A stretch of 57,024 nt of DNA, from assembly GCF_001311195.1 (NCBI RefSeq), contig NZ_BBAJ01000007.1:1-57024 (forward strand). The letters are read 5' to 3'. The notes under the pieces are model-generated. The model worked only from the letters and a program-made list of their open reading frames with translations. It made no database searches and was not told the DNA's origin. Every line of letters starts with the position of its first letter. Positions within the stretch are counted from its first letter, which is position 1. This document shows, one piece after another, positions 1-57,024 of this stretch. Position numbers and translations under genes: made by a program. This DNA comes from Lacticaseibacillus camelliae DSM 22697 = JCM 13995 (lineage in GTDB: Bacteria; Bacillota; Bacilli; Lactobacillales; Lactobacillaceae).

Positions 1-1
1 C

Positions 2-358
2 CTGCGCGAGCACAGTGGCGCCGCCGGGTTGTTTGCGGGCTTGGATGACCTGATCTGCTTCAGTGAATTTGCCTTTGCCCGGCGCCACGCCGATGCCTGG
101 CCTCAAAGCTTTGCCACAATTTTGCGGGATGAAACGACCAATCAGTTGGGCCGCAGCCTTGGGTGGGACCTGCGCCGCGATGCTGGTGGCCGGCTGTGGC
201 TTTATCACACCGGGTACACCGGGACGTTCTGGCTGATCCAACCGCAACTGCAGGAATCCCTGATCGTGTTGACCAACCGCGTGCACCCCAAACCGAATAT
301 GGCATTTTTGGCCAAGCGCGACGAATTGATCACGAATTTCATGGCGGCGCATTCATGA
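2..358 (+). CDS. Serine hydrolase (beta-lactamase family), C-terminal fragment
   Basis: The frame is open from the left edge, so only about the last 118 residues are present and the start lies outside the window. The segment HSGAAGLFAGLDDL near the beginning and HTGYTGTFWLI near residue 75 resemble the C-terminal half of class C beta-lactamase-like / penicillin-binding-protein-like serine hydrolases, where the H-[TS]-G motif lies in the active site (the counterpart of KTG). The SxxK nucleophile motif would be upstream and is not visible. Such proteins are often esterases or D-amino peptidases acting on cell-wall fragments; the substrate here cannot be told. It is followed by manA after about 70 bases with no obvious terminator. 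Family assignment is fairly sure, function is not. Confidence 0.75.
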   Translation: MREHSGAAGLFAGLDDLICFSEFAFARRHADAWPQSFATILRDETTNQLGRSLGWDLRRDAGGRLWLYHTGYTGTFWLIQPQLQESLIVLTNRVHPKPNMAFLAKRDELITNFMAAHS

Positions 359-426
359 CCCTGGCGGCTGTGTTAAACTTGATTCGATAAATGGATCTAT
401 AGAAAAGTAATGGGGAGGAAATTTCA

Positions 427-1398
427 TTGACGGAACCAATTTTTTCTGGAACCCGTATTTCACGAAAAGATCTGGGGCGGCCGTAAGCTCGAAACCGAGT
501 TCGGTTACAAGATCCCGGACGGTAGGATCGGCGAGCTGTGGGCCATTTCGGCGCACCCGAACGGTCCTGATGTCATCGCCAACGGGCCGCTGAAGGGCAA
601 GACCCTGGATGTCGCCTGGAAGGAAGACCAGGACTACTTCGGTCATCAAAAGGCCAAGGTCTTTCCGCTGCTGACCAAGATCTTGGATGCCAACGACAGT
701 CTGTCGGTGCAGGTGCACCCGGACGATGCCTACGCCGCAGCGCATGAGCGTCCCGGTGAGCTGGGCAAGACGGAGTGCTGGTATGTGATTTCCGCGGAAC
801 CTGGTTCCTATCTGATTTACGGCCACCACGCCAAGACGCGTGAAGAGCTTGCGACATGATCCACAAGGGTGAGTGGGACAAGTTACTCCGGAAGGTACCA
901 GTCAAAACCGGCGACTTTGTTTACGTGCCAAGTGGCACCATTCACGCGCTGAACAAGGGCATCATGGTCCTTGAAACCCAGCAAAGCTCCGACACGACAT
1001 ACCGGCTGTATGACTATGACCGGGTCGGCAAGGACGGCAAGAAGCGCGAACTGCACCTGCAGCAAAGCATTGACACCACGACGGTGCCGAGCCAGGATCC
1101 TAAGCTCAATATCACCAGCGAGCAAAAGGATGACGCCACTATCACGACATTCGTGACAGCCCCGATTTCCAAGTTCTTCTCGGTTTACAAGATCGATTTG
1201 GACGGCAAGCTGACTCAGACGCCAACCGCACCGTACACGCTGGTTTCGGTGCTGGACGGCGAAGGGACGATCGAAGCGGATGGCCAGTCCTATCCGATCA
1301 AGAAGGGGACTCACTTCATCATTCCTAACCAGATCAAGTCTTGGACCTTCACCGGCAAGATGATGATGATCACCTCGACCCCAGGTGACGAAGAATAA
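427..1398 (+). CDS. manA: Mannose-6-phosphate isomerase, class I (two frame breaks)
   Basis: Interconverts mannose 6-phosphate and fructose 6-phosphate in the cytosol. The TTG start at 427 follows GGGAGGAAA. The reading needs two single-base corrections: one T too many in the T run at 441-445, and one base missing near 853. After correction the protein is about 323 residues, the usual length for the short Firmicutes type I enzyme. Zinc ligands expected in this family are visible: Gln and His in LSVQVHPDD, Glu in GKTECWYV, and His in PSGTIHAL. The C-terminal cupin part (GEGTIEADGQSYPIKKGT) is intact. It is a single gene ended by a strong hairpin terminator. The two breaks look like sequencing indels, not decay, because the sequence is otherwise well conserved on both sides. 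Confidence 0.93.
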
Positions 1399-1411
1399 CT
1401 GAAACTAAAAT

Positions 1412-1464
1412 AACCCGCTGGCTCATCGTTTCTCAGTTGAGAAATGGTCAGTCAGCGGGTTTTC
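1412..1464. terminator. Hairpin terminator between manA and murT
   Basis: Arms AACCCGCTG (1412-1420) and CAGCGGGTT (1453-1461) enclose an inner hairpin TTTCTCAGTTGAGAAA. A T-rich tract follows on the plus strand and the minus strand continues into TTATTTTAG, so it can serve both convergent genes. Confidence 0.8.
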
Positions 1465-1487
1465 TGTTCCCTTGAATGGTGATCAGT

Positions 1488-2840
1488 CTAGAAACCGGCT
1501 TTAATGAATCCGGCCTGACTGAATTTTTGGCGCATCTGGAGGACCGCAGTGTACGTGGCCAGCAGGTAGATCTGGTCTTCTTGGACGCCCTTGAGGTAGG
1601 GGATCACATCGTCAAGGTTGGGCTTAGTGGCCAAATCGCTTTGCGGCACACCGGCCACCTGCATGCGGAAGGCGATATCTTTGTAGCGCTCGCCGCCCAC
1701 CATGTACGACGTGGCCAGGCCGCTTTGAACCAGTTGCTCCAAGTTGCCGTCCCAGATCCATGACGTGTCCGTTCCGTCTGCGTAGTTGGCGTTCAGCAGC
1801 ATTGCGAAGGCAAACGGCTGCTTTTGGCGCTGGATCATGCTGAGGACCTCGTTGAGACCGACCGGGTTTTTGACCAGGATCAAGGTGACGTTCTTGGTGC
1901 CGATCTTGATTTGTTCCTGGCGCCCGAAGACCTTTTCATCATAGCTGAAGGCCTTGGCGATCTGCTCAGGCGTGATGCCGAACTCCGCGCCCACCGCGTA
2001 GGCTGCTAAGGCGTTGTAAATGTTGTAAGTGCCGCCGACCGACAGGCTGTAGGGATGGCCGTCGATTTCAAACCTGGATGAAGTCGGGGTCTGCTCGGTG
2101 ACGCTGGTGACCTGATGATTCAGGACCGGCCGCTTGAACCCACAATTCGGGCAGAAGAAGCTGCGAGGTTTGAGTAAGTGATGCCGTGGTAGTGGAGGAT
2201 GTGCTCACACACTGGGCACAGCACGCCGTCCGTGTTCGCCGGGGCCTTGATGTCGTTGCCCGCCTCCGCCGCTAAGGCAAAACCGTAGTATCGCAGCGGA
2301 TTTTTCAGCTCACGCGAAGAGAAAATCGGGGCGTCCCCGTTGGCGATGACCAGCGCGTCTGGGTTGCTTTGACGCCGCGCAGGATTTTGGCATAGGTGGT
2401 GTAAAACTCGCCGTAGCGGTCCATTTGGTCGCGGAAAATGTTGGTCATCACAAAGGCCTTGGGGTGCAGGTAGCGCGCCACCGGCGCGACATTGGCCTCG
2501 TCGACCTCGAGCACGGCGATCTTGCGCTTGGCGCCTGGCTTGGTCTTGTGCGCGAAGTAGCGCCGATGATGCCCTGAAGCATGTTGGACCGGTGGGGTTG
2601 GTCAGAATATCGTCGTACTGCTGGGCCAAGACTTTGACGATCAGTGCGGTGGTCAGGGTCTTGCCGTTGGTGCCGGTGACGATGATGGTATCGCGGTCCT
2701 GGCCCAGGCTGGCAAGCACGTCGTCGATTTTTTTCCGCCAGCTTGCCCGGGTAGGCGGAGCCGCCGTGGCGGAACTTGTGCAGGTACCAGTAACTTAAGC
2801 GCCCGGCTGCGATGGCGAATTGGCTTTTCAAAGATGGCAT
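1488..2840 (-). CDS. murT: Lipid II isoglutaminyl synthase, MurT subunit (several frame breaks)
   Basis: MurT is the Mur-ligase-like subunit of the MurT-GatD enzyme that amidates the D-Glu of lipid II to D-isoglutamine. The start ATG is at 2840. Visible parts: an N-terminus like other MurT proteins (HKFRHGGSAYPGKLAEK), the P-loop TGTNGKTLTTA, a Cys4 zinc ribbon (CPVCEHILHYHG, then CPNCGF about 14 residues on), and the C-terminal domain ending YTAVLQMRQKFSQAGFIKAGF near 1490. The gene alternates between the three minus-strand frames. Breaks lie near 2731-2737 (A run), 2590, 2535, 2370 and 2160. Total length of about 450 residues is normal. No gatD partner lies next to it: the downstream neighbour is the convergent manA. 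It is divergent from tdk. Multiple breaks in an essential gene suggest sequence error. Confidence 0.85.
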
Positions 2841-2936
2841 GTAAACGGCCTCTCTCTATTAGTTTTGCAGCTACTATCATAGCATAGCCGCTCCGCGTTT
2901 CTGACCGGGAGCATGTTATTATGGTAAAGATTCCGT

Positions 2937-2942
2937 TATACT
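2937..2942 (+). promoter_or_regulatory. Probable -10 box of the tdk-prfA run
   Basis: TATACT lies 51 bases before the tdk start in the divergent gap with murT. No good -35 hexamer is visible 16-18 bases upstream, so the call rests on the -10 alone. For murT a TATGAT preceded by TGC is seen on the minus strand near 2880. Confidence 0.4.
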
Positions 2943-2993
2943 GGATAAGGTGAATTTTTTGCGGCAAGGCGCTTCTTGCCGAAGGAGGCCCTT

Positions 2994-3577
2994 ATGGCAC
3001 AATTGTTTTTCCGCTACGGCGCGATGAATTCGGGTAAAAGTATCGAGATCCTGAAGGTCGCGCATAATTACGAAGAGCAGCACAAGAACGTCATCATTTT
3101 GACCAGTGCGGTGGACGACCGCTCAGGGGTGGGCGTCATTTCCAGCCGCATCGGGCTGGAGCGGCCGGCCAAGGCCATCGATGATGAGACGAATATTTTC
3201 GATTTGGTGTCCAAGCTTGATCCGCATGCTTACTGCGTGCTGATCGACGAGGCGCAGTTTTTGAAGAAGCACCACGTCTTCGAGTGCGCGCGGGTGGTCG
3301 ACGAGCTGCACATTCCGGTGATGGCGTTCGGCCTGAAGAATGATTTTCGCAATGAGCTTTTCGAGGGTTCGAAGTACCTGCTGACGTATGCGGACAAGAT
3401 TGAGGAAATGAAAACAATCTGCTGGTTCTGCGCGAAAAAAAAGCGACGATGAATCTGCGGGTTCACGATGGCAAGCCCGTTTATGAAGGCGAGCAGATCA
3501 TGATCGGCGGCAATGAGGCTTATTTTCCCGTTTGCCGGCATCATTACTACTTCCCGCCTAAACGCTTAAAGGCTTGA
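2994..3577 (+). CDS. tdk: Thymidine kinase (frame break at an A run)
   Basis: Phosphorylates thymidine to dTMP in the pyrimidine salvage pathway. ATG at 2994 follows GAAGGAGG. The N-terminal P-loop GAMNSGKS, the DEAQF Walker B-like motif, and a C-terminal zinc-binding part (CWFC, then CRHH near the end) identify the type II thymidine kinase family. The frame breaks at the A run 3435-3442; reading through gives a protein of about 194 residues, as usual for this family. It heads the run tdk-prfA-prmC-ywlC, which is conserved in lactobacilli and many Firmicutes. prfA begins 51 bases downstream. Confidence 0.93.
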
Positions 3578-3628
3578 TAGTCTCTGCGGGTGTGCGGCAG
3601 TTAACGGCAACATTAATGGAGGATTTTT

Positions 3629-4708
3629 ATGGATAAGATTTTTACCCAGTTAGACGGGCTGATCGGTCGCTATGAGGAGCTGGAAGAGCTGCTCTCCGAC
3701 CCTGAGGTCATCAACGACACCAAGCGTTACCTTGAGCTTTCCAAAGAGGAAGGCGGCATGCGCGACGTGGTGGCGGCCTACAAGAAGTACAAGCAAGTGA
3801 AGCAGGACATCAGCGAAAGCGAGGAAGTGCTGCGCGAAAGCAAGGACGACGACCTCACGGAGCTGGCCAAAGAGGATCTGAACAATCTTAATCCCCAGCT
3901 GGATCAGCTTGAGACCGAGATCAAAAAGCTGATGCTGCCGAAGGACCCCAATGACGACAAGAACATCATCATGGAGATCCGCGGGGCCGCCGGCGGGGAT
4001 GAGGCGAGCCTGTTCGCCGGCGACCTGCTGTCCATGTACATGAAGTACGCCGAGCGGCAGGGTTGGACCACCGAAATTATCGACGAGAACCCTACCGAAG
4101 TCGGCGGCTACAAGGAAGTCTCCGTGCTGATCCAGGGGCAAAGCGTGTACTCAAAGCTGAAGTACGAAAACGGGGCGCACCGCGTGCAGCGGGTGCCCGT
4201 GACCGAAAGCGCCGGCCGGGTCCACACCTCGACGGCGACCGTGGGGGTCATGCCCGAGTACGATGAAGTCGACCTCGAGATTGACCCGAAGGACATTCGC
4301 ACCGACGTCTACCGGTCCAGTGGTGCCGGTGGTCAGCACATTAACAAGACCAGTTCCGCGGTGCGCATGACGCATTTGCCGACCGGGATCGTGGTGACGA
4401 TGCAGGATCAGCGCAGTCAGCAGCAAAACCGCGTCAAGGCCATGCAGATCCTGCGCTCACGGGTTTACGACTACTACGAAAGCCAAAACGAAAGCGAGTA
4501 CGCCGCCAAACGTAAAACGGCGATTGGCTCCGGCGACCGGTCCGAACGCATTCGCACGTATAACTACCCGCAAAACCGCGTTACCGACCACCGCATCGGG
4601 CTGACCTTGAACAAGCTGGACCGGATCATGAACGGTGAGCTTGACGAGATCATCGATGCCCTGATCGTGCAGGATCAGACGAACAAGATGGAACAAATCG
4701 ATGAGTAA
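3629..4708 (+). CDS. prfA: Peptide chain release factor 1
   Basis: Recognises UAA and UAG stop codons on the ribosome and triggers peptide release. The ATG is preceded by TGGAGG. The 359-residue frame is intact. It contains the PxT codon-recognition tripeptide (PVT in [11 protein letters not shown]) and the catalytic GGQ loop ([12 protein letters not shown] near residue 235), whose Gln is the substrate of the downstream PrmC methylase. The C-terminus overlaps the prmC start by eight bases, showing translational coupling of the factor and its modifying enzyme. Confidence 0.98.
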
Positions 4709-5533
4709 GACTTACGGGGAGGCGCTCAGGTGGGCGTCTTCAGTGCTTTCACCGCTTGGGGTGGACCCGGACGGGGCGCGGTACGTCCTCGAAATGCGGG
4801 CAGACTTCACGCCCAGTCAGCTTCGACTGCATGACCGCGACGTGATGCCCGATTCGGCGTTGACTCAGTTTGAGCAAGACGTTGCGCGGCTTTCACACCA
4901 TGAACCGGCCCAGTACATTGTGGGGGTTGCGCCATTTTACGGCGATCTGTTCAAAGTGACGCCGGCTGTCCTGATTCCCCGGTTTGAAACGGAGGAGCTG
5001 GTCGCCTGGGCGGCGGCGGAACAACCGGCCGCCCAAACCGGCCTGGATCTGGGCACGGGCTCTGGTGCCATCGGCCTGACGCTGGCCAAGCAGCTGCCAA
5101 GCACGGCAATGACGCTCAGCGATGTGTCGGCGGCGGCGCTGGCAGTCGCGCGGGAAAACGCCCGCCGGCTGGACCGGCGCGCGACGTTTGTCGAAAGTGA
5201 TTTATTCGCGGCGATTCCCCAGCGCTTTGATTTCATCATCAGCAATCTGCCATACATCAGTAAGGCGGAAACCGACGTGATGGATGAAAGTACCCTGACC
5301 TATGAGCCGCCTCTCGCACTTTTTTGCGGCGCACGACGGGCTGGCACTTTTTTCAGCGCTTTGCCGCTGGCGTCGCCGCGCACGTGAATACTGGTGGTGC
5401 CGTGTACCTGGAGTTCGGCTACCGCCAGCAGCCTGCCTTGGCGAGGCTGTTTGCTGAGGCGCTGCCCCAAGCGCAAGTGACGTTTAAACGGGACATGGCA
5501 GATCACCCGCGCATGGTGAAGCTTCAATTTTAA
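4701..5533 (+). CDS. prmC: Release factor glutamine methyltransferase (frame break at a T run)
   Basis: N5-methylates the Gln of the GGQ motif in RF1 and RF2 using S-adenosylmethionine. The ATG at 4701 overlaps the end of prfA. The family motif IPRFETEEL, the SAM-binding [14 protein letters not shown] and the catalytic NLPYIS (more commonly NPPY) are present. The frame breaks in the T run at 5330-5335; removing one T joins it to a second segment ending [12 protein letters not shown] at 5533, giving about 277 residues, a normal length. The NLPY variant is seen in other PrmC proteins and need not mean loss of function. Confidence 0.93.
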
Positions 5534-5555
5534 TTGGGATTAAAGGAGCACAAAT

Positions 5556-6571
5556 ATGGAAACCAAAGTGTTTAACAAGGATGAAGTCGCGCAGGCCGCT
5601 GCGCTGATCAAGGCTGGCGAGGTCGTGGCCTTTCCCACGGAGACCGTGTACGGACTTGGCGCTGACGCCACTGATCCCAAGGCCGCGGAAAAGGTGTTTC
5701 AGGCCAAGCACCGGCCGGCGGACAACCCGCTGATCGTCACGGTGGCAGGCCCGGACATGGTGGCTCAGTTTGCGACCATTACGCCTGCCGCGAAAAAGCT
5801 CATGGATGCCTTTTGGCCTGGCCCTTTGACCATCATTTTGAACATTTTACCCGGTAAACTTTCAATGGTGGTCACAGGCGGGCTGCAGACAGCGGCGTTT
5901 CGGATGCCGGCCAACTCGTTGACGCGGCAAATGATCAGCCTGGCGGGGCGGCCGATTGTCGGCCCTTCGGCGAATATTTCCGGCAAGCCCAGCGGCACGC
6001 GGCCGGAGCATGTGCTGCACGACTTTGACGGCGCCATTGCCGGGATTTTAGACGACGGGCCGACCACGGTCGCGTCGAGTCCACCGTGATCGACATGACG
6101 GTGACACCGCCGGCCATTTTACGGCCTGGCAAGATCACGCCGAAGCTGCTTGCGCCGGTGATCGGCGAGGTCCAGTCCGACCATCACAAAGTGGGCGCCA
6201 AGGAGACCCCGAAGGCGCCAGGCATGAAGTACAAGCATTACGCCCCTAGCGCACAAGTCGTCATCGTTGATCACCCGGCTGATTTTCCGGCCGCGCTGAA
6301 GTGGGCTGAGCAGAATGGGCAGCCGTTCGGGGTCTTAGCGACTGATGACCTGTTGACTGATGTCCCGTCTGCTGTGCCAACTTACAGTCTTGGCCGGGAC
6401 CTCACGTCGGCCACTCACAACTTGTTCGCTGGGCTGCGCTGGTTCGACCTTCACCCAACCGTCACGGTCATCTTGGCCGAAGCGTTTGCGCAAGAAGGGC
6501 TGGGCGTCGCCTACATGAACCGGTTGAACAAGTCGGCCGGCAATGACCATTTTGATCCGGATCAGCACTGA
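5556..6571 (+). CDS. ywlC: L-threonylcarbamoyladenylate synthase, Sua5/YwlC type (frame break)
   Basis: Makes threonylcarbamoyl-AMP from threonine, bicarbonate and ATP for t6A37 tRNA modification. ATG 5556 follows AAAGGAG. The N-terminal YrdC domain (residues about 10-200) has FPTETVYGLGADA, KHRPADNPLIV and GPSANISGKPSGT. The linker KAPGMKYKHYAP is typical of the long Sua5 form with its C-terminal domain. A base is missing near 6072, where the expected GVESTVIDM is split; corrected length is about 338 residues. It is the last gene of the tdk-prfA-prmC-ywlC run and is followed by a small hairpin terminator. Confidence 0.93.
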
Positions 6572-6576
6572 GTTTG

Positions 6577-6600
6577 CAGCCGCTGCGTGCGGCTGTTTTG
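6577..6600 (+). terminator. Terminator after ywlC
   Basis: CAGCCG (6577-6582) pairs with CGGCTG (6590-6595), followed by TTTT and, after a few bases, a longer T run. The stem is short, so efficiency is uncertain. Confidence 0.6.
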
Positions 6601-6673
6601 ATATTCGGCTTTTTTTTGGCGAAACAACCATGAAAATTTCGAAATAGGCGGATTAAAGCTTAGGGCCCGAATG

Positions 6674-6702
6674 TTTACGGGCTGCTTTGGGGTTGGTATA
6701 CT
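6674..6702 (+). promoter_or_regulatory. Promoter of glyA
   Basis: TTTACG (6674-6679), a 17-base spacer, then TATACT (6697-6702), 45 bases before the glyA start. The -10 is one base off consensus and the -35 matches four of six. Confidence 0.65.
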
Positions 6703-6746
6703 GGTCTTGACCAATCGCCGCTGACGCAATAAGGAGGATCCGCCAC

Positions 6747-7977
6747 ATGGATTTCAAGCAGTATGACCCCGCCGTTTTTGGTGCCATCGAAAATGAAGAA
6801 CGGCGCCAACAACAAAACATTGAACTGATCGCCTCTGAAAATATTGTCAGCCCGGCCGTGCGCGCGGCCCAGGGCAGTGTGCTGACCAACAAGTACTCCG
6901 AAGTACCCAAAGCACCGCTATTACGGCGGAAATCAATACATCGATGAAATCGAGCAGTTGGCGATCGACCGCGCCAAGGAATTATTCGGCGCCGAATACG
7001 CCAACGTCCAGCCTCACTCCGGGTCGGGCGCCAACATGGCCGCTTACCGCGCGTTTCTAAAAGACGGTGATAAGGTGCTGGCGATGGATCTGACTGACGG
7101 CGGTCATTTGACTCACGGCAGTCCGGTCAGTTTCTCGGGGCAAACTTACCATTTTTATCACTATGGCTTGGATCCGGAAACCGAGCGCCTGAATTACGAC
7201 CAGATTCTCGCTCAGGCCGAGGCGGTGCACCCGCGCCTGATCGTTGCCGGTGCGAGTGCGTACAGCCGGGCGATCGACTTTGCCAAGTTCCGGGACATCG
7301 CCGATCACGTGGGGGCGTTTCTCATGGTCGACATGGCCCACATCGCGGGCCTGGTGGCCGGTGGGGCGCACATGAATCCCGTCCCGTACGCGGACGTCGT
7401 GACGACGACCACGCACAAGACGCTGCGCGGACCGCGCGGCGGGATGATCCTCGCCAAGGCCGAGTACGGCAAGGCCATCAATTCCGCGGTGTTCCCGGGG
7501 ATTCAGGGCGGCCCACTTGACCACGTGATTGCCGCCAAAGCGGTCGCGCTAGGGGAGGCGCTGCAGCCCGACTTCAAGCATTACGCGGCTCAGATCGTCA
7601 AGAATATGCAGGCGATGTGCGCCGGCTTTGCGGAAGATCCGCGGCTGAAAATGATCTCCGGCGGCTCGGACAACCACATGGTGCTGCTCGATGTTACCGG
7701 CTATGGCGTCACCGGCCGGGATGTGCAGGACCTGCTGGATGCCGTGATGATCACGGCTAACAAGAACCAGGTGCCAGGCGAGCAAAACGGGCCCTTCAAA
7801 ACCTCTGGGCTACGGGTCGGCACGGCCGCGATCACCACGCGCGGCTTCAACGAGGAAGACTGCCGGGAGGTGGCGCATTTGATTTCCAGTGCCATCGCCA
7901 ATCGGCACGACGAAGAAAAACTTGATGAGATTCGCCAATCTACCCTTGCACTAACAGGGCGTCATCCCTTATCATAG
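6747..7977 (+). CDS. glyA: Serine hydroxymethyltransferase (frame break)
   Basis: PLP enzyme that interconverts serine and glycine while charging tetrahydrofolate with a one-carbon unit. ATG at 6747 follows AAGGAGG. Motifs: [13 protein letters not shown] at the N-terminus, [11 protein letters not shown], the PLP-binding lysine in [14 protein letters not shown] and the C-terminal [14 protein letters not shown]. The frame breaks at about 6905, where the usual [12 protein letters not shown] is split; corrected length is about 410 residues, as expected. The gene stands alone between its own promoter and a terminator just before upp. Confidence 0.95.
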
Positions 7978-8020
7978 GAAAGGTTACGGCGAAAGCCGGA
8001 AAGCAAGCGGACAGCACTGT

Positions 8021-8050
8021 AATCACGACTCTATGAGTCGTGATTTTTTT
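8021..8050 (+). terminator. Terminator between glyA and upp
   Basis: Perfect ten-base arms AATCACGACT (8021-8030) and AGTCGTGATT (8036-8045) around CTATG, followed by T6. It lies only about 45 bases before the upp start, so upp transcription needs read-through or a promoter within this short gap. An attenuation role is possible but I see no competing antiterminator. Confidence 0.85.
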
Positions 8051-8095
8051 AGGCAAGCAGCCGCCTGCGCCACATCAAAAGGAGGGCCTTTCTGC

Positions 8096-8725
8096 ATGGG
8101 CAAATTTACTGTTTTGAATCACCCGTTGATTCAACACAAGCTGACCTTGATCCGCGATAAGAACGCGGGGACCAAGGAGTTCCGGGAGATCGCAAACGAG
8201 ATCGCCGAACTGATGGTTTACGAGATCACACGTGACTTACCAATGAAGGACGTCGAGATCGAAACGCCAATGGGTAAGACAACACAAAAGGAACTGGCTG
8301 GCAAGAAGCTGGTCGTCGTGCCGATCCTGCGTGCGGGGTTGGGCATGGTTGATGGCGTCTTGCGCCTGATCCCTGCGGCCAAGGTTGGCCACGTCGGGAT
8401 GTACCGCGATGAGAAGACCCTAAAGCCGCATGAATACTTCGTTAAAATGCCAGACGGGATCGACCAGCGCGACATGATCATTGTCGATCCGATGCTCGCC
8501 ACCGGCGGTTCCGCCAACATGGCCATTGAGGCGTTGAAGAAGCGCGGTGCCCAAAGCATTCGGCTGGTTGTCCTGGTTGCTGCACCAGAAGGCGTCAAGG
8601 CGGTCCAAGAGGCCAACCCGGACGTTGACATTTACGCCGCGGCGCTTGATGATCACTTGAATGAAAATGGTTATATCGTGCCAGGGCTCGGCGATGCCGG
8701 GGACCGGTTGTTTGGCACAAAATAA
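8096..8725 (+). CDS. upp: Uracil phosphoribosyltransferase
   Basis: Converts uracil and PRPP to UMP in pyrimidine salvage. The start is set at ATG 8096 behind AAAGGAGGG; an upstream in-frame extension has no family counterpart. The 209-residue frame is intact, with [14 protein letters not shown] and the PRPP-binding loop [14 protein letters not shown], and ends in the usual [11 protein letters not shown]. Placement just before the atp operon is common in Firmicutes. A hairpin terminator separates it from the ATP synthase genes. Confidence 0.98.
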
Positions 8726-8733
8726 GTTTTTCT

Positions 8734-8766
8734 AAAGGCGGCCACTAATGGGGGTCGCCCTTTTTG
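8734..8766 (+). terminator. Terminator after upp
   Basis: AAAGGCGGCC and GGGTCGCCCTTT form an imperfect hairpin followed by T5. Confidence 0.7.
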
Positions 8767-9077
8767 ACTGTTCGGTTGTAAGACCGTGCCGGTCAGGCTG
8801 AAAAGTTTACTCAGTTGCCTGAGCGATCCGCGCTGACAAATTGGCAAATGTGGCAAAAATGAGACATGGCGGCGCTTTCCGTTTAAAAAAAATTATGAAA
8901 AACGGGTGTGAAAAGTCATGAAAAGTCTCGTTCTCTTTTTGTCTTTTGGGGGTAAAGGTGATAGAGTTATCTGTGTGTTTTGAAGGATGAGTATCCGGCA
9001 ATTCCACATATTAGGCCCGCCTAATCCGCATGCATTCATACATACGTCTTTTTGCGAGTTGTAAGGAGGTGAATTCT
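8767..9077 (+). promoter_or_regulatory. Leader region of the ATP synthase operon with a possible promoter
   Basis: About 310 bases without a convincing gene. It is AT-rich around 8880-8960. The best promoter candidate is TTGTCT (8939-8944), 17 bases, TAGAGT (8962-8967), which would leave an untranslated leader of about 105 bases. The small atpI gene that often precedes atpB in other bacteria is not present here. I see no riboswitch-like element. Confidence 0.4.
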
Positions 9078-10027
<950 letters not shown>

Positions 10028-10060
10028 TCAGCACCAATATTAAAGAAGGGAGTGGCTTGA

Positions 10061-10552
10061 ATGGCTACTTTTGGTGATACGCTCTTTCTTCTCGCCGCCT
10101 TCGCTGTTTTAGTGGTGCTCGTTGGGAAGTTTGCCTGGAAACCGGTCACGAAAATTATGGCCGATCGTCAGAACAAGATCGACTCCGACCTGGATTACGC
10201 CGATAACAAGCGTCAAGAGGCGCAAAAAATGGCGGACCAGCGCGAAGCCGAGCTGAAGAGTTCAAAGGAAGACGCTGTGAACATCGTCAACTCCGCCAAG
10301 GAGAACGGTGAAAAGCAGCGGGCCACGCTCGTCGCGCAGGCCCAATGCGAGGTCGCAACTTTAAAGGCGAACGCGAATAAGGACATCGCACAGCAACGTG
10401 CCGATGCCCTGGCGGCCGCGAAAAACGACGTTGCTGACCTTTCGTTGACAATCGCTGAAAAGCTGATTGCCAAGGAACTCGATCCCAGCACACAGCAGAA
10501 CTTGATTGACCAGTACATCAACGAATTAGGTGACGCCAATGGCAGTCACTGA
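10061..10552 (+). CDS. atpF: F1Fo ATP synthase subunit b
   Basis: Peripheral stalk subunit anchored by one N-terminal helix (residues about 5-22) that ends in the familiar KFAWKPVTKIM, followed by a long, charged Ala/Lys/Glu-rich coiled coil to residue 163. ATG 10061 follows GAAGGGAG. The 3' end overlaps the atpH start by 14 bases, so the two stalk subunits are coupled. Confidence 0.97.
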   Translation: MATFGDTLFLLAAFAVLVVLVGKFAWKPVTKIMADRQNKIDSDLDYADNKRQEAQKMADQREAELKSSKEDAVNIVNSAKENGEKQRATLVAQAQCEVATLKANANKDIAQQRADALAAAKNDVADLSLTIAEKLIAKELDPSTQQNLIDQYINELGDANGSH

Positions 10553-11084
10553 TCGTGATGCGGCGCCGCGCTACGGCAAAGCCCTGTTCGAGGCGGCTCA
10601 AGACCAACAGGCCCTGAGCGCAGTTTCCGAACAGCTGGCCCAGGTCAACGCTGTGATCAAAGCAACGCCTGAGTTAATGCCGGCATTAGCCAGCAACAAC
10701 CTGACCGAAGCGGATAAAACCGATTTAATGGGTCTGCTGACAAAAGACTCTGGTGAGTTGGTCAAAAATCTGGTCCAGATCCTGATGGCAAATGGCCGCA
10801 TTCTTGGCCTGCCAGCAGTGATCGAAGACTTTTCAGACCGTTTCGATGAGGCGACAAGCCACGTGGAGGCAACAGTCACCACTGCTGTGCCGCTGACCGA
10901 GGGCCAAACTCAGGCAATGAATCAAGCACTTGCCAAGCAACTGAACGCCAAAACCGTTGGGATCACCTGTGTGGTGGACCCTGCAGTGATCGGCGGCGTC
11001 AAGGTGCAGTCGAATGACCTGGTCATCGATGGCACCGTGAAGACGCGGCTGGCGAAGTTGCGGCAGCAACTGCTCACCAATTAG
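10539..11084 (+). CDS. atpH: F1Fo ATP synthase subunit delta
   Basis: Connects the peripheral stalk to the top of F1. The start chosen is ATG 10539 (MAVTDRDAAPRYGKAL), inside the end of atpF; a GTG three codons earlier is possible but overlaps more. The 181-residue frame is intact, with the RYGKALFEAA N-terminus and the C-terminal VDPAVIGGVKVQSNDLVIDGT motif typical of delta/OSCP proteins. Confidence 0.96.
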   Translation: MAVTDRDAAPRYGKALFEAAQDQQALSAVSEQLAQVNAVIKATPELMPALASNNLTEADKTDLMGLLTKDSGELVKNLVQILMANGRILGLPAVIEDFSDRFDEATSHVEATVTTAVPLTEGQTQAMNQALAKQLNAKTVGITCVVDPAVIGGVKVQSNDLVIDGTVKTRLAKLRQQLLTN

Positions 11085-12617
<1,533 letters not shown>

Positions 12618-12628
12618 GGAGGTGCCGC

Positions 12629-13559
12629 ATGGCTGAATCATTGATGGATATCAAGCGCCAGATCACCTCGACGAAAAAGACGGGTCAGATCACGCACGCC
12701 ATGCAGATGGTTTCGGGGGCGAAGCTGACCCAGATTGAGCGGCGTGCCGGCGCCTATCAGATATACGCCGACCGCGTTCGCAAGATCGTGACTCACCTGG
12801 CTGCCGCTCAGCTCCTTGAGCTCGAACGGCAGCAGATGGCCGAAATCACCTCTGGTAACGTGGACAAGAAGCGGCTTCAGGTTGCTTCCTTGCTGCAGCA
12901 ACGGCCAGTGAAGAAGACTGGGTACCTTGTCATCACCAGTGACCGGGGCTTAGTCGGTGGCTACAACAGCACCATCCTCAAGGCCATGATGCAGATGATC
13001 CAGCAAGACCATAAGGCCGATTCCGACTATGTGATCATGGCAGTTGGCGGCGTTGGGGCCGACTTCTTCAAGAAGCGCGGCATCAACCTCGCCTATGAGT
13101 ACCGCGGGGTGTCTGATATTCCGACCTTTAACGAGGTGCGGGAAATCGTCAAGACAGCGGTGACCATGTTCGATAACAAAGTGTTTGATGAGCTGTATGT
13201 GTGCTATAACCACCATGTCAACTCACTGACTTCTGCGTTCCGAGCTGAAAAAATGCTGCCGATCTCCGACCTCGACGCGAGTGAGGTCGCGGATCACCCA
13301 ATCGAGTACCTGACCGAACCGGATCCGGATGCCGTGCTTGAGGCAATTTTGCCGCAGTACGCGGAGAGTCTGATTTTCGGGGCGATCATGGACGCGAAGA
13401 CAGCGGAACACGCCGCTTCCACAACGGCGATGAAGAGTGCGACAGACAATGCCAACGATTTGATCGACAAGATGTCCACGACCTATAACCGGGCGCGGGC
13501 AGGCGGCGATCACGACGGAAATCACCGAAATCGTTGGCGGGGCCAACGCACTTGAGTAG
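12629..13559 (+). CDS. atpG: F1Fo ATP synthase subunit gamma (frame break near the end)
   Basis: Central rotor shaft. ATG 12629 follows GGGAGGTG. The N-terminal coiled coil (residues 1-60) and VITSDRGLVGGYN are present. Near 13497-13499 one G appears in excess, which turns the universally conserved tail (NRARQAAITTEITEIVGGA) into an unrelated frame ending at 13555. Removing it gives the normal end NALE with stop at 13557-13559 and about 309 residues. A real break here would be expected to disable ATP synthase, so an indel artefact is the better reading. Confidence 0.96.
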
Positions 13560-13562
13560 TAA

Positions 13563-15502
<1,940 letters not shown>

Positions 15503-15510
15503 GGGGTTTA

Positions 15511-15539
15511 AAAGCATCGCCGCTGGCGGTGCTTTTTTT
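15511..15539 (+). terminator. Terminator of the atp operon
   Basis: AAAGCATCGCC pairs with GGCGGTGCTTT (one G-T pair) around a three-base loop, followed by T7. Confidence 0.9.
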
Positions 15540-15623
15540 GTACGGCGGACGGGGTGGCAGCCGCCACTGACAATAAACTGTTAATTTGCACTTAAGGCGC
15601 TCGCCGCTTTCAGTAAAAGCCGG

Positions 15624-15629
15624 TATAAT
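15624..15629 (+). promoter_or_regulatory. -10 box before the DUF1146 gene
   Basis: A perfect TATAAT lies 23 bases before the DUF1146 start codon. No clear -35 hexamer is seen at the usual distance. Confidence 0.55.
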
Positions 15630-15651
15630 TTAAATGCATGAGGAGGCCGCT

Positions 15652-15882
15652 ATGACAGATTTAGGAATTACTGGCGCCGTAACGCTGGTTTCGCACTTTG
15701 TTTTTATCATGATCACTTTCAGGCTGCTGTTTGCGCTGCGCTTTGATAAGTTGCTCAAGGCGAACCACGTGCGCGACAGTCAGCTGCTGATGGTGTTTTT
15801 GGCAATCGCGATCGGCTACAACGTGAGTGAGTTCTTTCTGTCGTTGCTCACGGCCGCGCACAGTCTCACCTACCTTCTGTAA
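15652..15882 (+). CDS. DUF1146 family membrane protein (YwzB-like)
   Basis: A 76-residue protein with two hydrophobic helices (about residues 10-30 and 47-65) separated by LRFDKLLKANHVRDSQ. The LRFDKL segment and the LLMVFLAIAIGYNVSEFF stretch match the Bacillus YwzB/DUF1146 family, whose member genes sit between the atp operon and mreB/mbl in many Firmicutes. Function is unknown. The start is ATG 15652 behind GAGGAGG; an in-frame ATG 18 bases earlier lies before that site and is not used. Confidence 0.85.
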   Translation: MTDLGITGAVTLVSHFVFIMITFRLLFALRFDKLLKANHVRDSQLLMVFLAIAIGYNVSEFFLSLLTAAHSLTYLL

Positions 15883-15900
15883 GCGGGGGCCTTGGCCCTG

Positions 15901-15909
15901 TGGTATAAT
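15901..15909 (+). promoter_or_regulatory. Extended -10 promoter of mbl
   Basis: TGGTATAAT is a full extended -10 element, 33 bases before the mbl start codon. A -35 is not needed for this class and none is obvious. Confidence 0.65.
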
Positions 15910-15942
15910 CAATCGTTAGTAATCATTTGAGGAGAGAAATTC

Positions 15943-16932
15943 ATGGCTAAAGATATTGGTATCGACCTCGGGACGGCCAACGTCCTGATCAACGTGAAAG
16001 GGAAGGGCATCGTGCTAAACGAACCTTCCGTCGTGGCGATCGATACGACCACTGGTAAGGTCCTCGCGGTTGGCACCGAGGCTTACAAGATGGTCGGCCG
16101 GACGCCGGGTAACATTAAGTCCATTCGGCCGCTCAAAGACGGGGTGATCGCCGACTTTGACATTACTGAAGCGATGCTTGAGTACTTCATCAACAAGCTT
16201 AACGTCAAGGGCTTCATGTCCAAACCGAACATTCTGATCTGCGCGCCGACCAACATTACGTCGATCGAGCAAAAGGCCATTATTGAGGCCGCTGAAAAGT
16301 CTGGCGGCGGCAAAGTTTACCTTGAGTTTGAGCCCAAGGTGGCCGCGGTTGGTGCGGGCCTCGACATCTTCCAACCGCAGGGCAACATGGTCATCGATAT
16401 TGGCGGCGGCACGTCTGACGTTGCCGTGCTGTCGATGGGTGAAGTCGTCACCAGCCGCTCGCTGCGGCTCGCTGGCGACAAAATGGACGCGTCGATTGTT
16501 TCCTACGTCAAGAACAAGCACAAGCTGTTGATTGGCGAGCACACGGCCGAGCAGTTGAAGATCCAAATCGGTGCGGTTTACGAGGCTGATCCGAAGCAGA
16601 CCATGGAAGTGCGCGGCCGTGATATTGCGACAGGGCTGCCACGCGAGGTCGAGGTCACCTCGGTCGAGGTCGAAGAGGCCTTGCACGACACCATGATGCA
16701 GGTGGTCGCCGCGGCCAAGGAAGTGTTGGAGAAAACACCTCCTGAGCTGTCTGCGGACATCATCGACCGCGGTGTGATGCTGACTGGTGGTGGTGCGCTG
16801 CTTAAGGGCATTAGCCAGCTGTTTGCCCATGAGTTGCGGGTGCCGGTCCTGCTGGCCGAAGAGCCGCTAGATGCCGTTGCCTTGGGTACAGGCGTCCTGC
16901 TCGACAACATTGCGCACCACAAGCAGTATTAG
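15943..16932 (+). CDS. mbl: Rod shape-determining actin homologue (MreB/Mbl)
   Basis: Bacterial actin that guides lateral wall synthesis at the inner membrane face. ATG 15943 follows GAGGAGAGA. The 329-residue frame is intact. Nucleotide-binding signatures are GIDLGTANVLI (phosphate 1), VIDIGGGTSDVAVLS (phosphate 2) and LTGGGALLKG (adenosine). Position after DUF1146 and upstream of rodA matches mbl better than the mreBCD locus, as no mreC or mreD follows. MreB and Mbl cannot be separated with certainty by eye. Confidence 0.93.
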   Translation: MAKDIGIDLGTANVLINVKGKGIVLNEPSVVAIDTTTGKVLAVGTEAYKMVGRTPGNIKSIRPLKDGVIADFDITEAMLEYFINKLNVKGFMSKPNILICAPTNITSIEQKAIIEAAEKSGGGKVYLEFEPKVAAVGAGLDIFQPQGNMVIDIGGGTSDVAVLSMGEVVTSRSLRLAGDKMDASIVSYVKNKHKLLIGEHTAEQLKIQIGAVYEADPKQTMEVRGRDIATGLPREVEVTSVEVEEALHDTMMQVVAAAKEVLEKTPPELSADIIDRGVMLTGGGALLKGISQLFAHELRVPVLLAEEPLDAVALGTGVLLDNIAHHKQY

Positions 16933-16942
16933 GAGGGTGCGC

Positions 16943-17112
16943 ATGTCTTCCGAGTACGCCATGCGCGTGGTACGCAAGCTGCTGATCGGGTTGCTGCTAG
17001 TCATCGTGGCGCTGGTCGTTGGCGCATGGTGGGCTATGCGATCGATGGTGGTGACCCGCTGAGGGTGTTTTTGCCTTCCACGTGGACCCATATTTTTGAT
17101 TTCTTGAAATAA
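16943..17112 (+). CDS. EpuA-like small membrane protein (annotated as RNA polymerase beta-subunit associated; frame break)
   Basis: ATG 16943 is ten bases after AGGAGG. The first about 30 residues hold one hydrophobic helix (LLIGLLLVIVALVVGA). A single base is missing near 17027, after which the frame reads GYAIDGGDPLRVFLPSTWTH and ends FDFLK at 17112, about 56 residues. The helix plus GGG/DPLxVF...TWxHIFDF pattern matches the small EpuA family, often mislabelled as DNA-directed RNA polymerase subunit beta and commonly found next to mbl in lactobacilli. Its function is not known. Confidence 0.7.
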
Positions 17113-17121
17113 GGTGACTTC

Positions 17122-17406
17122 TTGCGCAAAATCGCGATGTGGCTGGTCAAAGGGTACCAGCGCTTCATTTCGCCATTACTCCCGGCCAGTTGCCGGTATT
17201 ACCCGACCTGTTCGACTTACATGATCCAGGCCTTGGCGAAACACGGCTTGATCAAGGGTCTGATCATGGGGGTGGCGCGGATCATTCGCTGCAACCCCTT
17301 CGTTAAAGGTGGGCTGGATCCGGTGCCTGACTTTTTTACGCTGCGGCGCAATCCGGATCCGCAGAAGAATCTTGACGAAAGTGCGCAGTTTGATTTTCAT
17401 CGATAA
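17122..17406 (+). CDS. yidD: Membrane protein insertion efficiency factor YidD
   Basis: Small membrane-associated protein that helps YidC-dependent insertion. TTG start at 17122 follows AAGGTGA. The 94-residue protein has the family block [19 protein letters not shown] followed by an amphipathic helix and [14 protein letters not shown]. It lies nine bases after the EpuA-like gene and nine before the DUF2969 gene, so it belongs to the mbl transcript. Confidence 0.93.
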
Positions 17407-17415
17407 GGAGAGAAC

Positions 17416-17644
17416 ATGCCAAAAGAACAGAAAATTACCGTTAATCAGGAGGACGTGACCCGCAACGGGCACACGGTGTCTGTCCTGACGCTGGGCAAAA
17501 ACGAGATCGGCTACGTGGCCCCCGAGGAAGACGGCAAGCACTTCAATGCCTTTCTGGCCGGCGACGCGAAGCCGCACCGGCAAAAAAACCATGGATGCGG
17601 CGGTGGCCTTTCTCTTGTCTGAATATCATTTGCACCAAGGATAG
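17416..17644 (+). CDS. DUF2969 family protein (frame break at an A run)
   Basis: ATG 17416 follows AAGGAGAG. The short basic N-terminus, KNEIGYV...EEDGKHFNAFL and the C-terminal KTMDAAVAFLLSEYHLHQG resemble DUF2969, a lactobacillus-enterococcus family of about 75 residues. The frame breaks at the A run 17582-17588; with one A removed the protein is about 76 residues and ends at 17644. Function unknown; conserved position before rodA suggests a role linked to the envelope, but that is inference. Confidence 0.75.
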
Positions 17645-17650
17645 GCCGCG

Positions 17651-17679
17651 CGCCACTTCGCACTTTGAAGTGGCGTTTT
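17651..17679 (+). terminator. Terminator before rodA
   Basis: Perfect nine-base arms CGCCACTTC and GAAGTGGCG, followed by TTTT. It lies 20 bases before the rodA start, so it probably lowers rather than abolishes rodA transcription from the mbl promoter. Confidence 0.8.
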
Positions 17680-17698
17680 GACCAGTTAGGAGAGTTGT

Positions 17699-18913
17699 AT
17701 GGCAAAAGACGTTTCGACGCGGCGCCGCAGTGAGGACCGCATCGACTACGGAATCATTTTGTCCGTGATGCTGCTGGCATTAATTGGCATGGCTGCGATC
17801 TATATGGCGGTTTCTCATGACACCAGTCCAAACGCCGGCAGCACGACGCACGCGCTATTCATGCAGGGCCTCTGGTACGTGATCGGGGGCATCGGAATCT
17901 TTGTGGTGATGCAGTTTGATGCTGAGCAGCTGTGGCGGGTGGCGCCGATTTTGTATGGCCTGGGCATTTTTCTGCTGATGGTCGTGCTCGTGGCGTATGA
18001 TCGGTCGGTGTTCGTGAACACTGGGGCAAAAAGCTGGCTGGGGTTTGGCTCGTTCACCTTCCAGCCATCAGAAGTGATGAAGCCCGCCTACATTCTGATG
18101 CTGGGGCGGGTCGTGACCAACCACAACATTAAGTACACCCACAGCACCAGCAATGACTGGCACTTGATCGGCGAGATGTTCCTCTGGACGCTGCCGATCA
18201 TTGTGCTGCTTAAGCTGCAGAATGACTTCGGGACGATGCTGGTCTTTCTGGCGATTTTTGCCGGGGTCGTACTGGTGTCGGGCATCACGTGGAAAATCAT
18301 TGTCCCGATCGGCGCGGCGGCGGCGGCCCTGGGCAGTGCGGCCATTCTTCTGGTCACCCAGACTTGGGGGCGTGATCTGCTCGGCAAGCTAGGGTTTGCC
18401 GCGTACCAGTTCAAGCGGATCGACTCGTGGCTGAACCCGAGCGGGGCGGCGACGACGGATTCATACCAGCTGTGGCAGTCCATGAAAGCAATTGGGTCCG
18501 GCGAAATGACGGGCCGCGGGTTCAACAACCTGCACGTGACGGTGCCCGTGCGCGAATCCGACATGGCCTTTTCCACCATTGGCGAGGCGTTTGGCTTCAT
18601 TGGTTGCGCAGTGGTGATCCTGCTCTACTTCCTGCTGATTTGGCAGATGTTGCGGGTCGTCTTTGACACGCAAAATGAGTTTTACGCGTACATTGCGACC
18701 GGCGTGATCATGATGATCGTCTTTCATATCTTCGAAAACATTGGGATGAACGTGGGCCTGCTGCCAATCACCGGGATCCCGCTGCCGTTCATCTCCCAAG
18801 GGGGGTCGTTCCTGCTGGCTGATATGCTGTCGGTGGGGATGATTCTGTCGATGCGGTACCACCACCAGTCCTACATGTTCAGCCAGGAAGGCGAGGAGTT
18901 CAACCAGCAGTAA
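17699..18913 (+). CDS. rodA: Rod shape peptidoglycan polymerase RodA (SEDS family)
   Basis: Membrane glycosyltransferase that polymerises lipid II during elongation, acting with a class B penicillin-binding protein. ATG 17699 follows TTAGGAGAG. The 404-residue protein has about ten hydrophobic helices. SEDS signatures include WLGFGSFTFQPSEVMKPAY, with the conserved FQPSE, and FSTIGEAFGFIG and PLPFISQGGSFLLADM near the C-terminus. No frame break. Family certain; RodA rather than FtsW from the shape-gene neighbourhood. Confidence 0.94.
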   Translation: MAKDVSTRRRSEDRIDYGIILSVMLLALIGMAAIYMAVSHDTSPNAGSTTHALFMQGLWYVIGGIGIFVVMQFDAEQLWRVAPILYGLGIFLLMVVLVAYDRSVFVNTGAKSWLGFGSFTFQPSEVMKPAYILMLGRVVTNHNIKYTHSTSNDWHLIGEMFLWTLPIIVLLKLQNDFGTMLVFLAIFAGVVLVSGITWKIIVPIGAAAAALGSAAILLVTQTWGRDLLGKLGFAAYQFKRIDSWLNPSGAATTDSYQLWQSMKAIGSGEMTGRGFNNLHVTVPVRESDMAFSTIGEAFGFIGCAVVILLYFLLIWQMLRVVFDTQNEFYAYIATGVIMMIVFHIFENIGMNVGLLPITGIPLPFISQGGSFLLADMLSVGMILSMRYHHQSYMFSQEGEEFNQQ

Positions 18914-18977
18914 GCTGACCAACCGGTGGCTTGCAGGTCATTGCCATCTCAATCTCATCTTTTTTTAACTTTAAGGG

Positions 18978-19006
18978 TTGACTTGGTTCGGCAAACTCGG
19001 TAGACT
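18978..19006 (+). promoter_or_regulatory. Promoter of the methionine T-box leader
   Basis: TTGACT (18978-18983), 17-base spacer, TAGACT (19001-19006). Transcription would begin near 19013, just upstream of the T-box stem I. Confidence 0.8.
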
Positions 19007-19012
19007 TGAGAT

Positions 19013-19276
19013 AATTTAATTGAGCAAACGAACGATGTGAGAGAGAAATTGTTGCGGACTGCACAGAAAACCCGGTAAAGATGAGAGCGGGGTAGCAGCG
19101 ACGATCGAGAATGGCTCACGGATCGGTGAGGCTGAGCTTCGGCAAGGCGTCAATGGCTGGCATCCATTATCTTGCACGCGGGTGATTGCCCGTTAGTGAG
19201 GCCGACGCGGTTGCGTTGGCGAATTAGAATGGTACCGCGGGATGACCGCTTCTAACTTAGGTTAGGAGCGGTTTTT
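19013..19276 (+). promoter_or_regulatory. T-box riboswitch, probably methionine-specific
   Basis: The leader carries the T-box core near 19227-19240 (GAATGGTACCGCGG) whose TGG can pair with the tRNA acceptor end, followed by a terminator whose 12-base arms (19245-19256 and 19261-19272) end in T5. Stem I can be closed by GTGAG (19037-19041) and CTCAC (19115-19119). This places ATG (19111-19113) in the specifier loop, matching Met and the methionine importer downstream. Uncharged tRNA-Met would favour the antiterminator and expression. The specifier assignment was made by hand folding. Confidence 0.88.
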
Positions 19277-19309
19277 GTTTGTTCAAGGAAAAAATTGGAG
19301 GGAATAGTT

Positions 19310-20146
19310 ATGAAGTGGTTTAAGAAATTGGCTTTGACGGCAGCGTTGGCGTTGCCAGTCTTGGCGTTAGCGGCCTGTGGGAACAGCAGTAGCAGCGCGA
19401 GCACCGGCTCGGCCAGCAAGCCGGTCAAGGTCGGCATTATGAGTACCGATGTCGACATCTGGAAGGATATTCAAAAGCGCCTGAAGAAGGAAGACGTCAA
19501 CATCAAGCTGGTTCAGTTCACCGATTACAACACCCCCAATAAGGCGCTGGAAGACGGTGACATCCAGCTGAACTCATTCCAGCACTACGAATTCTTGGGG
19601 ACCTGGAACGAGAAGCACAACAACCACATTGTCTCCGTTGGGGATACTTATATCGGCCCAATGCGTGCCTACTCAAACAAAATCAAGTCCCTGAAGGACC
19701 TGAAGAAAGGCGACAGCGTCTCTCTGCCAAACGATGCGTCTAATGAAGGCCGGGCCCTAGATCTGCTAGCTGCCAATGGCATTATCAAGGTGAAGAACGT
19801 GGCCACCCCAACGATCCGTGACATCACGGCAAACAAGTTGAACCTCAAGTTCACCGAACTGGACGCGGCCCAAACCGCACGTTCTCTGAACGATGTGGAC
19901 GCGGCGGTCGTCAACAACGACATTGCGGCGGCGGCGAACCTGAAGCCTAAGAACGCGATCGCAGTTGAAAAGATCGGCAAGAAGTCGCATCCTTGGATTA
20001 ACATCATTGCCGCTAAGTCCAAGGCGGACAAAGACAACAAGACTTACAAGAAGATTGTGAAGGCTTACCAGAGCAAGCAAACCGAGAAACTGCTCAAGAA
20101 GGTTTACAAGGGTGCGGTCCTGCCGGCCTGGACGGGTAAGTACTAG
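19310..20146 (+). CDS. metQ: Methionine ABC transporter substrate-binding lipoprotein
   Basis: Captures methionine outside the membrane for the MetNI importer. ATG 19310 is seven bases after TTGGAGGG. A lipoprotein signal ([19 protein letters not shown]) is cleaved before Cys near residue 23, followed by a Ser-rich linker. The mature part belongs to the NlpA family ([39 protein letters not shown]). 278 residues, intact. First gene of a three-gene operon under the T-box. Confidence 0.95.
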
Positions 20147-20172
20147 AGGTTAAGAAAGAAAGGCGGTTGGTC

Positions 20173-21285
20173 ATGGCAGAACCGGTGATCGAATTAAAAC
20201 AGGTCGATGTGAACTTCAGTGAGAAGAACAAAAGTGTGCATGCGGTCGATCACGTTGACTTGACGGTTGAGCGCGGTGACATTTACGGGATCGTCGGTTA
20301 TTCCGGCGCTGGTAAATCCACGCTGGTGCGGACTATCAACTTGCTGCAGCGCCCCACCAGCGGTCAGGTCACGGTCCTGGGCCAGGACATGCTCAGCCTC
20401 AGCGCTGCGGACCTGCGCGGCGAGCGGCGGCGGATCGGGATGATCTTTCAGCACTTTAACCTGATGAATTCGCTCACGATCGCAGGCAATGTCGCTTTTC
20501 CGTTGAAAGGCACTTATGTCAAGGATAAGGATAAGAACGGCAACGAGATCTCACGTAAAATCACCAAGCAGGAAATCAACAAAAAGGTTTCTGATCTGCT
20601 TGAACTGGTTGGGTTGAACGAGCGGGCCGCAGCTTACCCGACGGAATTGTCCGGCGGTCAAAAGCAGCGGGTCGGGATCGCGCGGGCGCTGGCTTCGGAT
20701 CCCGAGATTCTCATTTCCGATGAAGCGACTTCTGCGCTGGATCCTAAAACCACCAGTTCGATCCTTGAACTGCTGGCCAGCTTGAACAAGCGGCTGGGCT
20801 TGACCATTGTCCTGATCACCCACGAAATGGAGGCCGTTAAACAGGTCTGCAACAAGGTGGCGGTCATGGACGACGGTCGCATCATCGAGCGCGGCGACCT
20901 GCTTCACATTTTTGCCGCCCCACAGCAGCAGCTGACCAAGGACTTCATCGACACGACGATTCAAATCGATGAGGCCATCGAAGCGGTACGGGATCAGCCG
21001 GCGGTCCGCAACTTGAAGGCGCCGGATCAGCTGGTGCGCCTGACTTATGTCGGGGCGTCCACCGATCAGCCGCTGGTCGCGACGCTGTTCAAGGAGTACA
21101 ACGTCACGGCGAACATTTTGTTTGGCGACATTCAGATCCTGCAAGGCACGCCGTTTGGCAATTTGCTGGTCGTGCTGTCCGGAACCGCGGATGATTTAAA
21201 CCGGGCGTTTGAGTATCTGAAGCAAAGCGACGTGACCGTTCAGCACCTGTCTGCGACCGCTGAGAAAGGAGCGACGAAAGCATGA
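20173..21285 (+). CDS. metN: Methionine ABC transporter ATP-binding protein
   Basis: ATPase subunit of the importer. ATG 20173 is chosen behind AAAGGCGG; a TTG two codons earlier is possible. Walker [11 protein letters not shown]-loop FQHFNLM, signature LSGGQKQR and Walker B ILISDEAT lie in order in the first 190 residues. The C-terminal about 90 residues form the NIL regulatory domain that binds methionine and inhibits transport. About 370 residues; the end overlaps metI by four bases (ATGA). Confidence 0.96.
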
Positions 21286-21968
21286 ATTTAATTGAAAAAT
21301 TCTTCCCCAACGTTGTTCCGATTTGGAGTGGGGACGGCGGGGTCACCGAAGCCATCGGGCAAACGCTGTACATGACCTGGTGGACGACCGTGATCGCGTT
21401 TACCTTGGGTATCATCATCGGGATCGTCTTGGTGCTGACTGATGCACACGGGTTGACGGAGAACCATCCGGTGTACTGGGTCGTTGATAAGCTGGTCAAC
21501 ATCTTCCGAGCGATTCCCTTCATCATTTTGCTGGCCGTTCTGAATCCGGTGACGCGTGCCATTGTTGGCACTGGCATTGGGCCGCGTGCGGCCCTGGTGC
21601 CGTTGGTCCTTGGGACCACCCCGTTTTTTGCGCGGCAGGTGCAAAATGCGCTGCTCACCGTTGACCCAGGGGTGATCGAGGCGGCCGAGGCCATGGGCCT
21701 GTCGCCGCTGCAAATCGTTTTTCGCGTTTACTTGCGTGAAGGGCTCGGCGAGCTGGTTCGCGTTGGCGTTCTGACCATCATCTCGATCATCGGGTTGACC
21801 GCGATGGCCGGTGCGGTTGGCGGCGGCGGCCTGGGGAACCTGGCGATTGCCGTGGGGTACCAGCGCTTTGAAAACGATGTGATCTGGGTCGCGATGATCT
21901 TCATCCTGATCCTAGTGTTCATCGTTCAGTTTGTCGGTGACTGGCTGGCGCGGCGGCTGCAACACTAA
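21282..21968 (+). CDS. metI: Methionine ABC transporter permease
   Basis: Membrane subunit with five predicted helices in 228 residues. The cytoplasmic EAA loop that docks on MetN reads [19 protein letters not shown]. The ATG overlaps the metN stop, showing coupling. No frame break. Some annotations call this gene metP. Confidence 0.96.
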
Positions 21969-21987
21969 ACACTGACTCGAACAATTG

Positions 21988-22019
21988 GCCGGCGGCTCTT
22001 CATGAGGCGCCGGCTTTGT
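21988..22019 (+). terminator. Terminator after metQNI
   Basis: GCCGGCG (21988-21994) pairs with CGCCGGC (22008-22014), followed by TTTGTT. Confidence 0.7.
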
Positions 22020-22088
22020 TGACCCTCGCCGGCGGTTGGCAATCCAGTTTGAAGTCGGCAGGGCCCAATTAGGTTGCATGAAAGCGGT

Positions 22089-22117
22089 TTGCGAGGGGCC
22101 GGCTCCTGCCGTACAAT
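22089..22117 (+). promoter_or_regulatory. Promoter of the suf operon
   Basis: TTGCGA (22089-22094), 17-base spacer, TACAAT (22112-22117), 31 bases before the sufC start. No clear operator is visible around it. Confidence 0.6.
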
Positions 22118-22147
22118 GGGAGTAGACAAAGTCCAGGAGGCGCTATC

Positions 22148-22914
22148 TTGAGCACACTAGAAATCAAAGATCTGCACGTTAAGGTAAAGGCTGAACCCGA
22201 GCATCCCGAAATTCTGAAGGGGGTCGATTTGACCATTCATGCCGGGGAGATCCACGCGCTGATGGGGCCTAACGGCAACGGCAAGTCCACCCTGGCCGAA
22301 ACCATCATGGGCAATCCGCGGTACGTGGTCAGCAAGGGGACATTTTGATCGACGGGCAAAGCATTGTCGGCATGGCAGTCGATGAGCGCGCCCGCCTCGG
22401 CCTGTTTCTGGGCATGCAGTACCCAGCGGAAATCAACGGGGTCACCAACGCGGAATTCATTCGCGCGGCGATCAACGCGCGGCGGCCGGACGATGATCAG
22501 ATCCCAATCATGGATTTTCTCCAACAGCTCGATGACACCATGGCCCAGCTGAAAATGCCCGAGGACATGGCCGACCGCTACCTGAACCAAGGCTTTTCAG
22601 GCGGTGAAAAAAAGCGCAATGAGATCCTGCAGCTGATGATGATCCACCCCCACTGGGCGCTGCTGGACGAAATTGACTCCGGCCTCGACATTGACGCCTT
22701 GCGCATTGTTGCCGACGGCGTGAATTCGATGCGGGGGGCCGACTTCTCCTCGCTGATCATCACCCATTACGAGCGGTTGCTGGATTACATCACCCCTGAC
22801 GTGGTGCACGTCATGAAGGACGGCCGCATCATCGAATCCGGTGGGCCGGAGCTGGCGCACACCTTGGAAAAGACCGGTTATGAGCACCTCAAGGCGGGTG
22901 ACGGGAATGATTAA
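22148..22914 (+). CDS. sufC: Fe-S cluster assembly ATPase SufC (frame break)
   Basis: ABC-type ATPase that drives conformational change in the SufBCD scaffold. TTG start at 22148 after CAGGAGG. Walker [10 protein letters not shown] lies near residue 40, the signature is [10 protein letters not shown], and Walker B is [11 protein letters not shown]. The frame breaks near 22337, between NPRYVVSKG and [10 protein letters not shown]; one base is missing. Corrected length of about 256 residues is usual. First gene of sufCDSUB. Confidence 0.94.
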
Positions 22915-23928
22915 ACGGCTGCCTTTGGCCAACACGCCGAAAATCCCGCTTGCGCGCTACATGAAGGCGGCAAAGGACAGTACCCCGGTTGCTGGCATGA
23001 CCGTGAACGCGCCAAGCGCGATCACGGTTTCGCACCCGACAGACGCCAACGCCTTTCCACGCCGCATTTCGCTGGACGAGTGGCTGACGGAAGCACCTCA
23101 GCAGATCACCGAAGTCACGGTACCGGCCGGTTATGCCAGTATGAGCCGTTTCGTCTCACCGGCCCGACTGACGGCGGCGGCCTGCTGCTCATTCATGTCG
23201 GTGCGCGGGCTCACGTGGCGTTTCAGGAGCGCTGGGCCAGCACCGGCACCTCGCTTGGCGTTGGCGTGCTGGTGGATATTGGTGAAGACGCGCAGGTCGA
23301 CTGGCTCACATACGATGGCTTTCAGGCAGAGATGGTGCTGGCGTCGCGAACCGCAGAGCTGGCCGACCGTGCCACGCTGAATTGGACCTTGGCCGGGTTT
23401 GCTCAGAACTCAGGCGCCACGTTGATAAATGTCAACTTGCGCGGCACCGGCGCTTCGGCCACGGTCAACGTCGGCGTCCTGGCCAGTGGCCGGCAGCACG
23501 TCGGCTACACCACTGCCATGACGAATTACGGCCGCAAGACCCGTGGGCACATCAATCAGCGCGGCGTCATCGTCGGCAAGGCCCACCTGATCTTTAACGG
23601 GATCGGCCACATTATCAAAGGCGCGCGCGGCAGTGACAATCAGCAGGAAAATCGGGTGCTGATGCTTGGCAAGGATTCCCGCGGCGATGCGGATCCGATT
23701 TTGCTGATCGATGAAAACGACGTAACGGCTGGGCACGCGGCGTCTGTGACCCGGGTCGACAAGGCGCAGATGTACTACCTGATGAGTCGCGGCCTGCCAG
23801 AGGCGCTGGCGCAGCGGTTAGTGATCCGGGGCTTTCTTGAGGCCGGTCTGCTGGAAATTACGGACAAGGATCTGAAGGCAGATCTGTTTAAGCAGATCGA
23901 TGAAACTTTGGTGAACACAGATGAATGA
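22907..23928 (+). CDS. sufD: Fe-S cluster assembly protein SufD (short form; frame break)
   Basis: Scaffold component that pairs with SufB. The ATG at 22907 overlaps the end of sufC. A frame break near 23145 separates the N-terminal segment from the core, which shows GYTTAMTNYGRKTRGHINQRG and VTRVDKAQMYYLMSRGL, typical of SufD. The corrected length is about 340 residues, clearly shorter than the 400-430 usual for Firmicutes SufD. The missing part is the N-terminal helical region, so either this lineage has a trimmed SufD or further indels hide part of it. The C-terminal half is complete. Confidence 0.88.
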
Positions 23929-25117
23929 TGAGTTTCCCTTTTTTAAGCGGCATCCAGCGTTGACTTATCTGGACAGTGCCGCCACTTCGCAAAAACCGCA
24001 GTCGGTGATCGACGCAGTCGTGGCGTACTACACGGAAGACAATGCGAATGTGCACCGCGGGCTATACAAACTTGCCTACAACACCACGGAGACCTATGAG
24101 GCGGTGCGCGCGCAGGCGGCGCGCTTCATCAACGCGCTGGCGGCTTCGCAAATCGTGTTCACCCGCAGCACGACCGACGGGTTGAACCTGGTGGCTTCAG
24201 GCTTTGGGCCCTTGGTCGTGCACGCCGGCGATGAGATTCTGGTGTCTGGCGCCGAGCATCACAGCAACTTCATTCCCTGGCAGCAGCTGGCCAAGCGCAC
24301 CGGTGCCAAGTTTGTGGTTGCCCCAGTGACACAAGCCGGCAACACGGATCCGGCCGCCATCGGCAAACTCCTGACGCCTCGCACCAAGATCCTGGCCCTT
24401 GCGCAGGTGACCAACGTGGCCGGCGGCTCAGTTGACATTCGCCCGCTGGCGGACGAAGTGCATGCCAATGGCGGGTATATGGTCGTCGACGGCGCGCAGG
24501 CCGTGGCCCACATGAAGGTGGACGTGCAGGCGCTCGGTGCGGATTTTTACGCCTTCTCCGGCCACAAAATGTATGGGCCGACCGGCATCGGTGTGCTGTA
24601 CGGCCGCTCTGAACTGCTCGCGCAAATGCCACCGGTGCAGTTTGGCGGCGAGATGATCGATGAGGTGCAGGACCAGTCAGCGACTTGGGCAGAAGTACCG
24701 CTCAAGTTTGAGGCAGGTACGCCGAACATTGCCGGGGTGTTCGGCCTGAAAGCTGCGCTGGATTATGTTTCAAGTCTGGACATGGCGGCGGTCGCCGACC
24801 ATGACCACGCCCTGGTGACACAGCTGCGCACCGGGCTGGCCAAGATTCCTGGAATAACGCTGTACGGCGATGACCAAAGCATCGGGATTGTCTCGTTTAA
24901 CCTGGCCGGGGTCCATCCGCACGACTTGGCCACCGTGCTCGACGAAGCCGATATCGCGGTCCGGGCGGGGCATCACTGCGCGCAGCCGCTGATGGCCCGG
25001 CTGGGGGTCCCGGCGACCGTGCGGGCCAGCTTTGGGGTGTATAATACCCCGCAAGACGTCGCCAAACTGATTGCCGGCGTCGATGAGGCAAGGAGGTTTT
25101 TCCATGAGTCTGACTAA
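23921..25117 (+). CDS. sufS: Cysteine desulfurase SufS
   Basis: PLP enzyme that removes sulfur from cysteine and hands it to SufU. ATG 23921 overlaps the sufD stop. The PLP-lysine is in FSGHKMYGPTG near residue 222, the active Cys in RAGHHCAQPLM near residue 357, and NVHRGLYKLAYNTT is the N-terminal signature. 398 residues, intact. The 3' end overlaps sufU by 14 bases, fitting the known SufS-SufU partnership. Confidence 0.97.
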   Translation: MNDEFPFFKRHPALTYLDSAATSQKPQSVIDAVVAYYTEDNANVHRGLYKLAYNTTETYEAVRAQAARFINALAASQIVFTRSTTDGLNLVASGFGPLVVHAGDEILVSGAEHHSNFIPWQQLAKRTGAKFVVAPVTQAGNTDPAAIGKLLTPRTKILALAQVTNVAGGSVDIRPLADEVHANGGYMVVDGAQAVAHMKVDVQALGADFYAFSGHKMYGPTGIGVLYGRSELLAQMPPVQFGGEMIDEVQDQSATWAEVPLKFEAGTPNIAGVFGLKAALDYVSSLDMAAVADHDHALVTQLRTGLAKIPGITLYGDDQSIGIVSFNLAGVHPHDLATVLDEADIAVRAGHHCAQPLMARLGVPATVRASFGVYNTPQDVAKLIAGVDEARRFFHESD

Positions 25118-25547
25118 GCTGGATCAGTTGTATCGTCAGGTGATCTTGGACGAGGCGAACCACCCGCGGCACCACGGCGTGCTGGCCAGTCCAACCAGCC
25201 AGGTGACGCTGCGCAATCCGAGCTGTGGGGATGTGCTGAAACTCCAGCTGCAGCTCAAGGATGGCAAGGTCGCAGACGCGGCGTTTTCCGGTTCCGGCTG
25301 CACGATTTCGCAGGCCTCCGGCAGTCTGATGACCGATCAGATCATCGGCAAAACGCCTGGCGAGGTTGAAACCATGGTTGAGACTTTTTCCGACTTGGTG
25401 ATCAGCGGCAGCGTGCCAGACGAAAAAGTGCTGGGGCCGGCTGCGATCCTCAAGGGAGTCCACCAGTTCCCGGCGCGCATCAAGTGTGCCACGCTGGCGT
25501 GGAAGGCGGCCGCTCAGGCATTAACGGAAGGTGAACAACATGACTGA
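25104..25547 (+). CDS. sufU: Zinc-dependent sulfurtransferase SufU
   Basis: Accepts the persulfide from SufS. Start ATG 25104 follows AAGGAGG inside the end of sufS; the longer frame upstream has no family similarity. The three Cys of the family are in [20 protein letters not shown] and RIKCATLAW, with Asp in GDVL as the fourth zinc ligand. 147 residues. Overlaps sufB by eight bases. Confidence 0.95.
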
Positions 25548-26976
25548 AACCAAGAACACCAAAAATAACGAAGCAGTGGCCTCGCAAGTCGATTTTCTCG
25601 ATGACGAGAATCCTGGCGACTTCAAGGATGACGTCAAGCTGGTGTATTCGACCGGCCGCGGATTGACTGAGCAAAAGGTCCGGGAGATCTCTGCTGAAAA
25701 AGGTGAGCCGCAGTGGATGCTCGATTATCGGTTGGCCGCTTACAAGACCTATCAGAAACTGCCTTTTCCTAATTATGGTCCAGACCTGTCAGATCTGGAG
25801 CTGGATAAAATGCTGTACTTTCAAAAGGCGACCGATAAAACCTACCGCGATTGGGCCGACGTGCCAGATGACATCAAGCGCACCTTTGATCGCTTAGGGG
25901 TGCCGCAGGCCGAGCGCAAGTACCTGGCTGGGGCCTCAGCGCAGTACGAATCGGAAGTGGTGTATCACAACATTAAAAAAGAGTTCGACAAGCTGGGGAT
26001 CATTTTCATGGACATGGACTCGGCGCTGAAGCAGTACCCTGACCTCGTCCACCAGTACTTCGGGACCCTCGTTCATCCGAGCGACAATAAATTTGCGGCC
26101 CTTAACGGCGCGGTCTGGTCCGGCGGCTCGTTCATCTACGTGCCCAAGGGCGTTCAAACTGATGTGCCGATCCAGGCGTACTTCCGGATCAACGCGGAGA
26201 ATTCCGGGCAGTTCGAGCGGACACTGATCATTGTGGAACCCGGTGCGCACATCAACTACGTGGAAGGCTGCACCGCCCCGAACTACTCCAGCGACTCGCT
26301 GCACGCGGCAGTGGTCGAGGTGTTCGTCAAGGACGATGCCTACTGCCGTTACACGACCATTCAGAACTGGTCCAAAAACGTCTTTTCCCTTGAGACCAAA
26401 CGGGCGCAGGCGATGAAAAATGCGACCATGGAGTGGGTCGACGGCAACCTTGGCAGTAAGACGACGATGAAGTACCCGTCTGTTTATCTGGATGGGGAAG
26501 GCGCGCGCGGGACCATGCTGTCCATCGCCGTCGCTGGTGCCGGGGTTGATCAGGATAACGGGGCACGAATGATCCACAATGCGCCGAATACGTCCTCAAA
26601 CATCGTGTCCAAGTCCATTGCCAAGGACGGCGGGGCGGTCGATTACCGCGGCACCGTGCGCTTCACCAAAAAGGCGGACAACTCATTTTGCCACGTGGAG
26701 TGCGACACGATCTTGATGGATGAAAAGTCGACCTCAGACACGATCCCGTATACGGAGATCAAAAATTCCAATGTGGCGATGGAGCACGAGGCCAAGGTTT
26801 CCAAGGTTTCCGAGGAGCAGCTTTACTATTTGGAAAGCCGCGGGATTCCTGAAGCCAAGGCCACCGAAATGATCATCATGGGGTTTGTGGAGCCGTTTAC
26901 CAAGGAACTGCCGATGGAGTACGCGGTGGAACTGAACCGGTTGATTTCCATGGAAATGGACGGCTCGGTCGGGTAA
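25540..26976 (+). CDS. sufB: Fe-S cluster assembly protein SufB
   Basis: Central scaffold on which the cluster is assembled. ATG 25540 is placed eight bases after GGAAGGTG; a GTG at 25531 overlaps that site. 478 residues, intact. SufB hallmarks include [38 protein letters not shown] and [19 protein letters not shown]. Last gene of the suf operon, closed by a terminator. Confidence 0.97.
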
Positions 26977-27000
26977 GTTTTCCTGGTTTGATTGAGCAAG

Positions 27001-27030
27001 AAAAGGCTGACTGCGGTCGGCTTTTTTTTC
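27001..27030 (+). terminator. Terminator of the suf operon
   Basis: AAAAGGCTGAC pairs with GTCGGCTTTT around TGCG, followed by further T residues. Confidence 0.85.
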
Positions 27031-27081
27031 TTGGCTGGGCTTTGTCATTAGCTGCGTAGAGGTTTCGCAAGCAAGTGGCAA

Positions 27082-27090
27082 TGGTATAAT
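27082..27090 (+). promoter_or_regulatory. Extended -10 promoter of the DUF1694 gene
   Basis: TGGTATAAT, 20 bases before the start codon, with no clear -35. Confidence 0.65.
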
Positions 27091-27109
27091 GACCGCAGGA
27101 GGCGGCGAC

Positions 27110-27492
27110 ATGAGCGAAGACTTAAATGACTTCATTAAAGCCAAGGCGCTGGGTCTTTCGACCATCAAGCCGGACGAAAAACGGGCTTTTTTTTGGGTAA
27201 CTTTCGGGAGCGAGTGGCCATGGCGGTCACAATCCGGCAGCTGCACGATGAACGCATCGCGAGCCTGCTCGATGAGGTGTTAACGCGCTACCCGCAGTAC
27301 CGGGTGTACATCAATGGCCGCATGTCTCAGGAGCTGGTTGCCTATTACATGAAGCAGGCACTGGCCCATGACATTCCGTTCACCATCATGGCGCAGCCTG
27401 GCACGCGGGTCAAAAAGGCCCCCAGTGCCGATGATTTTGGCTGGGTCTTGGCTGATCCCAAAAACAAGATCGAGCGACCGATTTTACTTTAA
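27110..27492 (+). CDS. DUF1694 protein, YueI-like, copy 1 (frame break at a T run)
   Basis: ATG 27110 follows AGGAGG. The N-terminus (KALGLSTIKPDEKRAF then LGNFRERVAMAVT) is the DUF1694/YueI signature PDExRxFLGxxRERV. The central segment YRVYINGRMSQELVAYYMKQA and the C-terminal PFTIM...DFGWVLAD are also typical. The frame breaks in the T run 27187-27194. About 127 residues after correction. Function unknown; the fold was described as related to ribosomal L7Ae/L30e-like proteins. A second copy lies on the minus strand at about 33.5-34.0 kb. The next gene starts 12 bases later. Confidence 0.82.
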
Positions 27493-27504
27493 GGAGGGCG
27501 ATTC

Positions 27505-28466
27505 GTGGATTCTCAAGTTGACAGCACCATCAAAAACATTAGAAGTTTGCGCCGACAGCTGCACCAAGCAAGGTGTTCCGCGGCCTGCCCAATGATCTTC
27601 ACGAGCTGATTAAAAACGTCTCCGTCGATGCGGCCACTGCGGTCGCGCTGCCTGAAGATGACACTGAAGCCTTGGCCAAAATTGCGGCCATTGAGCTGCG
27701 CCTGAAAGCCGAAAAGAAAATGCAGGTGACCGACAGTGATCTGCGATACTTGATTGCGCACCTAGCGTCAACGAATCCCGAGGTCCGCGATAAGGGTGTG
27801 TTCTTTTTGCTGTCAGATTTGTTTCAGGCCGATGCGTTTACGGAAAAGCAGGTGACGTGGCTGTTCACCACGCTGCAGCGCAAGGACATCTTGTTTGCGC
27901 ATATCACCGAACCGCAAAACGATGCGGTCTTTCTTCGCAGCTTTGCGGTGATGCTGCTTTCCGGCCTGGTGTACGCTGACTTGAACCGGTATCATCTGCT
28001 GACCCCACGACAGTTCGAAAATCTATTGGTCAACCTGTGCGCGTACATCGTCTTGGAGCGTGATGGACGCGGTTATGTGGCAGGCAAAGGCTGGGCCCAT
28101 GCGTACACGCACATCGGCAATCTGGCGGACGAACTCAGTCAGGTGCCAAGTCTGATGCGCGGGGACAAGCTGCTGCTCATGGCGGCGGTGCTTGAGGGCT
28201 GGCAACGCAGCGAGGACTCGCTGGTGTTCGGCGAGGATCAGCGGGTGTCAGCGTACTTGGTCAACATTGCCACAAAAAATCAGTTTTATGCGGACGCCTT
28301 GGTCATGTGCCTCACCGCCTGGCAGACGCGGCTGCGCAACCTGAAACCGCAAGAAAACCTGGGCTTTTGGACGCGCTGGTACAATCGGTCGCGCTTGCTT
28401 GAGGCGTTGCTAATGCGGGCTGATTTACCCAAGGTTGTCGTCGACTATTTGCAAAAAAATCATTGA
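27505..28466 (+). CDS. DUF2785 domain protein (frame break)
   Basis: GTG start at 27505 follows AAGGAGGG. A base is missing near 27568 (LHQG-KVFRGLP expected). After it the frame is open to 28466, about 320 residues in all. The segment GYVAGKGWAHAYTHIGNLADEL near residue 210 matches the DUF2785 motif, and the protein is predicted all alpha-helical and soluble. No enzymatic function is known. It forms a two-gene unit with the DUF1694 gene and is followed by a strong terminator. Confidence 0.8.
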
Positions 28467-28525
28467 CGCCTATTGATAAATTTAATGATAATAAGTTGCC
28501 TCTCATCAAAATATTTTGCGCGATA

Positions 28526-28565
28526 ACAGCGGCCTGACAGCATCTCTGTCAGACCGCTGTTTTTA
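28526..28565 (+). terminator. Terminator after the DUF2785 gene
   Basis: AGCGGCCTGACAG and CTGTCAGACCGCT form a long stem with one mismatch around CATCT, followed by T5. Confidence 0.9.
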
Positions 28566-28656
28566 TTTTAAAACCGCAGTTTAGAATATCTTCACTGTCT
28601 TATCATCATTACAATCGTTACATTAATAACGTTAAGCAGTCACAAATAGTTATAAG

Positions 28657-28685
28657 TAGTCAAAAACGATAATTTATAGTATAAT
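28657..28685 (+). promoter_or_regulatory. Promoter of the HTH-TPR regulator gene
   Basis: TAGTCA (28657-28662), 17 bases, TATAAT (28680-28685). The 100 bases upstream are AT-rich and contain near-repeats of AGTCAcAAAT/AGTCAaAAAC that could be autoregulatory sites. Confidence 0.6.
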
Positions 28686-28743
28686 GTGGGCATTGCAGAG
28701 GAGCGGCACGGGTTGCTCACTGGAAAGACAAAGGAGTGGAAGC

Positions 28744-29616
28744 ATGAGTAAGTTGCAGCCGGCATTACGGATCAAAGGGGAAAACGTCCGGCGCTTTCGC
28801 AAACTGCGGGGATTGAGTCAGGCCGAGCTCGCTTCGGGCATTTGCACGCAGGCGACGATCAGCCTGATCGAAAAGCGCAACAAGGTCCCCAGCATGAATA
28901 TCCTGGTCAGGTTAGTCAATCGGTTGGGCATCACGCTTGAGGATATTGTGGTGGAGAACCAGGACCGGATCCAACAGGCCCTCAGCGCGGTCGACCAGAA
29001 GGTGCGCCGCGGGGAGTACCGGGACGCAGCAGGTCTGCTCAAGAAAGTTAATGCCAGGCGGCTCACCCGCGAGCAGGATCTACGAAACTACAATTATTTC
29101 TCCGGGATGAGCGAGCTGTTTGTCACGCAAGATCTGGATGAGGCTATCTATTATTTCGGCCGCGTGCTCAACGGGGCGAGCGCGGCGGCCGCCGATGTGG
29201 CGGGGATCATGGCGACGCTCGGGTTGGCCCTGGCCTACGCAGAGAAAGGCACGACGGAGCGGGCACGGGTCTATGTCGAGCAGGCGATCAGTCTCTTCAA
29301 CGCTCAGCCGCTGAACGAGCAGCGGTACCTTGATGTTGAACTCACCATTTACTGGCACATCAGCCGGATTTACTTTGAGTTAGGCGATGACGCGGCGACG
29401 TTGCAGCATGTTCAAAGTGACATTGCGATCGGGGTGCGCAACGAGAGCTTATTTCTGCTCCCTGAGTTGTACGCCTTGCAGGCACGCACTCAGGCGCGGC
29501 TGGAGGACGAGCAAGCGGCCCAGTCGCGAGCCATTGCACTGGCGCTGGCACGGGTCACTGACCGCACCTCACTGATCGCCGACTTGGTGCAGGGCGAGAC
29601 TGCTGCTTCAGCCTAG
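28744..29616 (+). CDS. HTH-XRE transcriptional regulator with TPR repeats (RNPP/PlcR-like)
   Basis: ATG 28744 follows AAAGGAG; the longer upstream frame starts before this site and is not used. Residues 10-65 form an XRE helix-turn-helix (VRRFRKLRGLSQAELASGIC, ATISLIEKRNKVPS). The rest, to residue 290, is helical and reads as tandem TPR-like repeats, the architecture of quorum-sensing regulators of the RNPP group (PlcR, Rgg, ComR) that bind short peptides. No gene for a signal peptide was found next to it, so the ligand is unknown and could be absent. It is monocistronic. Family assignment is by architecture only. Confidence 0.82.
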   Translation: MSKLQPALRIKGENVRRFRKLRGLSQAELASGICTQATISLIEKRNKVPSMNILVRLVNRLGITLEDIVVENQDRIQQALSAVDQKVRRGEYRDAAGLLKKVNARRLTREQDLRNYNYFSGMSELFVTQDLDEAIYYFGRVLNGASAAAADVAGIMATLGLALAYAEKGTTERARVYVEQAISLFNAQPLNEQRYLDVELTIYWHISRIYFELGDDAATLQHVQSDIAIGVRNESLFLLPELYALQARTQARLEDEQAAQSRAIALALARVTDRTSLIADLVQGETAASA

Positions 29617-29632
29617 GAATTTTGATTGGACA

Positions 29633-29669
29633 AAAAAAGCGCCCAGCGGACGAGTGGCCGTTGGGCGTG
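29633..29669 (-). terminator. Terminator of usp
   Basis: Arms GCGCCCAGCGG and CCGTTGGGCGT; on the minus strand the hairpin is followed by T7. It can also stop the plus-strand regulator gene, less well. Confidence 0.85.
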
Positions 29670-29674
29670 ACGCG

Positions 29675-30175
29675 TTATGCCTTAGTTGGTTTATCCTTTG
29701 GCTTCTTAGTTGAAGACAGCGCCGGCTGATTGTTCAGATCAGTCCGCACGACCAAGACATCGCACTTGGCGTTTCTGGTGACATATTCAGTCACACTGCC
29801 GATCAGGAGCCGTTCAACAGCGTTCAGACCGGTCGCACCAATCATGATCAAATCAATATTTTTCTGTTTTGGAATGTCGCGGGCAATAATCGTCTTCGGC
29901 GCCCCGTACTCGATGGAGTAGGAGACCTTATCGAGCCCCGCCTTGTGGGCCTGCTCGATGTAGCCTTCCATGGTTTCCTTCGCGGTATCCGCAACTTGCT
30001 GAACCATGGCCGAGTCAAAACTCGAGACGTTGTTGAAGGCTCTGGTATCCACGATATGGATCAGGAACAATTCGCCACCATTGCGTTTGGTCACGGCGAC
30101 GGCTTTTTGAAAAGCCAGCTCCGATTCATAGGAGCCATCGATCGCCACTAGAACGTGCTTGTATTGTTGTAACAT
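29675..30175 (-). CDS. Universal stress protein, UspA family
   Basis: The start is set at ATG 30175 behind GAGGTGATGGGC; two earlier in-frame ATGs precede that site. The 166-residue protein has the Usp fold: VLVAIDGSYESELAFQKA at the N-terminus and the ATP-binding motif GATGLNAVERLLIGSVTEYV near residue 120, followed by CDVLVVR. A Lys/Pro/Ser-rich tail of about 20 residues extends beyond the domain. Members with this Gly-rich motif bind ATP. The nearby RNA upstream is of the class often found beside usp in lactobacilli. Confidence 0.93.
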   Translation of the reverse strand: MLQQYKHVLVAIDGSYESELAFQKAVAVTKRNGGELFLIHIVDTRAFNNVSSFDSAMVQQVADTAKETMEGYIEQAHKAGLDKVSYSIEYGAPKTIIARDIPKQKNIDLIMIGATGLNAVERLLIGSVTEYVTRNAKCDVLVVRTDLNNQPALSSTKKPKDKPTKA

Positions 30176-30249
30176 GCCCATCACCTCTAAGTTCATTGTA
30201 GCTGAATGCCGGGGCAATGTGAAACGATTTCACACGAACACGCCCGCAC

Positions 30250-30528
30250 TTAATCTTTCAGGTAGGTTGGCACGCGCAGGCCTAGAATTCCGGCAGCCAG
30301 TGCGCTGACGATCAAGGCCAGTGCCTCAAGCCAGCCTGTTAGCAGGATTCCTGCGGCCAAGGCCAACAAGCCGGCGATGATGAAGACCACGGCAAAGCGG
30401 CCAAGTTCACGCTGCGTGGCTTCAGACAGTTTTTCGATTCCAAGGAACCCTTGGTGCTGGTGCGTGGTGATATAAAACGCCAGGGTAAATAAAACGACAG
30501 CGAAGATGATGAAAACGACTCTAAACAT
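30250..30528 (-). CDS. Small membrane protein of unknown function
   Basis: ATG 30528 follows AAGGAGTAGGTC. The 92 residues contain three hydrophobic helices (about 2-20, 45-65 and 68-85), with a polar loop GIEKLSEATQRELGRF between the first and second. The layout resembles small DUF3784-like proteins, but I cannot assign a family with confidence. It is followed by usp 75 bases downstream in the same direction, with no clear terminator between them, so the two may be cotranscribed. Confidence 0.75.
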   Translation of the reverse strand: MFRVVFIIFAVVLFTLAFYITTHQHQGFLGIEKLSEATQRELGRFAVVFIIAGLLALAAGILLTGWLEALALIVSALAAGILGLRVPTYLKD

Positions 30529-30621
30529 GACCTACTCCTTCTGGTTGTTGATGCTACTATCCTAGCATATCTCATGCCGCACCGCTCGGGCCGTTTTACG
30601 AGGCCTTCGACGTAGAGCCCA

Positions 30622-30856
30622 AAAAAAAGACCGACATTTGCGTCGGCCAAAGTCCGAAGACTTTTGTGAAAGGCTAAATGGTGCCGTCGAGTACCCGAAT
30701 TGTTGAAACCCGCGATTAGGCAAGTGGGCCCGGACGACAAATGCGTTAGCCATTCAGTGAGAGAACAGCACGGCACCTGCCACTTCTGGTTCCAAGGTAT
30801 TGAGACTGTTCGGTCAACTAATAGATGGGGACCGCGAACACCTTAGGTACTTCCAT
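30622..30856 (-). ncRNA. ssrS: Probable 6S RNA (Lacto-usp type)
   Basis: A transcript of about 235 nt is bounded by a strong promoter (TTGCAT, 17 bases, TAGAGT) and an intrinsic terminator (GGCCGAC / GTCGGTC followed by T8, stem 30629-30648). There is no plausible ORF. It can fold extensively, for example GGTGCCGT (near 30770) with ACGGCACC (near 30685). The place between rarA and usp is where lactobacillus 6S RNA (first described as the Lacto-usp motif) lies, and Bacillus 6S-1 RNA is also close to the rarA homologue. The call rests mostly on position, size and signals; a covariance search was not possible. Confidence 0.7.
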
Positions 30857-30862
30857 GCTTTT

Positions 30863-30891
30863 ACTCTATCACTGCCAGTTAAAACATGCAA
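30863..30891 (-). promoter_or_regulatory. Promoter of the 6S-like RNA
   Basis: On the minus strand TTGCAT (30891-30886), 17-base spacer, TAGAGT (30868-30863); transcription would start near 30856. Confidence 0.75.
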
Positions 30892-30949
30892 GAATCTGCC
30901 CCCACTAAAAGCGCTGCAAAATGTGTCGTGGCGCGCTTGTGAGCGCTTG

Positions 30950-32231
30950 CTAGGATGGCTTTTGACTACGCTGCAGTGCTCGCAGGCGGGCGAGCTGCTG
31001 GCTGAGGGCTTGCTCATACTTGCCGGTCGTCTTTGGCTGGTAGTAATGGGTATTCTTCAGCTTAGCAGGCATGTAATTCTGCTTGACCCAGCCGCCTGGA
31101 TAATTGTGCGGCAACTTGTAGCCGACGCCGTGGCCCAACGCCTTCGCGCCCTTGTAATGGGCGTCGCGGAGGTCGTCGGGAATGGCACCTGCCTTGCCCG
31201 CGTTCACATCGGCGATGGCCGCGTCGATGGCGCTGATCGCGGAGTTGGACTTGGGGGCGAGGCAAAGGTCGATCACCGCGTTGGCTAAGGGAATGCGTCC
31301 TTCCGGCAGGCCCAGCCGTTCGGCGGACTGAATCGCCGTGAGCGTCCGACTGGCGGTTTGCGGATTAGCCAGACCGACATCCTCGTAGGCAATGACCAAC
31401 AGGCGGCGCAAAATGCTGGGCAGATCGCCGATGACGATGAGCCGCGCCAGGTAGTGCAACGCGGCGTCCACGTCCGAGCCGCGAATCGATTTTTGAAACG
31501 CGGAAATCAGGTCGTAGTGCGCATCACCGTCGGCGTCCCCGTCCAGGGCGCGCTGCTGCAAGGACTGGTGCATGACCTCAGCCGTCAGGTGAATCTGACC
31601 AGCGGTTTCGGGCGTGGACAGCGTGGCGAGTTCCAGGGCGTTCAGCGCCGAGCGGAGGTCGCCGTTGGTCGCCGTGGTCAGGTAGTCGCGGGCTTGGTCA
31701 TCAAGCACCACTGGTATTTGCCCAACCCACGGTCTTGATCAGTCAGCGCGCGATCGATGGCAGTGCTGATGTCTGCGGCGTCAGTGGGTGGACCTGAAAG
31801 ATTTGGGTGCGGCTGCGAATGGCCGGTTGAATACTCATGTAAGGATTCTCGGTTGTTGCCCCAATCATGACGATTCGGCCAGACTCAAGCATCGGCAGCA
31901 GAAAGTCCTGCTTGGTTTTATCGAGGCGGTGGATCTCGTCCAGCAGCAGGATCACCGTGCCACTCATTTTGGCTTCCTCGGCTACGATCTGCAGATCCTT
32001 CTTGGTGTCAGTTGCGGCGTTTAGCATGCGAAAGGCGTACTTAGTGGCGCCAGCGATGGCGCTGGCGATGCTGGTCTTGCCGGTGCCAGGGGGGCCGTAC
32101 AAAATCATGGAACTGAGACGTTTAGCCACGACCATGCGCCGGATGATCTGGCCTTCGCCAACGAGGTGCTGCTGGCCGACAACCTCATCCAAATTGCGTG
32201 GCCGCATGCGATAAGCGAGCGGCTGCTGCAT
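30950..32231 (-). CDS. rarA: Replication-associated recombination protein RarA (frame breaks)
   Basis: AAA+ ATPase of the clamp-loader group that acts at stalled replication forks. The ATG at 32231 is preferred (AAGGA five bases upstream), though an ATG two codons earlier exists. Walker A is GPPGTGKTS, Walker B LLLDEIHR, and sensor 1 lies in ATTENPYMSIQPAIRSR. Two frame breaks at about 31775 and 31710 disrupt the segment after HPLTP; reading through gives the lid and C-terminal tetramerisation domains (VIAYEDVGLANPQ, DAHYKGAKALGHGVGYKLPH). Total about 427 residues, the usual size. Confidence 0.93.
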
Positions 32232-32293
32232 AACCATCCTTCTTTCTTCTAGTTCAGTCTAGCAGGCTCTTGGGGTCATGCCAAACGGCGAGC

Positions 32294-32320
32294 AAAAAAA
32301 AGCACCGTCTTAACGGTGCT
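32294..32320 (-). terminator. Terminator overlapping the end of the TMEM175-like gene
   Basis: On the minus strand AGCACCGT and ACGGTGCT around TAAG, followed by T7. The stop codon of the gene lies in the loop. Confidence 0.9.
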
Positions 32321-33345
32321 GACTGGTGTCGTGCTGGGAATCGTCGTGCTCTGACGCATCTGATTGTTGTGCTTTTGGCGCATCATCGGTTGGGGCGGCT
32401 TGCTGCTTGCGCCTTTGGAGGATTTGGCGCCGCTGGTCAAACCAAGCGGCCATTTCGGCCTTTTGCTCAGGCGTGGCGGTTTCGAAGCGCTCATGAATGC
32501 GGTGGCGGCGCTGTGCGTCCAGACTCTGATCGAGCCATGCGGCCCAGGCGCCGGTCGAAAGCGGCGGCGCATTTTTTCCGCTTGGCGCTTTTGCCGTGGT
32601 TTGCGACTGGCGCGGTTGGGAAGCTGAGGCGGTGGCGCCGGTGGTTTTCTGATCGGACTGGTCGTGCCAGATCCGTCTTGCGGTTTTGCGCCAGTCCCCA
32701 TAGTCAGACGCAGGGAGTTCGGCCAAATCTTTTTGTTCGTCCGCCGTGAGGGCATCCGCATCGTACATTTGCTGACGTGCATCGGCATTAAGCAGAAAAC
32801 TGAGGACCGGGTAGGCTAGGTAAAAAGCCAGCGTGATGTGCGGGAAGAAGTACGCCGAGACGATGGCCGCGATGGACAGGCCATCAAGCCAGTGATTCGC
32901 GTTGCCATAGATTTTTTTGATAGACCTGCTGCATGTCGGCCTTGGTCGTGTACTGCAGGTGAATGATCGACTTGGCCAGGCCGCGAAACACCAAGTTGAT
33001 GATGGCCTGCATCACCCCGTAAAGCATGACAGTGATCGAGGTCGTATTTTCGGCCATCATGTCCGTGAACAGAGGCATCAGGGATAAGACACCGAGAAAG
33101 GCCACTTCCCAGATCAGGATGCGGTAAGTCATTGTGTCGATCTCGGCGAAGGCCGTGCTGTGCTGATACCACATGTTGAAGACGAACACGAAGGTGATGA
33201 GATAAATGCCAATGTGTTTGCCCATGGTCAGATAATGGGGCCAGCTGTCTTGCAAAATCGGCGTGATGTCCAACACCATGATGGTAATGACGACCGCCAT
33301 GATACCATCAGAAAAAGCATCGAGCCGGTTCTTCAGTTTTTCCAT
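32310..33345 (-). CDS. TMEM175/DUF1211 family potassium channel-like protein (frame break)
   Basis: ATG 33345 follows GGAGGCCC. The N-terminal helix carries the FSD motif of the family (RLDAFSDGIMAVVITIMVLDI), which in characterised bacterial TMEM175 proteins lines the potassium-selective pore. About six hydrophobic helices follow. The frame breaks at the T run 32912-32918; corrected, the protein runs on through NHWLDGLSIAAIVSAYFF and then a polar tail of about 150 residues rich in Gln, Ala, Asp and His to 32310, about 345 residues in all. The typical family core is about 200 residues, so the hydrophilic C-terminal extension is unusual. Confidence 0.83.
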
Positions 33346-33427
33346 AATGGGCCTCCTTGCATTGCTGACCGTATTTTACGGTTTAACACAAGGTCTTGCA
33401 ACCACGTCGGTGCCATTTCTGATGGCG

Positions 33428-33458
33428 AAAAAAACACCGACTGAGGCTGTCAGTCGGT
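33428..33458 (-). terminator. Terminator of DUF1694 copy 2
   Basis: Nine-base arms ACCGACTGA and TCAGTCGGT; the minus strand continues into G then T7. Confidence 0.88.
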
Positions 33459-33528
33459 TCAAAAAAAAGACGAGTGGCAGTGCCGGCGCTAATGCCAGTG
33501 AAGTGGGGAAAAATTGAACAGGAACGGG

Positions 33529-33984
33529 TTAGTTGAAGAGTCGGCCGAAAAAGCCCCGCTTTTTGTCGGTCTTTTGGGCTGGCGAGGTCACGTCTGAGGG
33601 TGTCGATAAATCGATGTCTTTGATGTTGATTGCCTGACTGGCCACCAGCAGGATGCCTGCAGCGGCCGAGGCCAGGCTGGCGGTACCATCATTAACCAGC
33701 GTGAATTGCACGTTTTTAGCGCTTGCCGCCTGCATGTAAGGGGCCGTGAGTTCGGGGTCCAGCTTGCCGTTGATCAGCAACTTGAACCCCGGTTGATCAG
33801 CGTACTTCGCCAGGGCGTTCTTAACTGCTGTTAGTGCACTTGGCTCTTCAACATCCTGATTCAACACCCGAATTGCCACGCGCTCGCGCAGAGAGCCCAA
33901 AAAGTGCCGACGTTCATCTGGATTGGTCTGCGGCGGGCCAAAAATGCTACTATTAAGGTGTTGTTGCAGATCATCGTCAGCCAT
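33529..33984 (-). CDS. DUF1694 protein, YueI-like, copy 2
   Basis: ATG 33984 follows CAAGGAGGAATTG; a TTG two codons earlier is less likely. The 151-residue frame is intact. TNPDERRHFLGSLRERVAIRVL is a clear DUF1694 signature, and FKLLINGKLDPELTAPYMQAA matches the equivalent region of copy 1 at 27.1 kb. The tail is a Pro/Thr/Lys-rich stretch ending KKRGFFGRLFN. Function unknown. Between it and the TMEM175-like gene is a terminator, so it is its own unit. Confidence 0.85.
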   Translation of the reverse strand: MADDDLQQHLNSSIFGPPQTNPDERRHFLGSLRERVAIRVLNQDVEEPSALTAVKNALAKYADQPGFKLLINGKLDPELTAPYMQAASAKNVQFTLVNDGTASLASAAAGILLVASQAINIKDIDLSTPSDVTSPAQKTDKKRGFFGRLFN

Positions 33985-34049
33985 GGTCAATTCCTCCTTG
34001 GTGGCGCTTGCAGCGCACGTATATTAAGTATAGCAGAAGGGGGCGTGTC

Positions 34050-34661
34050 ATGTTCACCGATCAGGATTTTACCGTATTTGATGAGCCTACTTTGACGGGC
34101 CGGCTGGGGTTGATCCGCCGCGTCATCGACCCCAAGTTTGAGACGGCCGGCCTGCAGTTGGCGGCTTTGCTGGAAGACGAAGGGCTGCCGCCTTTGAGCC
34201 TGCACATCGCGAAGCACCAGCGGCGGCACAAGAACCCGCCGCCGGATACTTGGCTCGCGTTATCAGCCAATCAGCGTGGCTATAAGATGACGCCACACCT
34301 GGAATTGGGTCTGTGGGACGACCGGGTATTTCTCTGGCTTGCGCTGTTACAGGAGGCCAAAAAGGCGCACATTCGCGTGCCGTTTGACTCATTGCGGCCG
34401 CAAATGGTGCTACTGCCGACAGACATGGAGCTGGCCGAGGATCACACCAAAAAGGAAGTTCTGCCGCTGACCTTACCAAATTATGATCGTGTCAGCAGGC
34501 GGTACGATAACACCATCGCCGGTGAGTTCTTGGTGGGCAAGACCTACCTTCGCTCAGATCCGATTTTTGGTGAACCGGATGAGCTCTGGGCAGACATCCA
34601 AGAGCGCGTCGTGCGGCTGGCGCCGGTGTTCAAGACCCTGCTTGCGGCCAATCCCGGTTGA
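34050..34661 (+). CDS. UPF0637/DUF1054 family protein (YktB-like)
   Basis: ATG 34050 follows GAAGGGGG; the open frame upstream is not part of the family. The 203-residue protein starts MFTDQDFTVFDEPTLTGRLGLI and contains HIAKHQRRHKNPPPDTWLAL and LGLWDDRVFLWLALLQEA, matching the DUF1054 family. The family has a known fold but no established function. Followed by a bidirectional terminator facing the Rgg-like genes. Confidence 0.88.
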   Translation: MFTDQDFTVFDEPTLTGRLGLIRRVIDPKFETAGLQLAALLEDEGLPPLSLHIAKHQRRHKNPPPDTWLALSANQRGYKMTPHLELGLWDDRVFLWLALLQEAKKAHIRVPFDSLRPQMVLLPTDMELAEDHTKKEVLPLTLPNYDRVSRRYDNTIAGEFLVGKTYLRSDPIFGEPDELWADIQERVVRLAPVFKTLLAANPG

Positions 34662-34681
34662 ATCAAGCCTTTTGAAGCAAT

Positions 34682-34744
34682 AAAAATCGTCTCCCGATGG
34701 GCTACCTGCATTTTTGCAAGTGACCGATTGGAAGACGATTTTTG
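34682..34744. terminator. Bidirectional terminator
   Basis: AAAAATCGTCT and AGACGATTTTT are perfect 11-base arms about 40 bases apart, with further pairing inside, and serve as T-run on either strand. Confidence 0.8.
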
Positions 34745-34761
34745 CGTTTTGCTGGCATGCG

Positions 34762-35661
34762 TTATGATGTCTGCACATCGGTCCCCTTGCCGCGGTAGGT
34801 TGTCAGCCAGTGCGCTGATGAATCGGCGCTGTTATCGTAAGGGCAAAGTAGGCGGATATCCGCCACCAGTTGCTCAGCCTCACGGCGCGTTTGGGGCGTG
34901 TCCTGCTGATAACACTTCGCCAGCGTTTGCAGCTCGCTGACTTCGGCATTGGGCCACCATGAGATCAGCCACGGTTCATGCTTGAAGGCCGCGGTCAGCT
35001 TAGGGATCACGCTGGTGACGTGAAAATACACCGCGCCGTACATGAAATTGGTGCAGTTGTCGTAGAGCTGCGCGGCCACATTGGTTTGCGGCTTGAGGTG
35101 CGGGAGAATGACGGTGATGAGGTCATCGTAGTAGGTTTGGTCGATGCGGTTGATGTTCAGATTGAGGAGCTCGGTGTCCTGGGTGCTGAGGGCGCTCAGT
35201 GAGCGAAAATAATCCACGATGGCGCTTTGCTCATCGTGAGAGGGGCTGGCATATAACGCGTCACTATCCGGGAGAAAACCTGGGGCGGCCCAGTGGAGGA
35301 CGGTGATCAGTCCGCCTTCATACATCACGCGCAAGCCTTTGGGCAGGTTTGGCGTGGTGTGGTGAAATTCTTTGAGCACCCTCTCGAAATCTTCGCGTGT
35401 GCGATGGGTTTCCTTAATATTTGAGGCCATATCGAATATTTTGAGCCGGTAGCGGCGGAAGGTGCTTGTTTCGTCAGTGGCAGTCTGCATCTGACTGGTG
35501 GGGATGATCATGCGCTGCATCAAGACAATCGTACTGCGAAAGCCGAGTTGTGTTTTGCCGTGCTCAAAACGCGACTGGGCCGAAGCTGACCAGTCGCCGA
35601 GGACATCGCTGACGGTCAATCCGCGTTGCTTGCGCAGGCGGCCCAAAGTCGGGCCGAACAT
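34762..35661 (-). CDS. Rgg-like HTH transcriptional regulator, second of a tandem pair
   Basis: The start is placed at ATG 35661, where the helix-turn-helix begins (MFGPTLGRLRKQRGLTVSDV, SASAQSRFEHGKTQL). The frame is open upstream to 35778, and that part may belong to the C-terminus of the neighbouring copy, displaced by an indel. The remaining about 240 residues are helical, as in Rgg proteins, and contain no other domain. About 299 residues from the chosen start. A TGA of the third frame overlaps the ATG (TGATG), which would fit translational coupling to the upstream copy. No adjacent peptide pheromone gene was found. Confidence 0.72.
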   Translation of the reverse strand: MFGPTLGRLRKQRGLTVSDVLGDWSASAQSRFEHGKTQLGFRSTIVLMQRMIIPTSQMQTATDETSTFRRYRLKIFDMASNIKETHRTREDFERVLKEFHHTTPNLPKGLRVMYEGGLITVLHWAAPGFLPDSDALYASPSHDEQSAIVDYFRSLSALSTQDTELLNLNINRIDQTYYDDLITVILPHLKPQTNVAAQLYDNCTNFMYGAVYFHVTSVIPKLTAAFKHEPWLISWWPNAEVSELQTLAKCYQQDTPQTRREAEQLVADIRLLCPYDNSADSSAHWLTTYRGKGTDVQTS

Positions 35662-35708
35662 CAGCTTCGCGTCCGGCGCGATGGCGAGCTTTGGATCGTG
35701 GTGATCCT

Positions 35709-36539
35709 TCAAGACCTGATTGTGCCAGCAGGGTTTGGTCCGCGCCTCTTGCGCCGCGCGGGCAAGGAAAGCAGCCAACTGGTCTGCGCCAAGGCGCCTA
35801 AGGCAGTCAATAGCGACGTCAGATCCTTATGCTTCGCAATGGCCACGACAGCCAAAAATTGCGGCATCACGTTGTTAAAGTGCAGTTGCAGTCCCGGAAT
35901 TTTACTGATTGCGGCCATATCGGTGGCAATCTGTGCTGCCAATGGGGTGTCATCATGCAGCAGTGCGGTGAGTCCTAACCGCCATAAGGCCTCCCGCCGA
36001 TAGCCCAAGGTTTGCCCAGTCAAGGCTGTCAGCCGCTGCCAGCACAAACTGGTCAGTTCGTGGCTGGCGTAAGGCAGGACACTGGTGATCAGGTAGTATT
36101 CAAAATTACCCCATTTTTCGGGATACGCGAGCATATCTGCGAGTTGCTGTTCCAAAGTGAGCGGCAGCCGGCAGTCCTCAGTCACTGACCGTTGAAGATA
36201 AGGCAGCGTCTGCCGAATCAGGGCGGCCAATGGTTTAGCGCAGATATCCTGTTGCAGGTAGGCAGTGATTTTGGCGGCGAGAGCTGGCCGTTGACCGTTG
36301 ACGAGTTCTGCTAGTCCAAAGGGAAAGCCCTTTTTATCCGTGGCCAGCATTTCGCCCAAGTCATTGGCGCCCATGCCAAGATTGAACATCAATCGCCCAG
36401 CGATTTTCAGGCTGATGTCGCTTTGGTCGTGTTCGAATCGTGAAATAGTGGCGGTGTTCAAACCGCTTGCCGCCTGTGCCATTGAGATATGCCGTTGCGT
36501 GCGAAAAGCATGAAACATTTGACCCAGACTTTGCGCCAT
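35709..36539 (-). CDS. Rgg-like HTH transcriptional regulator, first of a tandem pair
   Basis: ATG 36539 is chosen at MAQSLGQMFHAFRTQRHISM, where the XRE-type helix-turn-helix starts (AASGLNTATISRFEHDQSD); the upstream 15 codons have no counterpart in the family. The Shine-Dalgarno is weak (GGGGGA). The frame is open to 35709, 276 residues. Near residue 250 the likely natural continuation (DQLAAFLARAAQEA) is in another frame, so the last about 25 residues may be wrong. It is similar in layout to the gene just downstream, but the two are diverged in sequence, so they are not a recent duplication. Confidence 0.72.
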   Translation of the reverse strand: MAQSLGQMFHAFRTQRHISMAQAASGLNTATISRFEHDQSDISLKIAGRLMFNLGMGANDLGEMLATDKKGFPFGLAELVNGQRPALAAKITAYLQQDICAKPLAALIRQTLPYLQRSVTEDCRLPLTLEQQLADMLAYPEKWGNFEYYLITSVLPYASHELTSLCWQRLTALTGQTLGYRREALWRLGLTALLHDDTPLAAQIATDMAAISKIPGLQLHFNNVMPQFLAVVAIAKHKDLTSLLTALGALAQTSWLLSLPARRKRRGPNPAGTIRS

Positions 36540-36784
36540 CCCGATTTCCCCCGTCCCTCTCGAATCCGTAATTGCTAATAGCATAGCACGATAAGGCGAA
36601 AAAAAGTGGGCCTAAATTCTGCTGTGTCGGCATTGAAACCGGTTTTGCTCAAGCGGCGCGGCCAGTTTTTATTTGGCAGGATGCCCGTTCATTCAGATAG
36701 AGCGGTGGCGTGGTCATGGGGAGTATCCGTAAAATTGGTGGCATAGTACAATAGAGATAAGCGTTTCTAGGGGTGGTGAAAATA

Positions 36785-37198
36785 GTGAGACAAATCTATT
36801 TTCTGTGCACTGGTAACTCCTGTCGCAGTCAAATGGCGGAAGGGTTTGCCAAGCAAATGCTGGGTCCGGCCTGGCGGGTGGCCAGTGCCGGCCTGCGTCA
36901 AGATGGCCTGAACCCGCTTGCGGTCAAAGTGATGGCCGAGCGAGGCATTGATATTAGCAAGCAATACTCGAAGCTGATCGACTTGCAGTATTTGCGGTCC
37001 TCTGACCTGGTGATCACGCTGTGCGGGGATGCGCGGGATCACTGCCCGGTGGTGCCGGCAACAGTGCGGCGGCAGCACTGGCCGCTGCCTGATCCCGCAG
37101 CGGCGACGGGGACTGCCGAAGAGATCCTGCTCGCATTTCGGAAGGTGCGAGACGAAATCGCGCAGCGGATGACGGCTTTGGCAGAAACAGCGGGTTAG
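36785..37198 (+). CDS. arsC: Arsenate reductase, thioredoxin-coupled LMW-phosphatase type
   Basis: The start is set at GTG 36785 after AGGGGTGG. The 137-residue protein has the phosphatase-type loop [16 protein letters not shown] with the nucleophilic Cys (CX5R) and the two resolving cysteines in [13 protein letters not shown], the arrangement of thioredoxin-dependent ArsC rather than of tyrosine phosphatases. The C-terminal [23 protein letters not shown] is also typical. No arsR or arsB is next to it, so it is an isolated gene and its regulation is unclear. It is closed by a terminator. Confidence 0.88.
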
Positions 37199-37219
37199 AC
37201 CGCATCAGGGTTAACTCAA

Positions 37220-37259
37220 AAAGCGGCGGCTCGCCATTTAATCGTGAGTCGCCGTTTTG
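37220..37259 (+). terminator. Terminator after arsC
   Basis: CGGCGGCTCG and CGTGAGTCGCCG form an imperfect stem followed by TTTTG. Confidence 0.7.
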
Positions 37260-37272
37260 TTTAGCTGCTAAC

Positions 37273-37367
37273 AAAAAAACCACCATCGCTGGTGGAAAAG
37301 TTTGGGGGAACTTTTTAGGAGTGTTTCCATTCCGCTGGCAGTTGTTCGTATCTCTGCCTTTGGACAA
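37273..37367 (-). ncRNA. Candidate small RNA of about 95 nt
   Basis: On the minus strand a promoter (TTGTTA at 37403-37398, 18 bases, GATAAT at 37379-37374) is followed by about 95 bases that end in a perfect hairpin CCACCA/TGGTGG around GCGA and T7 (37273-37295). The 5' part can form AGTTGT/ACAACT or GGCAG/CTGCC hairpins. A 20-codon frame exists inside it but lacks a Shine-Dalgarno. No known RNA family is recognised. It sits in an AT-rich stretch unlike its surroundings. Confidence 0.5.
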
Positions 37368-37403
37368 CTTCAGATTATCACATCTTATAAGCTTTGATAA
37401 CAA

Positions 37404-37660
37404 AAAAAATTCAAATTTAGCCAAAAAAAATTTTTTTCTCACCAATTTTTTCTTCGCGAACCGGCGTGTTCTTAGCTTGTACGTTGTCTTTGGTATGCTT
37501 AAAAAGCCTATTTTCGTCCGTTGGAACATTCTTCGCTGAGAATGGTCCGCGTTTTCAAGCACAACGTCAAATATCGCAATCTGATGTCCACTGACACGGT
37601 TTGATCGCCTCAAAATAACTAATTTGCGGTGTGATCAGCCACCGGGGCAAGAAAAAAATG
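37404..37660. other. AT-rich intergenic stretch without a gene
   Basis: From about 37310 to 37520 the sequence is markedly AT-rich, with A and T tracts of seven to nine bases, against a GC-rich background. I see no supported gene in it. Open frames crossing it have no Shine-Dalgarno and no recognisable domain. Confidence 0.5.
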
Positions 37661-37993
37661 TCATAAACGCCCGCTATCGATGATTTTTCGCATTGCGGTT
37701 TGAACGTTCATCAGCGTCATGTGCGGGTCCTGTTTGAAGGCAGGCACGAGCTTGGCGGCCGTTAGCGTGTCAGTTTTCAGCAGCAGTTTGCCCGTGATGT
37801 CCAACACGGTCAGGCCTGAGTCAGTCAGTTGGGCCGTGAGGTAGCCGCCTTCGATCCCTTCATCGAGTAGTTCTTGCATCCAGTTTTGCAGGCCTCCTTG
37901 AATCACCTGCTCCTCTGTCAGCGGTTGCCCATTCTGCCGGCTTTGGTCGACCAGTGCGGTGACCTGGGCCATGGTTTCTGGAATTTCGTGCAT
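37661..37993 (-). CDS. Hypothetical protein of 110 residues
   Basis: The start is ATG 37993, nine bases after AAAGGAG; an ATG three codons earlier overlaps that site. The sequence (MHEIPETMAQVTALVDQSRQ) is soluble, acidic and mostly helical, with a middle part GYLTAQLTDSGLTVLDITGKLLL that suggests two beta strands. No domain is recognised. It lies directly downstream of a C26 peptidase gene in the same direction, separated by that gene's terminator. Confidence 0.65.
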   Translation of the reverse strand: MHEIPETMAQVTALVDQSRQNGQPLTEEQVIQGGLQNWMQELLDEGIEGGYLTAQLTDSGLTVLDITGKLLLKTDTLTAAKLVPAFKQDPHMTLMNVQTAMRKIIDSGRL

Positions 37994-38065
37994 GAGTGCC
38001 ATCTCCTTTGTCTTTTCACCGGCATTGTACGCTTGCTGACCGGATAAAGGAACCAAAACGGCCCT

Positions 38066-38092
38066 AAAAAAACCAGCCGCTTGTGCGACTGG
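38066..38092 (-). terminator. Terminator of the peptidase C26 gene
   Basis: On the minus strand CCAGTCGC and GCGGCTGG around ACAA, followed by T7. Confidence 0.85.
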
Positions 38093-38103
38093 CAGGTAAA
38101 CGA

Positions 38104-38882
38104 TTAGCTGACTTTGGGCTGGGCGACAAAGGCTTGAGCGGTGCGCACCGCTGCGGCCCGCTTGACGAGGAGGGTGAAGGGCCGCAGCTGGGCCGCGTCT
38201 TGCTGCCACAGGTTTTCCGGGTGCCACTGCACGGCGAGGATCTGCTGATCGCGGGTATCGGCGACCGCCTCGATGACGCCGTCCGGCGCAGTGGCGATGA
38301 TCTGCAGGCCTGGGGCGACCTTTTTGATGGCTTCGTGATGGCGCGAGTTGACGTAGGCATGCTCGCCCACCAGCTTGGCCAGCTGCGAGCCGGCCTTAAC
38401 CGTTACGTGGTGGGTCGGGTACTGCCCCGGGGCAGCCTGGACGTGGCGAATCGTGGCATCAGGATCTTGACTGGCCAGATCCTGGTACAAGGTCCCACCC
38501 AGCGTCACGTTGAGGATCTGCAGCCCGCGGCAAATCGCAAAGATGGGTTTGCCAGCTGCAACCGTTGCTTGATCAGCGCCTGCTCAAAGCGGTCCTTTGG
38601 ATAGGTGACACTGCCGATGTTTCGGCCGGGTTCCTCGCCGTACAGGGTCGGGTCAACGTCGGGACCACCTGGCAGCAGCAGACCGTCAAAGGTTGTCACA
38701 GCCGCTTCCGCCAGCTCTGCCGATAGTGTGACGTCATCGGGAAAAGGCAAGATGATCGGCGCACCGCCGGCCTTGATGATTGCCGTTTTGATGTCGCGTG
38801 GGGCAAAGTCCGCGTGGTTGAGATTCAGTTCAGCAGACGGCGTGTCTAAGGCATCGCCGGTCATGGCAATAATGGGACGCAT
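38104..38882 (-). CDS. Gamma-glutamyl-gamma-aminobutyrate hydrolase family (peptidase C26; frame break)
   Basis: Class I glutamine amidotransferase-like hydrolase, PuuD-like. ATG 38882 follows AAAGGATTG. The N-terminal half contains the oxyanion segment LLLPGGPDVDPTLYGEEP. A frame break near 38550 falls just before the nucleophile region; in the other frame it reads IFAICRGLQILNVTLGGTLYQD, with the catalytic Cys. The His-Glu pair is in VQWHPE near the C-terminus, completing the triad. About 259 residues after correction. Substrates of such proteins in lactobacilli are usually gamma-glutamyl compounds; the precise one is not evident here. Confidence 0.88.
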
Positions 38883-38915
38883 GGGATCAATCCTTTCAGA
38901 AAATCATTGTCACCT

Positions 38916-38943
38916 ACTTTAGGACTTTTTTCCCAGCAGTCAA
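38916..38943 (-). promoter_or_regulatory. Promoter of the peptidase C26 gene
   Basis: On the minus strand TTGACT (38943-38938), 16 bases, TAAAGT (38921-38916), about 35 bases before the start codon. Confidence 0.6.
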
Positions 38944-38969
38944 GTAAAACTTGGTAAACTATCGACGCG

Positions 38970-38998
38970 AAAAAGCCGCCCGGCATTTGCTGGGCGGC
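38970..38998 (-). terminator. Terminator of the isochorismatase-like gene
   Basis: GCCGCCCAGCA and TGCCGGGCGGC stem on the minus strand, followed by T5. Confidence 0.85.
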
Positions 38999-39013
38999 AG
39001 AGTTGTCAGGCGC

Positions 39014-39634
39014 TTATTCAGCATGGAAGAAGTCGTCGTTCTCAAACATCAGCTTCACGAAATCATGGGCGTACTCTGCGCGGTTCCAGTCCCGTTGCCA
39101 CTCGCAGGCCAACTGGGCGTTCGAGATCAGTTCGGCGCCGGCCTGTTCAACGCGGCGCAGCGCGGTTTCGTGGGCCAGCGTGGAGGTGCCACCAATCGCA
39201 TCCACTACCGGGAAAACGTGGTAGCCTTCGCGCAGCGCGTCAAGCGTTGGAAACGCCATGCAAGCCTCGGTCCACAGGGCGCACATGATCAGATTTTGGC
39301 GACCGGTGGCGTGGACGGCTTTGTTGAAGTCCTGGTCCTCCCAGGCGTTGATGTTGGTGCGGTCAAACGTGGGCTGATCCGGCATCAGGTCGCGCAAGGC
39401 CTTTAACGTGTCGGCGTTGCGCCCGGTCGCGACATTCACGGTACTGAGGACAATGGGGACGTGATAGGCTTTCGCTAACTTAATGGTAAATGAAACATTT
39501 TTAATGAGTTGCGGGTGGCTGATCGACTGGATCGAGGAGACCTGGGTTGGTTGGTAGTCGATTACCAGCAGGACGGAATTTTCTGGGGTCAGCAGCGGAT
39601 CTTCTTCTGGGTTGCGACGCGGATAACTGGTCAT
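39014..39634 (-). CDS. Isochorismatase-fold cysteine hydrolase (YcaC-like)
   Basis: ATG 39634 follows TAGGAGG. The 206-residue frame is intact. The catalytic Asp lies in VLLVIDYQPTQV near residue 26, and the nucleophilic Cys in LIMCALWTEACMAFPTLDAL; the second Cys, after TEA, is the equivalent of the YcaC nucleophile. The Cys is followed by the usual loop and AIGGTSTLAHETAL. Enzymes of this group hydrolyse amides or esters of small molecules; the substrate cannot be told. Single-gene unit. Confidence 0.88.
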   Translation of the reverse strand: MTSYPRRNPEEDPLLTPENSVLLVIDYQPTQVSSIQSISHPQLIKNVSFTIKLAKAYHVPIVLSTVNVATGRNADTLKALRDLMPDQPTFDRTNINAWEDQDFNKAVHATGRQNLIMCALWTEACMAFPTLDALREGYHVFPVVDAIGGTSTLAHETALRRVEQAGAELISNAQLACEWQRDWNRAEYAHDFVKLMFENDDFFHAE

Positions 39635-39663
39635 GGCGCTTACCTCCTAATTGTTGGATACGC

Positions 39664-39691
39664 TTGCATTGTAGCCTGCGGCGCGGATAAT
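39664..39691 (+). promoter_or_regulatory. Possible promoter of the small ORF at 39.7 kb
   Basis: TTGCAT (39664-39669), 16 bases, GATAAT (39686-39691), about 46 bases before the small ORF start. Confidence 0.5.
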
Positions 39692-39737
39692 GACTAGTAA
39701 AGCGACTCGGCAGGCGAGACGCATCAAGGAGGGTGTC

Positions 39738-39884
39738 ATGGCTCACTTCTTTCAATCCCTATTCAAGGGGATCGCCAACTTTTTCACGCTGCTGGCAGGA
39801 ACTCTCAACCGGCCATTTTTGCCGCCGGATTCAGCACGTAAACGGGTGCCGCGTCAAGATGAGGACGATTGGCGCCACCGGTGA
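39738..39884 (+). CDS. Small protein of 48 residues, unknown
   Basis: ATG 39738 stands seven bases after CAAGGAGGG, a strong ribosome site, and a promoter candidate lies upstream. The sequence starts MAHFFQSLFKGIANFFTLL, an amphipathic Phe-rich segment, and ends in a Pro/Arg/Asp-rich charged tail. No family is recognised. It is 45 bases upstream of a GNAT gene in the same direction, so the two may be cotranscribed. The good translation signals favour a real small gene; a leader peptide or a membrane-associated microprotein are both possible. Confidence 0.6.
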   Translation: MAHFFQSLFKGIANFFTLLAGTLNRPFLPPDSARKRVPRQDEDDWRHR

Positions 39885-39929
39885 GTCTGGGTGGCGGCAT
39901 TTGAGACGCACTCAAGGAGATGACAAAGA

Positions 39930-40670
39930 ATGACGAAAATTACAGATCAACTGGCTTTGGAGTTTGGCCTCGCGCCGGCGGATTTTGCGCAGCCGTACAA
40001 CCGGTTCATCACGGCGCCGCCAGTCAGTGGGGCGCGGTATTGGGCCCGCGACGCCGGCGACCTCGTCGTGTATCAGGATCATCTCTACGTCCGCACGACC
40101 AACCCACTGGTGACTGACGCATCGCGCTGGATTTCAACACGACGCCAGGCGAGTGGTTCTTCGCGTGGCCGCACCTGCGCGAACTGGAGCGGCTGCTGCA
40201 CCGCTACGGCTGGCAGATCACCAACCACGCGCCGTTTTTTTTCTGCCGGCCGGACCAGTCCAGCCGCCAAGCGACTCGCACCTGATGCTCATCGAGCGAG
40301 CCGACATTCCGCTGTTCAAAAAGGATAAGCGGATCCACGAGGCTTTTGCCTACGATGACGTTGATCCCGACATGCTTGGGGTTGGCTATTTTGACGATGG
40401 CCAACTCAAGGTGGTAGCCGGGGCCAACCAAAATGGGCGCTACACCTGGGAAATTGGCGTCGAGGTGCTGGATCCGGCTTTCGCGCGCCAGGGACTGGCT
40501 GTCAAGGTGGTGCAGGCGCTGACCGCGAGATTCAACGGCGCGCGCCCGAGATGTTGGTGGTTTACGGCACACAATTTTCGCACATGCGGTCGATGAACGT
40601 TGCGATTCGCGCGGGCTTCAAAGTCGGTTGGACGGAGCTGACGTTTGCGCCGATCCGCAGCCATCATTGA
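39930..40670 (+). CDS. GNAT family N-acetyltransferase (three frame breaks)
   Basis: ATG 39930 follows CAAGGAGATG. The protein is recovered by joining frames at about 40122, 40237-40244 (a T run) and 40548, giving about 246 residues. The C-terminal half holds the acetyl-CoA fold: WEIGVEVLDPAFARQGLAVKVVQAL (the motif A equivalent) and MRSMNVAIRAGFKVGWTELTF (motif B). The N-terminal half (FITAPPVSGARYWARDAGDLVVYQDHLYV) is specific to a GNAT subgroup from lactobacilli and has no assigned substrate. The number of breaks is high, but the remaining sequence shows no decay. Confidence 0.78.
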
Positions 40671-40726
40671 GCAGTTAAGTCGACCAGCCGCATGGCGTGA
40701 ATTTTTCGTTTTGAAGAAGGATAAAG

Positions 40727-41362
40727 ATGAGAATCGGAATTATTGGGGCCACCGGCCATGTTGGGCAAGAAATGGTGAAAGCGGCATTGGCTAAAGACCA
40801 CGAGGTCACGGCAATCGTCCGTAACCGAGCCAAAGTAGAAAAACTGTTCGGCAGCAAAGTCACGGTGCTGGCCAAGGACGCCTTGACGCTGGACCGGGTG
40901 GATCTTGATGGCCTGGATGCGGTGGTCGATGCGTTTGCGTCACCGAATGCGTTCCAGCACCTGGATCTGGCCACTCGACTGATCAGCATGTTCCGAGAGA
41001 CGGAACGGCCGTATCTCTTGTTCGTCCTGGGGGCTAGTTCCTTACGCCTGGCTTCAGGCGAGCTGATGCTGACACAGGTGGAAAAGCAGGCCGCAGGGGC
41101 CCCGTGGGTCGCGACGCCAGAGCAGCAGGTTCACGAGTACCAGTACCTGCAGTGGATCAAGGACGTGGCGTGGACGGCAATTTCGCCGCAGGCCACCCTC
41201 ACGGACGGTCCGCTCGGCGATTACCGGCTGGGTACCGATCAGGTGATGACGGCGCCAAGCGGGAAGTCCGAAGTATCCGCGGCAAATCTCGCGGCGGCAG
41301 CCATCGCCGAACTCGAAGCCAAAACCCATATGCGGCAGCGGTTTACGGTGGTGAACGCGTAG
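40727..41362 (+). CDS. NAD(P)H-binding atypical short-chain reductase
   Basis: ATG 40727 follows GAAGAAGGA. 211 residues, intact. The Rossmann dinucleotide site is IGIIGATGHVGQEMVKAAL at the very N-terminus, followed by VTAIVRNRAKVEKLFG, where Arg suggests NADPH preference. The layout matches the atypical SDR group 5 (NmrA-like/YwnB-like) proteins. Substrate unknown. Flanked by a bidirectional terminator. Confidence 0.88.
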   Translation: MRIGIIGATGHVGQEMVKAALAKDHEVTAIVRNRAKVEKLFGSKVTVLAKDALTLDRVDLDGLDAVVDAFASPNAFQHLDLATRLISMFRETERPYLLFVLGASSLRLASGELMLTQVEKQAAGAPWVATPEQQVHEYQYLQWIKDVAWTAISPQATLTDGPLGDYRLGTDQVMTAPSGKSEVSAANLAAAAIAELEAKTHMRQRFTVVNA

Positions 41363-41368
41363 ACCACG

Positions 41369-41424
41369 CAAAAAGCGCTGACTCAATCTGGCAATGACCG
41401 CCGGTTAGAGTCAGCGCTTTTTGC
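41369..41424. terminator. Bidirectional terminator
   Basis: AAAAAGCGCTGACTC and GAGTCAGCGCTTTTT form perfect 15-base arms and give a T run on either strand. Confidence 0.88.
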
Positions 41425-41460
41425 GGCTAGTGCGTGGTTGCGCTTTTCGCTTAAAAGGCA

Positions 41461-41497
41461 AAAAAAATGCCACCTCGTTTTGTGCAGACGAGGCGGC
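41461..41497 (-). terminator. Terminator of the aldo/keto reductase gene
   Basis: On the minus strand TGCCGCCTCGT pairs with ACGAGGTGGCA, followed by T7. Confidence 0.85.
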
Positions 41498-41509
41498 ACG
41501 TGCTTGACG

Positions 41510-42503
41510 CTAGGCCAAAATTTGGTCGATGGCCTGTTCTTCTTCTTCGCTGAAGTTCAGGTTGTTCAGGGCCTTGACGTTGTCATCCAACTGGCTGACC
41601 CTGCTGGCGCCGATGATGACACTGGCGACGGCCGGCTGCCGCAGATCCCAGGCCAGGGCCATTTCGGCGAGGCTCTGGCCGCGTTTTTCCGCGATGGAAT
41701 TCAGCGCCTTGATCTGGTCAAGCTTGCTTTCCACATCGGCCACGTGCAAGAACTTGCTGTCCTTGCGGGCGGCGCGGGAATCTTCCGGGATCCCGTGCAG
41801 GTACCGGCCAGTCAGCATTCCTTGTGCCAGTGGGCTGAAGACAACGGCGCCCGTGTGATCCTTGAGCAAGGTCGGGAACAGGTCTTTCTCTGGATCGCGC
41901 CCGAACATGTTGTAGCGGTCCTGGTGGATGATGTAAGGCGTCTTTAAATCCTTGAAAATCGCGGCAATTTTTTTCTGTGTTCTCGGCGTTATAATTCGAG
42001 ATGCCGACGTATAAAGCTTTACCACTTTTGACCAGTTGATCAAGGGCCAGCGCCGTTTCCTCCAGCGGGGTGTCCGGATCAAACCGGTGGGAGTAGAAGA
42101 TGTCAAAGTAGTCCAGGCCGGTGCGCCGCAGACTCTGGTCGCAGCTGGCGATAATGCTCTTGCGCGAGCCCCATTCCCCGTATGGGCCGGGCCACATGTA
42201 GTAGCCGGCCTTGGAGGTGATGACCAGCTCGTCACGGTAAGGCTGAAAGTCTGCTTTGAAAATCCGGCCAAAGTTGCTTTCGGCACTGCCGGCTTCCGGA
42301 CCGTAATTGTTGGCAATATCAAAGCAAGTGATGCCTAGGTCAAAGGCGTGCCGCAGCAAGTGGCGCTGATTTTCCAGCGGATCGACACTGCCAAAGTTGT
42401 GCCACAGGCCTAGTGATAGTGCAGACAGCTTCAAGCCGCTGTTGCCCACGCGGCGGTACTGCATATTATCATAGCGAGTCTTTGATGCCAAATAATTTTC
42501 CAT
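41510..42503 (-). CDS. Aldo/keto reductase, YghZ-like (frame break)
   Basis: ATG 42503 is eight bases after AAAGGAG. The four catalytic residues are visible: Asp and Tyr in FDIANNYGPEAG, Lys in LVITSKAGYYMWPGPYG, and His in YFDIFYSHRFDPDTP. The frame breaks at the T run 41968-41974 after NAENTEK; reading through gives about 331 residues and the C-terminal NADPH-binding part SVIIGASRVSQLDDNV. GPYGEWGSRKSI is typical of the AKR14 (L-glyceraldehyde 3-phosphate reductase-like) group. Confidence 0.92.
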
Positions 42504-42627
42504 GAGCATACTCCTTTAGTGATTTTGAGATAGCGCTTTCGCGTTTACCTTCTCAGACTATCACTTATCGGAACATGGGGGCAAAATTTTTCTCCGGTGC
42601 AAGTGGGAATTTGCCGAAAAGGGTTTT

Positions 42628-43473
42628 CTAGCGAAGCTGGTCGCGCTGAGTCGGTGTCTGGCCCCAGAGAAATGCCGCAACGGCGTGATTGACCACCGGG
42701 TTATTGATATGCAGCAGGCTGTGCTGGGCGTGCGAGCCAACCACTGCCTTTTCCGCATACGGGCCGTGATACTCGCGCAACACATACCGGAGGCTGCGCG
42801 CCGAGGCGACTGTGACCACGGTGTCTGATGCGGAGCCGTCGTTGACGTCACCGTAAATGTTCAACACCGAACCGGCCTGAAAGGTGCGGCGATGGTTTAA
42901 TAGCCGTTGATATTCCGGCCGAATTTGGCTGGGCTTGCCCAAGGCATTAAGCGTGACTTCGTGAGGGCGATCGTCCCAGTGCATGATGCCATTGTATGGG
43001 CCGGCAATCGCCACTAGGTGGTCAATGGTGACCGGCGACTTGGTCATGCCACAGGCGATCGCGGCATAGGCACCCATCGAATGGCCCACCAGATTCACAG
43101 AGGTGACCCCATAATCTCTGTGCAATGTCCGCATGACCTGGCGGAGCCACTGCGTGTATTTGGCTTCCCCGGCTATGTTGTTTTCGAATATCACGTTGAT
43201 GAGGGGGTTGCGCTGATCGTTCAACCGGCCGTGAGTTGTGACTTGGCCATCACGCGACACCGTGATCGTCATCACTTGGCGGCCGGCCCCTTGAGCCTCC
43301 AAATGGTCGATCATATTGCCCAGGGACTGGGCGGTGCCCCGGTAGCCGTGCACAAATAAGGTCGGCGTTGGGCTGACCTTAAACTGATTATTTAGTTGGG
43401 TGCCGCCGCATAAAGCAAGCAGCGAAATCAGGCAGACAGCAAGAAGACGTTTAATCGGTCGCATATTTTTCAT
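42628..43473 (-). CDS. DUF915 alpha/beta hydrolase, secreted or membrane-anchored
   Basis: ATG 43473 follows TTGGAGTACAG, within the end of the acyltransferase gene (23-base overlap). A hydrophobic N-terminus (RLLAVCLISLLALCGG) acts as signal or anchor; the Cys is not in a good lipobox. FVHGYRGTAQSLGNMI forms the oxyanion-hole region, VNLVGHSMGAYAAI contains the nucleophilic Ser, and the catalytic His is probably in VVGSHAQHSLLHINN. 281 residues. DUF915 proteins are common extracellular esterase-like enzymes of lactobacilli with unknown substrates. The overlap with a membrane acyltransferase suggests they act on the same surface compound. Confidence 0.88.
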   Translation of the reverse strand: MKNMRPIKRLLAVCLISLLALCGGTQLNNQFKVSPTPTLFVHGYRGTAQSLGNMIDHLEAQGAGRQVMTITVSRDGQVTTHGRLNDQRNPLINVIFENNIAGEAKYTQWLRQVMRTLHRDYGVTSVNLVGHSMGAYAAIACGMTKSPVTIDHLVAIAGPYNGIMHWDDRPHEVTLNALGKPSQIRPEYQRLLNHRRTFQAGSVLNIYGDVNDGSASDTVVTVASARSLRYVLREYHGPYAEKAVVGSHAQHSLLHINNPVVNHAVAAFLWGQTPTQRDQLR

Positions 43474-44437
43474 CTGTACTCCAATGCACCGTGACATATT
43501 GCCATAATCTTAGCATGCAATATGGCAATAAGACACCGGCAACCACCCATAAGACCAAATGCGGTGGGATGAATTTTTCCAGGCTGTAGCCGACTGCCTT
43601 ATGCAGATACATGATCGGTACGGTGGCGCGCCTAGTGCGACCAACCCGCGGCTCAGTGATATGTGACTGAGTGCTTGCGCTAAGACAAAGATGCCGAGTG
43701 CTAAGGCCGGCGGCACAAGTAGCGCGAGCAGTGGATCCGTCAGATGATGGGACTTCATGAACAGGAGGAAATTTAGCTGCCCGCTGGCCTGCAGCACGTA
43801 CAGCAGAACAAACAGGCCCAAGGCTGCAAGCCCCAGCCAGTGCCAGTGGATCAGTGGCCTTGCGTAATGGAAGAACCACCAACCGATAAACATGTAAGGC
43901 ATTGCCAGCAGGACTAAATCCAGGTTGCCAGGAAGGGGAAAGCCAAATATTGCCGTCGCATTGGGGTAGCTGGTCCCCAGGCCAAATAGCGCGAGCATGA
44001 TTCCCGCCTGGATGGCCACCGAGCTCACGTAACCTTTGATCAGTGAGAACAAAACTAAGCTGGCCAGATAAACCGTCATGAACCAAAAAGCCGAAAGGTA
44101 ACCATTGAGCAAGGTGCCACCGTAAAGTAGCCGTGCCACATAGCGCAGCGAGAAGGTGACGGTGTGCCGCTCGACAAAGAAGCTGACCGTGATCAGGGCG
44201 AATCCATAGGCGAAGTATTGCTTGAGTTGCGGCCAAATTTTAGTTTTCAAGTAGTGCGGCAGCGCCCGTCGCGTTAATGGTTTGACGAAAAAGCCGCCGA
44301 TCATAAAGAATAACGGCATGTGCCACCAGTAAATACTTTGGTAAAAAAGTCGTCCCTTTGGGCGCAAAATGGCCAATGACGACGGCGATAATGCCGAGAC
44401 CCTTCGCAATGTCGATCCATGCCAGTCGTTTATTCAC
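43451..44437 (-). CDS. Acyltransferase family 3 membrane protein (two frame breaks)
   Basis: GTG start at 44437 follows GAGGATCTG. The N-terminus RLAWIDIAKGLGIIAVVIGHF has the family D-x-AKG-x-x-I-x-x-V-x-x-H pattern, with the catalytic His, followed by YWWHMPLFFMIGGFF. Breaks at the A run near 44343-44348 and near 43625 are joined to give about 328 residues with some ten membrane helices. This matches OafA/WecH-like acyltransferases that O-acetylate surface sugars or wall polymers. It overlaps the DUF915 hydrolase gene, so the two form one transcription unit. Confidence 0.85.
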
Positions 44438-44526
44438 CAGATCCTCACTTTTCTTGCGGTAAACCGCGTTTAAATTTTTTCCGCGTGGTCCGTGTTTCCT
44501 CTCCACTATCGCAAAAAGGTGCGACC

Positions 44527-44556
44527 AGTTTATGACCAGCTGTGGCCAGTTGTGAA
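44527..44556 (-). promoter_or_regulatory. Promoter of the acyltransferase unit, with direct repeats in the spacer
   Basis: On the minus strand TTCACA (44556-44551), 18 bases, TAAACT (44532-44527). The spacer and -10 region carry three copies of a pentamer RCCAG (plus strand) at 10-11 base spacing between 44524 and 44549. Confidence 0.5.
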
Positions 44557-44688
44557 GATTTCTTGAGGCAAAGCGGAAAAGTTTTTGTCGGCCTCGGAAT
44601 TGCGACGCAGGCGGGCAAAATGAGCAAAGCGCTGAGTCCCCTTCGTGGTATCGTGAGGATAGATAATAACGAGAAAAGGGGAAACACA

Positions 44689-45138
44689 ATGGGCTATATC
44701 GAGGACTTGCGGCGCATCATCGGGCATCGCCGCGTGATCCTGAACGGCTGCTGCGCGGTGCTCGTCAATGAACAGGGTGCGCTGCTGATGCAGCAGCGCA
44801 ACGAGCCGGCACGCCGGTGGGGACTGCCCGGGGGACTGATGGAGTTAGGTGAATCGACCCGAGAGACAGTCGTCCGCGAGGTGGCCGAAGAAAGTGGGCT
44901 GCGTCTTGATCCGGCTCAGTTGACCCTTCTCAATGTGTATTCCGGTGAGGGCACGAGTGTTGCGGAAAACGGCGATCAGTTCGACATTGTGAACACGGCT
45001 TATTACGCGGAGCACGTTAACGATGGCGAGTCACTTCAGTACCGCTGGGTACCTTTTTCACAGCTGCCGGAAAATGTTCCGCAAACGCACCGGCACGCGA
45101 TTACGGACTACTTGGCCTTAAGGCATGCAAACAGTTGA
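44689..45138 (+). CDS. Nudix hydrolase
   Basis: ATG 44689 follows AAAGGGGAAAC. The long frame upstream is noncoding. The 149-residue protein contains a complete Nudix box, GGLMELGESTRETVVREVAEESGL near residues 50-73 (GX5EX7REUXEEXGU), preceded by RWGLP. These enzymes hydrolyse nucleoside diphosphates linked to another group; the substrate is not evident. The gene is divergent from the acyltransferase unit. Confidence 0.9.
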   Translation: MGYIEDLRRIIGHRRVILNGCCAVLVNEQGALLMQQRNEPARRWGLPGGLMELGESTRETVVREVAEESGLRLDPAQLTLLNVYSGEGTSVAENGDQFDIVNTAYYAEHVNDGESLQYRWVPFSQLPENVPQTHRHAITDYLALRHANS

Positions 45139-45176
45139 ACCGTGGGTGGGGGGTGACCAAACTACCAGCCGCCACG

Positions 45177-45231
45177 CAAAAAGCAGCGCCTCACATCAGG
45201 ATTTCGATGCGAGACGCTGCCTGGTTTTTTT
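45177..45231. terminator. Terminator between Nudix and Old Yellow Enzyme genes
   Basis: GCAGCGCCTC and GAGACGCTGC arms with an inner ATCAGGATTTCGAT hairpin; T runs on both sides make it bidirectional. Confidence 0.8.
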
Positions 45232-45234
45232 CGA

Positions 45235-46368
45235 TCACGAAGGGTGAGGCGTGGTGACGTGCATGTCGGCATGCATGTGATCAGTCAGGAAATGCCACAG
45301 CGCCGGCGTGATGCCAAGCTCGTCCAGATCGGCGACTGACATGGTGTAGCGAATGGCCTGCTCGTCGCCACTTGCCACCTTTTGCACCCAATGTGGTTCG
45401 CGTAGCATTTCGCGCCCGATCGCCACGAAGTCGATGCCTGCCGCCATGACCTTTTCGGCATCAGCAGGGGTCTCGACGCTGCCCACGGCGATCAGCGGCA
45501 GACGGCCTGCAACCTGCTTGCGAATTTTGGTGATCACGGGCTCGGTGTCGGCATGATCGTTCAGCGAGGTCTGAAAGGCGTGGCCTTGAGAAATGTGCAG
45601 GTAATCGAGCGGCTGTTCTGCCAGCGTATCGATGAATTTAAGCGTGTCCGCGAGGCGGATGCCCGGGGTCTCGATTTCCTCCGGCGAAATGCGATAGCCA
45701 ATTATAAATGGCTTGTCTGTGGTCGCCGCAACGACCTCGTGAACGCGTTTGATGATGGCCAAGGCGAAGCGCTCCCGATTGGTCAGACTGCCGCCCCACT
45801 GATCGGTGCGGCGGTTGCTGTGTGGGGAGAAGAATTGCTGGATGAGGTAGGTGTTGGCGCCGTGAAGCTCAACGCCGTCAAAGCCGGCCTGAATCGCACG
45901 GCGGGTGGCCTGCCCGAAGTCTTTGATCAGCACCTCGATTTCAGTTTCGGTCAACGCGCGTGGGGTTTCCGCGCCAGGGCGGAGTGCCGCGACCGCGCTT
46001 GCCGAAACTGGCTGCTCGCCGCGCAGGATTTTGCTGTTGGTCATCCGACCGGCGTGAAAAATCTGCAAGATGGCTTTTGTCCCGTTGAGCTTCATGGCAC
46101 TAGCCATTTTGGCCAAACCGGGGAGAAACCTATCTTCGGCTACCGAGAGCTCCCCTTCGAAGCCTTTGCCGCTGGCCGCCACGTTGGCGACCGGGGAGAT
46201 GAACATCCCAACACCACCACTGTGAAGCGAAAAGTAGCGCAGCTCGTCGGTAGTGACAGACCCTTCCTCAAACGCCGAGGTCTCGGTCATCGGCGGGATC
46301 ACAACGCGATTTTTGACGGTGATGCCGTTTTTGAATGTGTATGGCTGCAGAAATTGATAGTTGGTCAT
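45235..46368 (-). CDS. NADH:flavin oxidoreductase, Old Yellow Enzyme family
   Basis: ATG 46368 is chosen behind GAAGGAAACTC; the longer frame runs into the promoter region. 377 residues, intact. FMN- and substrate-binding signatures of the family include VVIPPMTE near the N-terminus, AIQAGFDGVELHGANTYLIQ with the His/Asn pair, FFSPHSNRRTDQWGGSLTNR, and DFVAIGREMLREPHW near the C-terminus. Such enzymes reduce activated double bonds or quinones. Expression is likely under a repressor, since a perfect palindrome covers the expected transcription start. Confidence 0.94.
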   Translation of the reverse strand: MTNYQFLQPYTFKNGITVKNRVVIPPMTETSAFEEGSVTTDELRYFSLHSGGVGMFISPVANVAASGKGFEGELSVAEDRFLPGLAKMASAMKLNGTKAILQIFHAGRMTNSKILRGEQPVSASAVAALRPGAETPRALTETEIEVLIKDFGQATRRAIQAGFDGVELHGANTYLIQQFFSPHSNRRTDQWGGSLTNRERFALAIIKRVHEVVAATTDKPFIIGYRISPEEIETPGIRLADTLKFIDTLAEQPLDYLHISQGHAFQTSLNDHADTEPVITKIRKQVAGRLPLIAVGSVETPADAEKVMAAGIDFVAIGREMLREPHWVQKVASGDEQAIRYTMSVADLDELGITPALWHFLTDHMHADMHVTTPHPS

Positions 46369-46397
46369 GATTCGAGTTTCCTTCTTTCCGGGCACTG

Positions 46398-46431
46398 TGA
46401 TTTGGTTTGAAACCAAATCAAGTTAAGTATA
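46398..46431 (-). promoter_or_regulatory. -10 box and palindromic operator of the Old Yellow Enzyme gene
   Basis: A perfect inverted repeat with 11-base arms TGATTTGGTTT and AAACCAAATCA (46398-46420) around one G lies immediately downstream of a minus-strand TATACT (46431-46426), covering the likely transcription start. This is the usual placement for TetR or MarR type repressor binding. The -35 is not clear. Confidence 0.7.
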
Positions 46432-46506
46432 GCGCTAAGCTGATGCGGCGCCGGTTTTTGACTGGCTGACGCAAGGAAAATCAAGGGCCAAACCAAACTA
46501 AATGAT

Positions 46507-46547
46507 AAGCCCGCAATCAGCCATTGGTGCTGGAATTGCGGGCTTTT
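46507..46547. terminator. Hairpin terminator downstream of the lipoprotein gene
   Basis: AAGCCCGCAAT and ATTGCGGGCTT are perfect 11-base arms. The plus strand has TTTT after it, the minus strand only a weak T tract. Confidence 0.65.
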
Positions 46548-46598
46548 GATTAGCATCCAGAACTGCATCGTGCCGTGAAAAAGGAAGGGACCAGTGGT

Positions 46599-47045
46599 CT
46601 AGCCGCGGAAAATGGCTTTTTGGTACTTCTCGAACCAGCCGCTAGCCAGACTTCGCTCAGCGGCAAAAACCAGCCGGCGACTCGGGTCCGCCTTGACTGA
46701 CCAATTCGCTTTGGCGAAGCGCTCGCGGACCGCGTTGGCACCAGCCGTGCTTTTGGTCACGATAATGTACATCTTGGTGCCGTGGTCATTGGTAAATGAC
46801 ACTGCGCTAACAATATCGGCACCATATTGGCGCTTCAAGTCCGTCATCGCGGACCCGCTGATTTCCTGCTTGTTGGCAACGGGCAACCCACGATTTTCGA
46901 CGTCTCGCAGGTGGCTGACTCCGGACCGATACGTGCACTCGCTCTGCGCAGGGCTTTGACTGCTTGGCTGGCCGATGCCACAGGCGGTTAGCAACGTCAG
47001 CGGAATCAGTGCAAGAAGGATTGCTTTGGAAAAGTTTGCGTTCAT
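46599..47045 (-). CDS. Lipoprotein of unknown function
   Basis: ATG 47045 follows CAGGAGTGAG. The N-terminus MNANFSKAILLALIPLTLLTAC is a lipoprotein signal peptide with lipobox LTAC (Cys near residue 22), so the 148-residue protein should be anchored on the outer face of the membrane. The mature part is soluble, with two further Cys absent except one near residue 37 (QSECTYRSG). No domain is recognised. Neighbours do not suggest a role. Confidence 0.75.
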   Translation of the reverse strand: MNANFSKAILLALIPLTLLTACGIGQPSSQSPAQSECTYRSGVSHLRDVENRGLPVANKQEISGSAMTDLKRQYGADIVSAVSFTNDHGTKMYIIVTKSTAGANAVRERFAKANWSVKADPSRRLVFAAERSLASGWFEKYQKAIFRG

Positions 47046-47114
47046 TTTTCTCACTCCTGTTCGGTGACTCCCATCAACGCAAAAAGTGGGGACTGGGCGC
47101 ATCAGGCGCGAGTC

Positions 47115-47504
47115 TTATCTTCCTTTTAACACCCCAAAAAGGACAATATAACCGGCAAAATCGCCGATCCGCTTGCGGTCGGTGACCGGGGTGCCAAGTT
47201 GCGACAGCCACTCGGCGTCGTAATGGGTTGCGGTGTAGCGATTCAGAATTTTCAGGCTTGATATGAAGGCATTGTGGCGTCTGGTGCGCCCTGCATCGAC
47301 TGCCGCACGCTCCTGCGTGTTTTGGTCGTTCCATCTCACGCGGATCGGGACATAATCCAAGGCGGCGTCGATTATATCCTGCCACAGTTCCTTAAAATCC
47401 CCGTCGTTCTGCGCTTGTTCGTAGGGAATCTGGTTATAAATTGCCAGCGCCTGGTCCAGTGACAGGGCGTCTGGCCGCTTTAAGTAGTTGTCCAAGTTAA
47501 ACAT
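47115..47504 (-). CDS. Hypothetical protein of 129 residues
   Basis: ATG 47504 is six bases after TAGGAGGGG. The sequence (MFNLDNYLKRPDALSLDQAL) is soluble and helical, with a pattern of Trp and Tyr (FKELWQDIIDAALDYVPIRVRW) and an Arg-rich middle. No family is recognised. A TATGAT on the minus strand at 47532-47527 may be its -10 box. It is 70 bases upstream of the lipoprotein gene in the same direction. Confidence 0.7.
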   Translation of the reverse strand: MFNLDNYLKRPDALSLDQALAIYNQIPYEQAQNDGDFKELWQDIIDAALDYVPIRVRWNDQNTQERAAVDAGRTRRHNAFISSLKILNRYTATHYDAEWLSQLGTPVTDRKRIGDFAGYIVLFGVLKGR

Positions 47505-47669
47505 TCTAACCCCTCCTAATGATTTCATCATACCCGTTTGCCCCAGGGGATGGCTTGCTTTTGCGGCAATTATTTTGGCCATCGCAGCGACACTGAGCAG
47601 GTGATACACGGCTTCGGGACGATCTAGTTTACCTTCGCCTGTTGGGGATGAAAACTTGGAACGGTTTTG

Positions 47670-47675
47670 TATAAT
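47670..47675 (+). promoter_or_regulatory. -10 box of yaaA
   Basis: Perfect TATAAT, 49 bases before the yaaA start. The -35 is not clear. Confidence 0.5.
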
Positions 47676-47723
47676 ACAAGCAGTGCGTTAACTCTAATTA
47701 GTTTACGAAAAGAGGCCAAGACC

Positions 47724-48487
47724 ATGCAACTCATCATCGCGCCGGCAAAGAAGATGCAAGTGGATCATGACAGTTTTGCCCCGACGACCTGGCCGCAATA
47801 CTTGGCTGAGGCCCAGGTGCTGCTGAACGCGTTGCGCCGGTTGTCCTATGATGAGGTAAAAGCGGTTTGGCGGTGCAGCGAGCAGCTTGCCAAGCCGAAC
47901 TACGCGTGGCTGCATCACATGGCTCTGCAAAAAGAAGTCAGCCCGGCGGTGATGAGCTATGTCGGCATTCAGTACCAAAGCATGGCGCCTGGGCTGTTAA
48001 CTGAAGCTGGGCTGACCTATCTGAGCGCTCACCTGCGGATCCTCTCCGGTTTTTACGGGGTGCTGCGGCCGTTTGACGCGGTCGTGCCATACCGCCTCGA
48101 GCTCGGCAGTCGCCTCCCGGTTGGTCGGGCCAAGAACCTTTACGACTTCTGGGGTGATCGCCTTTATCGCGCATTAGACTGGACCGGGCCGGTTGTGAAC
48201 CTAGCGTCTAACGAATACGCCAAGGCAGTCACCCCGTATCTGCAGCCGACTGATCGGTTTGTGACCGTGGTTTTCGGCACGCTCAAGGACGGGAAAATCA
48301 AAACGCGGGCCACGTATGCCAAACAGGCCCGAGGCGCGATGGTGCGCTTTGCTGCCGAACATCAACTCACCACGCCGGCAGGCTGAAGGCCTTTGACGAC
48401 CCGCGTTACCGGTATGCAGCCACTTATTCCACACGCGACCGGCTCGTCTTTTTGAGCACTGAAAAGACGCGTCGCAAAGGCGGGTGA
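47724..48487 (+). CDS. yaaA: Peroxide stress protein YaaA/UPF0246 (frame break near the end)
   Basis: ATG 47724, with AGAGG upstream. Starts MQLIIAPAKKMQ, and contains LSGFYGVLRPFDAVVPYRLELG and NLYDFWGDRLYRAL, the conserved blocks of the UPF0246 family; in E. coli YaaA lowers free iron and binds DNA during peroxide stress. The frame breaks near 48378, just before LKAFDDPRYRYAATYSTRDRLVFL; reading through gives the end at 48487 and about 254 residues, the family length. Confidence 0.92.
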
Positions 48488-48550
48488 GCTGACTGGCAGG
48501 GTTAGGGCACTTCAGCCGGCTGTACGAGTCCTTTTGGGGTGCACAATGAA

Positions 48551-49163
48551 TTACTGCGCCTGCGGATCGTTCTTCGTCTGATTGGATGGCGCGGTCGGTG
48601 ACTTTTTGGTTTTACGGTGCGGCAGCTGGTTGCCCACGGCTTTAGGAATGCCCGTCACCAGGTGGGCGACAGTCTGGGCGCGCGCCTGCCGCAGCGCGTG
48701 CCTGCTTGCCTTCACCATCTTTTTTTTCCGCGTGACGCGAGGCCAATAGTTGCCGGCTGGCCTCGATGGTGTCCTCGTCAGCGTATTCGGCGCGCACAAA
48801 ACTGTTTGGCGCGACCTTGGCGTTGGCCTTGGGCGTCGTGTCAAGAACCACATTGGCGCGCCGGCCCGCGTACTTTTCCGCCGGGGTGACTTGGATCAGT
48901 GAGTACTGCAGGTGGTAAAAGTGCATGACGCGCTCGGCCTCCGCCAGCGGCAGATCGATTAACCCAGGCATTTTAAAATCTTTCTTGTGTTTATCCAGGT
49001 GCGCATCGATCACCTTGGCGCCTTCATCCACGACGCTCGGGGCGACTTTGCCGATCGCGTCCGCCACCGCGCCGGCACCGGTCAGCAGTTTATCGGCAAC
49101 ATTGAAGGTTTTGCCGGCCAGCTTTTTGAGCCCACCGGTGGTGCTGCGTTTCGAATTGGCCAA
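48551..49163 (-). CDS. PASTA-like domain protein (frame break)
   Basis: TTG start at 49163 follows AAAGGGGGAAAC. The first 60 residues are helical. Residues about 65-130 (MPGLIDLPLAEAERVMHFYHLQ, then TTPKANAKVAPNSFVRAEYAD) resemble one PASTA repeat, the module of penicillin-binding proteins and Ser/Thr kinases that senses wall fragments. No signal peptide or transmembrane helix is visible, so the protein appears cytosolic, which is unusual for PASTA. The frame breaks at the T run 48719-48726; one frame ends at 48642, the other, which looks more natural, at 48551 with a Lys/Gln/Pro-rich tail. The end is therefore uncertain. Confidence 0.7.
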
Positions 49164-49236
49164 TGACGTTTCCCCCTTTGTAGAAAGCCGTTACTGACTT
49201 AAATATACCAGGTTCACGTGAACGGCGGCCACTGCG

Positions 49237-49988
49237 TTAGCCATTACTTTTGGGCGATTGTTTGGAATGGGCACTGACCATCCGCTTGACCAGTTTGCCC
49301 AGCCCGTAGTCGTTGACAATTTTGCCTGGTGGTGGTGCCCGTCTGTCACAATTTTGACGACAATCGCCGCGCCTTCTTCAACTGTGTGGATGAACGGATT
49401 CGTCATGTGGTGGTTAAGGTCTGTCGAGACGCCGCCGGGCATGATGCCAAAGATGTCGACGGGGATGTGCTGGCGCTTAAAGCTCTGGCCGAACATTTCG
49501 ATCATTTTGTCGAGCGCTGATTTGCTGGTGACATAACTGAACGGGTGCCAGAAGCCGCTCGGATTAACGGGAATGGTCATGTTCGCGATGCGGCCGTGAT
49601 TCTTGCGCAGAATCGGGGTGAAGGCCTTGATCATCTCAAACGACCCGATGACGTTGACGGTCAGCGTCTCCCTGAGGTCATCGGTCTTGACCGTCAGCGG
49701 TTCCGCGGCCATGTCGCCGGCGATCCCCGCGTTGTTGATCAGCAAGTTGAGATCGGGATGGCGTTCGGCCACGTCAGCCGCCGCGGCGTGCACCGTGTTC
49801 AAGTCATCGAGGTCAATCTTGAGCCACTCGGCTTGGATGCCCTGCTTTTCCAATTCATGGACTGCGGCCAGTCCGCGCTGCTCGTTGCGTGCCCCCAGCA
49901 GAATGGACCACCCTTGCGCACCAAGCTGTTTGGCGACTTCAAACCCGATGCCCTTATTGGCCCCGGTGATTAAAACTTTATTTGTCAT
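49237..49988 (-). CDS. Short-chain dehydrogenase/reductase (frame break near the end)
   Basis: ATG 49988 follows TGGAGGTC; the open frame upstream is not used. The NAD(P)-binding motif is TGANKGIG near residue 8, NNAG follows near residue 86, and the catalytic Tyr-Lys is in SYVTSKSALDKM. The frame breaks near 49312; in the other frame the protein ends GLGKLVKRMVSAH...SNG at 49237, about 250 residues. The printed frame instead continues to 49191 with an unrelated tail. Classical SDR, substrate unknown. Confidence 0.9.
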
Positions 49989-50161
49989 GCAAGTGACCTC
50001 CAGTCTGTACTTCGCTTTCCATTGTAGCATTTACACCGGTCGGCCTGATGGTGTTGGCCAATCACCTGCATTGCCTATTGGCGAGTCCACTTGTATGATA
50101 AGTGGACAGCAGATACAGTTTCGAACCAGGATCAGCACACAGAAATTGTGAGGGGAAAGCA

Positions 50162-52337
50162 TTGATTGACAGCCAAACCGTTCAAATCGTAGAAAAAGAA
50201 TTAACTGGGATCTCGCAGCACCAGGTCAGCGCAGTCTTAAACCTGATGCAGGATGGCAACACCGTCCCGTTTATTGCGCGCTACCGCAAGGAAATGACCG
50301 GCAGTCTGGATGAGGTGCAGATTCAGTCAATCGAGGAAGCCTACAACCGGGCCACGGCGCTTCAGGACCGGAAGACTGCCGTGCTTAAGAGCATCGACGA
50401 GTTGGGCAAACTGAGCCCTAAATTGAGTCAACAGATCCACGCCGCCACTAAGTTGCAAACGGTTGAGGACTTGTACCTGCCGTATAAGCAGAAGCGGCAG
50501 ACCAAAGCGAGCATTGCCAAGAAGCAAGGCCTGGAACCATTTGCCAACTGGCTCATGAAATTCCCGACTGCGCCGCTGGACGAGCAGGCCCGACGCTACG
50601 TGAACCCCGCCAAGCAGGTAAAAAAAATCCGCAAGCAGTGCTGGACGGGGCTCACGAGATCTTGGCCGAGCGCTTCAGCGAAAAGGCGGACATTCGCAAT
50701 TGGCTGCGCGACTTCACCCAGCGCACTGGGGTTGTGACTTCAACGGTTAAGGCCAAGGGCAAGGACTTGGACGAAAAAGGCGTCTATCAGCAGTACTACG
50801 ATTTTTCCGAAAAGGTCAAACACATGACGGCGACGCGAACGCTTGCGCTCAATCGCGGGGAAAAGGAAAAAGTCTTGACGGTGAAGGTCACAGTTGATCA
50901 GGACGCCGTGCTGCTTTTCTTGCACGACCGGCTGATTGGCAGTCGCCTGCGGACGCCGGCGACTGCGTTCATTGAAGACGCGTATGCAGACAGTTACAAA
51001 CGCTTCATCGGGCCGGCAATTGAACGGGAGGTGCGCGGCGAGTTGACCGACACCGCAGCGACCAAATCGGTCAAGGTGTTCGGTCAGAATCTCTACAACC
51101 TGCTGATGCAGGCGCCGTCAAGGGAAAAGTGGTGCTGGGCTTCGACCCTGCCTACCGCACCGGCTGCAAGCTGGCGGTGGTCGACGAAAACGGCAAGCTT
51201 CTGGCGACTGCGGTGATTTATCCCCACAAGCCTGCTCCGGCGGCCAAGCGCCAGGCGGCGGGTCCCGAGTTTCAGGCCCTGCTGGAAAAATACCAGGTGA
51301 CCATGATCGCAATTGGCAACGGGACTGCCAGCCGTGAATCCGAGCAGTTCGTTGCGCAGACGCTCAAACACCTGCACCGCGAGATTTTTTTATGTGATCG
51401 TGAATGAGGCCGGGGCATCGGTGTACTCTGCCAGTCAAACCGCGCGGGATGAGTTTCCTCAGCTGCCGGTGGAAAAGCGCAGCGCCATCAGCATCGCGCG
51501 CCGCCTGCAGGATCCGTTGGCCGAGCTGGTCAAAATTGACCCGGAGCGATCGGCGTGGGTCAGTACCAGCACGATCTGCCGGCCAAGGCGATGGCCAGTG
51601 AAGTTGATGCGGTCGTCGAGCGCGCGGTCAATCAGGTCGGTGTGAACCTCAACACGGCCAGCGCGCCGCTGCTTGCCCGCATCTCGGGGCTGTCCAGCAC
51701 AATTGCGCAGAACATTGTCGCTTACCGCGATGAAAACGGTCGCTACACCAGCCGCCCGCAGCTGAAAAAAGTGCCGCGGCTGGGTCCGAAAGCCTATGAA
51801 CAGGCCGTGGGCTTCCTGCGCATTATTGACGGCAAACAGCCGCTGGACAACACCGACATTCACCCGGAAAGCTATCCGGTGGCCAAAAAAATTCTGGCGG
51901 CCGCAGGGGTGACCACCGCTGAACTGGGCGAGCCTGCTGCTGCCGCTAAACTTCGGCAGTTGGATCTGGCGCCTTTTATCACTGAGTCTGTGGGTGAGGC
52001 CACCCTCAAGGACATCGCCACCAGCTTGCAGAGCCCGGGACGTGATTTGCGCGACAGCATGCCGGCCCCTTTGCTGCGGCGGGACGTTTTGACAATGGCA
52101 GACTTGCAGCCTGGGATGAAGCTGCAAGGGACGGTCCGCAACGTCGTCGACTTTGGCGCGTTTGTGGATATCGGCGTCAAATACGATGGGCTGGTTCACT
52201 TGTCGCGAATGGGGCCGAAGTTTGTCCGCGACCCCAACACGGTCGTGGCAGTGGGTGACATCGTCGACGTGTGGATCGTTTCGGTGGATGAGCAGCGTGA
52301 ACGCATTGCGTTGAGCATGGTAGCGCCGAGAGAATGA
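50162..52337 (+). CDS. tex: RNA-binding transcription accessory protein Tex (four frame breaks)
   Basis: TTG start at 50162 after GAGGGGAAAG. Breaks near 50630-50637 (A run), 51116, 51385-51391 (T run) and 51549 split it into five frame segments. When joined they give about 725 residues with the full Tex order: N-terminal helical part ([20 protein letters not shown]), YqgF-like domain ([44 protein letters not shown]), helix-hairpin-helix ([17 protein letters not shown]) and C-terminal S1 domain ([26 protein letters not shown]). Nucleic-acid binding; in vivo role in lactobacilli is not settled. Confidence 0.93.
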
Positions 52338-52343
52338 ACTGGA

Positions 52344-52372
52344 ACAGGCCGAGCGAACGGCCTGTTTTTTTT
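52344..52372 (+). terminator. Terminator after tex
   Basis: ACAGGCC and GGCCTGT perfect arms, followed by T8. Confidence 0.9.
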
Positions 52373-52384
52373 CAATGCTTTTGC

Positions 52385-52413
52385 TTGTATTTAGTAAGTG
52401 AATGGATTATATT
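52385..52413 (+). promoter_or_regulatory. Promoter of the luciferase-like oxidoreductase gene
   Basis: TTGTAT (52385-52390), 17 bases, TATATT (52408-52413). A small inverted repeat TTCGA-ATGAA-TCGAA (52421-52435) lies over the expected start and just before the Shine-Dalgarno, a possible operator. Confidence 0.7.
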
Positions 52414-52448
52414 GCTCTTGTTCGAATGAATCGAAGGAGGCAAGCAAA

Positions 52449-53468
52449 ATGAAAAACATTGGGTTTCTAAGTTTTGGCTTCTGGCAAAAGAACAATTCGC
52501 TGGTGACCACGGCGCAGCAGAGCTACGACGAGTCGGTTCAGCTGGCGGTCGAGGCCGAGAAAATCGGGATCGACGGGGCGTGGTTTCGTGTCCACCACTT
52601 TGCCGACCAAATTGGCACGCCGTACCCACTGATGGCGGCCATTGCCGCGAAGACCTCGAAAATCGAGATCGGGACCGGCCTGGTCGACATGCGCTACGAG
52701 AATCCCTTCATGATGGCAGAAAACGTCATGGCCACCGACGTGCTGTCGAAGAATCGGGTGCAGCTTGGTGTGGGTCGGGGGTCGCCGGAGCAGGTTCAAG
52801 ACGGCTGGCAATACTTCGGCTATGATTACACCGAAGAAGAGATCAAGAACATTGCGCGCGCCCGGGCACTGAAGTTCCTCGACTTGCTGAAAGGCGAGCG
52901 GTTTGCCGAACCCAACGCCCAGCCGATGTTCCCCCAGGAGCCGGGCCTTCGCCGGCTTGAGCCTTTTTCGCCGACGCTGCAACACCGCATCTGGTGGGGT
53001 GCCGGAAGCCAAGCCACCGCAATCTGGGCCGCTGAGCACGGGATGAACCTGATGTCGTCGACACTGGTGAATTACGAATCTAACGAGCCGTTCCACGTCC
53101 AGCAGGCCAAGCAGCTGCGTGCCTTCAAAGACGCTTGGAAGAAGGCGGGCCATGACTTTGAACCGCGAACGCTGGTGACGCGGTCAATCATGCCAATCGT
53201 GAACGACCTGGACCGCCAGTACTTTGCGGCAGGCACCCAAACCCAAGACGAGGTGGGGTACTTGGCCTACCATCAGAACCCGACGATCTTTGGCAAAATG
53301 TTTGTTGGCGAACCGGACCAGCTGATTAAAGAGCTGGGCGAAGACGAGGCCATTCAGGAGGCGGACACGATTTTGATCACCGTGCCGTCCACACTGGGCG
53401 TTGACTACAATGTCCACCTGCTTAAAACCATCATGACCGACATTGCGCCGGCTTTGGGTTGGAAGTGA
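52449..53468 (+). CDS. Luciferase-like (LLM class) flavin-dependent oxidoreductase
   Basis: ATG 52449 follows GAAGGAGG. 339 residues, intact. The TIM-barrel family is shown by IGFLSFGFWQKN at the N-terminus, AWFRVHHFADQIGTPYPLMAAIAAKT, IGTGLVDMRYENPFMMAE and the loop LGVGRGSPEQ. Members use FMN (rarely F420) to oxidise small substrates; the substrate here is unknown. It has its own promoter and terminator. Confidence 0.92.
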   Translation: MKNIGFLSFGFWQKNNSLVTTAQQSYDESVQLAVEAEKIGIDGAWFRVHHFADQIGTPYPLMAAIAAKTSKIEIGTGLVDMRYENPFMMAENVMATDVLSKNRVQLGVGRGSPEQVQDGWQYFGYDYTEEEIKNIARARALKFLDLLKGERFAEPNAQPMFPQEPGLRRLEPFSPTLQHRIWWGAGSQATAIWAAEHGMNLMSSTLVNYESNEPFHVQQAKQLRAFKDAWKKAGHDFEPRTLVTRSIMPIVNDLDRQYFAAGTQTQDEVGYLAYHQNPTIFGKMFVGEPDQLIKELGEDEAIQEADTILITVPSTLGVDYNVHLLKTIMTDIAPALGWK

Positions 53469-53475
53469 TTGATCG

Positions 53476-53505
53476 AAAAGAGCGAGAGAGTCGCTCTTTT
53501 CTTTT
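53476..53505 (+). terminator. Terminator of the luciferase-like gene
   Basis: AAAAGAGCGA and TCGCTCTTTT perfect ten-base arms around GAGAG, followed by CTTTT. Confidence 0.9.
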
Positions 53506-53565
53506 ACCCTTTGGCCGGCCAATACTTGCGTCCGATTGTGGTCAAAAATATTTTGCACATTTTCA

Positions 53566-53594
53566 TTGACAGCGGTTACATGACGTGGTATCTT
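53566..53594 (+). promoter_or_regulatory. Strong promoter of an unassigned structured RNA
   Basis: TTGACA (53566-53571, perfect), 17 bases, TATCTT (53589-53594). No start codon with a Shine-Dalgarno follows within 390 bases. Confidence 0.8.
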
Positions 53595-53600
53595 GTTGTT

Positions 53601-53985
53601 GGATGATGGGAGGGCGAGGAAGGAACAACCTCGTCAGAACCACCCGGAAACTTCCTGGCGATCCGACCTGTACTTCAGGGTTGACCAGGCATGCTGAGCC
53701 TTCCGATCGGTTTGGCGATGAAGACTGCGTGAGAAGCGCAGGGCCTTCCAGGGCGCATGGCAGGATGCTGCTATCACTTTTCCTAACTTAATAAAGCGAC
53801 TCAAAGCGGTGACGTGGCGAGGATAGCAGGCAGGGGTAACCCTGCAATAAAGGCCACCGGGGTACACTCGGTGGCAGGGGACACCATTTCGAAAGGAATG
53901 GTGCCCTTGTTGTGCGGTTAAATAGTGCGGTGGCGTCTTCCCGGATTTTCTGGAAATTTCAGGAAAATTCGGAAGGCGTTTTTTT
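53601..53985 (+). ncRNA. Unassigned structured non-coding RNA, about 385 nt
   Basis: Bounded by a consensus promoter and by a long terminator hairpin (CGTCTTCC at 53934-53941 pairs with GGAAGGCG, followed by T7). Inside there are many local stems: GGCGAGG/CCTCGTC, CCTG/CAGG, CTGCGT/AGCGCAG, a long-range CTGCTATC (53767-53774) with GATAGCAG (53822-53829), GCAGGGG/CCCTGC, GCCACCG/CGGTGGC (53853-53876) and ACACCATT/AATGGTGC. No frame has a ribosome site. It lacks the signatures I know for RNase P RNA, tmRNA, SRP RNA or 6S RNA. The gene on the right is on the opposite strand, so it is not a leader. Confidence 0.6.
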
Positions 53986-54107
53986 CTTTGGCGCCGACGA
54001 GAGATGGTGACGTTCAGAGTGATGTTGTGGCCGTGAGAATTGGCGACCAGGAGGATTTAAGCATAAAAATAGCGTTCCTCTGCAGGGACGCCATGTGCGA
54101 GCAGCGA

Positions 54108-54479
54108 TTAGTTGGCAGCCGGTGTGCCGAAGTGCTTCAAATTAGCGAGCGCAATGCCGCCGCCCACAATGATGACGATCCCGCCGACCCAGCCCAGCAA
54201 GGGAATCAGCGCGACACCGCCACCGACAATAAGCAAGATCGCGGCCGCCGGCTTCACCAGTTCGGAATTCTTATAGTAAATCAGGGAATATATCCCCAGC
54301 GCCAGGGCAGCAAGTTTCAGTAAGAAAAAGAGGATCCCCCAGACGGAGGTGGTGTTGGTGTTCCCGTTGGCGACGTCCCCAATGGCCGAGGCGGTGATCA
54401 CGAGCGGTGCAATCAGCAGGATCACACCGGCCACCAGACCGTAGATGCCGTCAGCCAGGATCAGTGATTTAGTTTTCAT
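54108..54479 (-). CDS. Small multi-pass membrane protein, unknown
   Basis: ATG 54479 follows GGAGGAAG. The 123 residues contain about four hydrophobic helices (GLVAGVILLIAPLVITA, GILFFLLKLAALALGIYSLI, PAAAILLIVGGGVALIPLL, GGIVIIVGGGIALANL) with Gly-rich segments. It resembles small DUF308-like or unnamed membrane proteins of lactobacilli, but no family is certain. It has a good minus-strand promoter about 50 bases upstream and stands alone. Confidence 0.72.
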   Translation of the reverse strand: MKTKSLILADGIYGLVAGVILLIAPLVITASAIGDVANGNTNTTSVWGILFFLLKLAALALGIYSLIYYKNSELVKPAAAILLIVGGGVALIPLLGWVGGIVIIVGGGIALANLKHFGTPAAN

Positions 54480-54526
54480 CTTTCTTCCTCCAGAATATGA
54501 TAATGGCGTTAACAAAGGCCAGAGTC

Positions 54527-54555
54527 ATTATCACCCCGCCTGTGCGACGGGTCAA
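54527..54555 (-). promoter_or_regulatory. Promoter of the small membrane protein gene
   Basis: On the minus strand TTGACC (54555-54550), 17 bases, GATAAT (54532-54527). Confidence 0.65.
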
Positions 54556-54770
54556 AGATTTTGCCTTGAGGGCCAGCGCTGTGGCTCAAGTCGCGTCGGC
54601 AGCGGGTGAGGCAGGTAAGACCGAAGATGAGGCGGCACTTGTGACTCGGGTGATCGACGTTTCACCACATTTTTACGTTAGCAGTCTTCAGAGAAACCTA
54701 AATCATAATGGTTCAAGCGCCCTGTACCAGCATGATGCCGGTGCAGGCGGCCAAAATATATAATAGGCGA

Positions 54771-54799
54771 TTGACAATTAGGCACCTAACATATAAACT
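54771..54799 (+). promoter_or_regulatory. Promoter of the glycosyltransferase gene
   Basis: TTGACA (54771-54776, perfect), 17 bases, TAAACT (54794-54799). It leaves a leader of about 120 bases before the start codon. Confidence 0.75.
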
Positions 54800-54925
54800 G
54801 GTCTTAATGATAAGCCATAGGCACTGGTTATCTATTTTGAATATTCTCATGTGGGTATGCCGGCGCAATGAATGAGGTCATGACCAGCGAGTGGCCAGAG
54901 CAAGCGTTAGAAGGGGGAAATTGAT

Positions 54926-56047
54926 ATGCATGTCATGATGACGATGGAAAATGTAAAGATGGACGGTGTCAAGCGGGCGTCAACGGTTTTGGGTAATGCG
55001 TTGGCCGCAGAGTCTGAGATAGACCTGTGGTACTATTCGCTCGCCGAGACGACCCCCTTTTTCGAACTGGACGCACCGCTGATTGTTGCGCAACCCGCTG
55101 CTGATCCTTCCTTGGCGAACTTTTTCGGAGCTGATCCTTACGCCGTCTATCGGGATCAGATCACGGATTTAGTTTTTCAAATCAAGCGGCTGGCAATCGA
55201 TGTGGTGATTTTGCCAGCTGGACTTTTGAACAGCTTCGCGCCACTTCTCAAGGCACAATGTCCGAATGTGCGCTTGATTGGATGGATGCACAACAATTTC
55301 AACACTTACATGAATGACTATTACCAGGAGATGCAGGCCGAGTTTGTCGCCGGGCTCAAGGCAGTGGATGAGTTGATCGTCCTGACCGACGCGGATTACG
55401 ATGAGTATCGCCGCTACAATGAGCATATTGTCAAAATTTACAACCCGCTGACGATCGACGCGGCCCAGTCGGATTTGAGTCAACCAATCGTGGCCTTTAC
55501 CGGCCGAATCGCAATTCAGCACAAGGGTATCGATCTGCTGCTGCGGGCCGCGCCGACCCTGACGCCGGGGTGGCGGATCGCGATCGCCGGTGATGGGGCC
55601 CCTGAAGACATGGCGCGCTTCCAGGCCCTGGTGGCCGAGCTGGGCGTGGCAGATCGAATCATTTACCGTGGCGCCCTGAAGGATGATGCGCTCAAGCGCC
55701 ATTATCAAGACGCTTCCGTGTTCGTTTCAACCTCGCGCTGGGAGGGAATGCCGCTGGTGATCGGCGAAGCGATGGCCAGTGGGTTGCCCGTTGTCGCCAT
55801 GTCAAACTCCGGTTCTGATGAGTTTCTTCAGAATGGTCGCTATGGCTATCTCACTGCGCCGGCAGATGTTGCCGACTTCAGCCAACACCTGAATTTGATG
55901 ACGCGCAATGCAAGCCTAAGACAGCATTTTTCACGGCGTTCGCTGAAACGTGCTCAGGATTTTGGCATTGATCAAATTGTCTCCGAATGGCTGCCGCTGC
56001 TGGGGGTCACTCAATGGAACGATAATTATGACGCGATGATGGGGTAG
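54926..56047 (+). CDS. Glycosyltransferase family 4
   Basis: ATG 54926 follows AAGGGGGAAA. 373 residues, intact, two Rossmann domains of the GT-B fold. The C-terminal domain has FTGRIAIQHKGIDLLLRA (the sugar-nucleotide phosphate contact), FVSTSRWEGMPLVIGEAMASG with the EX7E motif, and LPVVAMSNSGSDEFL. The donor is probably a UDP- or GDP-sugar and the acceptor a wall polymer or lipid. No other polysaccharide genes are next to it, so it is not part of a visible capsule locus. Confidence 0.9.
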   Translation: MHVMMTMENVKMDGVKRASTVLGNALAAESEIDLWYYSLAETTPFFELDAPLIVAQPAADPSLANFFGADPYAVYRDQITDLVFQIKRLAIDVVILPAGLLNSFAPLLKAQCPNVRLIGWMHNNFNTYMNDYYQEMQAEFVAGLKAVDELIVLTDADYDEYRRYNEHIVKIYNPLTIDAAQSDLSQPIVAFTGRIAIQHKGIDLLLRAAPTLTPGWRIAIAGDGAPEDMARFQALVAELGVADRIIYRGALKDDALKRHYQDASVFVSTSRWEGMPLVIGEAMASGLPVVAMSNSGSDEFLQNGRYGYLTAPADVADFSQHLNLMTRNASLRQHFSRRSLKRAQDFGIDQIVSEWLPLLGVTQWNDNYDAMMG

Positions 56048-56100
56048 CCCGCGCAGGAATGCTTTTTTTCATGCATCACGGTTTGCTAGGCTTTTGACTA

Positions 56101-56130
56101 TTCACTATCTAGTAAAGTCTTTGGTATACT
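56101..56130 (+). promoter_or_regulatory. Promoter and operator of the MarR-type gene
   Basis: An extended -10 TGGTATACT (box 56125-56130) is preceded by a near-perfect inverted repeat TTCACTA-TC-TAGTAAA (56101-56116) placed at the -35 position, as expected for autorepression. Confidence 0.6.
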
Positions 56131-56147
56131 GGGCACGGAGGATCATG

Positions 56148-56623
56148 ATGAATAAAAAATGTCGAGAGTATCAATCACTTGCTGCGTCAGCTGATGCTTG
56201 AACAGCAGCGAATTATGACGGCGGATTTAAATGCTGACAGTGGGCTCACCCCGCAGCAGGCGCGTGCGCTCAGTGTCATTCACCGGCATCCTGGCATTAT
56301 TCAGCGGGAACTGGCGGACACGTTCCAGCGCCGCTCGGCCAGCATCTCGAACCTGCTCCAGATTTTGCAACGCGACGGCTACATCACGCGGAAGGTCCCA
56401 ACGGAAAGTGAGCGCACGAAGCAGATTTACCTCACCCCTAAAGGGCAAGCGGCAATTGCCGGGTTCGATGCCTATTACGATACGGTCGAGAGTCGCATGG
56501 TCAAAAATTTGTCGCCGGTCGAGCAGCAGACGCTGATTGGGCTGCTTGAAAAAAATGGTGGGGTCGTACGATCCACCGGCTGGTGCTTTACAAACCGCCG
56601 GGAGTGCCACAGCGAAAGTGTGA
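56148..56623 (+). CDS. MarR family transcriptional regulator (two frame breaks)
   Basis: The second of two ATGs (56145, 56148) is better spaced from GGAGG. The frame breaks at A runs 56154-56159 and 56549-56555. Joined, the protein reads NVESINHLLRQLMLEQQRIM at the N-terminus, then the winged helix: LTPQQARALSVIHRHPGIIQRELADTF, SASISNLLQILQRDGYITRK and the wing PTESERTKQIYLTPKGQAAI. It ends GALQTAGSATAKV at 56620, about 157 residues. Ligand unknown. It may control itself and the adjacent genes. Confidence 0.86.
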
Positions 56624-56629
56624 AGCAAG

Positions 56630-56657
56630 GCCGTCTCAGATGAGGCGGCTTTTGTTT
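56630..56657 (+). terminator. Terminator after the MarR-type gene
   Basis: GCCGTCTC (56630-56637) pairs with GAGGCGGC (56642-56649), one G-T pair, followed by TTTTGTTTT. Confidence 0.82.
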
Positions 56658-56760
56658 TGGCCGGGCGAGGTGGCATGATGAGCAGCAAGCAGGCCGAGCT
56701 AGACGGCGTGCCTCGCGAAGGCTACAATGACAGACATTCACACCAATTTGGAGGCACAAC

Positions 56761-57024
56761 ATGCATATTGCCGCGTTTGAATCAGATCCGCACACCATCG
56801 CCGAGTTGGTCGATCTCATTTTGTTCTGTCAGGACGGTGAGGCCAAACTCAACATCACCATGCCGAACAGCCCGACGTCTTTGCCATTCCGACGTACTAT
56901 CAGGTGCCGGGTGGGGGGTTCTGGGTGGCAAAAGACGAGGCAGGCCATGTCGCCGGCTGCATTGGTCTGCTGAAACTGACGGCCACAACGGCGGTGCTCA
57001 AAATTAGTTGTATCTCTAGTTTCG
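56761..57024 (+). CDS. GNAT family N-acetyltransferase, N-terminal fragment (frame break, cut by window edge)
   Basis: ATG 56761 follows TTTGGAGGCAC. The first part, MHIAAFESDPHTIAELVDLI, is joined near 56862 to another frame reading QPDVFAIPTYYQVPGGGFWVAKDEAGHVAGCIGLL, a typical beta4-beta5 region of the GNAT fold. A further indel near 57004 is likely. The acetyl-CoA motif lies outside the window. Family fairly sure, substrate unknown. A TACAAT at 56723-56728 may be the -10. Confidence 0.72.

Follow-up and report, generated by a model that had tools for sequence, protein, structure and literature searches.

A structured RNA gene at the window locus

Does the stem-rich stretch between two protein genes of the window (the whole 57,024-nt stretch of Lacticaseibacillus camelliae DNA that was analysed) encode a free-standing functional RNA, and if so, of what kind? 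A preliminary description had proposed a structured RNA of about 385 nt with its own promoter and terminator. We observed the following features at this locus:

53566 to 53594, + strand: promoter, with -35 box TTGACA (53566-53571), 17-nt spacer and -10 box TATCTT (53589-53594) preceded by TG (from the sequence)
53567 to 53580, + strand: cre box TGACAGCGGTTACA, which overlaps the -35 box and fits the CcpA consensus TGWNANCGNTNWCA exactly (from a motif scan)
53601 to 53914, + strand: conserved structured RNA core of 314 nt, from GGATG... to ...CCCTTGTTGTG (from alignment, fold and covariance model)
53877 to 53914, + strand: 3'-terminal hairpin GGGGACACCATTTCG...ATGGTGCCC, followed by TTGTTGTG (ends alike in other RNA types)
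53915 to 53932, + strand: locus-specific linker, unconserved among copies (from copy comparison)
53933 to 53985, + strand: intrinsic terminator, a long hairpin with apex TTTTCTGGAAATTTCAGGAAAA here, followed by T7 (from sequence and fold)

The promoter is sigma-70-like, matching 10 of the 12 consensus bases with a TG before the -10 box, which confirmed the consensus promoter read earlier. From the putative +1 at 53601 to the last T, the RNA measures 385 nt, the length originally estimated. The conserved part stops at 53914, and the next ~18 nt and the lower terminator stem are locus-specific. The terminator hairpin lies at about 53933-53978 and the T7 at 53979-53985, so that the long terminator with seven T residues was seen in both sequence and fold; its apex recurs in many RNA copies. 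The claim of dense stems was borne out by a fold of -170.6 kcal/mol for 53566-53985 (z -4.42; 0 of 100 shuffles as good). Upstream, an LLM-class gene (named in the preliminary description) ends at 53468 on the same strand, and downstream a small membrane-protein ORF (54108-54515) lies on the minus strand, as had been noted in arguing that the RNA is no leader. We consider it near certain that the structured RNA gene at this locus is real.

A family of copies in three genomes

A BLAST search of the element against its own genome (G000) returned 10 places, several of them truncated by contig ends. A covariance model, R1, was built on 17 full-length copies (alignment A1, drawn from 24 full-length copies of the window type, a count that leaves out the strongly diverged G018:C28). 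R1 matched 8 places in G000, 9 in G014 (Lacticaseibacillus jixianensis, name inferred), 10 in G018 (a third species) and 0 in G021, that is, 27 places in three of the four genomes. In the search of the genus, 3 of 30 genomes were positive. The window copy, itself within the training set, scored 344.6 bits. It belongs to a Lacticaseibacillus RNA family linked to the gene protA (described below): it matches R1, and nine of its relatives lie beside protA. Six copies in G000 are full-length. The half-copies C62/C89 and C10/C17 agree with the synteny in G018, and because they sit at contig ends we count eight loci in this genome, two of them inferred.

Judged by flanking genes in common, seven loci carry an RNA copy in two or three of the species. 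In 10 of the 12 same-locus pairs across two species, each member had a nearer relative among the copies of its own genome than in its ortholog; the window locus and the pair G000:C3 with G018:C16 did not follow this pattern. The window copy showed an identity of 0.896 to its ortholog G018:C24, against at most 0.767 to any G000 copy. Mean identity was 0.857 within G014 versus 0.702 and 0.728 between genomes, and 0.805 within G018 versus 0.777 and 0.728, while the mean within G000 (0.765) was not above that between G000 and G018 (0.777). These values suggest that the copies hold their places and evolve partly together, with a homogenisation that is not uniform.

The diverged copy G018:C28 (L071, 44.6 bits) has an almost unchanged promoter and is neighboured by phospho-beta-glucosidase-like and phosphoketolase-like genes (by eye). 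Genes of IS200/IS605-type TnpB or TnpA (by eye) were noted near copies L142 (G002:C7), L107 (G018:C33) and L088 (G018:C34).

Evidence that the element is an RNA

RNAalifold gave 85 pairs on the 17 copies, and 98.9% of the alignment cells were paired across this model. Changes on both sides were observed at 22 of the 85 pairs (shuffle mean 14.6; 0 of 500 shuffles as high). When the partner was slid by 1 to 3 columns, pairing went down to 36-45% and the pairs changed on both sides to 2-5. Four of five covariation measures beat all 500 shuffles and all slid versions; the fifth, further pair types, was not above the shuffles (483 of 500 as high). The covariation check suggested in the preliminary description thus found strong covariation among the homologues.

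The coding alternative named there, codon periodicity, was also examined, and no conserved reading frame was found in the 24 copies. The most widespread frame was present in just 9 of the 24, and a peptide gene was rejected on this count; 253 of the 265 gap runs were not multiples of three. Taken together, these alignments indicate that the element is an RNA, rather than coding or a plain DNA repeat.

Two further RNA types gave a similar picture, with structure and counts taken from the same alignment and with no null control: 40 of 92 pairs were doubly changed in 28 copies of one type, and 20 of 104 in 15 copies of the other. Across 25 RNAs of all types the median fold z-score was -2.06, a moderate gap from the -0.47 of flanking controls. 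A variable guide-like segment was sought in the three alignments, and none was seen within the core.

Searches against known RNA classes and mobile elements

The Rfam check that had been proposed was run, and the window RNA had no significant family match. With the Rfam 15 covariance models (including RNase P, 6S, SRP, OLE, GOLLD, ROOL and HEARO), 0 matches reached the gathering threshold in the window; the best sub-threshold score for the window RNA was 19.2 bits against a threshold of 45, and lower scores were chance-like. ARAGORN found neither a tRNA nor a tmRNA at the locus. The stated absence of RNase P, tmRNA, SRP and 6S RNA is thus upheld, and neither Rfam 15 nor the literature searched contradicts the assignment to no known class. 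Among the literature matches listed, neither the RNA nor its partner proteins were seen to be reported. The RNA family is previously unlisted and is absent from the libraries searched.

An Rfam scan of 16 loci with other copies returned only a THF riboswitch, outside the RNA (RF01831, at 2482-2579 of L018 in G018:C5, near an RNA copy upstream of a by-eye tsaB-like gene). A phage origin was rejected when the phage collection gave no match to the element, and one 3'-end pattern of the window RNA type had 0 matches in viral contigs. A plasmid origin was likewise rejected, the plasmid search having given one chance-like 28-nt match only. A 22-nt match in G021 was discarded, as it falls in an unrelated tandem hairpin repeat. 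At about 1200-1800 of L012 (G021:C19), which that 22-nt match had picked up, we observed tandem GC-rich hairpin units of roughly 140 bp, starting with GCACCCTGTAGTCGGGCTCC, that are unrelated to the RNA.

protA, protB and the spread of the module over the genus

All nine protA genes found in G000, G014 and G018 (three each) lie divergently beside an RNA copy, and protB often comes after protA. The window copy has no adjoining protA and is in this respect an orphan.

A protA profile search of the Lactobacillaceae matched at least 12 of 397 genomes, all Lacticaseibacillus (12 of the 26 members listed), and 0 of the other 371. Of 395 genomes in the order the same profile matched 4, all Lacticaseibacillus, and of 398 in the phylum it matched just one, the genome under study; protA was found in no other sampled genus. 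With G024 included, 13 of 30 genus genomes carry protA. A divergent RNA gene was present at 36 of 38 protA loci in these 13 Lacticaseibacillus genomes (protA loci at least 38; split matches merged and one protB match, G024:C1:162214, removed). Of the two remaining loci, G024:C72 has an RNA convergent with protA (weak R1 match, E 0.017), and G002:C1 has protA with no visible RNA.

The 36 RNA genes have a promoter and, at the 3' side, a hairpin with a CTTTGnnGTG-like end; the complete ones measure 314 to 524 nt. Model R1 or BLAST to a multicopy RNA backs 26 of them and 10 were recognised by eye only (three in G004, two in G008, G006:C1 at 941741, G011:C12, C1 and C3, and G002:C6); contig ends cut four (G000:C62, G022:C15, G024:C53 and G024:C11). 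Most belong to types that R1 misses, with a similar 3' hairpin and CTTTGnnGTG-like end. Apart from the weak match at E 0.017, R1 found none of the other RNA types, and because sequence homology is this weak, the treatment of the types as one family rests on position, promoter and 3' end.

A BLAST query of five RNA types was positive in 8 of the 10 genomes of a separate run (matches at E <= 0.001, some short or partial). It matched at least 35 places in G007, at least 34 in G013, at least 23 in G011, at least 20 in G024, 11 in G002, 10 in G022, 9 in G006 and 9 in G021; G004 and G008, whose RNA types the query lacked, gave 0. The 22 other genomes (17 without protA) also gave 0, which is weak negative evidence because BLAST is blind across RNA types; G000, G014 and G018, with the window type, were silent to the same query. 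A search for six RNA types in the 17 genus genomes without protA found none. Hairpin-rich or long repeats (GAGCG...TTAGGGG... and others) were seen by eye directly 3' of several RNA copies, at L235 (G002:C6), L123 (G004:C29), L124 (G008:C5) and L207-L210 (G024).

Pfam gave no family above cut-off for 17 protA members, nor for the protB tested. Below cut-off were DUF488-N3i (E 0.14), SNaCT10 in 1 of the 17 protA members (E 0.0012, 19.7 bits against 27) and five further families in 1 of 17 members each. One protA and one protB had no match when run against PHROGs and NCBIfam, five proteins matched 0 families among the PADLOC anti-phage defence models, and neither protein matched a transposase or reverse transcriptase family. 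When the two profiles were compared using hhalign, they aligned over 220 columns (probability 98.0, E 1.6e-13), which indicates that protA and protB are homologous, as paralogues. Against sequences of solved structures, both profiles had best matches at E 0.2 and worse (among them keratin, kinetochore MCM16, a Woronin body protein and RNA15). For protA, the AlphaFold model (pLDDT 42.4, pTM 0.22, two-row alignment) was too poor for a structure search, and RNA-binding by protA is put forward as a candidate role only. An OB-fold in the N-terminal half of the protein was at first suspected from the sequence and is no more than a candidate. G011, G006 and G022 have longer versions of protA (ORFs of 444-583 aa), in which, by eye, protA seems to be fused to a further unit. 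The protA matches L131 (G002:C18) and L122 (G006:C1) have one stop codon within range, and just the ORF up to the stop codon was used.

Promoters and regulation

A TTGACA-type promoter precedes most copies in G000 and G018, and 7 of the 9 G014 copies have no exact TTGACA. We found an exact cre (consensus as quoted from PMC3146418) in 13 of 27 promoters of the window RNA type, against a shuffle mean of 0.007. In 27 promoters from G024, G007 and G013, nine had an exact WalR box, TGTWAH-N5-TGTWAH (consensus as quoted from PMC4168254; shuffle mean 0.047). Eight of these were among the 12 promoters of G024; the 28 G007/G013 loci yielded 15 promoters, one of them with a box. As the copies are related, neither the cre nor the WalR counts are independent cases. 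The two kinds of box are sequence matches, and they suggest that RNA output may depend on conditions.

A proposed ribonucleoprotein and the rival explanations

At the level of sequence, our comparisons established the RNA gene family, the covariation of its fold, the number of copies and the constant protA neighbourhood. The reading of a free-standing functional RNA in the preliminary description is supported by the multicopy family and covarying fold, and to it we add the multiple copies of the RNA and their link to a protein family. We consider it probable that it is a free-standing multicopy RNA, an orphan copy of a protA/protB module whose ribonucleoprotein would receive its RNA in trans. 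In this Lacticaseibacillus module, protA, often with its paralogue protB, is encoded divergently from such an RNA, and the window copy, one of about eight RNA copies in the genome, is an orphan that would act in trans. The two proteins would bind the common RNA fold to form a ribonucleoprotein. The RNA would come in trans from many genes whose promoters are of different types (a cre on the -35 box here, WalR-like boxes in another species), and the amount of ribonucleoprotein, or the protein fraction held by RNA, would track several signals. That protA/protB and the RNA form a ribonucleoprotein is what we infer, and it is the likeliest reading because of the constant neighbourhood, the paralogous proteins, their co-occurrence and the likeness of the RNA copies.

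The main rival, which is compatible with a ribonucleoprotein, is a dispersing cassette, selfish or semi-selfish, in which promoter and RNA are copied into new intergenic sites, the fold serves its own spread and protA/protB are helpers or exploited host factors. We regard this as possible but unlikely. The many copies per genome would suit it, and so would the intergenic region that separates the LLM gene from an rsgA-like gene (by eye), where the RNA is present in G018 and absent from G004 and G002. The G024 copies (aligned for 15 of 18 loci) end abruptly after CTTTGnnnnGC and then run into locus-specific sequence, and any two of the five protein-less copies L197, L198, L202, L203 and L204 agree at both ends (10 of 10 pairs), 88-89 nt before GGGTATG and 6-7 nt past CTTTG. 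However, ends vary elsewhere: the alignment reaches less far upstream in L196, L200 and L206, and L114, L201 and L205 have a longer 3' flank in common, with a terminator. Terminal repeats or target-site duplications were not noticed by eye, the loci held in common by two or three species argue for stable positions, and protA/protB match no transposase or reverse transcriptase family. We give a similarly low probability to the idea that protA/protB and the RNA might be a new genome-colonising ribonucleoprotein element with no recognisable transposase or reverse transcriptase. It would be a promoter-plus-RNA cassette, its ends fixed in one species or more, that had reached tens of intergenic sites per genome and come under several host regulators.

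A multicopy family of regulatory sRNAs that pair with mRNAs, the proteins being a dedicated chaperone or regulated neighbours, appears rather improbable. It would account for the multiple copies with own promoters of several types and for the condition-dependent output suggested by the cre and WalR-like boxes, and the LhrC of Listeria is described as a multicopy sRNA (PMC4132741). The constrained fold of over 310 nt, with no obvious single-stranded seed, stands against it. Since the copies of one genome mostly resemble each other and the core shows no variable segment that could match a target, the RNA is likelier to be a working or titrating partner than an antisense regulator. Chance structure, or a structured DNA repeat with no RNA function, is very unlikely; a fold z below -2 was reached by just 13 of the 25 RNAs (and by 4 of the 21 flanking controls), which would fit it, as would the one measure that most shuffles equalled, but the other four measures exceeded every shuffle and slid version, and promoters and terminator apex recur. 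Least credible is a cis-acting leader or attenuator. Some copies do have a same-strand gene within about 125 nt downstream (G000:C3, G000:C17), but downstream genes vary between copies and the next gene in the window is on the other strand, past the terminator, and a leader was dropped for these reasons.

Comparison with known systems

To our knowledge, few bacterial genomes contain a large structured RNA in tens of copies, rRNA and tRNA aside. A genus-specific high-copy RNA family with its own protein partners points to an unrecognised ribonucleoprotein system in lactobacilli, and L. jixianensis 159-4, whose genome is public, would allow a direct test of it.

The OLE RNA is a large conserved bacterial RNA with linked, dedicated Oap proteins, and the present family is like it in having a large conserved RNA gene with dedicated proteins. 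Unlike OLE, it has many places per genome and no match to the OLE covariance model, and no OapA-type partner was found, the 17 protA members having no Pfam family above cut-off in a general Pfam scan. The titrating RNAs of the Csr/Rsm systems are several structured, promoter-controlled copies that hold a protein. The likeness here would be in the way of working only, as multicopy, structured, promoter-controlled RNAs possibly holding a protein, and the proteins of the window family, unlike those of Csr/Rsm, match no Pfam family above cut-off.

In the OMEGA RNAs of IscB/TnpB (HEARO), a conserved scaffold is followed by locus-specific sequence. The same arrangement is seen here, and TnpB-like genes (by eye) lie near two copies. 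However, TnpB is no constant neighbour and no tnpB/iscB partner was found; the constant partner gene is protA, and the 3' flanks of most orthologous loci are not conserved.

GOLLD and ROOL (PMC12286853) and the 520-nt lncRNA of L. salivarius (PMC5643018) resemble the window RNA as large noncoding RNAs, some of them lactobacillar. The family differs from GOLLD and ROOL in having no Rfam match in the scanned copies and in being dispersed and multicopy, many copies having a divergent protein gene. From the L. salivarius lncRNA it is set apart by description, as a dispersed, multicopy family that often lies beside a divergent protein gene.
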